A stretch of 64,000 bases of DNA, from positions 398,086-462,085 of the forward strand of contig NZ_VILB01000014.1 of the NCBI RefSeq assembly GCF_009712035.1, in the 5' to 3' direction. Of this stretch, positions 1 through 64,000 are shown in pieces. The stretch is from Anabaena sp. UHCC 0187 (GTDB taxonomy: Bacteria > Cyanobacteriota > Cyanobacteriia > Cyanobacteriales > Nostocaceae). Position 1 is the stretch's first letter; each line of letters begins with the position of its first letter. The translations under genes and the position numbers were made by a program. A model generated the notes under the pieces. It saw only the letters and a program-made list of their open reading frames with translations, was not told the origin of the DNA and made no database searches.

Positions 1-175
1 CTACTTTAACTCTATCGGCAATGTTTTCCGCCGGAATGCTATTGTACCTTTCTAAATAGGACATAAGACTTCTTTGTTTTTTTGTGTTATTTCTGGAATC
101 AACTACTATTAGCTTTCTGGATGAACTTAAATAAATATCAATTACTGAGTTTGTAGACCTGATTTGACAACGCAG
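1..175 (-). CDS. Possible partial coding sequence running off the left edge
   Basis: The minus-strand frame is open from the in-frame stop at 176-178 to the window edge, about 58 codons. The only ATG is at 62-64, preceded by a weak AAGAAG. Residues upstream of that ATG (ending ...LIVVDSRNNTKKQRSL) also read like protein, so either the true start is non-ATG or the 5' end is damaged. I do not recognise the family, and too little is visible to assign a role. Confidence 0.25.
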   Translation of the reverse strand, partial: MRCQIRSTNSVIDIYLSSSRKLIVVDSRNNTKKQRSLMSYLERYNSIPAENIADRVKV

Positions 176-186
176 TTAATTTTTAC

Positions 187-585
187 CTAAGAAACAGAAT
201 CTACATCATGAATTGTTCCCACAATGATTTTCCAGCGCTCGTCTACTTTACGCATGGTATAAGTAAATCCAAAGCTAGTTAGTAGTTTATTATCTTTGGT
301 GTAGCGGGTGGCAACTGCACTAACTACGGCTAGATTATCACTGAGTAATTTAACTTTAAGAGGACCAGTTTCACTTCTACCATAGTTTTGTTTTTTTAAA
401 TCACCTACGATTTTTGTAAAAACAATCCACAGTTTGAAGCCATTGGTAATAGTGACTGCTGTTTCTGGTGTAATTAGTATTGATGGATAGTGATAAAATG
501 GATCTAATATACTAGGCTTAAGCTTGGCAAATGCCTCGTTGTATTCGGCAATTGTTTCTATTACCTTTTTCGTTTCATCTTGCAT
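187..585 (-). CDS. SnoaL/NTF2-like small protein
   Basis: This 132-residue protein looks like a nuclear-transport-factor-2/SnoaL-like cone fold. It has an N-terminal helix (ETKKVIETIAEYNEAF), a middle beta region, and a C-terminal strand pair with FTYTMRKVDERWKIIVGTIHD, the usual end of DUF4440/SnoaL-like proteins. A longer reading to 627 is possible, but the ATG at 583-585 has AGAGGA eight bases upstream, so I take that start. There is no signal peptide or membrane segment. Members of this fold are small-molecule binding or isomerase-like domains, and the substrate cannot be told from the sequence. No gene is close enough on the same strand to suggest an operon. Confidence 0.6.
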   Translation of the reverse strand: MQDETKKVIETIAEYNEAFAKLKPSILDPFYHYPSILITPETAVTITNGFKLWIVFTKIVGDLKKQNYGRSETGPLKVKLLSDNLAVVSAVATRYTKDNKLLTSFGFTYTMRKVDERWKIIVGTIHDVDSVS

Positions 586-627
586 AGAAATATCCTCTGG
601 AACTGATTTTTGACATAGTGTAAGCAC

Positions 628-1066
628 GCGCTAACTTTTGCTAAGTTCAATCACAGCAAATTGATAGTACACAATGGCGATTTTATCGAACAGAATTCAG
701 GAGTCAGAATTCTTAAATGTTTTCTGTGCCAGTGGTGGATGAATAAACGGCGTTTTTGCACCCCCACCAAATATACGATTTGGTGGTCTTTAATCAGTCG
801 CAGGTCTGTACCTTGCTTCCCGCAAGGTATCCTCGACGGATTGATTCTGACTCCTGGCTACTGACTCCTTCTTCAAATTGGTATTTTCAAGATCTTTGGT
901 TAAGTAGAACTAAATACAATCTGATGGATACAATACATCAACAAACACCAGTTTTTTCTAAAAAAAAGTTAAATTATGTGAATTTACTTAAATATGAACT
1001 TTAATTACAGAATAGGGACAAAAACCACCATTCTATGATTTTGCCCTCTGTGCCTAAAAAATAATC
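628..1066. other. Intergenic region without a recognisable gene
   Basis: About 440 bases between the SnoaL-like gene and the ctaB terminator. It holds short hairpins (an inverted CACCAAAT pair near 766-786 and an ACCTTGC/GCAAGGT pair near 810-830) and decayed GGAGTCAG-type heptamers near 700 and 845-875. The open frames here are short, overlapping and of odd composition. I read it as repeat debris. Confidence 0.5.
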
Positions 1067-1099
1067 AGATCCCTGACTTCTCAAAGAAGTCAGGGATCT
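1067..1099 (-). terminator. Hairpin terminator after ctaB
   Basis: A perfect 15-bp inverted repeat (AGATCCCTGACTTCT) with a 3-nt loop lies 23 bases past the ctaB stop. On the minus strand it is followed by a T-rich tract, as in an intrinsic terminator. A copy of the same arms with a longer loop occurs at 49064-49127, so this terminator is also a dispersed palindrome. Confidence 0.6.
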
Positions 1100-1122
1100 T
1101 TATCTCTATCTCCTGAGTATTA

Positions 1123-2061
1123 TTACCAGTGCAATTGGTTAAGCAAATGATGAGTAATTGGTAAACTATCCACCACCATTGCCAAACACAACAGCATCAT
1201 GTAGGAAATGGAATACAAAAATAATTCCCGTGCTATGGTTTTATCTTCGGGATTTTGCAACAACCGCCAAGACTTATGCACAAATACCCCACCTAAAGTC
1301 AAGGCAATAACAGCATAGACAATCCCGCTGGCGTGTAATGGATAAAACAGAAAGATAGTAGCAGTGACAGTAATTACCGTATAAAACCAAATTTGTCTTA
1401 CAGTTGCTTTATCACCCGCTACCACAGGTAACATTGGTATACCTACCTTAGCATAATCATCACTAATCATTAAAGCCAAAGCCCAAAAATGGGGAGGTGT
1501 CCACAAAAAGACAATGGCAAAAATTAGCCATGCAGACCAGCTTAAAGTGTCTGTCACCGCTGCCCAACCGACTAAAGCGGGAATTGCCCCTGCTGCACCA
1601 CCAATAACGATATTTTGAGTGCTATGGCGTTTGAGCCAGTGAGTATAGACTAAAACATAGAAAATGATGCCAGAAAAGGCTAAAAATGCGGCTAGAAGAT
1701 TGGCAAAAACGGTGAGGAGTGTAAAAGAAAGTACAGCCAGAGCGATCGCAAAAAGTAAAGCATCACGGGGTTGGATCTTCCCAGCCGGAATGGGACGGTT
1801 GCGTGTCCGCTCCATATCATAATCTATATCTCTGTCATAGATACAGTTAATAGTTTGGGCGCTGGCTGCTGCTAAAGTTCCGCCAATCATTGTAATAATT
1901 AACAACCAGGGATCTACCTCACCTTTGGCAGCTATCCACATACTCCCAGCAGTAGTAATTAAGAGCAGGGGAATAATCCGGGGTTTGGTTAGCTGGTAGT
2001 AACTTTGAACGACTTGGAGAAATGTGTCGTGGTGACGACGAGAGACATTAGTCTCAATCAT
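1123..2061 (-). CDS. ctaB: Protoheme IX farnesyltransferase (heme O synthase)
   Basis: CtaB attaches a farnesyl group to protoheme IX to give heme O, the first dedicated step to heme A of cytochrome oxidase. The 312-residue length is normal for this UbiA-superfamily membrane enzyme. Both prenyl-diphosphate/Mg binding signatures are visible: [19 protein letters not shown] near residues 75-95 and [16 protein letters not shown] near 205-220. Hydrophobic segments for about eight to nine helices follow each other along the chain. It lies just downstream of ctaA on the same strand, and both are divergent from coxB-coxA-coxC, so heme A synthesis and the oxidase are encoded together. The ctaA-ctaB gap contains a heptamer array. 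Confidence 0.93.
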
Positions 2062-2107
2062 GTTGGGTCTTTTTCCTTATTTTTCAAGAACTGGTCAGCA
2101 AACCGCT

Positions 2108-2147
<40 letters not shown>

Positions 2148-2172
2148 AAGAGGAAGAAGGAGTAAAACTGGC

Positions 2173-3099
2173 TTACTGTATTTGTGACTTAGGAAGTACA
2201 CCATCCCGCAGTGATAAGACTGTAAATACTACCAAAGTACCCAATAAAGTCGCACCGATAGCTTGGTGAGAAACAGTGAGAGGTTCAACTTGTAAATGTA
2301 AACGGAAAGTAGCCACACCCAAAAGGAGTTGTAAAATCAACAAGCCACCAGCCAGATTTGCCAGTTTTCGCAAAGCCGGATGCAGTGCTGGTGTCCGCCA
2401 AGAAATTAAAACAACTGCTAAAGTAGCTATGGTTGGCGGTACTAACCCAAAAATATGACTGTACATGACATCACAAAGTTGTTCCCCTGCCAAACATTGG
2501 TGTAAAGCCCAGCGAGATCCCACTAAAGCACCTAATAAACTTTGCAAGTAGACAAAAATGGCAGCAATTAAACCCACCCAAGGCAACTTTCCTACCGTTC
2601 CCGTTCCTTGATAGGGAGTTAAACTTGTACCGATAATTAACAACGTAGTGAAAAATAGTAACGCTGTTCCTAAATGGGCGGTAACGATATCAAACCGCAA
2701 CAATTGAGTTACAGTCAGTCCTCCCAAAATCCCTTGGAAGACAATTAAAAACAGGGCAAATGTGGATGCCCAAGGTAGCCACTTGGGTAAGGAAAGACGA
2801 TGCCACCAGGATAAACCGCAAAGAGCGATCGCACTAAAGCCAATTAAAGCTGCATCCAGGCGATGAAACCACTCCAAAAACACTTGGAAATTCATTTGCT
2901 TGGCTGGAACTAACTCCCCATAGCACAAAGGCCAATCAGGGCAAGCAAGTCCAGCATTCATGACGCGGGTAGCACTGCCTATAGCCATCAAAATTAAGGT
3001 GGCTACGCATATCTTCCATACCAAGCGACGAATCATCTCCTGGGGTTGTTGTGCTACTGTGGCCGCTTTATTTTGTTGTTCTAGGACAAATTCGTTCAT
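2173..3099 (-). CDS. ctaA: Heme A synthase
   Basis: CtaA/COX15 oxidises the C8 methyl of heme O to a formyl group, giving heme A. The protein has eight predicted membrane helices. Four heme-ligand histidine regions are visible (EWFHRLDA, VTAHLGTALLF, WALHQCLAG and VSHQAIGATLL), as is the paired-cysteine loop ACPDWPLC near residues 50-60. The frame is open to 3162, but the ATG at 3097-3099 has GAAGG upstream and fits the family N-terminus, giving 308 residues. It is probably cotranscribed with ctaB. Confidence 0.92.
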   Translation of the reverse strand: MNEFVLEQQNKAATVAQQPQEMIRRLVWKICVATLILMAIGSATRVMNAGLACPDWPLCYGELVPAKQMNFQVFLEWFHRLDAALIGFSAIALCGLSWWHRLSLPKWLPWASTFALFLIVFQGILGGLTVTQLLRFDIVTAHLGTALLFFTTLLIIGTSLTPYQGTGTVGKLPWVGLIAAIFVYLQSLLGALVGSRWALHQCLAGEQLCDVMYSHIFGLVPPTIATLAVVLISWRTPALHPALRKLANLAGGLLILQLLLGVATFRLHLQVEPLTVSHQAIGATLLGTLVVFTVLSLRDGVLPKSQIQ

Positions 3100-3515
3100 T
3101 AACAATACCTTCGGACCGCTTGTGCTGGAAATTGAAAATTTTCTATTTTGATTTAGTACCAACTTCTACTCACCCTAACCTATAGGTCAGAATATAGAAA
3201 TCAGCTTTCCCTTATACTTTGGATCACTTTAGCTAGTTTTAGCTGTAAGATTTCGTGCTGTTTTGTAGCTGGGAATAATTGAACAATGATAATTAATGGA
3301 AATTTCCACAAATTTTTTGCCTAATTGTCATCTAACCTGGGCAATACAACTTATCTCCCTTGTACTCAAAATTGTGATCTTAATCAAAAAAATTAATAAA
3401 GATTTCAGACCAACGGATACTATATCTCATAGCCTGCACTACCTTAGTAGGTGGAGTTACTTTAATAAGTGAAGTAACTTGCAGGTAAAGTAGTCAATTC
3501 ATCACCAAATCAGCC
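3100..3515. other. Divergent promoter region between ctaA and coxB
   Basis: About 415 AT-rich bases separate the divergent ctaA and coxB starts and should hold both promoters. I see no gene. The best candidate site is the GTA-N8-TAC element at 3447-3460, listed separately. A TTACTT/AAGTAA inverted pair lies next to it at 3457-3478. Confidence 0.5.
3447..3460 (+). promoter_or_regulatory. Candidate NtcA-binding site upstream of coxB
   Basis: The sequence is GTA, eight bases, TAC, an exact match to the NtcA consensus of cyanobacteria. A TAAAGT hexamer, matching the TAN3T -10 form, begins 25 bases after it at 3486, close to the usual 22-23. The site lies 56 bases before the coxB GTG start. A match of this length can occur by chance, so this is a candidate only. 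Confidence 0.35.
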
Positions 3516-4487
3516 GTGAAAATTCCAAATGCAATCTGGACATTACTCATTGGCATTGTCCTCACCCTCACCAGTCTCTGGTACGGTCAAAATCATAGTC
3601 TGTTACCTGTAGCGGCCTCCGATGAAGCCCCCTTGGTAGATGGTCTATTCAACACGATGATGACTGTTTCTACGGGCATATTTTTGATCGTTGAAGGTGT
3701 ATTAATTTATGCCGTCGTTAGATATCGTCGCCGGGCTGGTGACAATGAAGATGGGCCAGCAATTGAAGGTAATGTGCCTCTAGAGATACTCTGGACGGCG
3801 ATCCCCGCAATTATCGTTATCGGTATTTCTCTCTACAGTTTTGATGTATATAACAACATGGGCGGTTTTGATCCCCATTCGGCTCATGCTGCACCTGCAC
3901 CAATGACGGAAAGTGCCATGAATATGCCGGGAATGGCAATGGCTGTAAGTTTCAGCGATAAAGAACCACCTGTACAGGTATCACAGTTAGATAAAAAGTC
4001 TGATGCAGTTAGCAAACCAGCAGAATTAACCATTAACGTCTCTGGAATGCAATATGCTTGGTTATTTACCTATCCAGATAATGACGTAACAACGGGTGAA
4101 TTGCATTTACCCATTGGCAAAACGGTGGAAATCAACATGACAGCCAGTGATGTCATCCACGCCTTTTGGATTCCAGAATTTCGGGTGAAACAGGATGCCA
4201 TTCCTGGTAGAGAAACCCATTTGCGTTTTACCCCCAGAAAAGCGGGTGATTATGACCTAATTTGTGCTGAACTGTGTGGCCCTTACCACGGGGTGATGAA
4301 AAGCCAAGTAGTTGTGGAGACACAGGAAGCTTTTGATAGTTGGATGCAAGAACAGCTACTTGCTAGTAAAGATATTCCCAATCAAGCGGTAGCGATGAAT
4401 TCCATGGCCATGACTGCTGATGAATTTCTCTCTCCTTACACTCAGGATATGGGCATTCACTCAGAAATTCTGCATCAAATTAAGTAG
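3516..4487 (+). CDS. coxB: Cytochrome c oxidase subunit II
   Basis: This subunit carries the binuclear CuA centre that accepts electrons from cytochrome c or plastocyanin. The 323-residue protein has an N-terminal signal-anchor segment and a second membrane helix around residue 85-105. A Met/Ala-rich insert follows near 125-150, and the C-terminal part is a cupredoxin domain. CuA ligands are present: His215 in DVIHAFWIPEF and Cys250, Glu252, Cys254, His258 and Met261 in CAELCGPYHGVM. It is therefore a genuine cytochrome oxidase and not a quinol oxidase. Translation probably starts at the GTG; no strong ribosome-binding site is seen. It is the first gene of coxB-coxA-coxC. Confidence 0.93.
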   Translation: MKIPNAIWTLLIGIVLTLTSLWYGQNHSLLPVAASDEAPLVDGLFNTMMTVSTGIFLIVEGVLIYAVVRYRRRAGDNEDGPAIEGNVPLEILWTAIPAIIVIGISLYSFDVYNNMGGFDPHSAHAAPAPMTESAMNMPGMAMAVSFSDKEPPVQVSQLDKKSDAVSKPAELTINVSGMQYAWLFTYPDNDVTTGELHLPIGKTVEINMTASDVIHAFWIPEFRVKQDAIPGRETHLRFTPRKAGDYDLICAELCGPYHGVMKSQVVVETQEAFDSWMQEQLLASKDIPNQAVAMNSMAMTADEFLSPYTQDMGIHSEILHQIK

Positions 4488-4555
4488 TTTAGGAATTACA
4501 ACAGTTGCAGCAGTTACAAAAAAAGATTTTGAACCTTTAAGTTATACATTCATGC

Positions 4556-4593
4556 AGGCAGGGGAAGCAGGGGAGGTAGGGGAAGCAGGGGGA
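4556..4593. repeat. Purine-rich tandem repeat
   Basis: Imperfect short repeats of GCAGGGGA/GGTAGGGGAA type between coxB and coxA, just before the heptamer array at 4624-4677. Confidence 0.6.
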
Positions 4594-4623
4594 GAAATTT
4601 CTGTCTTCTTTCTTCCTTCTCAA

Positions 4624-4677
<54 letters not shown>

Positions 4678-4686
4678 TTTTAAAAT

Positions 4687-6360
4687 ATGACACAAGCACA
4701 GTTACAAGAAACGGATAATAGCCCCAAACCTACGGAAGAACACCAGGAAAGGCATTGGTATGACTTTTTTGGTTTTAGTACAGACCATAAGGTGATTGGG
4801 ATTCAATATCTAGTCACTTCCTTTGTTTTTTACTGCATTGGCGGCGTAATGGCTGATTTAGTGCGGACAGAATTACGGACTCCAGAGGTGGATTTTGTCA
4901 CGCCTGAAGTTTACAACAGCCTGTTTACCCTCCATGCAACAATCATGATTTTCTTGTGGATTGTACCCACGGGGGCAGGATTTGCCAACTATTTGATCCC
5001 GCTGATGATTGGGGCGAGAGATATGGCATTCCCGCGCCTCAATGCTGTGGCTTTTTGGATGGTTCCCCCGGCAGGTGTGTTACTGGTTGCTAGTTTAGCG
5101 GTAGGTGATGCCCCTGATGCTGGTTGGACTTCCTACCCGCCTCTGAGTTTGGTAACAGGCCAGGTGGGTGAGGGGATTTGGATTATGAGTGTCTTGCTTT
5201 TGGGGACTTCTTCGATTTTGGGGGCGATTAATTTTCTCGTCACCATTTGGAAGATGCGTGTTCCTAGTATGGGCATCTATCAAATGCCCTTGTTTTGCTG
5301 GGCAATGGTGGCAACTTCGGCTTTGGTGCTGGTATCTACTCCAGTATTAGCTGCGGCTTTGATTTTGTTGGGTTTTGATTTGTTGGCAGGAACAAACTTC
5401 TTTAACCCTTCTGGGGGCGGAGATCCTGTTGTTTACCAGCATATGTTCTGGTTCTATTCTCACCCGGCGGTTTATATTATGATTTTGCCTTTCTTTGGGG
5501 CAATTTCGGAAATTCTGCCAATTCATGCCCGGAAACCGATTTTTGGCTATAAAGCGATCGCTTTTTCATCCCTAGCTATCAGCTTTTTAGGGTTAATCGT
5601 TTGGGCGCACCATATGTTTACCAGTGGTGTCCCCCCTTGGTTGCGGATGTTTTTCATGATCACCACCATGATCATTGCTGTTCCCACTGGAATTAAAATT
5701 TTCGGTTGGTTAGCAACTCTCTGGGGTGGCAAAATCCGCTTCACTAGTGCCATGTTATTTGCTATCGGCTTTTTAGCAACTTTTGTGATTGGTGGTATTA
5801 GTGGGGTAATGTTGGCCGCTGTTCCTTTTGATATTCACGTTCACGATACTTACTTTGTGGTGGCACATCTCCACTATGTTTTGTTTGGTGGAAGTGTGTT
5901 AGGGATTTTTGCGGCTATTTACCACTGGTTCCCGAAAATGACGGGACGGAAACTGAACGAATTTTGGGGTCAAGTGCATTTTGCCTTAACCATGATTGGT
6001 TTAAATATGACTTTCTTACCCATGCACAAGCTGGGATTGATGGGCATGAACCGCCGGATTGCTGAATATGATCCCAAATTCACGACTTTAAATGAAATCT
6101 GTACCTACGGATCTTATATATTGGCGGTTTCGACGTTACCATTTATCATCAATGCGGTTTGGTGTTGGTTCTATGGGGAAAAAGCGGGAAATAATCCTTG
6201 GCAAGCGCTGACTCTGGAATGGATGACTTCTTCTCCTCCCAGTATTGAGAATTTTGAAACTCTTCCGGTTTTGACTACTGGCCCCTACGATTACGGGGTG
6301 AGTCAGGAAAGGATTGAAACTGAAGCTGTGTTAACTCCCCAAACTGAATCAGCACTTTAA
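4687..6360 (+). CDS. coxA: Cytochrome c oxidase subunit I
   Basis: This is the catalytic subunit, which reduces O2 to water at the heme a3-CuB site and pumps protons. Its 557 residues give twelve membrane helices. The heme a His is in FTLHATIMIFLW. The CuB His and cross-linked Tyr are in FYSHPAVYIMILP, the two further CuB His are in WAHHMFTSG, and the heme a3 and heme a His are in HDTYFVVAHLHYVLFGG. The family is unambiguous. It lies in the order coxB-coxA-coxC. A dispersed CGCAGAGG repeat follows it before coxC. Confidence 0.96.
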   Translation: MTQAQLQETDNSPKPTEEHQERHWYDFFGFSTDHKVIGIQYLVTSFVFYCIGGVMADLVRTELRTPEVDFVTPEVYNSLFTLHATIMIFLWIVPTGAGFANYLIPLMIGARDMAFPRLNAVAFWMVPPAGVLLVASLAVGDAPDAGWTSYPPLSLVTGQVGEGIWIMSVLLLGTSSILGAINFLVTIWKMRVPSMGIYQMPLFCWAMVATSALVLVSTPVLAAALILLGFDLLAGTNFFNPSGGGDPVVYQHMFWFYSHPAVYIMILPFFGAISEILPIHARKPIFGYKAIAFSSLAISFLGLIVWAHHMFTSGVPPWLRMFFMITTMIIAVPTGIKIFGWLATLWGGKIRFTSAMLFAIGFLATFVIGGISGVMLAAVPFDIHVHDTYFVVAHLHYVLFGGSVLGIFAAIYHWFPKMTGRKLNEFWGQVHFALTMIGLNMTFLPMHKLGLMGMNRRIAEYDPKFTTLNEICTYGSYILAVSTLPFIINAVWCWFYGEKAGNNPWQALTLEWMTSSPPSIENFETLPVLTTGPYDYGVSQERIETEAVLTPQTESAL

Positions 6361-6391
6361 AATCTGGTGTTGCTGAAATAAGGGAATTTTT

Positions 6392-6420
6392 CTCTCGCAG
6401 AGGCGCAGAGGCACGGAGAG
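6392..6420. repeat. Dispersed CGCAGAGG-type repeat
   Basis: A short tract of CGCAGAGGCGCAGAGGCAC form between coxA and coxC. Relatives occur at 10996-11025, 46226-46258 (inside a gene), 48257-48289 (inside a gene) and 53064-53096, in both orientations. Confidence 0.7.
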
Positions 6421-6426
6421 TAAGAG

Positions 6427-7104
6427 ATGGAATTTTTTACTTTTTCGGCAGCACCAAAAACTTTTGACCAATTACCAATTTTAAAATTTATGCAAGGTCA
6501 AATTATTGACACGGCGAAAACTGAATTAAGTCACCATGCGGGCGTTTCTCATCATGAGGAACATCCAGATCATCGTTTGACTGGTCTATTTATGTTCCTT
6601 GTGGCTGAAGGGATGATTTTTATGGGTTTGTTTGGTGCATACCTGACTTACCGTTCTACTATTCCGGTCTGGCCGCCGGTAGGGACACCGGATTTGGAAT
6701 TGTTGTTACCCACTGTGAATACTTCTATTTTGATAGCCAGCAGTTTTGTCATGCACAATGCTGATACGGCTATTAAAAAGAATGATACGAAAGGAATGCG
6801 GATTTGGTTAGCAATTACCGCAGTTATGGGGGCGATTTTTTTGGCAGGTCAGGTTTATGAATATACTCATTTGGAGTTTGGTCTGACTACCAATTTATTC
6901 GCTAGTACGTTTTATGTGTTGACTGGGTTTCACGGTTTGCACGTTACTATCGGCGTTTTAGCAATTTTAGCAGTTTTGTGGCGATCGCGTACTCCCGGAC
7001 ACTACAGCAATGAAAAACGATTCGGGATTGAAGCAGCGGAAATTTACTGGCATTTTGTAGACGTAATTTGGATTATTTTATTCGGATTACTCTATTTACT
7101 CTAG
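6427..7104 (+). CDS. coxC: Cytochrome c oxidase subunit III
   Basis: This 225-residue heme-copper oxidase subunit III has a shortened soluble N-terminus (about 55 residues with an HHEEHPDHR stretch) and five membrane helices. Conserved features include FLVAEGMIFMGLFGAYLTYR, TGFHGLHVTIG and the C-terminal YWHFVDVIWIILFGLLYLL. It supports stability and proton uptake of the complex and binds no redox metal. The ATG follows the purine-rich AGAGTAAGAG. It ends the cox operon and is followed by a strong terminator at 7149-7170. Confidence 0.95.
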   Translation: MEFFTFSAAPKTFDQLPILKFMQGQIIDTAKTELSHHAGVSHHEEHPDHRLTGLFMFLVAEGMIFMGLFGAYLTYRSTIPVWPPVGTPDLELLLPTVNTSILIASSFVMHNADTAIKKNDTKGMRIWLAITAVMGAIFLAGQVYEYTHLEFGLTTNLFASTFYVLTGFHGLHVTIGVLAILAVLWRSRTPGHYSNEKRFGIEAAEIYWHFVDVIWIILFGLLYLL

Positions 7105-7148
7105 GTATTTATTACTTGGTTGTTCACTCCACTCGAATAACCTACAGT

Positions 7149-7170
7149 CCCCCTTTTTGGGGGTTTTTTT
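7149..7170 (+). terminator. Rho-independent terminator of the cox operon
   Basis: CCCCC, a loop of five T, GGGGG and then seven T, 45 bases after the coxC stop. This is a textbook intrinsic terminator on the plus strand. Confidence 0.85.
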
Positions 7171-7203
7171 GTTTGTACTGATTATTCTTTATGGTATAAG
7201 TAA

Positions 7204-7289
7204 GTAGGTTGGGTTAAGCGACAGCGCAACCCAACATGATCAAAATTATCAAATATTTTGTTGGGTTTCCTTGCGTCAACCCAACCTAC
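7204..7289. repeat. 86-bp palindromic intergenic element
   Basis: Begins GTAGGTTGGGTT and ends with the complementary AACCCAACCTAC. A second inner pair (CAACCCAACA/TGTTGGGTT) means almost the whole stretch can fold into a long hairpin. It looks like a non-coding miniature element or stem-loop repeat lying between the cox terminator and the restriction gene. Confidence 0.7.
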
Positions 7290-7309
7290 AATATAAAGAT
7301 TTAAAATAA

Positions 7310-10300
7310 ATGAATTTACATAAAATGCAGCCCAGAGAATCATTAAATAAAGCCTTTCTCAAGGTTAAACCTAATAGAAATGAGATTGAGGATTTTAAAA
7401 AGAATCTGCAAGGTCTAATTGACAAAATTAATGAAGCTGAATCGGAGGAGTTTCATAAAAACCTAATTGGCGATTTTTTGAAGAACACATATTATGGTGC
7501 AAATCATTTTATTAATACTAAGGGACGAAATGATCTTGTTATTCATAATGGTAAAGATGCTAAAACCAGTGTTGGTGTAATTTTAGAATTTAAAAAACCA
7601 ACGAATAAAAGCGAAATGCTCAAAACTGATAATTTGAATACTAAAGCTTTTCAAGAATTGGTTTTATATTTTCTCAGAGAACGTTTAACAGAGAAAAATA
7701 TAGAAATTAAATATTTAATAGCTACTAATATTTATGAATGGTTTATTTTTGATGCAAATGATTTTGAAAAAGCATTTATTGAAAATAAAACTCTGGTTAA
7801 GCAATTTACGGATTTTGCAGAAGGAAGATTAACAAGTAAAAAAACAGATTTCTTTTATAAGGAAATTGCTCAACCTGCTATTGCGGAAATTCAAGAGCAA
7901 ATTCCCTTTACATATTTTGATATTCGAGAACATCAGGAATATTTACAACTTGGAGAAAATCCCCATGATCATAAATTAATTCCACTGTTTAAGTTATTTT
8001 CTCCAGAACATTTATTAAAATTACCTTTTGCTAATGATAGCAATACCCTTGACAAAGATTTTTATAGCGAATTATTACATATTATCGGTTTAACTGAAAT
8101 TAAAGACGGTGGTAAAAAACTCATTCAACGCAAAAAGGAAAATGAGAGAAATCCAGGTTCACTAATTGAAAATGCAATTATCCAACTTGATAGTTTAGAT
8201 AAAATTTCTCAACTGGAAAAACCCGAACAATTTGGAGAAACTTATCCAGAACAACTTTTTAACGTTGGTTTAGCATTAGCAATTACTTGGGTAAATAGAA
8301 TCCTGTTTCTGAAATTATTAGAAGCACAATTAATCAAATATAATAAAAATGATCTGTCTTTCGGATTTTTGAATTTAGAGAAAGTCCAAAATTATCATGA
8401 TCTTAACAGTCTTTTCTTCAGCGTATTAGCTCGCAAACAAAACGAAAGAAACGAAACTGTAAAAAAGATATTCTCTCATGTTCCTTATTTGAATAGTTCT
8501 TTATTTGAACCTACAGATATGGAACAACCAACTATTTTTATTCAGAATCTTAGAAATGAGAACCTAGAAATTTTCCCCGCGACTGTCTTAAAAGACAACA
8601 ACGGAAAAAAACGCATTGGTGAAATTAATGCTTTAGAATATCTATTTGAATTTCTCAACGCTTATGATTTTAGTAGTGAAAATGGGGAAGAAATTCAAGA
8701 GGAGAATAAAAGGTTAATTAATGCGTCTGTACTGGGTTTGATTTTCGAGAAAATTAACGGTTATAAAGATGGTTCTTTCTTTACTCCCGGTTTTATTACT
8801 ATGTATATGTGTCGGGAAACAATTAGAAGAGCGGTTATACAGAAGTTTAATGAAGTTAAAGGTTGGAATTGTGAAAGTATTGATGATTTATATGAAAAGA
8901 TAGAAGATAGAAAAGAAGCTAATACAATTATCAATAGTTTGAAAATATGTGATCCTGCTGTGGGTTCAGGACATTTTCTAGTTTCGGCTTTGAATGAAAT
9001 TATTGCGATTAAAAGCGAATTGAAGATTTTACTTGATAGGGAAGGTAAAAGATTAAAAGAATATGATATTGAAGTTGTCAATGATGAATTGATTGTGATT
9101 GATGATGAAAAGTTATTATTTGAATATAATCCTAAAAGCAAGGAAAGTCAACGAGTTCAAGAAACTCTCTTTCATGAAAAACAAACGATTATTGAAAACT
9201 GTTTATTTGGTGTAGATATAAATCCCAACTCTGTCAAAATATGTCGGTTGCGGTTATGGATTGAACTGTTGAAAAATGCTTATTATAGAACCTCTCCCCT
9301 AACCCCTCTCCTAGGAGGAGAGGGGGAAATGAGAGAATTGGAGACTTTACCGAATATTGATATTAATATTAAAGAGGGTAATTCTTTAATTAGTCAGTTT
9401 TCTTTAGATGCTGATTTGAGAACGGCTTTAAATAGAAATAAATACAGTATAGAAAGTTATAGAAATGCTGTCCAAACTTACCGCAATGCGGAAAATAAAG
9501 AGCAAAAGCGGGAAATGGAAAGATTGATTAATGATATTAAAGGTAATTTTAAAACAACATTACAAGCAAGTGATCCAAATAAAACTAAGTTAAGAAAATT
9601 AGAGGGTGAACTTTTTAATTTAGAGAATCAAATTTTGTTGTTTGAGGAAACTAAAGCTGAGAAAAAGACGCGGGAGAAAAAAATCGCTAAGTTAAATAAT
9701 GAGATTGATAAGTTACGGGTTGAGATTGAAGAAATAGAAGGTGGTAAGATTTATGAAAATGCTTTAGAATGGCGTTTTGAGTTTCCTGAAGTTTTGAATA
9801 ATGAGGGTGTGTTTGTCGGTTTTGATGTAGTAATTGGAAATCCTCCTTATGTACCATCTAAAAATTTATCTGAAAGAGAAAAAGCAATTTATTATGAAAA
9901 GTATAAAACTACAGAATATCAAATCAATACTTTTGGAATATTTAGCGAACTGGGAATAAATCTTTTAAAATTTAAAGGAAAACTTTGCTTGATAATTCCA
10001 AATTATTGGTTAGCAACTAAATATGATCAAAAGCTGAGAGAATTTCTATTTAAAGAGAATCAAACAACAGATATTATCAATATATATAGTATTTTTGAAA
10101 GTGCAGTAGTTGAAACATTATTATTGTTCTCAAATAAAGAATCAAATAATCAAGAAATACGTATCCGTAGTATTGATCGTGATCTTTCTACAATTGATAA
10201 GCGATTAGATGCAGTTATGTTTTCTAATTGGAGCTACGATGAAAAAATAGTTATTTCAAATTTAGATCCAGAACTAACCTTATCATTTGAAGACAAAATT

Positions 10301-10981
10301 AAAATAAATGCAGAAAGCTTGATAGGAAATTTATTTGATTTAAAGTTTGGAGCAAAATTATATGAGGTAGGAAAAGGAAATCCTTCACAAAGTAAAAATG
10401 ATGCTAAGAATAAAATTTATGAATCTGAATTAAAAATAGAAGAAAGCTATATTAGACTACTAAGAGCAAGAAATATTCAAAAATATAGACTTAAAATTGA
10501 TGATTATTATGTAAAGTATGGGGAAAATTTAGCTGCTCCACGTTCAATATCAATATTTGAAGGGAAAAGAATCCTAATTCAAAGAATTGTTTCCAAAAAA
10601 ACATTAGATGCAACTTATACAGATGAAACTATGATCTGTAATACAGATGTGATTACATTAAAACCTAAAAATAACACAATAAATGTTAAATTCTATTTAG
10701 CAATTATTTGTTCTAAACTTTGTGCATCTGTATTAAAGTCCCAAAATGTGAATTTAGACAGAACCGCTTTTCCGAAAATTAATACAGAAACTTTATCAAC
10801 TTTTCCAGTTCCTGAATATAAGCCTGAATATATAAATATTGTTTACCTCGTTGATCAAATCCTCACTTCTAAAAAAGCAGATCCAAAAGCAGATACAACC
10901 GCATTAGAAACAGAAATAGATCAGCTAGTGTATCAACTTTACGAAGTAACAGCAGAAGAGATTAAAATTATAGAAGGATAA
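7310..10981 (+). CDS. Type IIG-like restriction-modification enzyme (Eco57I/BREX PglX-like family)
   Basis: A single 1223-residue polypeptide combining nuclease, methyltransferase and specificity parts. The N-terminal third has a PD-(D/E)XK-like pattern (NDLVIHNG, then GVILEFKKP near residue 90). The adenine N6-methyltransferase core has motif I DPAVGSGHFLV near 548 and motif IV NPPY near 844. A coiled coil lies at about 700-815. The C-terminal 350 residues resemble the TaqI-like target-recognition domain. No separate restriction, methylase or specificity gene flanks it, as expected for type IIG. Codon use is AT-rich and lysine/asparagine-rich, unlike the cox genes, which suggests acquisition by transfer. 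A repeat-derived peptide is inserted in frame near residues 661-674. Confidence 0.85.
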   Translation: MNLHKMQPRESLNKAFLKVKPNRNEIEDFKKNLQGLIDKINEAESEEFHKNLIGDFLKNTYYGANHFINTKGRNDLVIHNGKDAKTSVGVILEFKKPTNKSEMLKTDNLNTKAFQELVLYFLRERLTEKNIEIKYLIATNIYEWFIFDANDFEKAFIENKTLVKQFTDFAEGRLTSKKTDFFYKEIAQPAIAEIQEQIPFTYFDIREHQEYLQLGENPHDHKLIPLFKLFSPEHLLKLPFANDSNTLDKDFYSELLHIIGLTEIKDGGKKLIQRKKENERNPGSLIENAIIQLDSLDKISQLEKPEQFGETYPEQLFNVGLALAITWVNRILFLKLLEAQLIKYNKNDLSFGFLNLEKVQNYHDLNSLFFSVLARKQNERNETVKKIFSHVPYLNSSLFEPTDMEQPTIFIQNLRNENLEIFPATVLKDNNGKKRIGEINALEYLFEFLNAYDFSSENGEEIQEENKRLINASVLGLIFEKINGYKDGSFFTPGFITMYMCRETIRRAVIQKFNEVKGWNCESIDDLYEKIEDRKEANTIINSLKICDPAVGSGHFLVSALNEIIAIKSELKILLDREGKRLKEYDIEVVNDELIVIDDEKLLFEYNPKSKESQRVQETLFHEKQTIIENCLFGVDINPNSVKICRLRLWIELLKNAYYRTSPLTPLLGGEGEMRELETLPNIDINIKEGNSLISQFSLDADLRTALNRNKYSIESYRNAVQTYRNAENKEQKREMERLINDIKGNFKTTLQASDPNKTKLRKLEGELFNLENQILLFEETKAEKKTREKKIAKLNNEIDKLRVEIEEIEGGKIYENALEWRFEFPEVLNNEGVFVGFDVVIGNPPYVPSKNLSEREKAIYYEKYKTTEYQINTFGIFSELGINLLKFKGKLCLIIPNYWLATKYDQKLREFLFKENQTTDIINIYSIFESAVVETLLLFSNKESNNQEIRIRSIDRDLSTIDKRLDAVMFSNWSYDEKIVISNLDPELTLSFEDKIKINAESLIGNLFDLKFGAKLYEVGKGNPSQSKNDAKNKIYESELKIEESYIRLLRARNIQKYRLKIDDYYVKYGENLAAPRSISIFEGKRILIQRIVSKKTLDATYTDETMICNTDVITLKPKNNTINVKFYLAIICSKLCASVLKSQNVNLDRTAFPKINTETLSTFPVPEYKPEYINIVYLVDQILTSKKADPKADTTALETEIDQLVYQLYEVTAEEIKIIEG
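9288..9328. repeat. Palindromic repeat inserted in frame in the restriction gene
   Basis: Contains a perfect 10-bp hairpin with a 3-nt loop (CCCCTCTCCT at 9303-9312 against its complement at 9316-9325). It is translated as RTSPLTPLLGGEGE inside the methyltransferase region. This CCCCTCTCC-type palindrome is a known style of dispersed repeat in cyanobacteria, and here it adds about 14 residues without breaking the frame. Confidence 0.75.
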
Positions 10982-10995
10982 ATATCCCAAATTCT

Positions 10996-11025
10996 CACTC
11001 TCTGTGCCTCTGCGTCTCTGCGAGA
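10996..11025. repeat. Dispersed CTCTGCG-type repeat
   Basis: Complement-orientation copy of the CGCAGAGG family, just after the restriction gene stop. Confidence 0.65.
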
Positions 11026-11063
11026 TAAAAATTCATATCCGTTGCTACTAGCAGCAGCAATAG

Positions 11064-11092
11064 GTAGGGGTTTAGCACTGCTAAACCCCTAC
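11064..11092. repeat. 29-bp palindrome
   Basis: GTAGGGGTTTAGCA and its complement meet around a single base. A second copy with one difference lies at 41319-41347. It sits between two convergent genes and may act as a transcription end, although no T-run follows. Confidence 0.75.
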
Positions 11093-11120
11093 ACATCTAG
11101 GTTAAGTCTTTGAAAAATCC

Positions 11121-12740
11121 CTAACGAACCTCATTCAAACTCTCAATTTGCTTCGTAAACATTTCCGTAAATAAACTCATGACTGTGCGTTCTTCCCGGA
11201 CTTTAATATTAGCAGTAATAGACATCCCCGACTGTAAGGATATTTTTCTCTCTTGATTGGTGAGACTTAATTGTTGTCTATCTAATTTGATTCTGGCTGG
11301 AAATCTATAAAATTGATGATTTTGATCGGGAGGTAAAGCATCTGAACCGATATCAATTACCTTACCCTTGATATCGCCAAATTCACTAAAGGGAAAAGAG
11401 TCAATTCTCACATCTACATTCATACCTTTCCTGACAAAACCAATATCTTTATTAGTGATGAAAACTTCTGCTATAAGGCTATCTTTGGGAACAATTTGCA
11501 GTAATTTTTGGGTGGAATTGGCAACAAAACCCGGATTTTTAGCCTGAAGATCAAAAATAACACCGGCTACGGGGGCGCGGAGTTCTTGATATCTAATGTT
11601 TAATTGGGTTTGGGATATTTTGCTATTGATATCTGCTAAACGTTGTTCATTGTCTAAAATGACTTTCATAAATTGACTATCAATTTCAGCAATGCGTTGT
11701 TTATTAGCACCTATTTTTTCTAGAATACCTTTATCAGAACTAGCAACTGTATTGGTTAATTGCTCTTTTCCTTTATCAATATCAAATTCTAAACGTTTTG
11801 CTTCTTCCTGTAATTGTGATATTTCTGCTACGAGAGTTTGTACCTGTTGTTGTTGATTAAGATATTGCAGTTTAGAAATTCCACCTTCTTCAGCTAAGGT
11901 TTTGAGACTAGCTAAAATCTGGCTTTGAATTGCCAAACCATTTTTAGTATCTTGGAGTTTTAATTTAGTTTGAGAGAGTTGTTTTCTGGTTTTTTCAACT
12001 TCTAAATCTGCGGCTTTGGAACGTGATCTTAATTCTGTTTTCGCAACGTCAAGTAGTTGTTGTTCATCAATTCCTATCCCGGCAATTCCCGGTGTACTTC
12101 TTAATTGAGAACGTAATAAATCATTTTCTGCTACTAAGGAAGCACGACTTTTAAGCAGAAAAGCTGATTCTCCTGGTAGTCTACTCCTTAAGAATTCTAT
12201 TTCAGCATCTATTCCTGTACTTGCTCCCATTAAGCGACGGTAAATATTGTTTTCGTTAATTAAAGCTATCCGAATTTTACTCAATGAATTCAATTCTGCT
12301 AAAGTAGCAATGGAATCAAAAGTTAATAATAAATCCCCTGGTTTTACCTCGTCTCCATCTTTCACATAAAGTGATTTCACAACTCCATTAATAGGAGCTT
12401 GTACGTCTTTGACTGTTCCTTCTGGTTTTAATTGACCTGTGGACGGAATTACTTGCTCAATTTTTGCTAAACAAGCCCAAGTAATCCCAAAACAAGCTAA
12501 TCCCATAAGAGTAATCATGATGGTTCGTGACCAAATTGGAGATTGACGTAAAACTACAGATTGCTCGGAGTTATCGAAATTAAAATCAATTTTGGGCTGT
12601 TTGGGAGCGGCTTTGGGGGCTGGTTTGAGGGGTGTTAATACTTGTGTATCTCTATTTAATCCCTTGCCATTACCATTACCATTACCATTTCCGTTTCCGT
12701 TGCCATTTCCGTTGGTGTAATTACCATTAAGTTGAGTCAT
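11121..12740 (-). CDS. HlyD-family periplasmic adaptor of a type I secretion exporter
   Basis: A membrane fusion protein that links an inner-membrane ABC exporter to an outer-membrane channel. Its 539 residues start with an Asn-Gly run (NGNGNGNGNG) encoded by a hexanucleotide tandem repeat and a Pro/Ala/Lys-rich stretch. One membrane helix follows (RTIMITLMGLACFGITWACL, about residues 72-92), then the first half of a lipoyl domain (INGVVKSLYVKDGDEVKPGDLLLTFDS). A long coiled coil runs from about 150 to 380. The second lipoyl half (LRAPVAGVIFDLQ) and a beta-barrel with the conserved end SGMSITANIKVREERTVMSLF complete the chain. It lies 106 bases downstream of the ABC transporter on the same strand and is surely its partner. 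Confidence 0.9.
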   Translation of the reverse strand: MTQLNGNYTNGNGNGNGNGNGNGNGKGLNRDTQVLTPLKPAPKAAPKQPKIDFNFDNSEQSVVLRQSPIWSRTIMITLMGLACFGITWACLAKIEQVIPSTGQLKPEGTVKDVQAPINGVVKSLYVKDGDEVKPGDLLLTFDSIATLAELNSLSKIRIALINENNIYRRLMGASTGIDAEIEFLRSRLPGESAFLLKSRASLVAENDLLRSQLRSTPGIAGIGIDEQQLLDVAKTELRSRSKAADLEVEKTRKQLSQTKLKLQDTKNGLAIQSQILASLKTLAEEGGISKLQYLNQQQQVQTLVAEISQLQEEAKRLEFDIDKGKEQLTNTVASSDKGILEKIGANKQRIAEIDSQFMKVILDNEQRLADINSKISQTQLNIRYQELRAPVAGVIFDLQAKNPGFVANSTQKLLQIVPKDSLIAEVFITNKDIGFVRKGMNVDVRIDSFPFSEFGDIKGKVIDIGSDALPPDQNHQFYRFPARIKLDRQQLSLTNQERKISLQSGMSITANIKVREERTVMSLFTEMFTKQIESLNEVR

Positions 12741-12795
12741 AATAATTTCGGATTTTAGATTGAATATTTTAGTGGTGTCTAATTTTATCTTTAAT

Positions 12796-12846
12796 CAGTT
12801 ATCAGTGGAATTTTATTTACACAACTGACAACTGATAACTGACAAG
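12796..12846. repeat. CAGTTATCAGT/ACTGATAACTG inverted repeat
   Basis: Complementary arms built from the CAACTGA/TCAGTTG heptamer family, lying between the ABC transporter and the HlyD gene. It is short and could form a hairpin in the operon transcript. Confidence 0.55.
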
Positions 12847-15840
12847 TTACAAGCTGATTTCTTGTTGTTGATAAAGGTAGAAATAATGACCTTTAGCCGC
12901 CATAAGTTCTTGATGATTACCTTGTTCTATCATTCTACTGTTATCCATGACGACGATAGTATCCGCATTACTAATAGTATTTAAACGGTGAGTAATAAAG
13001 AAGACGGTGCTACCTTTAAAAGCGCGAGCTAAGTTAAGGCAAATTTGTCTTTCGGTGGGATAATCTAGGGCGCTGGTGGCTTCGTCTAAAACCAATAATT
13101 TAGGTCTTTGTAAGACGGAACGAGCGATCGCAATTCTCTGTCTTTGTCCACCGGAAAGGGCTGATCCTCTTTCACCAACTCGCGTATTATAACCATTAGG
13201 CAAGCTCATAATAAATTCATGAGCAACGGCAATTTGAGCAGCTTCAATAACTTCCTCCGTTGTAGCATCAGGATTAGTTAAAGCAATGTTTTCTAGAACT
13301 GTGCCATCAAATAAGAGAGTATCTTGGGGAACTACACCAATTTGTCGTCGGAGAGAATAAAGTTCTACTTTGGCAATGTCGTAACCATCAACTAAAATTC
13401 TGCCAGATTCTGTATCATAAAGTCTGAGCAGTAATTTCATCATTGTACTTTTGCCAGAACCACTTTGTCCGACAATGCCCACAAATTTACCTGCGGGAAA
13501 TTCGACGCTCACATTACTAAGTTGTAGTGGTCCACTAGCAGCAAATCGGAAGGAAACATTGTCATATTTAACAGCACCAACAATGGCAGGAAGAGGAATA
13601 TTATTTTTGTCTATTTCTGCTTCTTGGGGTGTATCCACAATATCACTTAATCGCTCTAAAGATAAACCAGTTTCTTGGAAGTTTTGCCAGATTTGTGCCA
13701 AGCGTAAGATTGGAGTAGTAACGTAACTAGAAATAATTCTAAAAGCGATTAATTCTCCTAATGTTAATTCTCCTTTCAAAACTAAATAAGCTCCCACCCA
13801 TAAAACTAATAAGCTGCTAAGTTTGCTCAGAAACTGACTTGTGGAATTAGCTAATGTGGAAGTGATAACAGTTTTGAAGCCAGCGGCGACAAATTTAGCA
13901 TATTTCTTTTGCCAAGAAAAGCGGGTTCGCAATTCAATATTTTGGGCTTTGACTGTTTGAATACCTGACATTACCTCAACCAAATAAGATTGAGTTTCGG
14001 CATTACGTTCAGCTTTACCTCTTAATTGTCTGCTTACGGTTGGGGCAGCAATTAATGTAATTAACACAAATAGAGGAATTGTCCCTAATCCTACTAGAGT
14101 TAGTTGCCAACTGTAAAACAGCATGACAACTATATAGACTACGGAAAATAGGGCATCTAAGCCCACTGTTAACGCTGTACCCGTGAGAAATTGACGAATA
14201 TTTTCTAATTCGTTAATTCTTGTTGATAGTTCACCAACTGGCCTTTTATCAAAATAGCGCAGTGGTAAGCGGAGTAAGTGGTCAATAATTTGTGACCCTA
14301 AACTCATATCAATGCGGTTGGTGGTATCTACAAACAAGTAAGTCCGCAATGTAGTTAATACGGCTTCAAATACACCAACGGCTAATAGTAATACCCCTAA
14401 AACATTTAGGGTACTAATACTATTTTGGACGATGACTTTATCAATAATTAGCTGAATAACTAGGGGATTGGCTAGGGCAGCTAATTGCACAAAGAAGGAA
14501 GCAATAAATACTTCTATCAGCACCCGACGGTAACGCGATAGATAGGGAACAAACCACGCTAAACCAAATCTTTCTTTAGGTGTTTCTTTAGTTGCACTAA
14601 GCAACAACACCCTAATTTGTGGTTGTAAGTTAGTTTCATCGGTTTCTAGTTCTTCCACCAATTTATCAATTTGGCAGTTGATAATACCTTGAGATGGTAC
14701 ACCTAAAACGACTTTTTTCCCGTCTACTGCATAGAGAACAGCAAAGTTATCACGATAATGAATTAATGCTGGGGTGGGTATGCGGTTGATAGAAACAGCG
14801 GGAACGTCAACTAGTTGGGATTTAAGTCCAATTAATTCTGATAAATAAGCGCAAAGTTGAAAAGATACACTACCTTGGCGTTTAATTTGATCATGTAAAA
14901 TCCGCCGGACTACTTCTTTCCGAAAGGGAATTTCTAAATGCTTAGATAGCATTTGAAAACAAGCCAGACTGGAATCTAATTCTCCTTGTCCACGAAAAAA
15001 TGGATAGTTTGGATTTTTTGATGACTTGTTTGATGTAGCTGGGGGAATAAATTCTGGTTCTGGTGCGTAGGGAATTTCTAAGGTTACTGTGCTATCTGAT
15101 ATATTTTCTAATATTTCTGACTGTGTGGGAAAAGGATTAAGCAATGATAAATCAGTAGGAGTGATACCCAATAACCGGAGAGGAACATTTCCTTTAACTT
15201 CAATTACTTCCGTTACTATGCGAGAACCAGGCATTAAATTAGTTAAAGAATTACTACCACTGACAAACCAAATCCGATTGCTTTCTAATTCCTGTAAGGA
15301 AGTTTTTCCTGGTGATAAATAATGAACTTTTGACCCTAATAAGACTTGTTGAGTAATGTCTTTGAGATTGTGATTTACTAAAGCTTGTTGGGCTATCTGT
15401 GAACTCAAAACATCAAATACTTCAATTACGTGACTTTGGTGTTGACGAGCTTGAGCAAAGGCTGAATTTTGAGCAATAAATTGTAAATAATCTGCGGCTT
15501 TCCAGGTTAAACAGATTACTTCTGTTGAAGCAATGGCTGTTTCACAAGGAATCTGACGCAACCAACCAATTTCGCCAATTATTGCCCCTGGTTGTAGCAA
15601 TTTTAAAGTAATTGGTAATTGGGTTTGGGCATCATATCCTAAGAGTCTGACATTACCTTGATACAGAATAGCTATCCGTTCTGGTAGTTGTTCTTTTCCA
15701 ATAATTTTCTGACCAATATGATAGCGTAAAGGTTGTAATATTTGTGATGATAAGAGGTTGCTAATTTCCTCAGTTGATAATTGATCAAACCCTTCAATAG
15801 TGGCAATGAAATCTTCAAATGTACTCTTCGTATAAGTCAT
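12847..15840 (-). CDS. ABC exporter with cyclic-nucleotide-type sensor domain and inactive C39-like domain
   Basis: This 997-residue half-transporter has four parts. Residues 1-150 resemble a cAMP-binding/cNMP fold (ILYQGNVRLLG, PGAIIGEIGWL). Residues about 280-405 align with a C39 bacteriocin peptidase domain. An ABC transmembrane domain covers about 430-715. A nucleotide-binding domain ends the chain, with Walker A GQSGSGKS near 790, signature LSGGQRQR near 895, LLVLDEATSALD and the H-loop FITHRL. The C39 catalytic residues are lost by my alignment: Cys to Ser290 (ELDSSLAC), His to Asn365 (RDNFAVLY), and the Asp-Pro motif reads GVPSQG. It should therefore bind and export substrates without cleaving a leader, like the C39-like domain of HlyB. 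The operon order is parvulin gene, this gene, HlyD. No cargo gene is evident nearby. Confidence 0.88.
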   Translation of the reverse strand: MTYTKSTFEDFIATIEGFDQLSTEEISNLLSSQILQPLRYHIGQKIIGKEQLPERIAILYQGNVRLLGYDAQTQLPITLKLLQPGAIIGEIGWLRQIPCETAIASTEVICLTWKAADYLQFIAQNSAFAQARQHQSHVIEVFDVLSSQIAQQALVNHNLKDITQQVLLGSKVHYLSPGKTSLQELESNRIWFVSGSNSLTNLMPGSRIVTEVIEVKGNVPLRLLGITPTDLSLLNPFPTQSEILENISDSTVTLEIPYAPEPEFIPPATSNKSSKNPNYPFFRGQGELDSSLACFQMLSKHLEIPFRKEVVRRILHDQIKRQGSVSFQLCAYLSELIGLKSQLVDVPAVSINRIPTPALIHYRDNFAVLYAVDGKKVVLGVPSQGIINCQIDKLVEELETDETNLQPQIRVLLLSATKETPKERFGLAWFVPYLSRYRRVLIEVFIASFFVQLAALANPLVIQLIIDKVIVQNSISTLNVLGVLLLAVGVFEAVLTTLRTYLFVDTTNRIDMSLGSQIIDHLLRLPLRYFDKRPVGELSTRINELENIRQFLTGTALTVGLDALFSVVYIVVMLFYSWQLTLVGLGTIPLFVLITLIAAPTVSRQLRGKAERNAETQSYLVEVMSGIQTVKAQNIELRTRFSWQKKYAKFVAAGFKTVITSTLANSTSQFLSKLSSLLVLWVGAYLVLKGELTLGELIAFRIISSYVTTPILRLAQIWQNFQETGLSLERLSDIVDTPQEAEIDKNNIPLPAIVGAVKYDNVSFRFAASGPLQLSNVSVEFPAGKFVGIVGQSGSGKSTMMKLLLRLYDTESGRILVDGYDIAKVELYSLRRQIGVVPQDTLLFDGTVLENIALTNPDATTEEVIEAAQIAVAHEFIMSLPNGYNTRVGERGSALSGGQRQRIAIARSVLQRPKLLVLDEATSALDYPTERQICLNLARAFKGSTVFFITHRLNTISNADTIVVMDNSRMIEQGNHQELMAAKGHYFYLYQQQEISL

Positions 15841-15896
15841 GTTTACTGAAGTTAGTTATTTTACTTTATATTTACTAAAAGTTTGATAATGGCGAT

Positions 15897-16628
15897 TTAA
15901 GATGTCTGAATTTGCCATGTTTGTTCTTTCATTTGTCCTTGTAACCACTGATTAAATCTTTCATTCAACAACCGTTGACGCATAGAACGATCTAGTTGGG
16001 CTGGTAGTAACTTTTCTAATCGGACAATTACAAACAAATTATTGATTTGAGTTGGTGGTGATAGTTGCTGTGGTTGGCTTTTGGAAAGGATATTTACTAA
16101 TGTTGGATGGAGTGATTGTAAATCTATGGGACCAACTAAGCCATCAGTTTGAGCTTCTGGGCCTTGGGCGTACTCCCGCGCTAAGGCAGCAAAAGACTGT
16201 TCACCCTCTTGGATACGGAAGTAAATTTCTTGAGCAATGCCAATTTCCGTGGTAGTAATCAGAGAGTAAATCACCCTATCCAACTGGCCTTTCCGTTGGA
16301 AGAAATAAGAGTTTAAATCCCCTCCCCATGTTGTTTCTTTGAACTTTTCCAGTTTAATAGAGCGGGTGGCCATCATCTTTAATTGCTGGAAACTTTCTCC
16401 CTGTTGTTCTATTCCCTGATATTGTTGGGCTAATTGTTCACAGGCCAGTTTTTCTTCTTCTGGAGTACAGACAATTTCTGCTGTTGCTTGATCAAGGATA
16501 ATTTCCTTGATTAATAGTGGTAATAGCTGGTATTGGGACAATAATGATAAAACTTCGGAAGGCTGAAGGGTGCGATCGCCCAATTGTAGAACTTGATTCA
16601 TATTGTTTGTGATCAGATTTGCCACCAT
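15897..16628 (-). CDS. Parvulin-like (PpiC/SurA) peptidyl-prolyl isomerase of the export operon
   Basis: A 243-residue protein with a SurA-type helical N-terminus and a parvulin domain around residues 130-215, with the pattern IYFRIQEGEQSFAALAREYA...GLVGPIDLQSLHPTLVNIL. There is no signal peptide or membrane segment, so it is presumably cytoplasmic or carried by the exporter. The gene ends 56 bases before the ABC exporter on the same strand. Parvulin-ABC-HlyD sets are common in filamentous cyanobacteria and presumably help handle exported polypeptides. I use the ATG at 16628, which has AGAAG upstream; the ATG at 16601 has no ribosome-binding site. Confidence 0.75.
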   Translation of the reverse strand: MVANLITNNMNQVLQLGDRTLQPSEVLSLLSQYQLLPLLIKEIILDQATAEIVCTPEEEKLACEQLAQQYQGIEQQGESFQQLKMMATRSIKLEKFKETTWGGDLNSYFFQRKGQLDRVIYSLITTTEIGIAQEIYFRIQEGEQSFAALAREYAQGPEAQTDGLVGPIDLQSLHPTLVNILSKSQPQQLSPPTQINNLFVIVRLEKLLPAQLDRSMRQRLLNERFNQWLQGQMKEQTWQIQTS

Positions 16629-17249
16629 TGTTAACTTCTTTTGAAAAGATAATAGAACCAGATTTTAACCACGTTATCTTTAGGTTAAGATTGTGGAATT
16701 CATTGCAACTTTACTTTGCTTTGATTTAAGTGTGTATATACATATCCTTAATTTTTCCAAAATCAGAAGTTAATTTTGTAAAGTTCATGTGAAGTTACTG
16801 AGTCGGAGTGCTGATATTTGCATATTATTGTACTAAAATACCATGAATTGATAAATTTGTCATATCAACCTCACTTATACTCCGTCCAGCTTTGTCAATC
16901 TTCACTATTGCATAGTTTTACTCAGCTAAGTCGCTGATTAGGTAATAGATGACAGGTGATGAAAAATAGGGAATAGGATGTAATTACGAATCATCAGCCT
17001 GAATTAGATAACCAAGAACTTCAGGGTTATTGACTTACTAACTAATCTTGAAAAATCAATCTAATCTGAAAAATAATTACAACACCTAATAGTTGAATAC
17101 AGGATAAAAATTATTAAAGGTAAATTTAATTTCTCTAAAAAGGTAAATATAGTCACAAAAATACTGGCGAGTTGAGGAGTCAGAAGTTACAGGATTGCAC
17201 ATAAAATCCCCTGATCCTCTCTGTCTCCTCACCGATAAAATGATCTTAA
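16629..17249. other. Intergenic region upstream of the export operon
   Basis: About 620 AT-rich bases holding the promoter of the parvulin-ABC-HlyD operon and the 3' side of the COP23 gene. I looked on both strands for a small secreted cargo with a GG leader and for RNA genes and found none. Confidence 0.45.
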
Positions 17250-18032
17250 TTAACGAAATTTGCCAGGATTTAGACGGCTGGGAGCTTGGCGTTGAATATT
17301 ACGTCCAATTCCTACTCCATTCTTTAAACTTCTACCAGTACCACCATCTTGAGGATCAAGATATGGTTTTAAATTAATCCCATTCTTGGAAGAACTAACT
17401 TGATTTTTACCGCCTAGAAGCGTTTGTCCCAGGCTGTATAAGCTATCTCTATTACCTCTGTTACGATTAGTGTAGGTATTAACAGCAATAGTTTGTTGTC
17501 CACTATCAGCAGTAGTTAGGTTTTGGAATACACTATTACGGATTGTATAGGGATCTTTGCCACGGGGTACTGTCAAGACAATTCGACAACTGGGTTGAGC
17601 TTCCGTTGTGACACAAATAATATTTTCGTTATTTTCTACAGCTATTTGCAGTTCTTGTAAGCCATCAGGGCGATATAATTCTAAACGGGTGGCAATCGCT
17701 TCACAACGTTTTTGGGCATCCCAACCACCCCCTAAGTTTTGAGGTGCAGCCCAAGCAAAATATTGTCCTGGTTGACTTTGGGGCTGATACATGACTGTAA
17801 ACTGTCCATTGTTAGATTGACAACTAAACCTGGCGCTACTGTTAACTGTGGTGGAAGTCGGTATGGTGGTTGATGAACCAGAGGGAACTGTAGTTGAGCC
17901 TGATGGAACTGTAGTGGATGAACCTGATGGAACTGTAGGAACAACAACTTGAGCAAAAGCTACAGTATTACCAAAAAATAAAGAACAGCCAAGACTACTC
18001 AACAATAAAAACCGCAGCGATTGTAATGACAT
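17250..18032 (-). CDS. COP23-domain secreted or lipid-associated protein
   Basis: A 260-residue protein with an N-terminal signal peptide (LRFLLLSSLGCSLFFGNTVAFAQ) and a Thr/Ser/Pro-Gly linker made of tandem VPSGSTT units at about 33-65. The COP23 domain follows from about 68 to 200: RFSCQSNNGQFTVMYQ, WDAQKRCEAIATRLE, ICVTTEAQPSC and YTNR. The domain is named after a circadian-oscillating membrane-associated protein of Cyanothece, and its molecular function is unknown. Four conserved cysteines probably form two disulfides. The C-terminal tail is basic and Gly/Asn-rich. The gene stands alone. Confidence 0.75.
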   Translation of the reverse strand: MSLQSLRFLLLSSLGCSLFFGNTVAFAQVVVPTVPSGSSTTVPSGSTTVPSGSSTTIPTSTTVNSSARFSCQSNNGQFTVMYQPQSQPGQYFAWAAPQNLGGGWDAQKRCEAIATRLELYRPDGLQELQIAVENNENIICVTTEAQPSCRIVLTVPRGKDPYTIRNSVFQNLTTADSGQQTIAVNTYTNRNRGNRDSLYSLGQTLLGGKNQVSSSKNGINLKPYLDPQDGGTGRSLKNGVGIGRNIQRQAPSRLNPGKFR

Positions 18033-18142
18033 AAATATAACCTCTGATAGAAACAGGTAGATAGCTGATATTTCTATTGACGGAGAATATATATTTTTGA
18101 TTCATTAACAATACCTATTTTTTTGTTTTGAGTATACATAGG

Positions 18143-18192
18143 AGAAACCGCTACAAGCTACGAAGGATTATCAGCAGCTTACAGCGGTTTCT
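18143..18192. repeat. Hairpin upstream of the COP23 gene
   Basis: AGAAACCGCT at 18143-18152 pairs with AGCGGTTTCT at 18183-18192, with secondary AGCT pairs inside. The right arm (TTACAGCGGTTTC) matches the end of the element at 28882, so it may be a small relative of that family. Confidence 0.5.
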
Positions 18193-18243
18193 TGATTAGG
18201 TTGTAGTTCAATACAAAAATATAGAGGTGGACTTGACAAGCAA

Positions 18244-18510
18244 TCAATTAAATCCGATCTCAAATTGCGCTTCCTTGATTTCTAATTCTTGGTTGCACTT
18301 CTGGCTGTAAGTTTCAACACCTCCAATAACAACTTGGTGAGATTCAGGCGAAAACACTTTAACAGGAAGCAAAAACCTAAAATTGATTGCCGGGACACTA
18401 GAGCAGGAGGCACAAACTCTAATGAGAAAGTTTTGATTTAAGGTTTGACTTTTAACCTTTTTGTACCATGCCCTTAATCTAGCATGAGTTTTTTTATTTG
18501 TGTTGTCTGT
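18244..18510 (-). pseudogene. Unlabelled coding remnant (about 88 codons, no start)
   Basis: Between in-frame stops the minus strand is open for 88 codons and reads like real protein: WYKKVKSQTLNQNFLIRV, then FRFLLPVKVFSPESHQVVIG, then VETYSQKCNQELEIKEAQFE, ending EIGFN. There is no ATG, GTG or TTG in the first half, and two stops precede the frame. I read it as the 3' part of a gene whose start has been lost, next to the broken psbA copy. The family is not recognised. It could also be a chance open frame, but the amino-acid composition argues against that. Confidence 0.4.
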
Positions 18511-18633
18511 TTACTAAACTTGAAATTCATTAATATATTGCAACAATTCGGAAATCTTTCTCAGAAAAATATCGCCATCTTTGGTTTTGATCTATAACTA
18601 ATAATTTAGATAAATATATGCTTAACAAGTTAT

Positions 18634-18670
18634 AAAAAAAGCAACCCAAAGCATTTTTAAATTGGGTTGC
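18634..18670 (-). terminator. Intrinsic terminator of the psbA remnant
   Basis: GCAACCCAA at 18641-18649 pairs with TTGGGTTGC at 18662-18670. On the minus strand the hairpin is followed by seven T. It lies 47 bases past the psbA stop and has been kept intact although the gene body is deleted. Confidence 0.75.
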
Positions 18671-18716
18671 TTACACTGTTTTTGAGGAAATTAAAACGAA
18701 CTGAATTCAGAGCCAA

Positions 18717-19053
18717 TTAACCGTGAATAGGAGGAGCAACCAAGGCTACAGGTTGAATATCCGCAGCAGCTAAATCTAAGGGGAAGTTGTGAACGTTGCG
18801 TTCGTGCATTGTTTCCATTCCTAAGTTAGCGCGGTTAATAACATCAGCCCAAGTATTAATTACACGACCTTGAGCATTAAGAACGGAATTATTAAAGTTT
18901 AAACCATTTGAAACAAATGGTTGCAGTTAAAAGTGCGGGAATCATCAGTACACCAAACCAACCAATGTACATCCGGTTGTTAGTGCTGGTAATCCAATTG
19001 CAGAAATTCTCCCAAAGATTGTCACTTTGGCGTTGTTGCAGAGAAATAGTCAT
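18717..19053 (-). pseudogene. psbA: psbA (photosystem II D1) copy with most of the gene deleted
   Basis: The 5' end encodes the normal D1 start ([20 protein letters not shown], then TNNRMYIGW to LLTATICF, about 44 residues). The 3' end encodes the normal D1 end ([19 protein letters not shown], then [20 protein letters not shown] up to APPIHG and the stop, about 65 residues). The roughly 250 central residues, with all the membrane helices that bind chlorophyll, pheophytin and quinone, are missing. The junction near 18900-18925 is out of frame, so translation stops soon after ICF. A perfect 9-bp inverted repeat (AACCATTTG, AAA, CAAATGGTT) sits exactly at the junction. It cannot make D1; other intact psbA copies must exist elsewhere. 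A misassembly between psbA copies is the alternative explanation. Confidence 0.85.
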
Positions 19054-19602
19054 AATATTTAATTCCGAGGTTAATCGTTGTTCAAGGCAAGTTAACCTTA
19101 TTTCATTATTTAACTACATGGTTATATACTTTGTCGAGTAGATTCTCATATTATTTTAAAATTATTTTTATAGACAGTGAGATTGAGGGATAACAATGGG
19201 GATATAACCTTTACTGGGCTTGGCTTTCAGTTTAATGACTACTAAAAAGATGAGAATTCATTTTAGCCTTTGTGCTTAGAAATTCCGTCCATATCTATGC
19301 CTGTTCTTTAGCTATTCCCTACCTTATGAGTGGTTTCATTAGTCAAATCGGACTGCTATAAATAATGATTATGAATAAAATCAGGCTTGATAGTTCAAGT
19401 CCAGACCTAAAAGCCATTCCCGCTTATAGCAGGAGCATACTTGTACCTGGACAGAACCTTTAATCATTTTTGAGAAAGATTTTATTTATTGCTTAATTAT
19501 ATTGTCAAATAGTAATATAATGAAAATGTAAAGGGTGCTGACTGAAGCAAAACATTAACCAAAGCACTCAATAACTATAGTGGAGATTAGAAGTATAAAA
19601 TT
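19054..19602. other. Intergenic region between psbA remnant and petC
   Basis: About 550 bases with the old psbA leader and promoter (minus strand) and the petC promoter (plus strand; a TATAAT hexamer lies near 19516-19521). I see no further gene. Confidence 0.4.
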
Positions 19603-20136
19603 ATGCCAAATACTCTTCCTCTAGAAACTCCCTCAATGTCGAGGCGACAATTACTCAACTTTCTTACAGGTGCAGTGGTGGCCACTACAGCCAGCAGCGT
19701 GTTATATCCTGCGGCTAAATTCTTTATTGCTCCTACAGAAGGAAGTGAAGATGGTTCTATCCTTGCCAAAGATATTCAGGGAAATCTCATTCCTTCTAGC
19801 CAGATTTTGGCTGAACCCGTGGGAACTCGTGCCTTAGTTGCAGGTTTAGCGGCAGAACCTACTTACCTCACAATACAGTCAGATGGCACTCTCCATCCTT
19901 GGGGAATTGTTGATAATTGCACCCATTTGGGTTGTACCTTTCCTTGGAATCCCAATGACAATCAATTTCAATGTCCCTGTCACGGTTCTCGCTATGATGC
20001 TGATGGCAGAGTAGTACGGGGTCCTGCACCTCTTCCCCTCAAGCTTGTTAGTGTGAACTTGGAAGGAGAGTATATCCGAATTTCACCCTGGACAGAAATT
20101 GATCCTCGGACTGGGCAAAAACCCTGGTGGGTTTAG
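19603..20136 (+). CDS. petC: Rieske iron-sulfur protein of cytochrome b6f type
   Basis: A 177-residue Rieske protein with a twin-arginine-like motif ([20 protein letters not shown]) and one N-terminal membrane helix. A glycine-poor hinge and the [2Fe-2S] domain with CTHLGC near residue 107 and CPCHGSRY near 126 follow. In b6f it moves electrons from plastoquinol to cytochrome f. It is not next to petA, as the main cyanobacterial petC is, but next to DsrE-like and rhodanese genes. It is therefore probably one of the accessory PetC isoforms found in several copies in Nostocales. The two Cys-His pairs and the disulfide cysteines are intact. Confidence 0.85.
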
Positions 20137-20361
20137 TAATTATTGTTCAACAATAAATTAAGTTGATTTTCAATAATACGGGGGTAAAAATCATGTAAAT
20201 TACAGTTGCTAGTCAAAATAAAAGTGAATAACACAATAAGATTCGAGAACTTTAATTAGCTATCAGCTAGTAAACTGATTCTGGGTTTAATGCCCTTTGT
20301 TAACAACCCGCTGACGGCTTTTTTAATTAGCAATCAAAATTTATGAACTAGGTATTGACTA

Positions 20362-20730
20362 ATGGAAACCACAATCAAAGATGGAGTGTTTATCCACATC
20401 AGTAGAGGTGCAGAAGACTCCCACCGGGTTTTGATGGCATTAACCTTAGCTGAAAAAATGTCCGAAAATAAAGATGTTTTAGTTTTCTTGGACATCAAAG
20501 GTGTAGAAGTGCCTCTCAAAAATGGAAAAGCGATTGAATTTAGTGAGTTTGAATCAGCAGACATCCTCTTAACCAAACTGATAAAAAAAGGCGTTATAAT
20601 CTGCGTTTGTCCCATGTGTTTAAAAGCTGCCAACCACCAACTAGAAGATTTGATGGAGGGTGTACAAATAGCTGAAAAAGAAGCTTTCTTTAATTTTACT
20701 CAAGGACGCATTTTGTCTTTAAATTATTAA
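20362..20730 (+). CDS. DsrE-family sulfur-relay-like protein
   Basis: This 122-residue cytoplasmic protein has the DsrE/DsrF fold pattern: GVFIHISRGAEDSHRVLMALTLAEKM, then a strand with KDVLVFLDIKGVEV, and a C-terminal KGVIICVCPMCLKAANH that carries two cysteines where DsrE family members hold their reactive cysteine. DsrE-like proteins carry persulfide sulfur between partners. The next gene encodes a rhodanese, a sulfur transferase, which fits such a role. The gene lies 225 bases after petC. Confidence 0.7.
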   Translation: METTIKDGVFIHISRGAEDSHRVLMALTLAEKMSENKDVLVFLDIKGVEVPLKNGKAIEFSEFESADILLTKLIKKGVIICVCPMCLKAANHQLEDLMEGVQIAEKEAFFNFTQGRILSLNY

Positions 20731-20810
20731 TACAACTACCCATTTTTATCACTGAAAACGGATGAAAATAATGGAACTTTCCCAGAAAAATCTTCAGTAA
20801 ATAATCACTC

Positions 20811-21317
20811 ATGAAAATCCAACGTTTTTTAACTGTAATTTTATCGAGTTTCTGCATATTTATTTATGCCTTTCTTGGTGTTAGCTATGACTCATCAGCC
20901 GTAGCATTGCCTTTATCACTAACGCAGAAAATGGCAGTAGTAGATACTTCCAATGCTCAAGAGCAAAAAATAGTGGATAATTATCTCAAATCCATACCTG
21001 GAAACTATTACACCGTAGGAAAAGTGGAAGAGTTGCAACAGTTGTTGAAACAAGATAATATTTTTCTGGTGGATGTCAGAGAGCCTTCTGAGTATATATT
21101 GGGTCATATTGGTAATGCTATCAATATTCCTCTACGGACATTGGTGCAAAACCTCGACAAGATTCCGAAAAAACAGCCTGTAGTAGTTTACTGTTCCGCT
21201 GGTTATCGTTCCGCAATGGCGGTTATGTCTTTACACTTGTTGGGCTATGAGAATGTGCGAGGTTTCCCACCTAGTATGAATGGTTGGAAAGCAGCTAATA
21301 CAGCATTGCCAAAATAA
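20811..21317 (+). CDS. Exported single-domain rhodanese
   Basis: A 168-residue protein with a hydrophobic N-terminal signal sequence (LTVILSSFCIFIYAFLGVSY) and one rhodanese domain at about 65-165. The domain includes DVREPSEYILGHIGNAINIP and the active-site loop VVYCSAGYRSAMA with the catalytic cysteine. Rhodaneses take sulfane sulfur onto that cysteine and pass it to thiols or cyanide. Export places it in the periplasm or thylakoid lumen. The gene follows the DsrE-like gene by 80 bases and may be cotranscribed with it. Confidence 0.8.
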   Translation: MKIQRFLTVILSSFCIFIYAFLGVSYDSSAVALPLSLTQKMAVVDTSNAQEQKIVDNYLKSIPGNYYTVGKVEELQQLLKQDNIFLVDVREPSEYILGHIGNAINIPLRTLVQNLDKIPKKQPVVVYCSAGYRSAMAVMSLHLLGYENVRGFPPSMNGWKAANTALPK

Positions 21318-21323
21318 CTATAG

Positions 21324-21347
21324 CAGGGAACAGGGAACAGGGAACAG
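21324..21347. repeat. Heptanucleotide tandem repeat (CAGGGAA)
   Basis: Three copies of CAGGGAA directly after the rhodanese gene. Confidence 0.75.
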
Positions 21348-21522
21348 AGTTGAAAGTCCTTTGGTGTATGGTTTTTTAGGTAAATTCTGTATCTCATTCA
21401 AGTGCATATTGCTATAACCATTAAAAATTCCTAAAAAGCCTGTTGGATCTGCTTTTTAAATGATTAGTTTTTAACTTATTCCTTACTAACGTTATAGTAG
21501 AGGTTTTATAAGTTATAAACCG

Positions 21523-22323
21523 ATGGAAATTATTATTGGTTGGCTATATCCCAAGTTGATGAGTACCTATGGCGATCGCGGAAATGTGATCACTATTCAA
21601 CGCCGCGCTCAATGGCGGGGGTATAATGTCAATGTATTACCTTTAGACCAAGACTCCTCCGCAGAAGATATAAAATCAGTAGATGTGATTGTTGGTGGGG
21701 GCGCACAGGATCGTCAGCAAGAAATTGTCATGCGGGATTTACAAGGTGCAAAAGCTGAGGCAATGCGAGATAAAATCGAACATGGCACGCCGGGCGTTTT
21801 TACCTGTGGTTCTCCTCAACTTCTCGGAAATTATTATGAACCAGCCTTTGGACAAAGAATTGAAGGTTTAGGAATTTTAGATTTAGTTTCTATTCATCCT
21901 GGTGAAAATACTAAAAGATGTATTGGTAACTTAGTCATAGAAGTTACGGCTTCACGGTTAGCGCAAGAACTAGAAGCCATGACAGGGACAAAACCTTATT
22001 TAGTCGGGTTTGAAAATCACGGTGGCCGGACGACATTAGGGAAAGTGGAAGCTTTAGGGCGTGTGGTGTATGGCTTGGGGAATAATGGAGAAGATGGCAC
22101 GGAAGGAGCGTTTTATCAAAATGCGATCGCTACCTATTCCCACGGGCCATTATTACCAAAAAATCCTTTCGTTGCCGATTGGTTGATTCAAACCGCATTA
22201 AGGTTGAAATATCAGCAAGAAATCAAACTTTCACCTTTAGACGATACCTTGGCAATGCAAGGACGGGAAGCAATGTTAAAACGCTTAAAAGTGAAGCCAC
22301 CCAGTGTGGCTGGAGTTAGTTAG
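21523..22323 (+). CDS. gatD: GatD-like type 1 glutamine amidotransferase
   Basis: A 266-residue class I glutaminase of the CobQ/GatD type. GatD works with MurT to amidate lipid II D-glutamate in peptidoglycan. Visible features are the start IIIGWLYPKLMSTYGDRGNV, the nucleophile loop GVFTCGSPQLLG with the catalytic Cys, LVGFENHGGRT, and the catalytic His in ATYSHGPLLPKNP. MurT, usually adjacent, is not next to it in this window, so the substrate assignment rests on sequence alone. Older annotations call this family cobyric acid synthase. The ATG is preceded by a GAGG-containing leader. Confidence 0.75.
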   Translation: MEIIIGWLYPKLMSTYGDRGNVITIQRRAQWRGYNVNVLPLDQDSSAEDIKSVDVIVGGGAQDRQQEIVMRDLQGAKAEAMRDKIEHGTPGVFTCGSPQLLGNYYEPAFGQRIEGLGILDLVSIHPGENTKRCIGNLVIEVTASRLAQELEAMTGTKPYLVGFENHGGRTTLGKVEALGRVVYGLGNNGEDGTEGAFYQNAIATYSHGPLLPKNPFVADWLIQTALRLKYQQEIKLSPLDDTLAMQGREAMLKRLKVKPPSVAGVS

Positions 22324-22330
22324 AAAAATA

Positions 22331-22391
22331 GGTAAGAGGTAAGAGGTAAAAGTTTAATCATGCAATTACCAATTACCAATTACCAATTACC
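22331..22391. repeat. Two heptanucleotide arrays (GGTAAGA and AATTACC)
   Basis: Three units of GGTAAGA at 22331-22351 and four of AATTACC at 22364-22391, between the GatD-like and GAF genes. Confidence 0.8.
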
Positions 22392-22502
22392 AGGCTAATA
22401 AACTACATTATTTCTTTATTAAATAAGAGCAATTTTACTGAAAATGTCTGATAAGTTACTATAGAAATCCGAAATTGTTTAGTTAGTCATTATTTTAAAT
22501 CT

Positions 22503-23042
22503 GTGCAACTTCCTTCTTTTCCAGAATTTGAAAATCGCTCAAGTCACCACCCCAATCAGGGTTTGCAAAAATTACTTAATCGTCTTGTCATCAAAATGCA
22601 ACGGGATGAATTGATCAGACAAACGACAAATCAACTGCGAGAATCACTCCAGGTTGATCGGGTAGTCCTGTATTATTTCTATGAACAATGGCAAGGACAG
22701 GTAACATTTGAATCATTGAGTGCTGATGAATATTCAATTCTCGGTTCTACGGGCGCAAGCGATTGTTTTAACCATGAGTATGCTGCTTTGTATTTAGAAG
22801 GACGAGTCAGAGCGATCGCTGATATAGAATTAGAACCAATTCAGGATTGTCACCGTGATTTTCTTCGCAGTATCCAAGTTCGCGCTAACTTAGTAGTACC
22901 AATTTTGATACCGAGAGGATTATGGGGACTATTGGTAGCGCATCACTGTCAACATCCCCGTAATTGGACTTTAGCAGATATTGAATTGATGCAAACAGGA
23001 GCGCGAACTTTAGCCACAGACTCTAATATTTTAGAGAGTTAA
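22503..23042 (+). CDS. Stand-alone bilin-type GAF domain protein (cyanobacteriochrome-like)
   Basis: The 179-residue protein is a single GAF domain with no output domain. It carries the cyanobacteriochrome bilin anchor Cys-His at C116-H117 (QDCHRDFL), followed by VRANLVVPILIPRGLWGLLVAHHC. It also carries a second cysteine, C88 in SDCFNHEYAALY, at the position of the DXCF cysteine of two-cysteine cyanobacteriochromes. The 28-residue spacing equals that of the two chromophore cysteines of TePixJ. The Asp of DXCF is shifted by one (Ser-Asp-Cys-Phe). A GTG start is used; the first internal ATG (residue 32) would cut the N-terminal helix. It may be a light sensor acting by protein contact. It ends 18 bases before the methyltransferase gene. 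Confidence 0.75.
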   Translation: MQLPSFPEFENRSSHHPNQGLQKLLNRLVIKMQRDELIRQTTNQLRESLQVDRVVLYYFYEQWQGQVTFESLSADEYSILGSTGASDCFNHEYAALYLEGRVRAIADIELEPIQDCHRDFLRSIQVRANLVVPILIPRGLWGLLVAHHCQHPRNWTLADIELMQTGARTLATDSNILES

Positions 23043-23060
23043 CAATCAATTGCCAATTTT

Positions 23061-24245
23061 ATGGATTCCTATTCCCCACTGTGTCAAATTATAGCCCATC
23101 ACATTCTTACCAGTTCTCAAAAACGAATTACCTTTGCAGAATACATGGATATGGTGTTATATCATCCAGAACATGGTTATTATTCTAGCGATGCTGTCAA
23201 AATCGGATTTCGGGGGAGTGATTTTTTCACATCTGCGAGTCTGGGATCTGACTTTGGGGAATTACTAACAAAGCAATTTTACCAAATGTGGGAAATTTTA
23301 GATAAACCTAACCCTTTTTCTTTGGTAGAAATGGGAGCAGGACAAGGTATATTAGCATCTCATATTCTCAATTATATAAAGCAAGAATACCCAGATTTTT
23401 TTACCGCAGTTAAATATATTATTGTTGAAAAATCACAAAGTTTAAAACAAGAACAACAACAACGGTTACAAGATTTTGCTGTAGATTGGTGTAACTTAGA
23501 AGAAATTCCCCCCAAATCCCTTACTGGCTGCTGTTTTTCTAATGAATTAGTGGATGCTTTTCCAGTCCATCAATTTATTGTAGAAGCAGGGGAATTGCGA
23601 GAAATTTATGTCACGATTCAACAACAATCTGAGGAAGAAAATTCTGAGTTACCTATATTTATTGAAATAACAGGAGAACCATCAACACCACAATTAGGAG
23701 AATATTTTAAGTTAGTGGGCATTGATTTAAGCCAAAATACTTATGAAAATGGCTATCGCAGTGAAATTAATTTAGCAGCTTTGAATTGGTTGGGTATAGT
23801 GGCAGACTGCTTGCAACGCGGCTATGTGTTAACAATTGATTATGGCTACCCCGCTCATCGTTATTATAACCCCAGGCGATCGCAGGGAACTCTCCAGTGC
23901 TACTACCAGCATCGTCATCATGATAATCCTTATATCAATATTGGGCAACAAGATATCACCGCCCATGTTGACTTTACAGCCTTATCATCTTGGGGTGAAC
24001 GGTGCGGACTCAAAAACATGGGTTGGACGCAGCAAGGTTTATTTTTGATGGCATTGGGAATAGGTGAAAGGTTAGCTGCACTCTCCTCTCAACAGCAACC
24101 AATATCACAGTTGCTACAACGACGGGAGGGATTACACCAACTAATTAACCCAGGGGGATTGGGCAATTTTGGAGTTTTAGTCCAAAGCCAGGGACTAACT
24201 GAACAAGAAGCATCACAACCACTTCAGGGATTAGTCGTACCTTAA
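23061..24245 (+). CDS. MidA/NDUFAF7-like SAM-dependent methyltransferase
   Basis: A 394-residue class I methyltransferase of the MidA family. Motifs are ITFAEYMDMVLYHPEHGYY at the start, motif I LVEMGAGQGILASHIL near residue 90, CCFSNELVDAFPVHQF near 160 and the family signature LTIDYGYPAHRYYNP near 260. The mitochondrial homologue NDUFAF7 methylates an arginine of complex I. A role in NDH-1 assembly is possible here but inferred. The last codon and TAA are supplied by a miniature element inserted at 24242: reading through the 8-bp duplication, the ancestral end was Pro-Glu-stop. Confidence 0.85.
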   Translation: MDSYSPLCQIIAHHILTSSQKRITFAEYMDMVLYHPEHGYYSSDAVKIGFRGSDFFTSASLGSDFGELLTKQFYQMWEILDKPNPFSLVEMGAGQGILASHILNYIKQEYPDFFTAVKYIIVEKSQSLKQEQQQRLQDFAVDWCNLEEIPPKSLTGCCFSNELVDAFPVHQFIVEAGELREIYVTIQQQSEEENSELPIFIEITGEPSTPQLGEYFKLVGIDLSQNTYENGYRSEINLAALNWLGIVADCLQRGYVLTIDYGYPAHRYYNPRRSQGTLQCYYQHRHHDNPYINIGQQDITAHVDFTALSSWGERCGLKNMGWTQQGLFLMALGIGERLAALSSQQQPISQLLQRREGLHQLINPGGLGNFGVLVQSQGLTEQEASQPLQGLVVP

Positions 24246-24383
24246 GCATTCAGCTATCAGGTATCAGCAATCAGCTAAGAATAGGAAGTGTTTATTTCCT
24301 TAAATTTACAACCAGGTAATTAGTTTTAATTCGCTGTATTTCACAGAAAGCTGATAACTGATGGCTGACTGCTGAATGCTTAT
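24242..24383. mobile_element. 142-bp miniature inverted-repeat element with 8-bp target duplication
   Basis: The ends carry TAAGCATTCAGC (24243-24254) and GCTGAATGCTTA (24371-24382). The inverted match continues imperfectly for about six more bases. The direct repeat GTCGTACC flanks it at 24234-24241 and 24384-24391. It has no coding capacity. It lies across the 3' end of the MidA gene and supplies its stop codon. The clean duplication suggests a fairly recent insertion mobilised by a transposase encoded elsewhere. Confidence 0.8.
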
Positions 24384-24478
24384 GTCGTACCAGAGTAGAG
24401 ATCAAAGAGAAAGCTTAAAAATCTCTTTAACAATCCTGTATCAGCCTTGTTTGCACTAGCATAACAGAGATGATATAG

Positions 24479-24526
<48 letters not shown>

Positions 24527-24633
24527 GAAGAAACAGTAATCTCTCTTGTCGTCTGAGTTTCATTATCAATTGATATCCTAACTACCTTCTCTGTTGTTAT
24601 ATTAAAGTCAAAAATCTGCAAAGAGGAATAATT

Positions 24634-24729
24634 ATGACTGCTCATGATCTGTTAGTGCTAGTAACTCTACTTTCCCCCGGACTCTTACTTTCTGTCATCA
24701 TTATGGTGACTTTTGCCGCAGGAGGCTAG
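24634..24729 (+). CDS. 31-residue single-helix membrane protein
   Basis: MTAHDLLVLVTLLSPGLLLS begins this tiny protein, which continues as a hydrophobic helix and ends FAAGG. AGAGGA lies seven bases before the ATG, a good ribosome-binding site, and the gene has its own space between repeats. Its size and single helix resemble the small subunits of thylakoid complexes (Psb, Psa or Pet low-mass proteins), but it matches none that I can name. I give no function. Confidence 0.6.
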   Translation: MTAHDLLVLVTLLSPGLLLSVIIMVTFAAGG

Positions 24730-24863
24730 TACCGCTGTCTCGGAATTAAAAATTAACAATTAAAAATTAAAAAAGCAAATTACACAAGCTTTTTAGAAAT
24801 TTTTAATTGTTAGTTAGAGCGATGGGAATTGGGAATTGAAAGGACTGGGTAATAAATTTTTTC

Positions 24864-24927
24864 CCATTACCAATTACCAATTACCCATTACCACTGACAA
24901 CTGACAACTGACCACTGACCACTGACA
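24864..24927. repeat. AATTACC and CAACTGAC/CCACTGA heptamer arrays
   Basis: Tandem AATTACC-like units followed by ACTGACA/ACTGACC units, ending 15 bases before the oxidoreductase ATG. Confidence 0.75.
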
Positions 24928-24941
24928 AAGGAACGTAAAAC

Positions 24942-25820
24942 ATGAAGGTGGCATTTCTGGGAACTGGATTGATGGGACTACCGATGGCTCAAAGGTTATT
25001 AGCTGCCGATATAGAGCTAATTGCCTATAATCGCACCCCAGAAAAATTAGAACCGCTACGGAAAGCAGGGGCGCAAATTGTGACAAAACCCCGTGAAGCC
25101 ATCCGCGCTGCTGACTGTATAGTGCTAATGCTTTCTAACGCCGCAGCTATTTATCATGTACTTCTGACCGATACTTCTTGGCATACTTTATCAGGACGCA
25201 GCATCATTCAAATGGGGACAATTAATCCCTTAGAAAGCCAAGAAATCAGAGATACAGTAGTTGCGGCTGGGGGTGAATATATAGAAGCTCCTGTCCTCGG
25301 TAGTATTCCCGAAGCTCAAACTGGCAAGTTAATTGTCATGGTAGGTGGAGAGGAAGAACAGTATCAACGACACTTAAAATTACTGCAACATTTTGGAGAA
25401 AATCCTGTATACATAGGACCTGTGGGTTCTGCCTCCAATCTGACTCTGGCACTCAATCAACTCATTGCTTCTCTGACAACTAGCTTTGCTCTGAGTCTAG
25501 CGTATATCCAGTTGCAAGGCATTGATGTGGATTTGTTTATGCAAGTTCTGCGTGAAAGTAAACTTTATGCTCCCACATTTGATCAAAATTTGCGGCGGAT
25601 GTTAGATGGCAATTATACTAACGCCAACTTACCGACAAAACAACTGATCAAAGAAATAGATTTATTTATCTCTGAAGCGAAATCCTTGGGTTTGAATCTC
25701 AACAGCATTGAAGGTGTAAGGCAAATCTTACACGCAACTATGAAAATGTCCTATCCAGAAGATGATTATTCATCCGTATTTCCAGCAATTCGGGAATGGG
25801 GTGAAGTCAGTGGAGGTTGA
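24942..25820 (+). CDS. NAD(P)-dependent 3-hydroxyisobutyrate-dehydrogenase-like oxidoreductase
   Basis: A 292-residue beta-hydroxyacid dehydrogenase. The N-terminal Rossmann fold has FLGTGLMGLPMAQRL (GxGxxG, residues 4-18) with Asn-Arg after strand two (AYNRTPEKL), which suggests NADPH. The substrate signature reads EAPVLGSIPEAQTGKLIVMVGG near 115-136. The catalytic lysine helix follows, here ALNQLIASLTTSFALSLAY, where the usual Lys of GxxxxxK(x)xxN appears as Asn-Gln, so the key residue should be checked. The C-terminal half is all-helical. Family members reduce glyoxylate, succinic semialdehyde or similar; the substrate is not determined. Confidence 0.8.
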   Translation: MKVAFLGTGLMGLPMAQRLLAADIELIAYNRTPEKLEPLRKAGAQIVTKPREAIRAADCIVLMLSNAAAIYHVLLTDTSWHTLSGRSIIQMGTINPLESQEIRDTVVAAGGEYIEAPVLGSIPEAQTGKLIVMVGGEEEQYQRHLKLLQHFGENPVYIGPVGSASNLTLALNQLIASLTTSFALSLAYIQLQGIDVDLFMQVLRESKLYAPTFDQNLRRMLDGNYTNANLPTKQLIKEIDLFISEAKSLGLNLNSIEGVRQILHATMKMSYPEDDYSSVFPAIREWGEVSGG

Positions 25821-25828
25821 AAAAGATT

Positions 25829-25856
25829 GTAAAGACGTTCCATGGAACGTCTCTAC
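25829..25856. repeat. 28-bp palindrome (AGACGTTCCATGGAACGTCT core)
   Basis: Near-perfect palindrome with a half-copy just after it. A perfect copy lies at 59336-59363. It sits between the convergent oxidoreductase and ssb genes. Confidence 0.8.
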
Positions 25857-25882
25857 AAATAACGTCTCTACAAAGGTGATGA

Positions 25883-26162
25883 CTAAAACGGGATGTCATC
25901 TGGATCTGGTTCTGGCGTAACTCCTACAGGTGATGGAGACTGCACAGGTGCCGGTTGGTATGTCGGCTGAGGGGCTGTTACCTGGGGCATTGGTGCTGAT
26001 GTCGGATAGTTTGATTCATAATTAGTCTGGCTGTAGGTTGGTGGCGCTACGGGAGTTTCATTCACTGGTGTAGTTCTTGTAGCTGCTGGTGCTGAACTGG
26101 TATAAGTACCTTGTCCGATGGCGTGAATCTTTTGGACTGTTAATTCTGCGCGTTTTGGTTGA
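25883..26162 (-). CDS. ssb: ssb exon 2 (C-terminal part of single-stranded DNA-binding protein)
   Basis: After the intron the frame continues as QPKRAELTVQKIHAIGQG, the last strand of the OB fold. A Pro/Gln/Thr-rich linker of about 60 residues follows, and the chain ends with the acidic tip DPDDIPF that SSB proteins use to dock partner proteins. Joining base 28370 to base 26162 gives lysine-aspartate-glutamine across the junction and an uninterrupted frame. The spliced product is 177 residues. This exon alone has no proper start. Confidence 0.9.
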
Positions 26163-28369
26163 GTCGAGGGGGAATATTATTTCCCGCCCCTCTCAGTTAG
26201 ATCCGGGCGTGCGACTTTCACCGCACCCGGCTCCCGATGTTCTTAGCTTTCGCGTTTGCTCATGTGTATGTAATCGTGGCAGATGAAAGTGAATGGCTAG
26301 AAGGTTTTTAGATTTACCATTTTTGTGGTTTCCATCAACATGATGAAGATGTACCTTCTCATCACTGAGCATTTTTAATCCACAATGTCCACATCTATGG
26401 TTTTGCCGTTTGAGGGCTTTAGAGGTATGGTTGTCATAGAGCTTGCTGTTACGCTCGCTCCAATAACTCAAATCTCCGTCGTAGGGTGATTTCTCACCTC
26501 TGACATTGATGTGTTTGTTTTCGGAGTAAGGAACTGACGGGAATGCCTTATCTATTAATTGCCTACAGGTATGGCGATTCTGTTTCGTTTCCTTGTTGAA
26601 TACCTTGAATGCTCTGTGATTGATGTGCCATAAGGAAAACTTCGACCCATCCATCTTGCAGAAGCGGTGGTAATTTCTCCAACCTCTGACTACAGGGGCT
26701 AATTTCTCAGCCTTCGTGGTAGCACCATAATTCGAGTTGTTGACGATGTGTTTTACTTTCTTGCGAAAAGCCTTGTAGTTATCCACTGAGGGAGTACATC
26801 TAAACTTTCCATTTTTCTGGACTTTGAAGTTCCAGCCCAGGAAGTCAAATCCATCTGTCGCGGCGGTTAGCTTTGTCTTTTTCTCACTGACTTTCATCCC
26901 CCGCTCTGCTAGGAACTGGCTGATTTTGTCAAGTATTTCTGTGGCATCGTCTTGAGGTCTAAGTATTATCACCATGTCATCGGCGTAGCGAATTGATGGC
27001 TCAATAATATATTCCTTAGGGGTTTTGTCCGTAATTCTTCGTCTAGAATCCTTGTGGTATCTATGAATACTTTCAATCCCGTTTAAGGCGATGTTAGCTA
27101 ATAGTGGACTTACCACACCACCTTGAGGTGTTCCTTGTTCGGGAAATTCTGGATTGACTCCGGCTTTGAGACATCGGAAGATTCCTTGTCTTATGCTGTA
27201 AGGGGCTATGAGTCTATCCATAATGGCAGTGTGGTTTATCCTGTCAAAGCATTTTTCGATATCGAGTTCTATGACTCGCTTATCTATTCCTTTTAGCGTA
27301 GAACGTAGGTTAATGAACAAGATTTTCTGGGCATCATGTGCCGAGCGTCCAGTTCTAAATCCGTAGCTGTAGGCATGGAAGGTTGCTTCGTGCGCTGGTT
27401 CTAATGCGTATTTAATAAGACATTGGTATGCCCTGTCTGCAATAGTGGGGACTTTGAGAATTCGGTTTTTACCATCCTTTTTGGGAATGGGTATTTCACG
27501 CAATCCCTGGTGTTTCCAGTCGTTGCATTCGGTTCTAAGTTTTTCACTTAGTTCAAACCTTTGCTCGAATGAGAGCGCGGTTTTTCCGTCTATTCCCGCT
27601 GTCTTTTTCCCAGCATTTAGCTGTGTTACTTGACGGATAGCCAGTAATCTTGCTGCGGTTGATTTCAGAATCAGCTTTTGTAGGGACTTAGCTTTGCGCT
27701 TGTCGCCAACTTGAACAGCTTTGTACACGCGTTTTTGTAGGCGGAATAAGTTACGACGGAATTGCTTCCAAGGTAACGTTTTCCAGGATTCACTAGAGTT
27801 TTCTCTGTGTCTAATCATGCTCTGCGACCATTTGTGTATTCTGAACACCTTGCGAAAATTACTTCGCATCCTACCCGAATTGAGGGAGTTCCGCTGCTCG
27901 TCCAGCCTACTTATAGGGTTCGACCGCCCTTAGACCCTCAATCCGTTTTTATTCGTTCCCTCGGTTGATTGTTAATTCCTTTAGGTGTAGCCAATTCAAC
28001 CACTGGATTCCCTGGACTCTAACCGCTATTCAAAGAAGATGCGGCGGGAATTAACTCCAGTAAAGTCAGGATTTTGGTGTTGTGTCCTGCTCAGGATTAG
28101 GTTGCTTTTTAAGGCTCTGTTTCACCATAGGAAATCCCCGTTAGCACCAGTGTCACCCCACAACGGATGTCTGATTGCGCCCTGTTCCCAGCTTCGACCT
28201 CCCGAAACCGAGTCGGGTCATCGTGGGCAGTTAGGGAGTCATACCTGAGTCTGGTAGATGGGACTTGCACCCATATCAGACCGAGAGTTCAACCTAATCT
28301 ATTGCTAGATGGGGTTGGTTAGCTTATGTACGGATTGATTACCGTGATTCAGCTAACAACGAATCGCAC
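26163..28369 (-). mobile_element. Group II intron inserted in ssb
   Basis: The 2207-base intron runs on the same strand as ssb. Its 5' end begins GTGCG, matching the GUGYG rule, and its 3' end is ...CTCGAC. Domain V is visible at 26199-26233 (GAGCCGGGTGCGG, GAAA loop region, CCGCACGCCCGG-type complement) with domain VI after it. About 500 bases of structured 5' RNA (domains I-III, 27870-28369) precede the encoded reverse transcriptase in domain IV. Correct orientation and exact frame restoration on splicing suggest that the host gene still works. Confidence 0.92.
26193..27869 (-). CDS. ltrA: Group II intron-encoded protein (reverse transcriptase/maturase/HNH, with apparent frameshift)
   Basis: The 558-residue protein has the RT0 helix region, GIDGKTA, IPIPKKDGKNRILKVPTIADR, the motif QGGVVSPLLANIALNG and the catalytic RYADDMVIIL. 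An X/maturase domain (WRNYHRF region) and an HNH endonuclease start (CGHCGLKM, then HHVDGNHKNGKSKNLLAIH) follow. After that point the frame reads FHLPRLHTHEQ and runs on into domain V. The other frame reads CHDYIHMSKRES and stops at 26243-26245, just before domain V. A one-base shift near 26282-26290 therefore seems to have removed the last HNH residues. Reverse transcription and splicing functions look intact. Confidence 0.88.
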   Translation of the reverse strand: MRSNFRKVFRIHKWSQSMIRHRENSSESWKTLPWKQFRRNLFRLQKRVYKAVQVGDKRKAKSLQKLILKSTAARLLAIRQVTQLNAGKKTAGIDGKTALSFEQRFELSEKLRTECNDWKHQGLREIPIPKKDGKNRILKVPTIADRAYQCLIKYALEPAHEATFHAYSYGFRTGRSAHDAQKILFINLRSTLKGIDKRVIELDIEKCFDRINHTAIMDRLIAPYSIRQGIFRCLKAGVNPEFPEQGTPQGGVVSPLLANIALNGIESIHRYHKDSRRRITDKTPKEYIIEPSIRYADDMVIILRPQDDATEILDKISQFLAERGMKVSEKKTKLTAATDGFDFLGWNFKVQKNGKFRCTPSVDNYKAFRKKVKHIVNNSNYGATTKAEKLAPVVRGWRNYHRFCKMDGSKFSLWHINHRAFKVFNKETKQNRHTCRQLIDKAFPSVPYSENKHINVRGEKSPYDGDLSYWSERNSKLYDNHTSKALKRQNHRCGHCGLKMLSDEKVHLHHVDGNHKNGKSKNLLAIHFHLPRLHTHEQTRKLRTSGAGCGESRTPGSN

Positions 28370-28623
28370 TCCTTAAATCCTTCGGGGCGATCAATTGTAT
28401 TCATACCTAAGCGCCCTTCAATAATAACGAGATCGCCCTGATGATAACTTTGGTGAATCTCTTTGGCTAAATTTCCCCAACCTACGACTTTTAAAGGATG
28501 GGAAGGATCTTCTGGCTTTGTTCCCGCTACATGAACGATCATTTCTGTAACTTCTAATCCATCTGGGGTATGACGCAGTTGGGGATTATCGTAAATTTCG
28601 GCCATCAAAATACAACTGTTCAT
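28370..28623 (-). CDS. ssb: ssb exon 1 (N-terminal OB-fold part of single-stranded DNA-binding protein)
   Basis: Begins MNSCILMAEIYDNPQLRHTP at the ATG 28621-28623, which has AGGAG upstream. It continues with LEVTEMIVHV, LKVVGWGNLAKEIHQSYHQG and VIIEGRLGMNTIDRPEGF, the typical cyanobacterial SSB OB fold that coats single-stranded DNA in replication and repair. The exon ends at 28370 in the middle of a codon that is completed after the intron. The open frame further upstream lacks SSB similarity and is not used. Without splicing, translation would run about ten codons into the intron and stop. Confidence 0.9.
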
Positions 28624-29012
28624 CAATTTCTCCTGATTTTTAATACTTTTTCTCGCGGTGAATTTAACTGCACGAGAAAAGTCAAGCATATTAGTTAAAA
28701 CAATGATCAGTATCATCATTGTCTTTCTATATTACACTTGACTAGAACGAGCATTATGTTTTGTCTGTATAGAACAATTGTACTATGTTTTTGAGAAAAT
28801 CACAGTTAAGACTGTGATTTATTCGATTGATGTGATAATCCTAAAAATCCTAAAAATCCTAAAAATCATAGTTTAGACAGTTACAGCGGTTTCCGCTCTT
28901 ATGAGGTACATCATAGCCCCCTCATCGCACCCCCCTCAATCCCCCCGCAGCGGGGGGAAGAAAAGGATAAACTTTGGATATTTGAGGGGGTTGGGGGTGG
29001 GGTTCTTGTACC
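28624..29012. other. Intergenic region between ssb and nagA
   Basis: Holds the ssb promoter, a TCCTAAAAA-type tandem repeat at about 28837-28868, and most of the inverted-repeat element 28882-29035. No gene is seen. Confidence 0.5.
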
Positions 29013-29035
29013 TCATAACACCGGGAAGTGCTGTA
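28882..29035. mobile_element. 154-bp inverted-repeat miniature element (copy 1)
   Basis: The ends are TACAGC...TTATGAGGTAC and its imperfect complement GTACCTCATAA...GCTGTA, about 28 bp each. The inside holds a G/C-rich hairpin (CCCCCCGCAGCGGGGGG). A second element with the same ends and a different inside is at 33924-34037. The right end overlaps the last eight codons of nagA. Confidence 0.75.
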
Positions 29036-30176
29036 ACCGTTTCCAAGTCAGTTCTTTACCAATTTCATCCCAGTTCCAGCGCAATAAATGGGCAGGTTGA
29101 TTAGGGGCAAATGTTGGTAAATTAATAGCTTGTCTAGGTGCGTCCGTAGCCAGGCTAATGGCGGTTTCTACATCACAAATTCCCCATTTGACCAGATTTT
29201 GCACTCCCACTAATAAGGGTAGGGTTGTTCCCGTTAAAGTGCCATCTTGTAATCTGGCTGTACCATTGATAATTTCAATTTGTCGGGTATCCCAAGGATA
29301 AATCCCATCAGGTAATCCTAATGGTGCAAGGGCATCACTAACAATGAATAAGTTTTCACTGGCACGGAGAAGAATTTTTAAGATTATGGGGTCAAGGTGC
29401 TGACCATCGGCAATAAAGCCACAGAAAACACGCGGATCGGTCATTGCTGCGCCTAATAACCCCGGTTCGCGGTGGTGGAGGGGGGGCATGGCGTTGAAGG
29501 CGTGGGTTATCATTGTAGCGCCTTGGGTGAAGGCTTGTTGGGCTTCAGATGCGATCGCCTGTGAATGTCCTAAACTGACGGTAATTCCCAAGGAACGCAA
29601 ATATGGGATCACTTTCCCTGTGGTGTCTAATTCTGGTGCAAGGGTGATGAGTTTAACAAAATGGGCATAATCTCCTAATACCCGTTTAACTTGATCAATG
29701 GTAAGGGGGAGAAGATATTCCGCTGGATGTGCGCCGCGTTTGTAGTAGTTTAAAAATGGGCCTTCTAAATGGACTCCCAGGATTTGTGCGGAAGTTTGAG
29801 AACTGGGGGTATAATTAGCGAGAATGGCAAGCGATCGCTGAATATTTTCGATAGAAGTTGTAACTAGGGTTGGTAAATAACCATCAACTCCGGCTTCCCA
29901 TAAAAATGAAGAGATATTTGGTAGCATAGAGGAATTTTCTGATGTTAATTCAGGAAATGCCAAACCTAGTCCACCATTAATTTGTAAGTCCACACCACCT
30001 AAAGAAATCCAGTCCCCAGCCACATCTAAAACTTGTAAGTTTTGTGGTGTAACTTTTTCCCATGCTGTATTCATGGACATAATTTGCTCAATTATGCCTG
30101 CTTGGTTAACTAAGATTCTTTGTAAATCTTGATAACCGGGGACTTTTGCGTTGATAATATCTACATTTGCCAGCAT
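29013..30176 (-). CDS. nagA: N-acetylglucosamine-6-phosphate deacetylase
   Basis: NagA removes acetate from GlcNAc-6-phosphate in amino-sugar recycling. The 387-residue amidohydrolase has the metal and active-site stretches [67 protein letters not shown] and [14 protein letters not shown] with the catalytic Asp. The last residues LQHFPVL and the TGA lie inside the terminal repeat of the element at 28882-29035, so the C-terminus is of foreign origin and a few residues may be replaced. It is divergent from purE across a heptamer array. Confidence 0.9.
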
Positions 30177-30190
30177 GGGTGTTATTTTTG

Positions 30191-30267
30191 TCAGTTGTCA
30201 GTTGTCAGTTGTCAGTTGTCAGTTGTCAGTTGTCAGTTGTCAGTTGTCGGTTGTCGGTTGTCAGTTC
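30191..30267. repeat. Heptanucleotide tandem repeat (TCAGTTG), 11 units
   Basis: Eight perfect TCAGTTG units, two TCGGTTG and one TCAGTTC, just inside the nagA-purE divergent region. It is the longest array in the window. The array length being a multiple of seven in unit size makes it prone to slippage. Confidence 0.9.
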
Positions 30268-30271
30268 TTTC

Positions 30272-30317
30272 CCAGTCCCCAGTCCCCAGTCCCCAGTCCC
30301 CAGTCCCCAGTCCCCAA
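30272..30317. repeat. Heptanucleotide tandem repeat (CAGTCCC)
   Basis: Six or so CAGTCCC units immediately after the TCAGTTG array, ending 12 bases before the purE ATG. Any purE promoter must lie within or beyond these arrays. Confidence 0.85.
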
Positions 30318-30329
30318 TCCCTAAATTAT

Positions 30330-30842
30330 ATGAGTCTCGAAATTGGTATTATCATGGGTAGCGATTCCGATTTGCCTACCATGAAAGATGCGATCGCTAT
30401 TTGTGAAGAATTCGGTATTGTAGTTGAAGTTGCCATTGTCTCTGCCCATCGTACCCCAGAACGGATGTTTGAGTATGCTAAAACTGCACATCAACGCGGT
30501 ATTAAGGTGATTATTGCCGGGGCTGGTGGTGCGGCTCATCTTCCTGGTATGGTAGCATCTTTAACCCCTTTACCTGTGATTGGTGTTCCCGTCGCTACCC
30601 GGAATTTACAAGGTGTGGATTCTTTATATTCTATAGTACAAATGCCAGCGGGAATACCTGTAGCTACTGTTGCCATTGGTAATGCTAAAAATGCCGGACT
30701 TTTAGCTGTACAAATTCTCGCTACTGGCCAACCAGAATTACTGGAAAAAGTTCAAGCTTATCGCCAAAGTCTTTGTGATATGGTCATGGAAAAGCAAGCT
30801 AAACTAGATCAGCTTGGGTATGAACAATATTTGCAACAATAG
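30330..30842 (+). CDS. purE: N5-carboxyaminoimidazole ribonucleotide mutase
   Basis: PurE converts N5-CAIR to CAIR in purine synthesis. The 170-residue protein has the class I signature: [60 protein letters not shown] and [28 protein letters not shown]. The open frame extends 67 codons upstream, but that part is translated heptamer repeat, so the start is the ATG at 30330. Plus-strand neighbours are idi and sppA. Confidence 0.95.
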
Positions 30843-30869
30843 ATATTAACATAATTCCATATATAAGCA

Positions 30870-31925
30870 GTGAACCTTCCTATTAACACCCCAGCCCAAA
30901 CCCAAAATCGCAAAGCAGATCATATCCGCATCTGTTTAGAAGATAATGTTCAGTCTCCAGCCATTACTACTGGCTTAGAAAAATATCGCTTTACCCATTC
31001 TTGTTTACCAGAACTTGATGGTAAAGATATTGACGTGAGTACGACTTTTCTAGGAAAACATCTGAATGCACCTTTGTTAATTTCCTCCATGACAGGAGGT
31101 ACAGAACAAGCGGGAATTATTAACCGTCGGTTAGCAGAAGTTGCCCAAAAATACAAATTAGCAATGGGTGTAGGATCTGTAAGGGTAGCAGTAGAAAAAC
31201 CTGAAGTTGCGGATACTTTCGCTGTGCGTAAATATGCGCCGGATATTCTCCTCTTTGCTAACTTAGGCGCGGTGCAGCTTAATTATGAATATGGCGTTGA
31301 TGAATGTTTACGAATTATTGATCTTACCGAAGCTGATGCCCTGATCTTACATATTAACCCCTTGCAAGAGTTTATTCAACCCAGGGGTGATACTAATTTT
31401 CATGGATTGCTTGACAAAATCTCTAATTTATGCAGTAAATTGCCAATACCTGTCATTGCGAAAGAAGTAGGTAATGGCATTTCGGCGACAATGGCAGGAA
31501 AATTGATAGATGCTGGAGTGCAAGTTATTGACGTGGCTGGTGCGGGGGGTACGTCTTGGGCTTTAGTGGAAAGCGAGCGGGCGGAAACTGCCTTACAGCG
31601 GCGTTTGGGGCAAACATTTGGAGATTGGGGGATACCTACAGCCGACTGTATTACCAGTATTCGGGCGCATGATCCCTATATTCCGTTAATTGCTTCTGGG
31701 GGCTTACGCAATGGTTTAGATGTAGCCAAAGCGATCGCTCTAGGGGCTGATATTGCCGGTTTAGCAATGCCCTTCCTTAAGGCAGCGGCAGTATCGGAAG
31801 CGGCTATAGTAGAATTAACAGAGATATTAATTGCCGAAATCACCACCGTATTATTTTGCACTGCTAACAGCAACTTGTATAAATTGAAGCAATCTAACAG
31901 TTTACAATTAATAATTGACAACTGA
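30870..31925 (+). CDS. fni: Type 2 isopentenyl-diphosphate isomerase
   Basis: The FMN- and NADPH-dependent enzyme that interconverts IPP and DMAPP for carotenoids, chlorophyll phytyl chains and quinones. The 351-residue TIM barrel has [78 protein letters not shown] and [25 protein letters not shown] start is used. The final residues (LQLIIDN) and the TGA come from the CAACTGA heptamer array, so the stop codon is repeat-derived. Confidence 0.93.
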
Positions 31926-31949
31926 CAACTGACAACTGACAACTGACAA
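31915..31949. repeat. Heptanucleotide tandem repeat (CAACTGA)
   Basis: Four CAACTGA units overlapping the end of the isomerase gene and ending ten bases before sppA. Complement of the TCAGTTG family. Confidence 0.85.
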
Positions 31950-31958
31950 AAATAACTA

Positions 31959-33776
31959 ATGACTAATTTTCTTAAACAAACCTTTGCAAGTTTAATTGGT
32001 AGTTTACTGGGACTGACTATTTTTTCTGGAGTCAGTACACTGGGATTATTATTACTATTGATTGCGGTTGCTAGTTCCCAAAATGCGGGACCAAAAGTTA
32101 AAGATAAGTCAGTGTTAGTTTTTGACTTGTCTATGAAAATCACCGATAGTGAACCTAATTCTAGTCAATTACTCCAAAAAACTCTGAGTGGTGTTGATGA
32201 AAATAGTATTACACTCCGTCAAGTTGTAGAAACTTTAGACAAAGCCGGACGTGATCAACGCATTGTGGGTATTTATCTAGATGGAACTAATGCTAATAGT
32301 GCAGTTGGCTATGCTTCTTTGAAGGAAATTCGTCAAGCATTGGAAAAATTTCGCAAAACTGGGAAGAAAATTATTGCCTATAGTACAGATTGGAGTGAAC
32401 GGGAATACTATCTAAGTTCTGTAGCGAATCAAATCGTAGTTAACCCTATGGGAGCAATGGAAATGAACGGTTTAAGTTCACAACCAATGTTCTTAGCGGG
32501 AGCATTTGAAAAATACGGCGTTGGTGTGCAGATTGTGCGGGTGGGTAAATTTAAGGGTGCAGTAGAACCGTTAATTCTGAATAAACTCAGCCCAGAGAAC
32601 CGGCAACAAACACAGAAATTATTAGATGATGTTTGGGGAGAATGGCGAACATCTGTAGGTAAAAGCCGAAATATTCAACCGCAAAAGTTACAAGTTATTG
32701 CCAATAGTCAAGCAATTTTAGAAGCCACAGAAGCTAAATCTAATGGTTTAGTAGATACGATTGCTTACCAAGATCAAGTATTCACCGACTTGCAAAAATT
32801 AACTGGTAATAATAAAAAAGATAAAACATTCACAAAAATTAGTCTAGGTGATTATGCAGAAGTTCCTGGAAAATCGCTAGATTCAGACAATAAAATTGCC
32901 ATTGTTTATGCAGAAGGGGAAATAGTCAATGGTAGCGGTGATAGTGGCGAAGTGGGAGGTGATCGCTATGCTAAAATATTCTCAAAAATCAGGCAAAATG
33001 ATCAGGTAAAAGCCGTAGTTTTAAGAATTAATAGCCCTGGTGGAAGTGCTACCGCAGCGGAAATTATGCAGCGAGAAATTAAATTAACTCGTCAAGTTAA
33101 ACCCGTGATTGTCTCCATGGGTGATATGGCTGCTTCTGGTGGTTATTGGATTGCTAGTGATTCCAACCGCATTTTTGCTCAACCTAACACAATTACAGGT
33201 TCTATTGGTGTATTTGGGGTATTATTTAATGGTCAAAAATTGGGCAATAATAATGGCATAACTTGGGATTCTGTGAAAACATCCAAATTTGCAGATCAAC
33301 AAACTATTTCCCGTCCTAAATCACCCCAAGAATTAGCAGTTTATCAACGCAGTGTTGACCGCATTTATAATCTATTTTTGCAAAAAGTTTCCCAAGGACG
33401 GAAATTACCAACTGCAAAAGTCGCAGAAATTGCCCAAGGACGAGTTTGGTCAGGGACAGCAGCCAAACAAATCGGTTTAGTTGATGAAATTGGTGGGTTA
33501 AATGTAGCTATTGAATATGCTGCTAAACAAGCAAAATTAGGTGCTGATTGGGAATTACAAGAATATCCCCAAATGAGTACCTTCTCAGAACGGTTATTTG
33601 GGAAAAAGTTAGAGGAAACAAAAGCCAAATTAGGTATAGAAACAACTCAAACAAAAAACCCCAATCCCCTCATCAATGAGTTAGGGAAATTCCAACAGGA
33701 AATCAATGTTTTAGAAAAAATGAATGATCCCCAAGGAATTTATACCCGCTTACCTATTAACTTCAAGATTGAATAA
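31959..33776 (+). CDS. sppA: Signal peptide peptidase SppA, 67-kDa type
   Basis: A membrane-bound serine protease that degrades leftover signal peptides; in cyanobacteria it is also linked to light acclimation. Its 605 residues carry an N-terminal membrane anchor (about 10-40) and two S49 domains in tandem. The general-base lysine is in the N-terminal half (RVGKFKGAVEP, Lys199). The nucleophile is in the C-terminal half (GDMAASGGYWIAS, Ser393), preceded by the oxyanion region RINSPGGSATAAE. This is the same arrangement as E. coli SppA. Confidence 0.92.
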   Translation: MTNFLKQTFASLIGSLLGLTIFSGVSTLGLLLLLIAVASSQNAGPKVKDKSVLVFDLSMKITDSEPNSSQLLQKTLSGVDENSITLRQVVETLDKAGRDQRIVGIYLDGTNANSAVGYASLKEIRQALEKFRKTGKKIIAYSTDWSEREYYLSSVANQIVVNPMGAMEMNGLSSQPMFLAGAFEKYGVGVQIVRVGKFKGAVEPLILNKLSPENRQQTQKLLDDVWGEWRTSVGKSRNIQPQKLQVIANSQAILEATEAKSNGLVDTIAYQDQVFTDLQKLTGNNKKDKTFTKISLGDYAEVPGKSLDSDNKIAIVYAEGEIVNGSGDSGEVGGDRYAKIFSKIRQNDQVKAVVLRINSPGGSATAAEIMQREIKLTRQVKPVIVSMGDMAASGGYWIASDSNRIFAQPNTITGSIGVFGVLFNGQKLGNNNGITWDSVKTSKFADQQTISRPKSPQELAVYQRSVDRIYNLFLQKVSQGRKLPTAKVAEIAQGRVWSGTAAKQIGLVDEIGGLNVAIEYAAKQAKLGADWELQEYPQMSTFSERLFGKKLEETKAKLGIETTQTKNPNPLINELGKFQQEINVLEKMNDPQGIYTRLPINFKIE

Positions 33777-34128
33777 AAAATAATTAATTAATAATTATCT
33801 CACCCTCTCGGTAGGGGCAAACCCCCTGTGGTTGCCCCAAATACCGGGGTAGGCACGGGGACGCGGGGTAGGCGGGGTAGGCACGGGGGCGCTACCCCTA
33901 CATTAAATATCAGAATCAGGATTTACAGCAGTTTCCGGTGTTATGAGGTAGATATCCAATATCCAGCGGGCAAGATGCCCGCACTACAAGAGTTTCATGA
34001 TTCAGGTTTGTACCTCATAAGAGCGAAATCTGCTGTATGATTGTTGTTGGGGTGATGAAATTTGGGAGTTTTTTCTATCATCCTATAAATCCTTAAATCT
34101 TGTAAATCCTGATTCTGACAAATTAATA
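33777..34128. other. Repeat-rich intergenic region after sppA
   Basis: Contains a GGGGCAA/TTGCCCC hairpin near 33813-33838, GGTAGGCACGGGG-like tandem repeats at 33848-33892 and the element at 33924-34037. It lies between convergent genes and holds no gene. Confidence 0.5.
33924..34037. mobile_element. 114-bp inverted-repeat miniature element (copy 2)
   Basis: Ends TACAGCAGTTTCCGG...TTATGAGGTA and GTACCTCATAA...GCTGTA match those of the element at 28882-29035, but the inside is different and carries the GCGGGCAAGATGCCCGC palindrome. It is non-coding. Confidence 0.75.
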
Positions 34129-34863
34129 CTACTGAAAACGATAATTGCGATAGCCACGTTCACCGGAGGAATCTCTTATGGATAAACCCGTAGGAACAGC
34201 ATTACCTTGAGGATCTACTTTTACCCTAACTAATATTGGTTGTTGTCTACCATTTCTATTTTCCTGAATTTGGGAAATATCATTATTAATTTGCTGTCTT
34301 TGTTCTTCAGGAATGAAATAGGTTTCCAAACCATAATTAATCAAGCCGTCTTGATAATTACCCTTTAAAGCTACCTGATTATTAGCTAAAGAAACAGGAC
34401 GATTACTACTTATTCGTATAGGTTGCCAAGATTGAAGTTCATTCCGATTAAAAGATTGTCGTTCTTGCAAAATTAAATATAAGATACTTCCTTGGGAAAT
34501 TTGTCTACCTCTACGGGAATTTCTTCGCAACCAATCATTCCAACCCGGTAATCTTCTCAAAGTTTCGGGACGAGAAATATTATAATCCAAGTTTAATGAA
34601 GAACCCCGGACAACATCATTAGGATTTATCGGTACAGTTTGCAAAATTACTGTCTTACCAGTCATATCTGTATACATGGCTTGGGAAGGTACAGCCAGAA
34701 TTAAACCGACTTGCACCAATAAAGGGGCAATTAATCGCCAAATCGGTAAAGGTTTATTAGCCTTCTGTTCTGTAGCCGTAAGATAATCCCGAAAAGTTAA
34801 ATTTTCAGAAAATTGCATTTCTGGAGTTGAGGTTTTTTTTGATTCAGGGAAGTCATTTTTCAT
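34129..34863 (-). CDS. GDYXXLXY-domain membrane-anchored protein
   Basis: A 244-residue protein with one membrane helix near residues 40-60 (PIWRLIAPLLVQVGLILAVP). An extracytoplasmic part contains VVRGSSLNLDYNIS, a match to the GDYxxLxY motif, and later NYGLETYFIPEEQRQQINND and ILVRVKVDPQGNAVPTGL. Proteins with this motif are commonly encoded next to DUF2157/DUF4401 membrane proteins, as here, where the upstream gene on the same strand is of that type. The function is unknown; the pair probably forms one envelope complex. Confidence 0.7.
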   Translation of the reverse strand: MKNDFPESKKTSTPEMQFSENLTFRDYLTATEQKANKPLPIWRLIAPLLVQVGLILAVPSQAMYTDMTGKTVILQTVPINPNDVVRGSSLNLDYNISRPETLRRLPGWNDWLRRNSRRGRQISQGSILYLILQERQSFNRNELQSWQPIRISSNRPVSLANNQVALKGNYQDGLINYGLETYFIPEEQRQQINNDISQIQENRNGRQQPILVRVKVDPQGNAVPTGLSIRDSSGERGYRNYRFQ

Positions 34864-35125
34864 GGGATTAATTTAGTAATTGGTAATAGATAATAGGAAA
34901 AAATACTTTTCCCATTACTGCTAATTTTTAGATAGGAATTTATTCGCAGAGATTTATATAGGAAGAATTCAGGAGTCACTGAGTCAGGAGAAAGAAAGTA
35001 AGAGTCAAAATCTAATTTTGTGCGAGTAATGTAGCAATATCCGACAGAATATCCCCTATTAATTTGTTTTAACTGCTGAATTCTTCTTGATGAATATGTC
35101 TTCATTCTGATTGAAAATCATCCTA
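34864..35125. other. Gap between the DUF2157 gene and the GDYXXLXY gene
   Basis: About 260 bases with decayed GGAGTCA-type units near 34970-34990 and AT-rich sequence. No gene is seen. Confidence 0.4.
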
Positions 35126-37147
35126 TTAATCACCCCTGTTGTCATCTCTATTATCGCTATTGCCTCCTCTACTACTTCTATAATCACTCCCACTATTACT
35201 TCTGTTATCACCTCTATTATCGCTATTGCCTCCTTTACTACTTCTATAATCACTCCCACTATTACTTCTGTTATCACCTCTATTATCGTTATTGCCTCCA
35301 CTACTACTTCTATAATTACTCCCACTATTACTTCTGTTATCGTTATTGCCTCCACTACTACTTCTATAATCACTCCCACTATTGCTTCTGTTATCGCTAT
35401 TGCCTCCTTTACTACTTCTATAATCACTCCCACTATTACTTCTGTTATCGCTATTGCCTCCACTACTACTTCTATAATCACTCCCACTATTGCTTCTGTT
35501 ATCGCTATTGCCTCCACTACTAGTTTTATTACCGCTATTCCCACTATTCCCACTATTCCCACTATTCCCGGTATTCCCACTATTCCCGCTATTCCCGGTA
35601 TTGCCGCTATTCCCGCTATTCCCACTACCACCGCTATTGCCACTACCACCGCTATTGCCACTACCACCACCTTTATTGCCTCCGCTATTACCCCCACTAT
35701 TGCTAGTTTTAGATGTAGTAAAGCGACGTTCAAACCAAAGTCCGGCAGCAATGAGGGAATAACCGCAAGTACCAAATACTAAAGCCCGGAAAAGAACATC
35801 AGTATTATACTCTAAAACCCGGCTGATAATTTGCAGAGTGAATAATAGCATACCACACCAAAAAGAGGTTCTTCTGCGTAATTTCAAACCTTCTTGAATT
35901 AATCCCCAGGCTAATATTGCCAACAAAACATTGAAGATAAAAATGCCTAGTTCAGTAATTCTGGTGATAGCTTGATGCCAAAAGGGAGTAATGAAAATGA
36001 ACCCCAAAAAAGTAGTAATAATGCCAATTCTGAAAAATACTTCCCGGCGGAGTGGACTGTTGCTTTGACGAATCAGAAACAACCATTGCAACACGGCTAA
36101 ACCACTGAGAATCCCTAAATCAATAATTGGCAAAGACGGCGATACATTCGATAAATTATTGGATTGATAGTAGGGAGTTAGTAATGATAAATTTCCACTA
36201 TAATCTCCAGATTCCCATTGCGAACGGAAAGACAAAAGATAAAAAACTACACCAAAACAGATCAAGCCTAAATTGCGTGCCAGGGGTTGAAATAACCGAT
36301 AATTAACTGTAGGAAAAAGTAAATCGTCATAACTCCAAAGTAAGGCAGGTGGTAAGGCTAAAGCAAAGGAGGCTATCCAAGAAACCACATCAGAAAATGT
36401 CAACAGTGGTAAAGGTCTGAGGTTATATTGCAAAGATAGGATAAATGCCATTACCCCCAGTCCAAAAATCCATCGGGATCTGCAAATATAAGCTAGAGGG
36501 ACAAATAGCAACCATGATAATAAGGGCATATGGCGCACAGCTAAACGCGCCCAAGTCACTTCCCCAGATTCAAATCCCAAATTACCAAGTCCTATCCAAT
36601 AACCGATTTGAATGAGGACAATGGCCATAATTCCCAAGGAATTGAGGGAAAGACTATAAGCCATGACTAACACCCCAAACCCCCAAGCTAAAAATAACTC
36701 GGAAGCTGAACCGCTAATATTGAATATTTGCCCCATTAACATGAGGGTTGCCCCTAAAATAAAAGCACTGAGAATTAACAATGCTTCTCCGATTGCCCGT
36801 TTACCCTCTTGTGATTTTTTACCTTGATTGGTAATCAGTGTGGGTTCTCTCCAGGTTAAAAACCCAGTAATGGCTGTGGAGAGAAACAAACTCATTAATA
36901 AGATAAACTTGACTTCCCGTGACCAACCCTGCCAATTTGCGCCTACAAGGGTCATTAAGCCTAACCCTAACAGTAAACCGCCGATGACAATGGCAATGAC
37001 ACCAAAACCATCACGGGTAGATTCTTCTATCTTATTAAATTGATGCCGTTTGGCTATTTGGTCATACTGGGAAGAACTAATAATTCCTTCGTCTCGCCAA
37101 CGTTGTGATTCTTGGCGGAGTTTTTGCTGAAAATTGTTAAATATCAT
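35126..37147 (-). CDS. DUF2157 membrane protein with long Ser/Gly/Asn repeat tail
   Basis: A 673-residue protein starting at the ATG 37145-37147, which has GGAGAGG just upstream. Residues 1-45 are a DUF2157-type helical head (QKLRQESQRWRDEGIISSSQYDQI). About twelve hydrophobic helices follow up to about residue 465. The last 200 residues are low-complexity: short NSGGSG-type units, then about seven copies of an 18-residue unit like GGNSDNRSNSGSDYRSS, encoded by 54-bp tandem repeats at 35126-35525. The tail carries no hydrophobic residue and many Arg/Asp pairs. Function unknown. The next gene downstream encodes the GDYXXLXY partner. Confidence 0.75.
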   Translation of the reverse strand: MIFNNFQQKLRQESQRWRDEGIISSSQYDQIAKRHQFNKIEESTRDGFGVIAIVIGGLLLGLGLMTLVGANWQGWSREVKFILLMSLFLSTAITGFLTWREPTLITNQGKKSQEGKRAIGEALLILSAFILGATLMLMGQIFNISGSASELFLAWGFGVLVMAYSLSLNSLGIMAIVLIQIGYWIGLGNLGFESGEVTWARLAVRHMPLLSWLLFVPLAYICRSRWIFGLGVMAFILSLQYNLRPLPLLTFSDVVSWIASFALALPPALLWSYDDLLFPTVNYRLFQPLARNLGLICFGVVFYLLSFRSQWESGDYSGNLSLLTPYYQSNNLSNVSPSLPIIDLGILSGLAVLQWLFLIRQSNSPLRREVFFRIGIITTFLGFIFITPFWHQAITRITELGIFIFNVLLAILAWGLIQEGLKLRRRTSFWCGMLLFTLQIISRVLEYNTDVLFRALVFGTCGYSLIAAGLWFERRFTTSKTSNSGGNSGGNKGGGSGNSGGSGNSGGSGNSGNSGNTGNSGNSGNTGNSGNSGNSGNSGNKTSSGGNSDNRSNSGSDYRSSSGGNSDNRSNSGSDYRSSKGGNSDNRSNSGSDYRSSSGGNNDNRSNSGSNYRSSSGGNNDNRGDNRSNSGSDYRSSKGGNSDNRGDNRSNSGSDYRSSRGGNSDNRDDNRGD

Positions 37148-37379
37148 GACCTCTCCGGTAAATAAGTGTAATACCAAATCTAAAATCTTAATTTGGCATG
37201 AGTTTGAGAAGCATTAAAACAAGGTTGGCCTCTAGCCAAAAGCCAGAAGCCATATCGGAAGCACTTTGCAAACGCCATCTGAATATCGGTCAATGTCTTT
37301 TTAGTATGCAGCCAAATATATTGATTGCATTGTTCTCATGTAACAGTTTCTGTTCTGATTTAATTTTGTAGAAATTAAT

Positions 37380-38333
37380 ATGGAAAAACCTTCTAATTTA
37401 TTGCTTAAAGTTACCCGGCGGTTATTTACAAATGTAGATGAACAAACAAAGTTTGTAGATGCTTTGGTTCATCCCCAACCTTTTGCACCTGCTATTCTTT
37501 GGTGTCAAGATAAACCCGATGTTTCGCCTTTTAATGTGCAAACGCCAACACATTGGCAACCGCATTTTGTAGACCGTTTATCTTTAGGAGAAAAACCTGG
37601 TAAGCATCCTCTGCATGAACAAGGATCTTTTTATTGTTTAGATTTTTCTTCGGTCTTTTCTGCTTCGGTTTTGTTGGCAATTCCTGAATCAATATCTGTA
37701 GTTTTTGATATGTGTGCTGCCCCTGGTGGTAAAAGTGTGTTTGCTTGGAGGGCTTTAAAACCTGATTTGCTAATTACTAATGAGGTGATTGGTAAGCGGT
37801 TGGGGATGTTAATTTCTAATTTAAAACGTTGCCAAATTAAACCCAGTGGGGTAGTAAATAGGGATTCTAGTATTTTTGCAGAATTGTTGCCAGCTTCGAG
37901 TAATTTGGTGATAGTTGATGCCCCTTGTACTGGGCAATCTTTACTAGCTAAGAATGAGAAAGCACCGGGATGTTTTCACTCAACTTCAATTAATAAAAGT
38001 GCCAATCGGCAAAAGCGCATTATTGCTAATTCTGCCCAAGTTGTTGCCCCTCAAGGTTATTTAGCTTATATGACTTGTACTTATTCTGTTGAGGAAAATG
38101 AGCAGGTTTGTGAATGGTTTTTGGAACGGTTTCCGCATTTTCAAGCGGTGGAAGTTGATCATTTATCTACTTTTCAATCTCGTTTAACTACTATTCCTTG
38201 TTATCGGATGTTTCCGCAATATCGGTTGGGTGCTGGTGCTTTTACGGTGTTGTTTAAAAATACGGCGGAAGGGGATGTGAAGGGGGTTGATTTAGATTCT
38301 ATGTCTGCTATGTGGAGATATCAAAATATGTAA
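37380..38333 (+). CDS. RsmB/NOP2-family RNA cytosine-C5 methyltransferase
   Basis: A 317-residue SAM-dependent methyltransferase acting on rRNA or tRNA cytosines. It has the SAM loop VFDMCAAPGGKSVFAWRAL, the motif IV cysteine in VIVDAPCTGQSLLA and the motif VI nucleophile in AYMTCTYSVEENEQVCEW. It lacks the NusB-like N-terminal domain of RsmB and is closer to short NOP2/RsmF-like enzymes. The target base is not determined. It is convergent with the reverse transcriptase gene. Confidence 0.85.
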   Translation: MEKPSNLLLKVTRRLFTNVDEQTKFVDALVHPQPFAPAILWCQDKPDVSPFNVQTPTHWQPHFVDRLSLGEKPGKHPLHEQGSFYCLDFSSVFSASVLLAIPESISVVFDMCAAPGGKSVFAWRALKPDLLITNEVIGKRLGMLISNLKRCQIKPSGVVNRDSSIFAELLPASSNLVIVDAPCTGQSLLAKNEKAPGCFHSTSINKSANRQKRIIANSAQVVAPQGYLAYMTCTYSVEENEQVCEWFLERFPHFQAVEVDHLSTFQSRLTTIPCYRMFPQYRLGAGAFTVLFKNTAEGDVKGVDLDSMSAMWRYQNM

Positions 38334-38396
38334 TATTCTTTTGGGATGGAATTTTGAGGCTACACAAAGCCCATCTGTGTGGGCTGATTATCACAC

Positions 38397-40499
38397 TTAC
38401 AAATAAGATAAAAAATTAAACTGGCAAATTTCTTCTAAAGCTTTTTGCTGTTTTCTAATCAGTTGTCCTAATTCGGGAATACTAATTTTAATTCTTAAAT
38501 TTCCATATTTATCATATGGATGAGCCTCTGTTTTTTGGTTTCTTTTTTCATTAATTTGTGTGAAATACATATTAGTAATTGGAAAATAGTCTTTAATACA
38601 TCCAGAATTCAAATTTACCCCATAATCAGGTGCAGGTTTACATATTTTTAATATTTCACAAATTTTATCGTAAAGTAAATTATTGAAAGAATTAAGGTTT
38701 AATAATGATTTAGAAGAATCTATATTTCTATATTCAAAAAATATCTGAAAAGATATATTTAGCTCTTGATATATCTCGTTATCAGTCCAAATTTTTTTAT
38801 TAAAAAAGTTTTCAGGAGCTAAAATTGAAAACTCATTTTTGAGGTGATGCTTTATATAATCAGTCATATCTTTAGAAAAGATATACCTGATATATTCGTT
38901 AAATTCAGATCTATCAAAATTGATTGATGTAGTCATAATCTGGAAGAATCCCAAATTTAATCCATGCAAAGCAACTAAAGAATCTTTATCTTTTAGGAGA
39001 GATTGAACAAGAGATCCCAAATAGATTGGTTCTTGAGAAATTCTAAATTTAAAATTATTGGCTTCTCGATTTAAGAAATAATTATCTGATTGAAATAATA
39101 AAATAAGTTCAATTTTATTATTTTTATAAAGCCAATAAAACATAAAATATCTAACTAACCAATGTCTGTCACTTCCTAAAAAATATCTTTGATACACATC
39201 TTCCATAAATTCTATATCTGGAAAGAATTTAAATATTAAAGCAACTACATGATGAAATAATAAATTCTGGTTACGCAAAATTTCAATCAGCCAATTTCTG
39301 ACTTGATGATCTTCTGAAAAGTGTTCTCTGAGATAAAATAAAATTTCTTCAATATGAATATATAAAAATTCCCATTTATTCAAAATAATGGATTTTATAT
39401 CTTCATCTTTATTGAGTTTATATAAAGAAAATTTGATTAGAGTTTTATCCAAATATTCTTCTTTTTCACTTTTTTCATTAAAGCACTCTATAAATCTTTC
39501 TTTCAACCTTCGATGAGTTTTAGATTTAAGAGATCCTTTTGCCTTTTTATATTCCTTAGTAATCGCTGAAAATTTGTTTTTCTGGCTTTTTAAAATTTTA
39601 TCTAAATTATTTATTTCATTAAAGGTAATCTTGGTTGGTTGAGGAATTAACCCTAAATCTCTTGCTAGTAAATCTAGATGAGCTATTGCCTTTTGAGCAG
39701 AAATTTTATCTTTTGAGAAAATCCTTATATCATCTACGTATCTAATATATTGAATATTTAGTATTTTTCTATTTTTAAGCATCTCTAAATCGACAAAATG
39801 AAAAAGATATAAATCGGCTAGAAGTGCAGATCCAATCGGTCCTTGGGGTATTCCATGCTTACTCCTAAATGTTTTATGGTTTGAATCACTTGTAAAAGCT
39901 TCAAGTAACTTCATTAAAAGTGCGATTAATTTACTATCAACTTGAAAATTATTCTCTAATATTTGTTGCAAAATATAATGATCTATAGTATCAAAAAAAG
40001 AGGCAATATCAAAGTCAGATAAAAACTTATAACCTTCTTTATAATATTTTTTTGTGTTCTCCTCAAATTTATTCCATTGCTGTTTCCAAGGCTTAAATAG
40101 AAAAATTCTATCATTTTTATTTTCTTTTGAAGTATTATATACATTGCCAAAAATAATACTATTGTAGTAAGGTGCTATCTCATCATAAACAACATCTGCT
40201 ATCGTATTAATAATAGCTTGATAAACTAATAAGTCTTTAAATTTTAATAAAGATAAAGGTCTAAAAAGATTATTCTTTTTAGGTATAAAAATTTTGTATG
40301 AACTTTCTGGCTTGAAGATGTTTTGTTCTATTTCATTCAAAAGTATTGAAATATTTTCTTCTAAGAAAAAACCAAATATTTTAATATCTTCAAAATAAAG
40401 CTCTTTGTATGGATTTCTAGATGCTGTTTGTAACCGTTGATAGGCTAAATAAAAATTTTCTAATGTTAAAAAATTATCAAACTGTTTTTCCAAAGACAT
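38397..40499 (-). CDS. Non-retron, non-intron reverse transcriptase (candidate defence RT)
   Basis: A 700-residue protein with all the palm motifs of a bacterial reverse transcriptase: IFIPKKNNLFRPLSLLKFKD near 70-90, DFDIASFFDTIDH at 162-174, HGIPQGPIGSALLADLYL at 215-232, YIRYVDDIRIFSKD with YVDD at 254-257, and a thumb near 280-300. Residues 370-700 are a helical, Leu/Ile/Asn-rich region without maturase or HNH features. It is not preceded by intron RNA or an evident msr/msd. Large RTs of this layout include abortive-infection and DRT/UG antiphage proteins; I cannot place it in a named class. It is strongly AT-rich, which suggests transfer. It is the last gene of a three-gene minus-strand run. 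Confidence 0.82.
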   Translation of the reverse strand: MSLEKQFDNFLTLENFYLAYQRLQTASRNPYKELYFEDIKIFGFFLEENISILLNEIEQNIFKPESSYKIFIPKKNNLFRPLSLLKFKDLLVYQAIINTIADVVYDEIAPYYNSIIFGNVYNTSKENKNDRIFLFKPWKQQWNKFEENTKKYYKEGYKFLSDFDIASFFDTIDHYILQQILENNFQVDSKLIALLMKLLEAFTSDSNHKTFRSKHGIPQGPIGSALLADLYLFHFVDLEMLKNRKILNIQYIRYVDDIRIFSKDKISAQKAIAHLDLLARDLGLIPQPTKITFNEINNLDKILKSQKNKFSAITKEYKKAKGSLKSKTHRRLKERFIECFNEKSEKEEYLDKTLIKFSLYKLNKDEDIKSIILNKWEFLYIHIEEILFYLREHFSEDHQVRNWLIEILRNQNLLFHHVVALIFKFFPDIEFMEDVYQRYFLGSDRHWLVRYFMFYWLYKNNKIELILLFQSDNYFLNREANNFKFRISQEPIYLGSLVQSLLKDKDSLVALHGLNLGFFQIMTTSINFDRSEFNEYIRYIFSKDMTDYIKHHLKNEFSILAPENFFNKKIWTDNEIYQELNISFQIFFEYRNIDSSKSLLNLNSFNNLLYDKICEILKICKPAPDYGVNLNSGCIKDYFPITNMYFTQINEKRNQKTEAHPYDKYGNLRIKISIPELGQLIRKQQKALEEICQFNFLSYL

Positions 40500-40548
40500 A
40501 TTCCCTTTGTCTCCTTCGTGCCTTCGTGGTTTATTTACTAAAAATCAT

Positions 40549-40911
40549 TTATCCCAAGGTCAAAATACCCTGTTGAAAATTCACCACCAAAGGCAAAAAC
40601 TCCAACCAACGTGAACCCAATAAAATCTCCGTCAACTGATCTCCAGCATAAACAGGAATTTCATACTCTTGATTATTTAATATCACCTTACCTAAATAAA
40701 TATCAAAAATTTTTATTCCCTGTGCAGTTCGCATTCTTTGTTCACTAATAAATTCCCAATTCAAAGCATCTAAATCTTGTTTATTAATAGCCATAAAGCC
40801 TGTAAAACCTGTATCTAACAAGGTATCTACAGGCAGATTTAAACCATCAGCAGTAATTAACTCAACTTCAAAAAATAGCTGCCCCTCATCACCAAAATAA
40901 CCATGTATCAT
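40549..40911 (-). CDS. Clan AA retropepsin-like aspartic protease
   Basis: A 120-residue single-lobe aspartic protease. The catalytic motif is LLDTGFTGFMAI near residues 31-42, and the flap and final strand read GSRWLEFLPLVVNFQQGILTLG. Such proteins act as homodimers with one DTG from each chain. They are frequent in cyanobacteria in pairs with a small upstream gene, as here (4-base overlap). It ends 49 bases before the reverse transcriptase gene. The resemblance to a retroviral gag-pol order is probably coincidental. Confidence 0.8.
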   Translation of the reverse strand: MIHGYFGDEGQLFFEVELITADGLNLPVDTLLDTGFTGFMAINKQDLDALNWEFISEQRMRTAQGIKIFDIYLGKVILNNQEYEIPVYAGDQLTEILLGSRWLEFLPLVVNFQQGILTLG

Positions 40912-41264
40912 ATTCTCCCGGTTACTCCAGTTTCATTGATTCTAAATAGAAAGTGTATCACATGAGGATGTTTGTCTCTAGCTTGTTTACTAGCAACTTC
41001 CATATCTTGATCAACAAAATAATCACCACTATCTGGTTCTACGGCAATATACCAATTATAATGTTCTTGAATTAACTCAGGACGCACACGCTCAAAAATT
41101 GCCCGACAACGTTTGTGAAATGCTTCTCTTTCCGCTTCACGTTTAGCTAATTCTTCTGGTGATAAAGTTAATTCAGGGAAAATTCTTCCTCTTCTTGCTG
41201 GTTGTTTTGGTGTTAGCTGATTCATGTTTAGAAACTCCATTTTTACTATTTTAGTATGAGTCAT
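40908..41264 (-). CDS. Small protein paired with the aspartic protease (DUF5678-like)
   Basis: A 118-residue protein with a basic N-terminus (PKQPARRGRIFPELTLSPEELAKREAE), a charged helix, and a C-terminal half HYNWYIAVEPDSGDYFVDQD followed by HPHVIHFLFRINETG. This resembles the DUF5678 pattern often found beside clan AA proteases. It overlaps the protease start by four bases, so the two are translationally coupled. A start at residue 9 or 14 is also possible. A protease-substrate or antitoxin-like role has been guessed for such pairs but is not shown. Confidence 0.6.
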   Translation of the reverse strand: MTHTKIVKMEFLNMNQLTPKQPARRGRIFPELTLSPEELAKREAEREAFHKRCRAIFERVRPELIQEHYNWYIAVEPDSGDYFVDQDMEVASKQARDKHPHVIHFLFRINETGVTGRI

Positions 41265-41318
41265 AAATTAATTATCCACAAAATCAATGATCTAGTTTCT
41301 TAGTGGTGTGTTCAGTGG

Positions 41319-41347
41319 GTAGGGGTTTTGCACTGCTAAACCCCTAC
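41319..41347. repeat. 29-bp palindrome, second copy
   Basis: Same palindrome as 11064-11092 with one base difference, 40 bases beyond the chlD stop on the minus strand. It may serve as the chlD transcript end. Confidence 0.7.
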
Positions 41348-41386
41348 ATTTTTGGGATATTTTTTAGTTAGAAATCCCAAAATACC

Positions 41387-43411
41387 TCACTTTGCTTTCA
41401 TGTCTGCGATCGCTCCCCTAGTCATAGCCGCGATCGCTTTATCAGTCGCTTTCGGTAAGTGATAATATTTACCTCCGGCTGTTTTTGACAATTCCTTTGC
41501 AAAGCCAGTTGATACAAACTTACTCTCCGTATCAATTACCAATAACTGCATCCCGGAAGCCCTAATTCTGCAAGCAATATCTAATAATTCGGCTTTGATA
41601 TCTGGCTTTTCTCCTGGTTCCATCGGTTCTCCTAAAGAACGAGCCAAAGGAATATTACCGCGACCATCAGTAATTGCCACGATTACAACCTGTCCGATAT
41701 CTCCACCCATTTGGGCATTTATCCCCACCCGCACCGCTTGAGTTAAACCATGTGCTAAGGGTGAACCACCACCGCAAGGTAATCTTTCTAAGCGATTTTT
41801 AGCTAAAGCAATGGAACGGGTAGGAGGTAATAGAACTTCTGCTTGTTCTCCTCGGAAGGGTATCAAAGATACTTGATCACGATTTTGATATGCTTCTGTT
41901 AACAATTGCATGACTGCACCTTTAGCAGATTGCATCCGATTTAAAGCCATTGAACCAGAAGCATCCACAACAAAGACCACTAAAGCACCAGCTTTTCTCA
42001 CCAACCGCTTAGAACGGATATCTCCCTGTTCAACAATGACCTTTTTATCAGGTTGTCTAGCTCGACGTGCTTTTTGATACGGGGCTGCGGCTCGCAATGT
42101 GGCATCTACGGCGATGCGTCGCGCCTTACCTTTGGGAATCATCGGCTTAATATACCGTCCCCTATCGTCTGAGAAGATAATACTGCGACTGCCAGATTTA
42201 CCTTGCTTTTGTGCCATTTGCGTAAAATAAAGCACTTCTGGGTCGAGAATTACCCCTTCTGGATCAAAGATAAATTCTTCGGGAATATCTGGGGGTTCTT
42301 GCTGTTCTTGATCTTCTTCTTTTTCCTCTTCCTGTTCTTCCTCTTGTTCTTCTTCTTGTTCCGACTCGTCTTGACTTTCTTGTGGTGGTGGGGGAGGTGG
42401 TGGTGGTTGCTGTTCGTCTGGTGGAGTTTGAATAATTGTGGTTCGGGGAACTATCACCAATTCCACCGCACGACGTAAATCTTCGGCATTGACGGTATTG
42501 CGTCCTTCTAAGGCTGCTGCGGCTTTGGCTACGCGCACTGCAAATAGTTCAGCGCGGTGTCCCTCCACACCTCCGCGAATGGCTTCATTGACGAGGTAGG
42601 TAATTTGTTCTTGGCTAATGGTGACTTCTTTTAACCATTCCCGTGCCAGGATGATTTGGGTTTTGAGTGAGTCTATGTCTTCGCTGTATTGTTGGAGGAA
42701 TTCTGAGGGAGATTTAGAATAGGAGATCGCTTGTTCGACTGCTTGTACTCTTTGATCTATACCCAGAACTCCGTCTGCTGATAGGGCGATCGCTATTCTA
42801 TCAAGTAAATGTTCTCTGAGCGCCCCTTCTTCTGGGTTGTAAGTGGCAATAAACAAGGTTTTACAAGGATGTTGAAAACTGATCCCTTCCCGTTCAATTT
42901 GGTTACGTCCGTCCGATAATACCGATAAAAGTTGGTTACTAATTTGGTCATCTAATAAATTGATTTCATCCACATACAGCACACCCCGGTTGGCTGTAGC
43001 GAGTAACCCCGGTTGAAAAATTGTATCACCTTGTTTAACCGACTGTTCCACGTCCACAGAACCTAAAAGCCGGTCTTCCGTAATCCCCAAAGGAATTTGC
43101 AAAAAAGGTGCAGGGATAATTGCTGTTTCTATCTCCTGTCTTGCTTCTGCTAAGAGTTTATCATCCCATTCTTCTGGGTGGTTGGGGTCACAGTTGCTAA
43201 CGGAATCTTTAACAACTTCAATGGGTGGTAATAAAGCGTGAATAGCACGCGCCATCACAGATTTAGCCGTACCGCGACGACCTGCAATTACCACACCCCC
43301 CAAAGCGGGATCTACTGCTGTCAATAGCAAGGCTATCTTAATTGCTTCTTGACCGACTACAGCAGTCAGGGGAAAAGCAGTCATTGTCGGGGCAATAGTA
43401 GGCGCAGGCAT
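41387..43411 (-). CDS. chlD: Magnesium chelatase subunit D
   Basis: ChlD with ChlI and ChlH inserts Mg2+ into protoporphyrin IX, the first step committed to chlorophyll. About 674 residues are read from the ATG at 43409-43411 ([15 protein letters not shown]). The open frame extends further, but that part does not look like the family. The order is an AAA+ domain ([29 protein letters not shown]-like [16 protein letters not shown]), a proline run followed by an acidic Glu/Gln linker near 340-390, and a von Willebrand A domain with the MIDAS motif VVDASGSMA and [17 protein letters not shown]. All parts are intact. Confidence 0.95.
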
Positions 43412-43497
43412 TGTTTTTTTAATAGTTATTATCGTTTTATCATAGCAATTTCTGGCACATTTTAGAATAAGTTCCCAAAGGAGCAAGATATATAACT

Positions 43498-43566
43498 ATG
43501 ATTCAAGTTAAACGCTTCACCTTAGAAAAATATCACAAACTCACAGAATTAGGTTTTTTCGTGTAG
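43498..43566 (+). pseudogene. Truncated start of a Uma2-family (DUF820) gene
   Basis: The 22-codon frame MIQVKRFTLEKYHKLTELGF followed by FV and a stop matches the usual start of Uma2-family proteins, which continue with a PD-(D/E)XK-like fold. Here a stop follows at once and the rest is missing. An AAGGAG sequence lies upstream. It is a gene remnant. Confidence 0.55.
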
Positions 43567-43633
43567 TCTTCAAGGCTTATAATTTATATATTGAATCTCA
43601 GCAATATATCTGTACAAGTTTAATTTTATAAAA

Positions 43634-45478
43634 ATGAATGTTACTCCCTGGATAAAATATCTAAAACGCCCTATTCTAGAAAAGCATTTACTGTTACCTG
43701 GTGTATTGACTGCACTGTTATCAATGGGATTATGGCAAGTAGGTGCTTGGCAACCCTTAGAGTTAATAGGATTTAATTTATTATTCAAAACACGCAACTA
43801 TTTACCTCATGGGGATTGGGATTCGCGGATTGTTGTCATTGGCATTGATGATCATACATTATCAAAGTATGGAGAGTTTCCACTATCACGCAATCGCTAT
43901 ACTCAATTATTAGAAACTTTAGAACCTTCTCCTCCCTCCACAATTGGTTTTGATATTTTATTTACTGAACCGACTAGTGCAGATGCAAAACTAGCTGAAG
44001 CCATGGAAATAAATGGACAAATTGTCTTAGCAATTGCACCTGGTTTACATTCACAAACTCTGCTTCCTGTTCCCATTCTAGATCGTGTTACTGCTAAAGG
44101 ACACATAGTTAGTAATGCCGATGTAGATGGGGTAACTCGTCAATTATCCCTCTATATTAATCAAGTTCCTGCCCTCAGTATTAGATTATTGGAGGCATAC
44201 AACAATAGCTTACAGCAGACTTTTACTACAGATAATAATTCCCGAAAACCACCAATTTTATTACCACCTCCAAAACCTGGAAAAAAAATTCAATCTGTGT
44301 GGATTAATTGGATAGCACCAATTCAGAAACTCCCTACTTATTCTTTTGTAGATGTTATCGGAAAAAAGGTAAATCCAGCTAATTTAAAAAATAAAATTGT
44401 CTTAATTGGGTTAACTGCTACTGGTGCAAATGACCCATTAAAAACTCCTTTTGAGAAAGCACAACCCACGGCTGGTATTTATCTCCATGCTGCTGCTATT
44501 GATAATCTTCTTAATAACCGATTTCTCAAAAAATTATCCTGGACATGGGAACTATTCTTATTGTTTTGTATTGGTATTAGTTCCAGCTTTATCCTCACTC
44601 CTTTACAATTCAAGCAACGAACTATACTGTTAGGATTAATGCCTTTTACTTGGTTTACTTTATCAGTTTTAGTATTAATAACCTCTAATTTTTGGTTGCC
44701 AATTGCTGCTCCCATTGGTACAATGTTTTTAGCTGGGTTAACTGTGCAGTGGCAAGAACAAAAAGAAAAACAACAATTAATGAGTTTATTTGCTCGTCAT
44801 GTTTCCTCAGAAACAGCAGATTTAATTTGGCAAAATCGAAACCAAATTTTTCAAAATGGCCAATTAGATGCTCAAGAAATGATCGCAACTGTTTTATTTA
44901 CTGATATTCGCAGCTTTACTACTATTTCTGAAGGCATGAAACCCAAAGATTTACTTGATTGGTTAAACTCCTATTTAGGTGCTATGGCTGAGTGTATTCA
45001 AAAACATCATGGAGTAATTGATAAATATATTGGAGATGCGGTAATGGCTGTTTTTGGTATTCCCTTTCCCCACACTGAAACCGCAGAAATTAAACAAGAT
45101 GCTATTAATGCTGTGTCGGCAGCAATTTCTATGCAAGAAAGATTGATAATATTAAATCAGGAATTAGAACGATTGGGTAAACCTGCTATTCATATCGGTA
45201 TTGGTATTCATACAGGTTTAGTAGTTGCTGGTAGTATTGGTGGATATCAAAGATTGAATTATTCTGTATTAGGAGATGCTGTGAATATTGCGGCTCGGTT
45301 GGAACAACTTAATAAAAATGTTAAAGAGGAAAATCCTTATAGTATCTTAATTAGTGAAACTACATTTCAACTAGTTAAACAGCATTTTCATACTCAAAAA
45401 TTAGAGCAGTTACAGCTACGAGGACGACAACAATTAACTTTGATTTATTCTATTACTGGAGTTAGAAAAGAAAATTAA
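43634..45478 (+). CDS. CHASE2-domain adenylate cyclase
   Basis: A 614-residue membrane receptor. An N-terminal membrane helix is followed by an extracytoplasmic CHASE2 sensor at about 40-300 (RIVVIGIDDHTLSKYGEFPLSR, TIGFDILFTEP). Three C-terminal helices lie at about 300-375, and a class III cyclase domain covers about 415-600. Metal-binding aspartates are in LFTDIRSFTT (Asp424) and IGDAVMAVFG (Asp468). The purine-specifying Lys in VIDKYIGDA and Asp in SVLGDAVNIAARLE point to ATP as substrate. It makes cAMP in response to an unknown periplasmic signal. The exporter at 12847 carries a cNMP-type domain, but no direct link can be claimed. Confidence 0.9.
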   Translation: MNVTPWIKYLKRPILEKHLLLPGVLTALLSMGLWQVGAWQPLELIGFNLLFKTRNYLPHGDWDSRIVVIGIDDHTLSKYGEFPLSRNRYTQLLETLEPSPPSTIGFDILFTEPTSADAKLAEAMEINGQIVLAIAPGLHSQTLLPVPILDRVTAKGHIVSNADVDGVTRQLSLYINQVPALSIRLLEAYNNSLQQTFTTDNNSRKPPILLPPPKPGKKIQSVWINWIAPIQKLPTYSFVDVIGKKVNPANLKNKIVLIGLTATGANDPLKTPFEKAQPTAGIYLHAAAIDNLLNNRFLKKLSWTWELFLLFCIGISSSFILTPLQFKQRTILLGLMPFTWFTLSVLVLITSNFWLPIAAPIGTMFLAGLTVQWQEQKEKQQLMSLFARHVSSETADLIWQNRNQIFQNGQLDAQEMIATVLFTDIRSFTTISEGMKPKDLLDWLNSYLGAMAECIQKHHGVIDKYIGDAVMAVFGIPFPHTETAEIKQDAINAVSAAISMQERLIILNQELERLGKPAIHIGIGIHTGLVVAGSIGGYQRLNYSVLGDAVNIAARLEQLNKNVKEENPYSILISETTFQLVKQHFHTQKLEQLQLRGRQQLTLIYSITGVRKEN

Positions 45479-45552
45479 AATTCTATATTTCTTATATTGA
45501 GTTAAAATATAAATAATGACCAAAATGCGTTAATTAAAAGTGATTATAAATC

Positions 45553-46173
45553 ATGAACCAGCGACTAACCCAAGAACAATTAAACCAAATAATTGCTGAA
45601 GTTCAAGGACTGCAATTACGTCAAGAAGCCGAACTTAATCAACAACAGGTTAGGGAAATTTTACAAGATTTGCATTTACCACCTGAATTATTAGATGAAG
45701 CTTTAATTCAAGTTCAGCGTAAACAAGCTTTAGAAGTTCAACAACGCCGCAATAAACTGATTGCTTTTGGTGTAGCTGCGACTATAATAATAGGAATAGG
45801 ATTAACTGTATTTTTTAACAAGCAACAAAGTTCTTTATTAGCTAATATTTCTGCACAACAGGACAGAATTACTCTAGAATCAAATAATGGGAATTTAAAA
45901 AATATCTCCCGTCAAACTAATTCAGAACTTTTTTATCGGGTGACTTTAAAAGATGCACCTATCGGCAAAAAACTCAATCTTTCTTGTAATTGGATTGACC
46001 CCAGTGGTCAAATTGTCAAGCAAAATAATTATCAAACCCGTGAAGTTAAAACTTCTGTTTGGGATACTTTTTGTCGTTATACTATTAATCCTACGGCGAA
46101 TGTGGGTAATTGGAAAGTGGAAATGTTTCTTGACAATCGGAAAATTAGTGAAGAATCTTTTGTGGTGCAATAG
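45553..46173 (+). CDS. Membrane-anchored protein of unknown function preceding the ligase gene
   Basis: A 206-residue protein. Residues 1-75 are a Gln/Leu-rich helical region (LTQEQLNQIIAEVQGLQLRQ). A membrane helix covers about 72-90 (LIAFGVAATIIIGIGLTVFF). The extracytoplasmic part of about 110 residues looks like an immunoglobulin-type beta domain with two cysteines (KLNLSCNWIDPSG, VWDTFCRYTINP) and the end WKVEMFLDNRKISEESFVV. Domains of this type follow many cyanobacterial membrane proteins. It ends two bases before the next gene, so the two are surely cotranscribed. Function unknown. Confidence 0.6.
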   Translation: MNQRLTQEQLNQIIAEVQGLQLRQEAELNQQQVREILQDLHLPPELLDEALIQVQRKQALEVQQRRNKLIAFGVAATIIIGIGLTVFFNKQQSSLLANISAQQDRITLESNNGNLKNISRQTNSELFYRVTLKDAPIGKKLNLSCNWIDPSGQIVKQNNYQTREVKTSVWDTFCRYTINPTANVGNWKVEMFLDNRKISEESFVVQ

Positions 46174-46175
46174 TT

Positions 46176-47879
46176 ATGTTTCCTTTTCATTTTATTGGTT
46201 ATTGGGGTAAGGATAAAAAAGAGGTTTTCACGCAGAGATGCAGAGGCACAGAGAGAGGGTTTGAGGGAGAAAATTTTTTTTGGAATGTTGTTTATGTTGG
46301 TTGTGATTCTGTACCTGTGTTACCGCAAAATACGATTGCGGGTATTTCTGCTGGGGGATTTTCTGATGCTTTTGATGTTTGGGTGAGGTTAGAAGAGGAT
46401 AAGTTGATTTTGGGGAGGGAAGCTTTTGGACGAGTTTCTTTATTTTGGACTCAGCAAGGTGGGGTGATTTGGTTTGCTTCTCAATTACAATTACTTTTAG
46501 AAGTTATGGAAAAACCAGAAGTTAATATTTATGGTTTATATGGTTATAGTTGTTTTTCCTATGTTCCTAATCCTCTAACTCCGGTAAATGAAGTGTTTTC
46601 TGTAGCTGCGGGAACTGAGATTGTTTGGGAAAATATCGGTTCTCCTCAATTTCGGACTATTTATCAATGGTGTGAATCAACGTCACAAATTCAAGATGAA
46701 AATACCGCAGTTTCTCAATTACAAGTTTTACTAAAAAATTCTCTTCAAAAACAAATTGCTGATTTAAAAGATGAACCTGTGGGGGTTTTTCTGTCTGGGG
46801 GTTTAGATTCTTCCATTGTTGCGGCTTTGTTGGTACAAGCTGGGGTGAAAGTTCGTGCTTATACTTTGGATTTTGGGAATGTGGGAATTCCTGAATATCC
46901 CTATGCTGAACAAGTAGCAGCATTTTTAAATATTCCTTTAGTTAAAGTTGATGCCAGTCCTGCTAAGATTAAACAGGCTCTAATTCCTACTATCAAAGCT
47001 TTAGATTCGCCTTTTGGTGACGGTGTAACTGTTCCTTTATATCTTCTCAATCAAGTTGCTAGTCAAGAAACACAAGTAATTTTTAATGGTGAAGGTGGTG
47101 ATCAATTATTTGCCGGTTGGACTAATAAACCTTTAATTGCTGCGGGTATTTATCAAGGGGAACATCCTCATAAAGAAGAAAGTTTTATTCACCAATATCT
47201 GCGGACTTTTCACCGTCTTTGGGGTTATGAATCTAGTCTGTATCAGCCGGAAATATATGCCCAGATTCAAGGTTTAAATGCTCAAGAATGGCTGTTAGAT
47301 GCTCTTGATGCTAGTTTTTGTCCTTCATTATTACATCGCCTCCGGCGTGCCAGTTTGATGTTAAAAGGAGCGCAAAATATTCATCCTCGTGCAACTGCGT
47401 TGGGTTTTGCTCATGGGTTGGTTGTGCGATCGCCTTTTTGTGATTTACTGTTAGCAGAATGGACTTTTCAGCTATCGGGTGAACTGTGTCTACATGGTGC
47501 TTGTGAGAAGTATATTCTCAAACGGGCTGTAGAAAATTTGCTACCGTCAGAAATTGTTTGGCGACAAAAACGCGGTATGGGTGTTCCCTTAACCTCTTGG
47601 TGTTTAAATGATTATTGGCATGATATCGGTAATTGGTTAAATCCGGGTATACTAAGTTCGGATAACTGCTTTTTTCCTGATATTGCGTCACAAATTGTTA
47701 CAGGTGAATTAGGGGGTGCAATTCAAGGACGACGAATAGGTGAAAGTTTGTGGTTATTGATAATGTGGCAACTTTGGCGTTATCATGTTTTTGGTTCTAA
47801 ATTAGGCAAAAAGTCTTTATATCATCCATTTATTTTACCTCGATGGTTATGGAAAAAGTACCAGCAATTCCCAATTTAG
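46176..47879 (+). CDS. Asparagine-synthetase-like amide ligase lacking the glutaminase cysteine (first copy)
   Basis: A 567-residue AsnB-family protein. The N-terminal Ntn-hydrolase fold is present, but the chain begins MFPFHFIGYWG and so has no Cys2 nucleophile; glutamine cannot be the nitrogen donor. The C-terminal ATP-pyrophosphatase domain is complete: PVGVFLSGGLDSSIVAALL near 200-218, FGDGVTVPLYLL and VIFNGEGGDQLFAGW. Such enzymes adenylate a carboxylate and join it to an amine or ammonia (compare beta-lactam synthetases). Residues about 14-30 are a translated CGCAGAGG repeat. The 3' end overlaps the decarboxylase gene by 37 bases, which implies coupled translation. Confidence 0.8.
   Translation: MFPFHFIGYWGKDKKEVFTQRCRGTERGFEGENFFWNVVYVGCDSVPVLPQNTIAGISAGGFSDAFDVWVRLEEDKLILGREAFGRVSLFWTQQGGVIWFASQLQLLLEVMEKPEVNIYGLYGYSCFSYVPNPLTPVNEVFSVAAGTEIVWENIGSPQFRTIYQWCESTSQIQDENTAVSQLQVLLKNSLQKQIADLKDEPVGVFLSGGLDSSIVAALLVQAGVKVRAYTLDFGNVGIPEYPYAEQVAAFLNIPLVKVDASPAKIKQALIPTIKALDSPFGDGVTVPLYLLNQVASQETQVIFNGEGGDQLFAGWTNKPLIAAGIYQGEHPHKEESFIHQYLRTFHRLWGYESSLYQPEIYAQIQGLNAQEWLLDALDASFCPSLLHRLRRASLMLKGAQNIHPRATALGFAHGLVVRSPFCDLLLAEWTFQLSGELCLHGACEKYILKRAVENLLPSEIVWRQKRGMGVPLTSWCLNDYWHDIGNWLNPGILSSDNCFFPDIASQIVTGELGGAIQGRRIGESLWLLIMWQLWRYHVFGSKLGKKSLYHPFILPRWLWKKYQQFPI
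46226..46258. repeat. CGCAGAGG-type repeat inside the first ligase gene
   Basis: In-frame copy of the dispersed family, translated as FTQRCRGTERG in a loop near the ligase N-terminus. Confidence 0.75.
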
Positions 47880-49057
47880 AATTAGAACTTGCACAAGAAT
47901 TATTGCAAGTTTATGGTTCTCCTTTATATGTTTATAATGGCGATATTTTACGCCAAACTATTGCCAGGATTACAAAAGCTATTAGTTATCCTCAGACAAA
48001 GTTTCATTTTGCTAGTGTTACCAATGGCAATATTGCTTTATTGAAAATATTTAAAGCCGCTGGTTGGGGACTTCATGCTAATACTCCTGGTGATATTTAT
48101 TTGGGTTTAAATGCAGGTTTTGATCCCAGTGATATTGTTTATAGTGGTAGTAATTTGCATCGAGAGGAAATGGCACAGGTTCTTGATTGGGGTGTGACTA
48201 CTCTCAATTTGGATAGTATTTCTCAGTTGCATTTGTGTTGTGAGGTTTTTTTATTTCGCGCAAAGACGCAAAGAAGCAAAGGCGCAAAGTTAAATATCGG
48301 TTTGCGGTTGAATGTGTCGGAGGATAGTCGTATTGGTGTTAGTTCGGTTGATTTTGATGAGGCTGTTTCTATTGCTTCTGCTGCGGGGTTGAAGGTAAGG
48401 GGTTTACATTTTTATCGCGGTACGGGAACTAATGCAACGACCGCTTTTACTGATGTTATTGATTCGGTTTTAGAGATTGCAAAAAAGTTACCAGATTGGC
48501 AATATTTAGATTTTGGGGGTGGTTTTGGTTATCCATATCATCACAATAGTGCAGCTTTTGATTGGGAGATTTTTGGTAATGAGTTAAGTACGAGAATTGG
48601 CAGTTTAGGAAGAAATATTAATTTGGTAATTGAGCCAGGACGTGCTGCTGTAGCTGGTTGTGCTACTATGTTGGCTAAGGTTGTTTCTGTGAAATGGCAA
48701 GGAAAAAAACAAGTTATTGGTGTTGATTCTACTGTTGCTAATATTTCTATTCCTGCTGTACATGGAGGTTATCGAGAAATTGTAACTTGGAAAAATCCAA
48801 CTTCTGAAAAGTATTTAACTGATGTTTGTGGAAATACAACTTACTCACGGGATTATTTAGGGAAAAGTTGTCAACTTCCTGCTTTAGAAGTTGGGGATAT
48901 TATTAATATTTTAGATGTTGGTGCTTATGGTTATGCAATGTCTTCACATTTTTTACATCGTCCCAAACCAGCGGAAGTATTACTAGAAAATACCACACAT
49001 CGTTTAATTCGTAAACGGGAAGATTATAGTGTTTTACTTGATAATCAAATATTCTAA
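47843..49057 (+). CDS. Type III PLP-fold decarboxylase homologue with missing PLP lysine
   Basis: A 404-residue relative of diaminopimelate/ornithine decarboxylases: N-terminal barrel with GSPLYVYNGDILRQ, HFASVTNGNIALLKIF, LDFGGGFGYPY and VIEPGRAAVAGCATMLAKV, then a beta domain with EVGDIINILDVGAYGYAMSSHF. Where the family has Tyr-Ala-x-Lys-Ala-Asn, this protein has Phe-Ala-Ser-Val-Thr-Asn, so the Schiff-base lysine is replaced by Val59. The C-terminal Gly-Pro-x-Cys motif reads CGNTTYSRD. It may be a pseudoenzyme or use changed chemistry. A repeat-derived peptide (FRAKTQRSKGAK) lies near 140-150. It is coupled to the AsnB-like gene; such pairs also occur in exosortase-associated clusters. Confidence 0.75.
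   Translation: MVMEKVPAIPNLELELAQELLQVYGSPLYVYNGDILRQTIARITKAISYPQTKFHFASVTNGNIALLKIFKAAGWGLHANTPGDIYLGLNAGFDPSDIVYSGSNLHREEMAQVLDWGVTTLNLDSISQLHLCCEVFLFRAKTQRSKGAKLNIGLRLNVSEDSRIGVSSVDFDEAVSIASAAGLKVRGLHFYRGTGTNATTAFTDVIDSVLEIAKKLPDWQYLDFGGGFGYPYHHNSAAFDWEIFGNELSTRIGSLGRNINLVIEPGRAAVAGCATMLAKVVSVKWQGKKQVIGVDSTVANISIPAVHGGYREIVTWKNPTSEKYLTDVCGNTTYSRDYLGKSCQLPALEVGDIINILDVGAYGYAMSSHFLHRPKPAEVLLENTTHRLIRKREDYSVLLDNQIF
48257..48289. repeat. CGCAAAG-type repeat inside the decarboxylase gene
   Basis: In-frame copy of the dispersed CGCAGAG/CGCAAAG family, translated as RAKTQRSKGAK. Confidence 0.75.
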
Positions 49058-49063
49058 AAGGAA

Positions 49064-49127
49064 AGATCCCTGACTTCTACGATTAATTATTAATTTAATG
49101 ACAAAATCAAAAAAGAAGTCGGGGATC
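49064..49127. repeat. Long-loop palindrome after the decarboxylase gene
   Basis: Arms AGATCCCTGACTTCT (49064-49078) and a one-mismatch complement (49113-49127) with a 34-base loop. Same arms as the ctaB terminator hairpin at 1067. Confidence 0.7.
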
Positions 49128-49167
49128 TGAGATAACAATTTTTAACCAACTCAAAACTAATAAAACT

Positions 49168-50472
49168 ATGAAATGTATTAAATGCGGAACTGATAATAAT
49201 TTAAAAGACAGAACAGCAAATCAAGGAAGATGTACTAAATGTAATCATCCTTTTGCTTTTGAACCCACAAGTATGGGAACTGTAAAAATTACAGATCCTA
49301 TGTTTGCTAAAATCATTAATGATATTTCTGCTAATAACACTTTATTTTTTACACCCAAACAACTGCTTTACTTTTTAGATAGTCGTTTGAGAAATAAATC
49401 ATTTAATCCATTAGGATTTGCTGGAGTTTACATTTTCTTTAATGTTTGGGTAACAGGCTTTTTTGGTGGTATGTTCAGTGGAATACTGGGATTTAATTCT
49501 TTTTTAACTGCAAATGTAATTTATCAAATTTGCGTAGTAATTTATTTATTTAATAATACGAAATCTGTTAAACTCAATCATGCTAGTCGCAAAGACAGTG
49601 CTAAATCTTTACAAAGACTAGGAATTTTGATTTTAGTTGCTGGAATACCAGTAAGTTTGTTTGTATTTCAGTCGTTCATTCTATTTGTTAGTTTTGTCAG
49701 TATAGGAATGTATTCCCTATTTTTGGGAACTCAACAATTAGGAAAAGTTGGCAAATTAATACAAGAATTTTTAATTTCTCAAACCCGATTACAAGAATGG
49801 TTAAACCGCTGGGAACAAATCAATAATGTCCCTGAAAAAATTCTTCCTTCCCCACGACAAGAAATAGCACCAGCTAGAATAAATCCTGATGTCACTGCTT
49901 ATAGCTTTGATAGATTAGTAGTTTGTGATAGTGCTACTATTGCCCAATTCTTAATTGCTAATAATTTCCACTTTGAAAATAATTGTGCAATTCTCAGCAT
50001 TACTGGTTATCCCCAAAGTATTTTCAATACAACAATGGAAATGCTTCGCAGAAACCCAGATTTAAAAGTTTTTACAATCCATGATTGTAGTCCTAAAGGT
50101 GTGAGTTTAGTTAATCATCTTCGCACCAGTGAACGGTGGTTTCTCAATAGCAATGTGAAAATTATTGACATTGGACTTTTACCCAGACAAATCATAGCTA
50201 CTAAGCGAGGAATGTTTATCCAATCTTCTCCAGATTTAGCAACCGCAGCTAAACAATTACCTGGAGAAATTCGTCAAAGTTTAACTGCTGAAGAATTGGC
50301 TTGGTTAGATGCTGGTAATTTTGTTGAGTTGGAATCTTTTACTCCACAAAGGTTAATTCAAGTTCTGCGAAGTGGTATTTCTGGAAGTTCTAATTTGGAA
50401 AGTGATGATAATAGTTTGATTTTAATTGGTGATTCAGGAAATGATATTTATATGGTGGAAAGTTTTGGTTAA
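49168..50472 (+). CDS. Zinc-ribbon membrane protein with toprim-like C-terminal region
   Basis: A 434-residue protein of unknown function. Residues 1-30 form a treble-cysteine zinc ribbon (CIKCGTDNN...GRCTKCNHPF). Four or so membrane helices lie at about 90-195. The cytoplasmic C-terminal half contains SFDRLVVCDSATIAQFLIAN, NNCAILSITGYP and KVFTIHDCSPKGVSLVNHL, which recalls the acidic pattern of toprim-like domains but is not a firm match. It lies 110 bases after the decarboxylase gene on the same strand and is convergent, six bases apart, with the second ligase gene. Confidence 0.6.
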   Translation: MKCIKCGTDNNLKDRTANQGRCTKCNHPFAFEPTSMGTVKITDPMFAKIINDISANNTLFFTPKQLLYFLDSRLRNKSFNPLGFAGVYIFFNVWVTGFFGGMFSGILGFNSFLTANVIYQICVVIYLFNNTKSVKLNHASRKDSAKSLQRLGILILVAGIPVSLFVFQSFILFVSFVSIGMYSLFLGTQQLGKVGKLIQEFLISQTRLQEWLNRWEQINNVPEKILPSPRQEIAPARINPDVTAYSFDRLVVCDSATIAQFLIANNFHFENNCAILSITGYPQSIFNTTMEMLRRNPDLKVFTIHDCSPKGVSLVNHLRTSERWFLNSNVKIIDIGLLPRQIIATKRGMFIQSSPDLATAAKQLPGEIRQSLTAEELAWLDAGNFVELESFTPQRLIQVLRSGISGSSNLESDDNSLILIGDSGNDIYMVESFG

Positions 50473-50477
50473 TTTAC

Positions 50478-52196
50478 TCACTTTCTATTTACCTGTAACC
50501 AAATTTCCAAACTTACCAATAACCACAGTTTAACACCATATCTTCCCCAAACATCCCCTTTAAAATCTAACCACTCACGCAATATATCCTGATTAATATA
50601 AGCTGCAATCTCACTATTTCTATTTAATAACAATTTTCTTGCTTTCCGTTGCCAATATTTCCGAAATCCTAATTGTACAGGAACCATCATCCCACTTTTA
50701 GGACGATGAATAATAGTATCTGGTAAAATATCACTAATGGCTTTTTTCAAAACTGCTTTTTCTTCCACTCCCGAAAGTTTATATTCTGGAGGAATTTGCA
50801 TACTTAATTCAACTACACGCTGATCAAATAATGGTGATAAACCCTGTAAATCTGCTGCTTGAGTTAAATTATTCACCTTGGTCAAAATTTGATCAGCACC
50901 TTTAAATTTAATATTCAATGCCATTAATCTATTCAAATAATTGACATCGGCATTTAAATCATCATAAAATACAGAAGATTCATTTTTCAACCTTTGCAAA
51001 ATTTCCGGTTTTAAAAGTTGCGGTAAATCTAAAGCGCATTTTTGAAAAGAAATTAAAAATGCTTGTAAAGAATTTTGATTATTAATAGCACCATATAAAC
51101 TATTAATTAACATGGGTTGATTTTTGGGACCACCAAAACAAGGATCTCCACCTTCTCCATTGAGTGTAACCTGTACATTTTCCCGCGCTATTCTGCCTAT
51201 TAATAAGTTGGGAACTGTCAAAGGATCACCAATAGGATCATCTAAATAAGCCATTGTTTCTGGAAGACGTTCCCACATATCCCGAAAGGTAATTTCTAAG
51301 ATGTGATGTTGAGTTTGACAATGTTCTGCAACTAAATTAGAAAATTCTAATTCGTTCGCAGTTTCCGCACCAAAATGAATAGAATAGGTGTGAATTGGTG
51401 CAGAATGTAATTTTGCTGCTAATGCGGTAATGCTACTAGAATCTAAACCACCAGATAGGAAAATCCCCACAGGTTGATTTTCGGGTAAATATTCTTTAAC
51501 AACTTGTTCAAGTAAAGAACGGAGTTTTTCACCATACCATTCTAAAGGTTGATTTATGTCTATAATTTGTTCTTTTAATTGCCAATAATGATAAACTTGT
51601 TGTGATGGCATTTGTAGCCAAGTACCGGGACGAATTTCCTTGATATCTTGCCAAAGTGTCCTTTCTCCCGGCACAAAAGCACAACAAAGATAATCCCGTA
51701 ATGCAACTAAATCTAAATTATCAGAACGATAGGGTGCAAGAGTTCTTAATGTTGGAGATATCCAATGAGTTATACCAGTTGTAGTATAATATAAAGTCTT
51801 GCCACCTATGGCATCTCTAATTAAATATAATTCCTGTTTTTGACAATCCCAAACTACTAACCCAAACATTCCCAGTAAAAGGGTTAAACATTCAGAATTG
51901 GATTTTTCCCAAAGTTGCACAAATATTTGTTGATTACTGCAATTATCATTAATCTCAATTCCTAATTTTTGTAGTAATTCCCCTCGATTACTTAACCAAA
52001 TATCTCCAACTACTATAAATCTTTGATTATCACTTATGGCAAATTTATCTGGTGTGGAAATAACTGCAAATTGCTGATCTTGCCAAATTACATCTTCTCT
52101 TAAATTATCGAGTTTTCCGTAAGCTACGCACCAGCTAGACTTAAATTTAATATTTGCAATGGCAGACTGAGGACTTTTAAAAAAATTAAATAACAT
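50478..52196 (-). CDS. Asparagine-synthetase-like amide ligase lacking the glutaminase cysteine (second copy)
   Basis: About 572 residues from the ATG at 52194-52196. A longer reading starts in a heptamer array (PYPIPNP) and is unlikely. Like the first copy it begins without Cys2 (MLFNFFKSP) but keeps the N-terminal fold (FVVVGDIWLSNRGELLQKLG, LLGMFGLVVWDCQKQELYLIRD) and a full pyrophosphatase domain (PVGIFLSGGLDSSSITALA near 240-258, IGDPLTVPNLL, VTLNGEGGDPCFGGPKNQP). It is longer in the linker than the first copy. Two divergent AsnB-like enzymes around one decarboxylase homologue suggest two amide-forming steps in one unknown pathway. Confidence 0.78.
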   Translation of the reverse strand: MLFNFFKSPQSAIANIKFKSSWCVAYGKLDNLREDVIWQDQQFAVISTPDKFAISDNQRFIVVGDIWLSNRGELLQKLGIEINDNCSNQQIFVQLWEKSNSECLTLLLGMFGLVVWDCQKQELYLIRDAIGGKTLYYTTTGITHWISPTLRTLAPYRSDNLDLVALRDYLCCAFVPGERTLWQDIKEIRPGTWLQMPSQQVYHYWQLKEQIIDINQPLEWYGEKLRSLLEQVVKEYLPENQPVGIFLSGGLDSSSITALAAKLHSAPIHTYSIHFGAETANELEFSNLVAEHCQTQHHILEITFRDMWERLPETMAYLDDPIGDPLTVPNLLIGRIARENVQVTLNGEGGDPCFGGPKNQPMLINSLYGAINNQNSLQAFLISFQKCALDLPQLLKPEILQRLKNESSVFYDDLNADVNYLNRLMALNIKFKGADQILTKVNNLTQAADLQGLSPLFDQRVVELSMQIPPEYKLSGVEEKAVLKKAISDILPDTIIHRPKSGMMVPVQLGFRKYWQRKARKLLLNRNSEIAAYINQDILREWLDFKGDVWGRYGVKLWLLVSLEIWLQVNRK

Positions 52197-52276
52197 TGGA
52201 TTGGGTATTGGATAAGGGGTAATAAGTAAAAATATTAGCAATTACCAATCACCCTTTACCAATTACCCATTAAAAT

Positions 52277-52876
52277 CTAAGCGGCAAAATTTGCAGCAAC
52301 AAAATCCCAGTTCACCAAATTATCTAAGAAATTCTTGATGAATGCAGGACGAGCATTTTTGAAGTCAATGTAATATGCGTGTTCCCAAACGTCAATGGTC
52401 AGCAGTGCTTTTTTACCATGTGCGAGGGGATTTTCTGCGTTAGGGGTTTTCATTACCTTGAGTGTACCACCATCATCAACCAACCAAGCCCAACCACTAC
52501 CAAATTGAGTTGCCGCAGCGGTAGAAAATTCCTCTTTGAATTTCTCAAAGCTACCAAAATCCTTTTCAATCTTAGCAGCTAATGCGCCTGTAGGTGCGCC
52601 GCCACCTGCTGGTTTCAAGCAATTCCAGAAGAAAGAGTGATTCCAAACTTGAGCCGCATTGTTGAAGATTCCAGCCTTAGCAGAGTCACCAAAAGCAATT
52701 TTAATAACTTCTTCCAAAGACTTGTTAGCTAATTCTGTACCATCAACCAACTTATTCAAATTATCTACATAAGCTTTATGATGCTTACCATAGTGATATT
52801 CAAAGGTTTCAGCCTTCATGCCATGAGACTCTAAAGCGTCCGTTGCAAAAGGTAAGGGGGGTTGAGTAAATGCCAT
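52277..52876 (-). CDS. sodB: Iron superoxide dismutase
   Basis: A 199-residue cytoplasmic Fe-type superoxide dismutase that dismutes superoxide to H2O2 and O2. Metal ligands are His27 (YHYGKHHKAYVDNL), His in AAQVWNHSFFWNCLKP, and Asp and His in LTIDVWEHAYYIDF. The stretch AAQVWNHSFFW and the absence of a signal peptide are typical of the Fe enzyme in cyanobacteria, not the membrane-bound Mn form. The ATG at 52876 follows GAGAGG. Confidence 0.95.
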   Translation of the reverse strand: MAFTQPPLPFATDALESHGMKAETFEYHYGKHHKAYVDNLNKLVDGTELANKSLEEVIKIAFGDSAKAGIFNNAAQVWNHSFFWNCLKPAGGGAPTGALAAKIEKDFGSFEKFKEEFSTAAATQFGSGWAWLVDDGGTLKVMKTPNAENPLAHGKKALLTIDVWEHAYYIDFKNARPAFIKNFLDNLVNWDFVAANFAA

Positions 52877-53258
52877 TTTATGAAATCCTCTCTTTACTGT
52901 TTTCTAGTTGAAAGCTATTGCCAGAGTTAGGCAAATTACAGGTTTCGTCTTCAGAAGTTTTATACAAAACTTAACATTGTTATTCTACTACCAAAGTGAA
53001 AATTCCCAGCAATTAGTTTATAAATAAAGCAAATTTCCCCTATTTAGACCAAACTCTTAACTCCTCTCTGCCGCCTCTGCGCCTCTGCGTGAGAAAAAAG
53101 CCCAACCTAAAATATATAATTATCAACCCAGACTAATATCCATCTGAAGATAGATGAATCAATCTGCAAATAGTTTAGGATGTAGTTCAAAGCACCAAAA
53201 TTTAATAATGGTGAGTTAGTCCGCACTCACCACCATTTTCAACTCAAAAAATCCCGAA
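52877..53258. other. Intergenic region between panC-cmk and sodB
   Basis: Contains the sodB promoter, a CTCTGCG-family repeat at 53064-53096, and a GGTGAGT/ACTCACC hairpin at 53211-53243 just past the panC-cmk stop, which may end that transcript. No gene is seen. Confidence 0.5.
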
Positions 53259-54878
53259 TTACCAATGGGATAGCCGCTGATTGTAATGGCTAATAATCTG
53301 TGCCGCAACTTCAGAAGCAGTTAAACCATCGGTTTGTAATTCAATGGCATCAGCCGCTTTTTGCAAAGGGGAAACCTTCCGAGTGCTATCTTTCAAGTCT
53401 CTTTCCGCAATGTCCCGTTCCAGTTGCTCTAAACTAACTTGAGGTTGATTTTGTGTTTGAAAGTCTTGCAGACGACGACGCGCTCTTTCACCCACAGAAG
53501 CGGTCAAAAAGATTTTAATTTCCGCATCGGGGAAAACATGAGTGCCAATGTCTCGGCCTTCTGCCACTAAACCGCCGCGTTGACCCCAACTTTGTTGTTG
53601 TTGAACCAATGCTTGCCGCACGGCACTTTGGGCAGCGATCGCTGATACTTGAGAAGTTACCTCAACAGTGCGGATTTTTTGGGTAACATCTATATCATTA
53701 ATCTGGACTTTGACGGGAGATTGCAGACTTTGGCTAGGAGTAAGTTCAATTTTACACCGAGTTGCTAATTCAGCCACAGCACAATCATCATCAATGGCAA
53801 TCCCCTGTTCCAGCACTAGCCAAGTAATCGCCCGGTACATAGCACCCGTATCTAAATAGACTAAACCTAATTGCTGTGCCACCTGGCGAGCGACGGTAGA
53901 TTTACCAGCACCAGCAGGACCATCAATAGCGATGATCGGTTGGCGTAGCCCGTCGTTGCTATCGCGCAAAATCGTATTATCAATTAACCGTGTAGAACCC
54001 AGACGAGCAGCGATCGCCAACATTCCTTCATCCTCAACTTTTTCTAAAAACATCAACGTAGTCGGTTCCACCAATTCAATATATTCCAAGCTGATATTGC
54101 TAACTTTTGCGATTTCTTGCCGCGCCAATGCTATGAGTTCACTGCTGTGACGAACGCCAGCCCGAAACGCCGCTTCAGCTTGCCGTAAACCTTTGAATAG
54201 CACTGTTGCTTGCTCTTTTTCTGTGGCAGTCAAATATTGATTACGAGAACTTAAAGCCAAGCCGGACACTTCCCGCACTGTGGGACAAGCAACAATTTCT
54301 ACTGGCAAATTTAAATCGGCTACTAACCGTTTAATAATTGCTAGTTGTTGACCATCCTTTTGTCCGAAGTAAGCTCGGTCAGGTTGTACCAAGTTTAAAA
54401 GCTTAGTGACAATAGTTGCCACACCAGTAAAATGACCTGGCCGAAAATTACCACACAAGCTAGATATCATATCAGATGGAGGGATCACTTGTGTCACCTG
54501 AGTTTCTGCTATATTCTTCCGAGGTACGCCGATTTCTTCCGGAGTTGGGGCAAAAATCACATCAACTCCCCCTTGTTCACAAAATTGTCGGTCTTGTTCT
54601 AGAGTCCGGGGATAGCGTTGATAGTCCTCATTGGGGCCAAATTGCAGGGGATTGACAAAAATACTGACAATTACCGTCGAATTTTCCTGTCTAGCCCGTT
54701 TAATTAAGCTGAGATGACCTTGATGTAACCCCCCCATAGTTGGCACTAAACCAACTGCTGTGGGATACCAACTGGTTTGTTCATCAAGTCCGAGATCCTC
54801 TGGTGGCCGGAGATGGCTTTGCCAGCGGCATTGGTTTAAATAGCAGCGTAAGGCTGCAACTGTTGTCAGCACACGCAC
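53259..54878 (-). CDS. panC-cmk: Bifunctional pantothenate synthetase / cytidylate kinase
   Basis: A 539-residue fusion characteristic of cyanobacteria. Residues 1-300 are PanC, which joins pantoate and beta-alanine with ATP: VGLVPTMGGLHQGHLSLI, FVNPLQFGPNEDYQRYPR, NFRPGHFTGVATIVTKLLNLV, AYFGQKDGQQLAIIKR and GLALSSRNQYL. Residues about 312-539 are Cmk, which phosphorylates CMP and dCMP: IIAIDGPAGAGKSTVARQ, YLDTGAMYRAITW, VAEGRDIGTHVFPDAEIKIFLTA. The start at 54878 matches the PanC N-terminus. The two activities are in unrelated pathways, and the fusion itself is normal for the phylum. Confidence 0.95.
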   Translation of the reverse strand: MRVLTTVAALRCYLNQCRWQSHLRPPEDLGLDEQTSWYPTAVGLVPTMGGLHQGHLSLIKRARQENSTVIVSIFVNPLQFGPNEDYQRYPRTLEQDRQFCEQGGVDVIFAPTPEEIGVPRKNIAETQVTQVIPPSDMISSLCGNFRPGHFTGVATIVTKLLNLVQPDRAYFGQKDGQQLAIIKRLVADLNLPVEIVACPTVREVSGLALSSRNQYLTATEKEQATVLFKGLRQAEAAFRAGVRHSSELIALARQEIAKVSNISLEYIELVEPTTLMFLEKVEDEGMLAIAARLGSTRLIDNTILRDSNDGLRQPIIAIDGPAGAGKSTVARQVAQQLGLVYLDTGAMYRAITWLVLEQGIAIDDDCAVAELATRCKIELTPSQSLQSPVKVQINDIDVTQKIRTVEVTSQVSAIAAQSAVRQALVQQQQSWGQRGGLVAEGRDIGTHVFPDAEIKIFLTASVGERARRRLQDFQTQNQPQVSLEQLERDIAERDLKDSTRKVSPLQKAADAIELQTDGLTASEVAAQIISHYNQRLSHW

Positions 54879-55026
54879 AAAATACCCCTAGTTCCTTTCG
54901 ATCCTTTCCCCCGTTAGTGTATATCTGATAGCGCAGCATGGCGCAAGGGATAATTGGGGGATAAGATCAATGAACCAGGGGAATTTATCAGTGAAAAGGG
55001 AAAAAGGTCAGGAAGTAGGAAGCGGG

Positions 55027-56142
55027 TTATCTTCCTAAAACCTCAAGATTTACTGGAGCAACGCCACTGCTGATCATGCCTAATAGCCGAGCAGCACCAG
55101 CAGAAAGGTCAATAATTCGACCACCAATATATGGCCCTCTGTCATTAATTCGCACGACCACAGAGCGACCATTGCGGGTGTTAGTTACACGGATTTTTGT
55201 TCCCAGAGGTAAACTCCGGTGAGCAGCAGTTAAGGCTTCGGGATTATATCTTTCACCACTGGCTGTTTTGCTGCTAGAGCCATCATAACCGTACCAAGAA
55301 GCCATGCCCTGAAAGTTCAGCCTTACACCACCAAAGGCAATTTGTTGCGGTAGGTTGGGTGTGGAGACTGATTTACCAATCGGTAAGTTGGCAATTTTGT
55401 TAATGGGAGATGCGTTACCTATGAGTCTCCGCAGTCTATTAGTTGCTTGTAAGGCATCTTCAGCCAGATTTTTGGTGGTATCTGCTAGTCGCGTACCTTT
55501 ATTCACTTCTACCAGTTCTTGACCGTCAATTTTAATGGTGTAGCGCTCGCCTGACGGTTGTTGACTTAAGAAGCCTGGTTTTTGGGCTTTATTGTTAATT
55601 GGAGAATTATCTCCTGTTTTCCAACTGACGGTAATCTTGCTTGCGTCTACATTGTTCTCGATGAGTTCATTAATTCTAGCTGCTATGACACTAGCTTTCT
55701 GAACTGGGTCGTTGTTAACCGAGTTAACTTGTTTACTAATCTTGATTGTATTACCAGTATTGCTAAAACTGGCAAATTTGGTTGAGTTGGTAGCAGTCCG
55801 AGGGTAAGAATTTAAATCCTCAGCATTGCCAATGATGCCAACTTTTGTGTTGTTGTGAGTAACTGGGGTAGAACCCAGAAAGGTGAGAACGGGAATATCC
55901 CGAACATAAAGAGTTGCTGCCTGTAAGCCTCGAACACTGTGAGGATAAATTCTGGTAATCACAGTATCTGAGGTTTGGTTTTCTGCTGGGGATTGGTACT
56001 CTCCTACTTTGACGGCATCATTTGGCAGTGATGCTTGGCTAGTGGGAAAAATTTTCTCACTGGTTTGAGTCCGACCAACTGAGGGTAGACCGAAAACAGA
56101 TAGAAATACAGCGACAGTAGTCCACAAATGTCTTTGATTCAT
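55027..56142 (-). CDS. rlpA: RlpA-like septal ring lytic transglycosylase
   Basis: A 371-residue exported protein with a signal peptide (LWTTVAVFLSVFGLPSVGRT), a 240-residue poorly conserved middle part, and a C-terminal double-psi beta-barrel at about 280-371. That domain reads MASWYGYDGSSSKTASGERYNPEALTAAHRSLPLGTKIRV and INDRGPYIGGRIIDLSAGAA. It has the catalytic Asp region and His of RlpA, which cleaves naked glycan strands in peptidoglycan. It lacks a SPOR domain. The middle part mentions IARINELIENNVDASKITV-type repeats seen in cyanobacterial RlpA proteins. Confidence 0.85.
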   Translation of the reverse strand: MNQRHLWTTVAVFLSVFGLPSVGRTQTSEKIFPTSQASLPNDAVKVGEYQSPAENQTSDTVITRIYPHSVRGLQAATLYVRDIPVLTFLGSTPVTHNNTKVGIIGNAEDLNSYPRTATNSTKFASFSNTGNTIKISKQVNSVNNDPVQKASVIAARINELIENNVDASKITVSWKTGDNSPINNKAQKPGFLSQQPSGERYTIKIDGQELVEVNKGTRLADTTKNLAEDALQATNRLRRLIGNASPINKIANLPIGKSVSTPNLPQQIAFGGVRLNFQGMASWYGYDGSSSKTASGERYNPEALTAAHRSLPLGTKIRVTNTRNGRSVVVRINDRGPYIGGRIIDLSAGAARLLGMISSGVAPVNLEVLGR

Positions 56143-56908
56143 GCGTCCGATTTTTAAAGCGACTGTAGAACTTAAGTTTTCTGATTAGTGGGTTTTTCAC
56201 TGGTGATAGTGATACTCCCTGGAAACCCGAACCCGTTCCGTTTTCACTTTGTGTTTTGTAACTGGAATAGACTAGCATGAATTTTTGGGGTTGGGGATCA
56301 GGGTTTTAGCGGAAGTCAGAATTAACTGACAAAATTTATCGTCAGGTTTGGGCTTTGAAAGCGGTTGCAATTGCGGATTTTGGCTATGTAACGTTTTGTT
56401 GAAAATTTTTATATTTTTTTATGAAAAGCTCATGTTGAGCGATCGCTGTAGACATTGCCAATTCCAGAATTACTACCTAATATTCATCTCCAGTAGTTGC
56501 AAATTTTTAAAGTATAAAAATATTGTTAAGGGTTTAAGAAAATTTACCCTGTGATGATCATTCTTACAAAAGATATATTCTTTTAAACATAATCCAGACA
56601 AAGGTTTGTCCTCGCAAATACTTATTTGCCTCTCTACAGATATTGTCTTTAGTTTACAATAGTAATAAGTAAATATTTGTAATTATTTAAAAAATATGGG
56701 TCTAAAAAATGACATTTGTGCTTAAGTGATAGAACTGCTTCATCTCCACTAAGTATTTATTCTCATCCTCAGATCAATAATTAATGGGACAATGAACAAG
56801 GGTCGCAAGCGCGTATACACGAACAAATTAAAGTATATAAAAATACATACTTACTTGTTATCCACAGTATTAAATCAGTAGTCAATTTTATATCAAGTCA
56901 TCAACCCC
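56143..56908. other. Long AT-rich intergenic region between rlpA and glsA
   Basis: About 770 bases that must hold the promoters of rlpA (minus) and glsA (plus). It contains one HIP1 octamer near 56440 and one exact TTATCCACA DnaA-box word near 56858, neither of which is clustered. I found no protein-coding frame with sensible composition and no recognisable RNA. A small non-coding RNA cannot be excluded. Confidence 0.4.
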
Positions 56909-57868
56909 ATGTCTAATCCAGAAAATCCAGAAATATTACCACCAGCACTTTTAGACATTCTCAGAGAATTACATTCCCAGTATAAATCCCTGAAAGATGG
57001 TGTAGTAGCCAACTATATTCCCGAACTTGCTAAAGTAAATCCCGACTTATTTAGTATTTGTATTGTTACCACAGATGGTCAAATTTACGAAGTTGGGGAT
57101 TTTGAACAACTGTTTACTATCCAGTCAATTTCTAAAGTCTTTGTCTATGGACAAGCATTAGCGGATCATGGCAGAGATTATATTCTAACTAGAGTCGGGG
57201 TAGAACCGACGGGAGACGCATTTAACGCCATTGTTCTTGATGAACAGTCTAAACGCCCTTACAATCCCATGGTAAATGCCGGAGCTATAGCCACTACCAG
57301 TTTAATTAAAGGCAATGGAGCAACAGAAAGATTAAATAGATTATTGGAAATGTATCGGCGTTATATTGGTAGAGATATATTTGTAGATATTTCTGTATTT
57401 ACATCAGAGCGTAGTACCGGACATCGCAACCGTGCCAATGCCCATTTAATGTTAAATTTTGGCATGATTGACCAAAATATTGAAGAATCACTAGATTTAT
57501 ATTTCCAACAATGTTCTGCAATGGTAAATTGTCGAGACTTGGCAGTTATGGCAGCTACTCTCGCCAATAAAGGAATTAACCCAATTACAAAAGAACAAGC
57601 AGTAGATACTCATTACATTAAAGATATATTAAGTGTCATGTACACTTGCGGAATGTATAACTTTGCCGGTGAATGGGCATATAAAGTGGGAATTCCGGCA
57701 AAAAGTGGCGTTTCTGGGGGAATTATCGCCGTTGTTCCTGGACAAATGGGCATTGGTGTCTTTTCACCGCTGCTAGATCCACGGGGTAATAGTGTGCGCG
57801 GTGTGAAAGTGTGTGAAGAACTATCACAACGGTTGGGGCTACATCTGTTTGATTGTGTAAAGTGTTAA
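56909..57868 (+). CDS. glsA: Glutaminase
   Basis: Hydrolyses glutamine to glutamate and ammonia. The 319-residue beta-lactamase-fold enzyme has the catalytic Ser-x-x-Lys in [65 protein letters not shown] and the closing [20 protein letters not shown]. No stand-alone regulatory domain is attached. It is followed within 40 bases by the WGR/beta-propeller gene on the same strand. Confidence 0.93.
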
Positions 57869-57905
57869 TATATACTGAATTAAGTTCATTACATCATCAA
57901 GTGTC

Positions 57906-59330
57906 ATGGCTGAAGAAAAGACCTATTTAGAACTTTCCCAAGGTGATAGCGGCTCTCATAAATTCTATGAAGTTGTTCTTAATGATACTGAATTGACTAT
58001 CCGTTATGGTCGAATTGGGGACACAGGACAAACCCAAAGCAAAACTTACCCCACTTCAGAAAAAGCACAAGCAGAAGCGCAGAAAAAAATTAAGGAAAAG
58101 CTGAAAAAAGGCTATGAACAAGCGGTTATGGGAGTGCGACAAAAACGCTCCATTACCCGTCGTCAAGTCAATAGCACTATTTCAACCGCAAAACAATCGC
58201 CAATTATTTGGAAATTTAACGCTAATTCTGCGGCTTTTGGGATTTTTGTAGACGGTGAACGTTGTTGGCTAGGAAACCAAGCTGGACAAGTATTTACACT
58301 GAATCATGCAGGTAAAGTTATCAATCAATTTAAACTTTCCGAAGGGGTAAAATGTTTAGTTGCTGATGATATTTGGATTTATGCTGGTTGTGATGATGGC
58401 AATGTCTACGACTTGACAGGAAAGTTACCACGAGTTGCTTACCAAATTGATGAAAATGTCGATATTTTCTGGTTAGATATTCATGATGGTTTGCTGGGAG
58501 TATCTGACGCTAAAGGTGGTGTCACGACGATTGGGCATGATGATGAATTGCAGTGGACTCGTTTAAGTCAAGGTTCTGCCGGTTGGATGGTTCGCTGTGA
58601 CCAAGAAGGAATTTATCATGGTCATAGTGCAGGTGTAACCATGTATGATCACAAAGAAGGCAGAATGCTTTGGCATCAAAAAACTGCTGGTTCTGTCTTA
58701 TTTGGTTGGCAAGAAGCATCTGTAGTTTATGCTGGTACTGGCGATCAAAAGGTTTATTCCTTTAGTAAAAAAGGTGAACCCGGTGCAGTTTATAAATGTG
58801 ATGCTGCTGTGTACTCCTGTGCTACAGCATTAGATGGTAAATATGTTTTTGCGGGTGATAATAGTTCTTCCATTTACTGTTTTAACCAAACAGGGGAAAG
58901 GTTATGGAAGCTAGGAACTGGTTGCGGTTCGGCTTTATCTATGCAATTTTTTGATAACCGCATATATATAGTGACAACTGATGGTTCTTTAGCTTGTATT
59001 GATGCCAGTGAAGCGGCTATTACTGCTGCTGAAATAGGGACAATTCCCGAAGCTACTATTATTAAAGCACCAAAAGGAGAGGGGGCTGCACCTTCCACCG
59101 TTCTGGAGACTACCACAGATACAAGTGCAGGTGTGATTGTTGAATGTTTCCGTCAGGGGAGTAAGTTAAGAATGCGGGTTGTTTCTCCTAACTATCACTC
59201 TGACTGGAAAGTGCAGTTTCCGAGAGATATTCGGGAAGAAGGACAACGTTATTGGGTTCAAGAAGTGCGAGAGTCTGCGAATGGAGGCTTTTACCGTGTC
59301 TATGGTGATATTAAAAAGTTAGTGGAATAG
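57906..59330 (+). CDS. WGR-domain protein with PQQ-like beta-propeller
   Basis: A 474-residue cytoplasmic protein. The N-terminal WGR domain (about 5-75) reads KFYEVVLNDTELTIRYGRIGDTGQTQSKTYPTSEKAQAEA; such domains are best known from PARP1-type and MolR-type proteins and bind nucleic acid or partner proteins. A beta-propeller of seven or so blades (about 95-375) follows, with repeated WLGNQAGQVFTL, IYAGCDDGNVYDL and VYAGTGDQKVYSF units. A final beta domain ends SNGGFYRVYGDIKKLVE. The role is unknown. Confidence 0.75.
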   Translation: MAEEKTYLELSQGDSGSHKFYEVVLNDTELTIRYGRIGDTGQTQSKTYPTSEKAQAEAQKKIKEKLKKGYEQAVMGVRQKRSITRRQVNSTISTAKQSPIIWKFNANSAAFGIFVDGERCWLGNQAGQVFTLNHAGKVINQFKLSEGVKCLVADDIWIYAGCDDGNVYDLTGKLPRVAYQIDENVDIFWLDIHDGLLGVSDAKGGVTTIGHDDELQWTRLSQGSAGWMVRCDQEGIYHGHSAGVTMYDHKEGRMLWHQKTAGSVLFGWQEASVVYAGTGDQKVYSFSKKGEPGAVYKCDAAVYSCATALDGKYVFAGDNSSSIYCFNQTGERLWKLGTGCGSALSMQFFDNRIYIVTTDGSLACIDASEAAITAAEIGTIPEATIIKAPKGEGAAPSTVLETTTDTSAGVIVECFRQGSKLRMRVVSPNYHSDWKVQFPRDIREEGQRYWVQEVRESANGGFYRVYGDIKKLVE

Positions 59331-59335
59331 ATAAT

Positions 59336-59363
59336 GTAGAGACGTTCCATGGAACGTCTCTAC
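59336..59363. repeat. 28-bp perfect palindrome
   Basis: Perfect palindrome around AGACGTTCCATGGAACGTCT with GTAG/CTAC ends. Second copy of the 25829-25856 repeat, again between convergent genes. Confidence 0.85.
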
Positions 59364-59405
59364 AAAGATTCTAAAAAATGCAGATTTCAATTCAGTTTTG
59401 TGATT

Positions 59406-60290
59406 TTACAATTTCTGCAATAATTCCTGAGTTAATTGCATAAAGGCTTTAGAACCGGCTGTATTCGGACTTAGTAAAGAAACTGGCATAAAACTATCAA
59501 CAGCTTTAGCAACATTCACATCAACTGGTATTTGGGCTTTACAGATTTTATCTACGCCAAAATCTTCAACAACTCGGTGCATTACCTGTTTATAATATCT
59601 GCCATTGAGAAGATTTGCGCTGGACATACTAAAGACAATTCCCAACATTTTAATATCTATTTTGGCTTCGTGTTCGTGACTGTCTTTTAATTGGCCAATA
59701 CGTCTTTCTAAAAGTTGAATTCCGACTACAGACAAAGGTTCTGGTCTAGCTGGGAGAATGTAGAAATCACTACTAGCCAAAGCACTGCGAGTCATGAGAT
59801 TATAACCGGGAGCGCAATCTAAAAGAATAAAATCATATTCATCTCGCACAGGTTTTAAAATATCTCTAATTAAGACTCTTTCAAAGCGATTCCAGATAGT
59901 TTCAAAATCCTGTTCTCCTAATGCCATTGATTGATTATGCAGCATTTCGGAAACCACAAATTCATCATATAAGTCAATATCTCCTGGCAATAAATCTAAT
60001 CCGGGCAGATTACACACTTGAGGTTGAATGATGTCATGAATAGTCAGTTTTGCCTCTGGTTCAGGGTTGATAATTTGATCTAGCAAATATCTAAATGTCT
60101 TTCGTTGTTTGCGACGTTTGGCAAAGTCTACTGGTGACATTAAACTCAGTGTGGCACTAATTTGACTATCTAAATCTAAAACAAGTACCTTTTTGCCGTG
60201 ATTTTTGGCTAAACAGGTGGCTATATTGACGGTAAGGGTGGTTTTACCGACTCCACCTTTCATGTTTGCGGTTGCAATTACATATCCCAT
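59406..60290 (-). CDS. ParA-family ATPase
   Basis: A 294-residue ParA/MinD-type ATPase with the deviant Walker A NMKGGVGKTTLTVNIATCLA at residues 9-28, Walker A' VLVLDLDSQISATLSL and Walker B DFILLDCAPGYNLMTRSAL. Such proteins move or place DNA or protein cargo along the nucleoid. No ParB gene is adjacent on its strand. It is divergent from a second ParA gene, with 370 bases between. The ATG at 60290 has AGAGGA upstream. Confidence 0.85.
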   Translation of the reverse strand: MGYVIATANMKGGVGKTTLTVNIATCLAKNHGKKVLVLDLDSQISATLSLMSPVDFAKRRKQRKTFRYLLDQIINPEPEAKLTIHDIIQPQVCNLPGLDLLPGDIDLYDEFVVSEMLHNQSMALGEQDFETIWNRFERVLIRDILKPVRDEYDFILLDCAPGYNLMTRSALASSDFYILPARPEPLSVVGIQLLERRIGQLKDSHEHEAKIDIKMLGIVFSMSSANLLNGRYYKQVMHRVVEDFGVDKICKAQIPVDVNVAKAVDSFMPVSLLSPNTAGSKAFMQLTQELLQKL

Positions 60291-60659
60291 TTTTAATTCC
60301 TCTACTGACGCTTTTCCATTGAGGTAGCGTACATATTATCCAATAGATTTTAACTTTGGTTAATTTAGCCTTTTGGGGGATGTGGAAAAGTTTTTTTACT
60401 TATGATATTTTGCACCAATGGACAAAAGCCGCAAAATTAATTGCCAACAACAAGCATAAACCTATTGAAACTGGCTAAAGCCCAAAATACTGCGATCATA
60501 TTCTGCTGGCTTTTATAAGTATATTTACTATATATATCTTACTTGCATAAATGATATGTATTGATTAATTCTAATAATGTTCATACTTGTTACTATGTCA
60601 TAATTATGCAAGTAAAATATTTTCATAGATGCGTACTACTTGATGAGAGGTAAAAAACA
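60291..60659. other. Divergent region between two ParA genes
   Basis: AT-rich, with an inverted repeat at 60539-60615 (listed separately). It should hold the promoters of both ParA genes and possibly a partition site. There is no gene. Confidence 0.45.
60539..60615. promoter_or_regulatory. 12-bp inverted repeat, candidate operator or parS-like site
   Basis: TTACTTGCATAA at 60539-60550 and its exact complement TTATGCAAGTAA at 60604-60615 enclose 53 AT-rich bases. It lies 44 bases before the start of the nuclease-ParA gene. ParA/ParB-type systems usually have such sites upstream of the operon, for autoregulation or segregation. This is inferred from position and symmetry only. Confidence 0.45.
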
Positions 60660-62033
60660 TTGCTTTTTAAGCCGGAATTGTGCCGTAATGAAAGTGAAGT
60701 TGAGAGCAAACTCATAGTTCAATATTTGCTACCACAGCTAGGGTATACCCCAGATACGTGGCATCAAGAAGTTGCTATGGGTAGCATTCGCTTGGATTTT
60801 TTGGCATTTGCAGCACAGTCTATTCCCTTTGTGTTGAATGCTGACTCACCCCTGAGTGTAGTCCTGGAGGCAAAAAGTCCCAAGCAAAATTTAAATCATC
60901 ACGTTCTCAGACTTAGGCATTATCTAACGAGTTTGAATGTGCGCTATGGTTTATTAACTAATGGTAAAGAAATTAGAATTTATCAAAAGTTACGAGATGA
61001 TGTTAAGTTGGTTTTTCAATGTGATGGTAATGATGTTGAAACAAAGATAGAGGAAATTGGGGGGTTAATTGGTAGGGAGAGTTTGAAAAATAGGCAGGTT
61101 AAGGAAAAGTTATCAGTTCAACTATCGGATTTAGAAACGAAGAAGGAGCATTCTATGAAAACAATTGCAATTTATCATCACAAGGGTGGAGTAGGTAAAA
61201 CAACAGTTGCTGTGAATTTAGCAGCAGCTTTAAGTAATCAAGGTAAAAAAGTTCTCTTGATTGATATTGATGCTCAAGCCAATACCACCTTTGCTACAGG
61301 TTTGATAAAGTTTGAATTTGAAGATGATGATGATTTGAAAGATCGCAATGTTTTTCATTTGCTAATTGCAGGTGAAGAAAAATCATTTTCTATACCTGAT
61401 ATTATTCGTAAATCAAATGGGTTTAATTCAACAGAAATAGATGTTATTCCTTCCCACATTACTTTAATTGAACGTCAACCACGTTTAGCTGTATCTTCTG
61501 CAAGCATAACTAGATTAGCTAAAAAATTAGCATTGGTTCAGGATAGTTATGATATTACTATAATTGATACTCCTCCTTCATTAGATTTATATGCTACAGC
61601 TTCTTTAACTGCTGCTGATTACCTAATTATTCCTTCAGACTTGAAGCCATTTTCTAACCAAGGTTTGTTAAGTGTGAAAAACTTCATCAAAAGAGAAATT
61701 AATGAAAATAGGGAAAATATGGGAAAACCACCTATTCAAATTATGGGTGTTCTGCCATCAAAAATTTCCAGTAATACTCAATATCTCAGGCATTCATTCC
61801 CACGCCATAGAGATTTAATCCCAGAACGCTATGAACTACCATTAATGGATAACATGATTACAGAAAGAGCAGCGTTGTCACATTGTATTAACAAAAATTT
61901 AATTGTAGGCAATCTAGAAATACCTGATCCTAAATCAATTTTTGATTTTGCTAAATATGAATCATCGGCCAGTGCGTCAGCTTTTGAATTTGAGTCTTTA
62001 GCTTTAGAAGTAGTTAGAAAAATGGAGATATAA
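60660..62033 (+). CDS. HsdR-N-like nuclease domain fused to a ParA-family ATPase
   Basis: A 457-residue fusion. Residues 1-125 resemble the type I restriction enzyme R-protein N-terminal domain (HSDR_N_2 type): NESEVESKLIVQYLLPQLGY, RLDFLAF with Asp46, VVLEAKS with Glu70 and Lys72, and YGLLTNGKEIRIYQ, so the PD-(D/E)XK residues look intact. Residues 166-457 are a ParA ATPase with YHHKGGVGKTTVAVNLAAAL, LLIDIDAQANTTFATG and ITIIDTPPSLDLYATASL. The TTG start has GAGAGG nine bases upstream. An internal ATG at 61155 has a near-ideal AAGGAG six bases upstream, so a ParA-only product is likely made too. A ParB-like gene follows directly. Confidence 0.78.
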   Translation: MLFKPELCRNESEVESKLIVQYLLPQLGYTPDTWHQEVAMGSIRLDFLAFAAQSIPFVLNADSPLSVVLEAKSPKQNLNHHVLRLRHYLTSLNVRYGLLTNGKEIRIYQKLRDDVKLVFQCDGNDVETKIEEIGGLIGRESLKNRQVKEKLSVQLSDLETKKEHSMKTIAIYHHKGGVGKTTVAVNLAAALSNQGKKVLLIDIDAQANTTFATGLIKFEFEDDDDLKDRNVFHLLIAGEEKSFSIPDIIRKSNGFNSTEIDVIPSHITLIERQPRLAVSSASITRLAKKLALVQDSYDITIIDTPPSLDLYATASLTAADYLIIPSDLKPFSNQGLLSVKNFIKREINENRENMGKPPIQIMGVLPSKISSNTQYLRHSFPRHRDLIPERYELPLMDNMITERAALSHCINKNLIVGNLEIPDPKSIFDFAKYESSASASAFEFESLALEVVRKMEI

Positions 62034-62035
62034 TC

Positions 62036-62773
62036 ATGACTAAATTTTTAATTGTAGAAATTGAAGGTGTAACTTCAAGCGTTCCTCGTTCTAATTTTGA
62101 AGACACTGATTTAGATATTTTTGCTGATTTAATATTAGAGTCTGGAGGAATATTAAAACCATTGGTACTCAAAAAAATTGGTTTTGAAAAATATGAAGTA
62201 ATTGATGGACATTTTGAATATTATGCTGCTGTTAGAGCTAGAGAAAAAAATCCTAATAGGGGAGAAATTGTTAATGCCTTTATTATCCCTGCTGAAAAAG
62301 AAGATGCAGTGTTAAATCAAGTTGCATTTCTTCAAAAGGTTGATACTCCTGACAACCAAGTTAAACCACCCAATAAAGAAACTGAAATTGCTAAATTACT
62401 TGATCAAAATAAACAAATGAATGCCAAAATAAACCAACTATTTTCGCAATTAGAAGCTGTTAATAAATCGCTCAATCAAATTAGTGTATCTATTGGAAAA
62501 TTTGCAACCTTCGATAGCCAAAATATAAACATTGATCAGAATGTAGAAACTCTTAATCAAAAAGTTGATCAAATTGCCACATATGTTGAGAAAATTCAGG
62601 AGAGTCAAAATCTGTCAATAAATACGAATAGCTTTACAATAGCTGTTAAAGAAAATCTTGACAGTATGACTAAAGATCAACTATTAGAACTTGCAAAACA
62701 AAAAAATATCAAGGTAGCAAAGGGAAAGAGAAAAGCTGAAATTATCAACGCTATTAAAAGTCAAGTAACCTGA
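62036..62773 (+). CDS. ParB-like N-terminal domain protein with coiled coil and SAP-like end
   Basis: A 245-residue protein two bases after the nuclease-ParA gene, with GGAGAT before its ATG. Residues about 5-90 resemble the ParB/Srx (ParB-N) fold: DLILESGGILKPLVLKKIG, EVIDGHFEYYAAVRAREKNP and NAFIIPAEKEDAVLNQVAFL. A long coiled coil follows (about 110-200). The last 35 residues, SMTKDQLLELAKQKNIKVAKGKRKAEIINAIK, form a SAP/Rho-N-like helix-extension-helix, a likely DNA-binding element. There is no classical ParB helix-turn-helix centre. It probably binds DNA and is the partner of the upstream ParA. Confidence 0.72.
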   Translation: MTKFLIVEIEGVTSSVPRSNFEDTDLDIFADLILESGGILKPLVLKKIGFEKYEVIDGHFEYYAAVRAREKNPNRGEIVNAFIIPAEKEDAVLNQVAFLQKVDTPDNQVKPPNKETEIAKLLDQNKQMNAKINQLFSQLEAVNKSLNQISVSIGKFATFDSQNINIDQNVETLNQKVDQIATYVEKIQESQNLSINTNSFTIAVKENLDSMTKDQLLELAKQKNIKVAKGKRKAEIINAIKSQVT

Positions 62774-62853
62774 CGATTTCTAAATAACCTTCTCTTTTTT
62801 TGCGTCTTTGCCCGAAACATCCCCTCCCGCAATTGACGCAAAATTATATAAAA

Positions 62854-64000
62854 TCAAGTTGTCTTCCTTGCTAAACAAACTAATTGAGACTCTAAAGGTG
62901 CTTTAGGATCAATAATTCTTAGCTTCTTTTCCCAACATAATTGTTGAATTAACGCTTCTATCTTAGATTCACTTAATTCAGGAAAACAATAGTTAGTTTT
63001 TTGGATAATAACTTGTGTACTTAAACAAATCTGACTCTTAACTAAATAAAAAATATAATTTTGGTATTCTTTCAATAATTGATTACTATTTCTTTGATCA
63101 TCATCATCATTATTATTAACTAATCCTAACTTTTGCAATAAAACACAACTGTTCAAAATATTAGATTTAGACATCAGATAACGTAAATTTTTTAAATCAA
63201 TTACCTTACCAGCAATTACTAAATCTCCTTCACAAGCACTTTGAACTAAATTATTATATGTAGCTAAATAGTGAATAGAAGTTAAATCAGGAATAATATG
63301 ATAGTGAAAAGAATTCATAAAAATCTTACGATAAATTTTATACCCTTCATCATCTTCATTCCCTAGGGATTCTGCGCGAATTAAATACAATTTTAATGAC
63401 TGATTTTTTTTCAATGTTTTTTGACAAGCTTCCATAATATGAAGAAAACTGGTAAGATGGGGATCTTCCATCCATACTAAACCTAGTATTGCTGATTTAT
63501 TTATTAATTTATAACTTAAAGAATAGCTAGAATACTTACTTCCAATAAATAACGTATTCATAATTTCATCTACCTGTAATACCATGAGAATTTCTTCTAA
63601 ACTCTTCATTAATTCTGGAGAGGATAATTGACGCATTTTAGTAATGCTTTGCTGGGTTTTGGCAAATTCCTCATGCCATTTTATTTGGAGATGAGATGCC
63701 AGTTTTAAATAGTTGTAATCTTTATTTTCATGACGTTGTGGAAATACAAAATCTCCTTTTTCACCACCTTTAGTTAACCATTTTTTATAGGCTTCTAGTG
63801 TATCTCTAGCATAGATAAATAAGTCTCTAGGATTAGTTTTACCTTGAGGGAATTCTCGCTCTAATATTTGACGATTTAAAGGATAAATAGGAGAAGGTAT
63901 TTGTAAAATTTCTTGATTATGTAATAATTTTAGTCTTGACTCTAGCAGTAATTCAGTTTTAGCTAAACTAATATCTTTTAAAAAAACTGTCTCATCAATA
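62854..64000 (-). CDS. Partial large protein at the right edge (C-terminal 382 residues)
   Basis: The minus-strand frame is open from the stop at 62854-62856 to the window edge, so the ATG at 63636 is internal and the gene continues to the right. The visible part is helical: ESRLKLLHNQEILQIPSPIYP, LNRQILEREFPQGKTNPRDL, FIYARDTLEAYKKWL, then an alpha/beta region (SAILGLVWMEDPHLTSFLHIM) and a winged-helix-like end (QKTNYCFPELSESKIEALIQ...KKLRIIDP). The first part recalls the lid and helical end of an AAA/STAND ATPase, but the P-loop, if any, is outside the window. It is convergent with the ParB-like gene. Confidence 0.6.
   Translation of the reverse strand, partial: IDETVFLKDISLAKTELLLESRLKLLHNQEILQIPSPIYPLNRQILEREFPQGKTNPRDLFIYARDTLEAYKKWLTKGGEKGDFVFPQRHENKDYNYLKLASHLQIKWHEEFAKTQQSITKMRQLSSPELMKSLEEILMVLQVDEIMNTLFIGSKYSSYSLSYKLINKSAILGLVWMEDPHLTSFLHIMEACQKTLKKNQSLKLYLIRAESLGNEDDEGYKIYRKIFMNSFHYHIIPDLTSIHYLATYNNLVQSACEGDLVIAGKVIDLKNLRYLMSKSNILNSCVLLQKLGLVNNNDDDDQRNSNQLLKEYQNYIFYLVKSQICLSTQVIIQKTNYCFPELSESKIEALIQQLCWEKKLRIIDPKAPLESQLVCLARKTT

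Follow-up and report, generated by a model that had tools for sequence, protein, structure and literature searches.

A nuclease-ParA fusion gene and a ParB-like partner gene form a conserved, chromosomal, two-gene module in many filamentous cyanobacteria, and its distribution within one large cyanobacterial family suggests that it may substitute for a HerA/FtsK-type system predicted to act against invaders. Our best explanation, to which we assign a probability of about 0.4, is a chromosomal system, built on ParA, that recognises unwanted DNA, cuts it, and is able to take the place of the FtsK system. If true, the ParA/ParB machinery that moves DNA would also find and cut it, with partition and restriction joined in one polypeptide, and the module suggests an undescribed way to guard or police DNA. 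Compared with an earlier note on this DNA, our analyses add an internal start, an exchangeable partner domain, a second subtype, and a reciprocal replacement with the FtsK system.

The window, that is, the whole stretch analysed here, comprises 64,000 nt of Anabaena sp. UHCC 0187 (GCF_009712035.1, NZ_VILB01000014.1, positions 398,086-462,085, forward strand). The fusion gene (60660..62033, forward strand) is a single frame of 457 aa with a TTG start, in which a putative HsdR-N-type PD-(D/E)XK domain (residues 1-150, 60660..61109) precedes a complete ParA ATPase part (residues 166-457, 61155..62033). This is the pair of domains that the earlier note had placed in one frame. An in-frame stop codon lies just 5' of the TTG, which was aligned in all eight upstream regions compared and, judged by eye, is preceded by GAGG in seven of them. 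The earlier start at 60539 falls upstream of the gene, within one arm of a 17-nt inverted repeat. Two bases past the stop codon of the fusion begins the partner gene (62036..62773, forward strand, 245 aa), and the ParB-N-like, coiled-coil, and SAP-like protein reported there, as well as a second, divergent ParA gene (ParA2, 59406..60290, reverse strand), proved to be real. The earlier note had also considered that no homologue might keep the two domains in frame. In fact, they are fused in one frame in 75 of 80 named relatives, which excludes chance as the source of the fusion. The layout recurs in a second, distant subtype, and the N domains of the two subtypes are only 28-41% identical. Different N-terminal domains were suspected in relatives of about 500 aa; these were found to carry the same N domain with a longer linker.

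The ParA part was assigned to Pfam AAA_31 (E 2e-50, residues 166-349), and both the signature Walker A motif of ParA (KGGVGKT) and the ParA fold are present in the fusion. A Shine-Dalgarno-like AGGAG (61144..61148, forward strand) lies 5' of an ATG at 61155, which is likely a second start. At least four matching Shine-Dalgarno bases were found at this internal start in 23 of 30 fusions, compared with 7 of 164 internal Met codons elsewhere, and the larger set gave 52 of 75 compared with 8 of 437; four of the 30 fusions have no Shine-Dalgarno there by the rule used. As the in-frame start and Shine-Dalgarno before ParA are conserved, the fusion gene is predicted to yield two products, namely nuclease-ParA and ParA alone. 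On the other hand, the internal start could be a leftover of an ancestral stand-alone ParA, which counts against our main reading.

The partner protein matched ParB_N (E 9e-6) with 26.1-27.3 bits around the Pfam cut-off of 26.3, and Rho_N (SAP-like) at residues 208-243 (E 5e-5) under the Pfam cut-off, with long helices predicted at residues 117-157 and 166-208. Its SAP/Rho_N-like C-terminal domain (62657..62764, forward strand) is the exchangeable part of the protein. In a sister genome, the partner shows 95% identity to it over residues 1-105 but ends in an unrelated C-terminus. Even sister species can differ in this domain, which is swapped among HhH, SAP, and a third type, as expected of a target-recognition part. 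The partner has the ParB-CTPase fold. The P-motif arginine (GxxR), which PMC12704722 links to nucleotide binding in ParB, was found in 0 of 35 partners, 32 of which have E instead. Inspection by eye of the window partner only did not find at its N-terminus the LG-R/K-GL motif, described in that article as the ParA-binding motif of ParB.

Some lineages have a ParA-partner pair without the nuclease, and this makes a strong rival of a reading that we nevertheless consider somewhat unlikely, namely a chromosomal DNA-positioning or segregation pair whose nuclease serves the cell's own DNA (for example by separating entangled copies or, in a polyploid cell, removing excess ones) or only aids ParA-DNA binding as in RK2 IncC1. 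ParA without a nuclease domain occurred in 8 of 39 chosen loci, and the partner was detected in seven of those eight (7/39 overall); thus, the nuclease is not required in every version. A separate gene supplying it was also considered and rejected, since no nuclease-like gene was seen by eye just upstream in the eight loci. The chromosomal placement of the module fits a positioning role as well, as does the resemblance of the internal start to RK2 IncC1/IncC2, where, according to PMC2666795, the additional N-terminal stretch promotes dimer formation and binding to DNA. However, 63 of 118 family genomes have no intact module, which would be odd for a housekeeping function, and the lack of the P-motif arginine in all 35 partners compared, the exchanged partner C-terminus, and the retained active-site residues of the nuclease also argue against it.

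ParA2 was found in 116 of 118 family genomes, whether or not they carry the module, and is a near-universal anchor of the locus rather than a component of the module itself. In 36 of 80 named loci it lies divergently at a distance of at most 3 kb from the fusion, or in 31 of 70 when only loci with sufficient flanking sequence are counted. At 13 of the 16 loci that lack the module, X280, P4, and X870 precede ParA2, which is the last gene of their operon. X870 combines RNase D-like, PDDEXK_1, and FtsK domains, the last being close to SspH, and sets of FtsK, an Orc/CDC6-type ATPase, and a winged-helix protein are predicted to be anti-invader systems in PMC10853773. Among the 118 family genomes, 52 have only an intact module, 53 only an intact X870, three have both, and ten have neither (Fisher p 1.7e-19), and 0 of 20,000 within-genus shuffles yielded so few co-occurrences. 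When two copies at contig edges were counted as intact, five genomes had both (p 1.9e-17, 0 of 20,000 shuffles). Both states occur in 15 of the 32 genera with several genomes. Outside the family of the window the exclusion is weaker: of 77 genomes with X870, 20 have a match to the fusion as well. Because the module often sits in or beside X870, part of the exclusion may be physical. Physical disruption may conceivably be the whole cause, but some loci (L132 and L040) have X870 next to a fusion with both intact. The earlier note had proposed plasmid exclusion, phage defence, and element maintenance as roles; defence against phages or plasmids gains indirect support from the exchange of the module with an FtsK system for which an anti-invader role is predicted. 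This almost exclusive swap amounts to a natural experiment that allows a direct comparison of sister species carrying either system, and such a comparison would also test the predicted role of FtsK capture systems.

The same locus could be read as the target of a selfish or exchange cassette that enters by recombination or nuclease-assisted gene conversion and is maintained only for its own benefit, with the loss of X870 as collateral. The module does occupy the same slot, antiparallel, beside ParA2 in many genomes, remnants of X870 flank it on one or both sides (L065, L073, L129, and L240), and one slot is used by both subtypes. We regard this reading as improbable: seven of the eight genomes whose module copy is split, truncated, interrupted by a stop, or reduced to ParA have an intact X870, though insertion should break it, and some genomes that lack an intact X870 carry the module at a distant site from ParA2 (e.g., G168, G235, G261, and G339). 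Furthermore, purifying selection acts on the N domain, on ParA, and on residues 1-110 of the partner, and incidental inspection revealed neither a recombinase nor long terminal repeats.

The N domain of the window fusion matched HSDR_N_2 (E 1.4e-4) and HSDR_N (E 2e-4), both under the Pfam cut-off for this single protein, while HSDR_N_2 was matched at E <= 0.01 in all 30 aligned relatives (best 5.8e-7). Its dN/dS was 0.04-0.30 against five relatives. Asp46, Glu70, and Lys72, which the earlier note had picked out as active-site residues, are indeed present and are kept in 29, 30, and 30 of the 30 aligned fusions, respectively, and Glu15 is likewise invariant (30/30). The D motif fits in 11 of 12 members of the second subtype, and the E-x-K motif also in 11 of 12. 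The assignment to a nuclease fold is drawn from sequence and not from structure comparison, because the predicted structure is of low confidence near Asp46 (pLDDT 31-38) and the fold search gave a list filled by ParA, with no nuclease among its entries. A profile search of PDB sequences with the N domain returned nine matches at E <= 1, with no nuclease among them; the best, RPB_PLP3_R6 (E 3.6e-4), was taken for chance. In the plasmid and phage collections, the relatives of the N domain that carry a name include records for N-6 DNA methylase, HsdR-N, and type IIG restriction-modification proteins. An N domain without catalytic activity, kept as a structural part of ParA for DNA binding or sensing, would agree with the sub-threshold HSDR_N_2 score of the window protein, the poor model around Asp46, and a Gly at position 46 in one relative, but is quite improbable given the near-invariant residues and a motif retained even in the distant subtype.

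For the DNA-cutting system that we favour, we propose that the ParB-like partner would use its exchangeable C-terminal domain, be it HhH, SAP, or the third type, to bind target DNA and would engage ParA. Full nuclease-ParA and ParA alone would probably co-assemble on DNA with ATP, and therefore a small number of HsdR-type nuclease domains would be delivered by the partner to the target, presumably foreign DNA, which would be nicked or cut if these domains are active. Stimulated ATP hydrolysis might then free the complex from DNA. A more specific and tentative version, which we hold to be doubtful, is a ParA-guided restriction: nucleoid-bound ParA, with the nuclease on a minority of its subunits, would be guided by a ParB-like adaptor whose DNA-binding ends are exchangeable and would cut foreign-like or wrongly segregating replicons. 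The module would then be the ParA counterpart of the FtsK capture systems that it replaces, and ParA2 would serve both.

Parts of this architecture recall several known systems. As in the HsdR N-terminal domain of type I/IIG restriction enzymes, the module has a PD-(D/E)XK domain with motifs in the same order, but this domain precedes ParA rather than a helicase or methylase. The SF2 helicase motor of HsdR is missing in the fusion (a ResIII match over the P-loop reaches just E 0.028), and no HsdM/HsdS, modification, or specificity genes were found among the neighbouring genes scanned. Like ParABS and RK2 IncC1/IncC2-KorB, the module encodes in one operon a ParA with the signature Walker A and a partner with the ParB-N fold, and, as predicted here, it shares long and short ParA forms with IncC1/IncC2; it differs in its chromosomal location, in the nuclease domain as N-terminal part, and in a partner without the P-motif arginine or, in the window, the LG-R/K-GL motif. 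HerA/FtsK capture systems, including DndFGH, are similar in having a nuclease, an NTPase, and a fast-evolving DNA-binding protein, as described in PMC10853773 (cf. SspFGH, PMC8092258), and the X870 type is the one reciprocally replaced at the ParA2 locus. Unlike them, the two module proteins include no HerA/FtsK translocase, and ParA might act as the motor. The CTP-independent ParT/ParA of SCP2 also pairs ParA with a ParB-like partner, and the partner in our module is likewise predicted not to use CTP; according to the abstract of PMC12260392, ParT has no apparent CTPase domain at all, and that abstract does not mention a nuclease.

The statement that the architecture is not a named system agrees with our searches of PADLOC 2.0 and the literature. 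No PADLOC 2.0 model fits a module protein over most of its length, with partial matches only to the ParA P-loop (PDC-M28B, E 1.9e-9) and, weakly, to the nuclease domain (REase_MTase_IIG, E 3.3e-4; Cas4; mad2), and no description of an HsdR-N/ParA fusion was found among the papers listed in searches of the open literature, as represented largely by titles and abstract openings. A role in element or plasmid maintenance loses support because the module is chromosomal in the few-contig genomes and none of the best 5000 plasmid records covers 80% of the fusion. The N domain had four matches at E <= 1e-3 among 72,556 plasmid records, none at 80% coverage, and the partner had no match at E <= 1e-4; a plasmid maintenance or addiction module was rejected as the main reading. 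A phage gene was likewise rejected, as none of the 103 matching phage records covers 80% of the fusion and none of 19 pattern stretches on viral contigs encodes a relative; the N domain had two weak matches among phage records. Separately, one phage record is 60-80% identical to part of the fusion. The searches of plasmids, phages, and viral contigs turned up no relative over the full length, and no defence island was evident around the module; both points weigh against our main reading, as does the lack of a fitting PADLOC 2.0 model.

The inverted repeat upstream of the fusion (60534..60620, arms 60534-60550 and 60604-60620) is a possible operator or centromere. Sites with 0-1 mismatch in its own genome are both arms here and one on C11, and among the eight aligned upstream regions it was seen by eye in the closest relative only. 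A genome scan for scattered, parS-like copies with one pattern gave 15 matches, compared with 11 for the reversed control. Downstream of the partner lies the C-terminal part of P4, an AAA_16-like ATPase (62854..64000, reverse strand), which runs past the window edge and has a full gene of 668 aa at L078:40-2046. Its P-loop is degenerate (GEDGSNKS), GxxGxGK[ST] is kept in the other P4 proteins showing that segment, and the copy in the window is a probable relic.

The nuclease-ParA fusion gene (60660-62033, plus strand) is a single frame of 457 aa with a TTG start, which aligned across the upstream regions of eight relatives. It joins an HsdR-N-type PD-(D/E)XK domain (residues 1-150) to a complete ParA (residues 166-457). 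Among 30 aligned fusions, Glu15, Glu70, and Lys72 of the N domain were invariant and position 46 was Asp in 29, with Gly in the fusion of locus L040. The N domain had a dN/dS of 0.04-0.30 against five relatives, and judging from its sequence the restriction-type nuclease is apparently active. N-domain and ParA identities were loosely correlated (r = 0.44 across 435 pairs in A1, the alignment of fusions), which hints at domain exchange inside the fusion; one pair in A1 was 93% identical in the N domain and 53% in ParA.

The whole-fusion query matched 190 of 388 sampled genomes of the order at E ≤ 1e-30, a count that takes in ParA-only copies and a distant subtype; the N-domain profile matched 41 of 291 sampled genomes of the phylum at E ≤ 1e-15 (32 within the order, eight elsewhere in the class, and one in another class). 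Among the best 80 of 213 relatives found in named genomes (Nostoc, Anabaena, Calothrix, Planktothrix, and others), 75 had a one-frame fusion, and the partner lay ≤100 bases from the end of the N-domain frame in 70. Of the remaining ten, four were split copies whose partner lay further along, three sat at contig ends, one had a larger overlap, and in two no partner was detected. Among 39 loci hand-picked from the 388-genome matches, half of them for an incomplete-length match, direct BLAST detected the partner in 37 and clustering in 38. In few-contig genomes the fusion was located on contigs of several megabases and is therefore chromosomal. The fusion at L061 (8330-10943) is directly preceded, in the same orientation, by a 292-aa ParA-only copy with 76% identity, an arrangement that looks like a duplication.

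The ParB-like partner (245 aa) begins two bases past the fusion stop; its ParB-N fold is followed by a pair of long helices and, at the end, a SAP/Rho_N-like domain. The C termini of 103 distinct partners of subtype A, the window's fusion type, were HhH-like in 83, YW (our label for a third type) in 10, SAP-like in 9, and none of these in 1. The window partner and that of a sister genome share 95% identity over residues 1-105 and are unrelated beyond about residue 137; with five relatives, dN/dS was 0.26-0.53 for residues 1-110 and 0.42-0.77 for the barely alignable second half. These exchangeable ends probably bind DNA. Canonical nucleotide binding by the partner is unlikely, because the arginine of the ParB P-motif (GxxR) was substituted in 35/35 partners (Glu in 32), and arginine-to-alanine mutants of this motif are described in one study as having lost nucleotide binding (PMC12704722). 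Nor is the partner the sole ParB-like gene of the window's genome, since two further ParB_N proteins score high (108 and 92 bits).

A start codon was present at residue 166, directly ahead of the ParA fold, in all 30 fusions (28 ATG, one TTG, and one GTG) and in 75/75 of the named set (70 ATG and 5 GTG). At least four Shine-Dalgarno bases preceded it in 23/30 fusions compared with 7/164 other internal Met codons, and in 52/75 of the named set compared with 8/437, although all these internal-start counts come from related sequences and hence are not independent. We infer that the gene may yield two products, both forms being made. The predicted long and short forms resemble IncC1 and IncC2 of RK2, described as produced from alternative starts and capable of mixed complexes (PMC2666795). 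Most ParA-only relatives have residue 166 as their first residue. Alternatively, the internal start could be a legacy of a stand-alone ParA.

A second subtype, with a fusion of ~500 aa, was found at twelve loci (L129-L140) and is 28-41% (N domain) and 35-42% (ParA) identical to the window's fusion over the aligned parts. Checked against simple patterns, 11 of the 12 fit the Asp motif and 11 the E-x-K motif. Its partner is, by eye, a different ParB-N-like protein, whose ends were SAP-like in eight, YW in two, and other in one of 11 classed. A 468-aa frame at L165 (7093-8499), in a genome with an intact X870, has a ParA 34% identical to the window's and is possibly a third architecture.

ParA2, the divergent gene at 59406-60290 (minus strand), belongs to another ParA subfamily (28% identity over 228 aligned residues); 116 of the 118 genomes sampled from the family, Nostocaceae, carry it. 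It adjoins the second-subtype fusion in 7/12 loci. Of the 16 loci that lack the module, 13 have ParA2 at the end of an alternative operon, X280-P4-X870-ParA2, with all four genes confirmed by similarity; the other three contained remnants, a truncated X870, or nothing. G094, one of the 13 genomes, has a distant match to ParA at another site. X870 (for example L151:8634-11363) comprises an RNase D-like 3'-5' exonuclease, a PD-(D/E)XK nuclease, FtsK alpha, and an FtsK motor, and its FtsK part matches PADLOC SspH (E 8e-65). P4 is an ATPase of the AAA_16 type; X280 resembles winged-helix proteins only weakly (HTH_45, E 0.0013, below the cut-off). One survey brings together sets of an Orc/CDC6-like ATPase, a winged-helix protein, and FtsK as HerA/FtsK capture systems and predicts that they target invading DNA, their FtsK carrying FtsK alpha and sometimes a 3'-5' exonuclease (PMC10853773). 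X280-P4-X870 resembles these sets, in which P4 would be a putative counterpart of the Orc/CDC6-like ATPase.

The module occupies the interval between ParA2 and X870. Some loci retain X870 remnants: C-terminal remnants on the ParA2 side (L065), N-terminal remnants on the side away from ParA2 (L073), or remnants on both sides (L129 and L240). X870 and fusion are both intact at L132, and L042 combines an intact X870 with a split fusion. Both systems can cluster intact, as in L040 (2229-15605), where an intact X280-P4-X870, two more P4 genes, and a second X280 accompany the fusion.

Among the 118 family genomes, with sets compiled by hand from match lists, 55 carried an intact fusion of either subtype (counting G449, whose match reaches residue 373 only), 56 an intact X870 (frame ≥849 aa), three both, and ten neither. 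Exclusion gave a Fisher p of 1.7e-19, ignoring kinship, and with one genome per genus a median p of 1.4e-8 (worst 1.8e-6). Within-genus shuffles yielded a mean of 12.7 genomes with both, and three or fewer in 0/20,000; module-only and X870-only members coexist in 15 of 32 genera having several genomes. Counting as intact the contig-end fusion pieces of two X870 genomes (G407 and G431), which are possibly intact, raised both to five (p 1.9e-17), and counting every subtype A trace as present raised it to 12 (p 1.1e-12); 0/20,000 shuffles reached either value. In eight genomes (G300, G359, G404, G409, G418, G422, G440, and G446) the copy was split, truncated, interrupted by a stop, or limited to ParA; seven of them had an intact X870. 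Outside the family the rule is weaker: the fusion was matched (E ≤ 1e-30) in 20 of 77 X870-positive genomes (E ≤ 1e-90) by a hand count in which some matches are not intact fusions.

The swap suggests a shared function of, or conflict between, the module and the predicted FtsK-type anti-invader system. Given this swap, the apparently active nuclease, the DNA-positioning ATPase, and the exchangeable partner ends, the most economical explanation, to which we assign a tentative probability of about 0.42, is that the module would recognise and cut unwanted DNA. Against cutting stand nuclease-less ParA-partner pairs (7 of the 39 chosen loci) and the looser exclusion beyond the family. A role of the module in chromosomal positioning is a serious rival of lower probability, and a selfish cassette is less probable again.

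P4 of the window (62854-64000; full gene at L078:40-2046) is an ATPase with a degenerate P-loop. The window P4 is likely a relic, because its P-loop is degenerate and X870 and X280 had no match in the searched stretch around the window locus; it shares about 39% identity with P4 of same-genus loci, where ParA2 shares 95%. A neighbouring gene (57906-59330) fuses a WGR domain to a beta-propeller-like repeat region.
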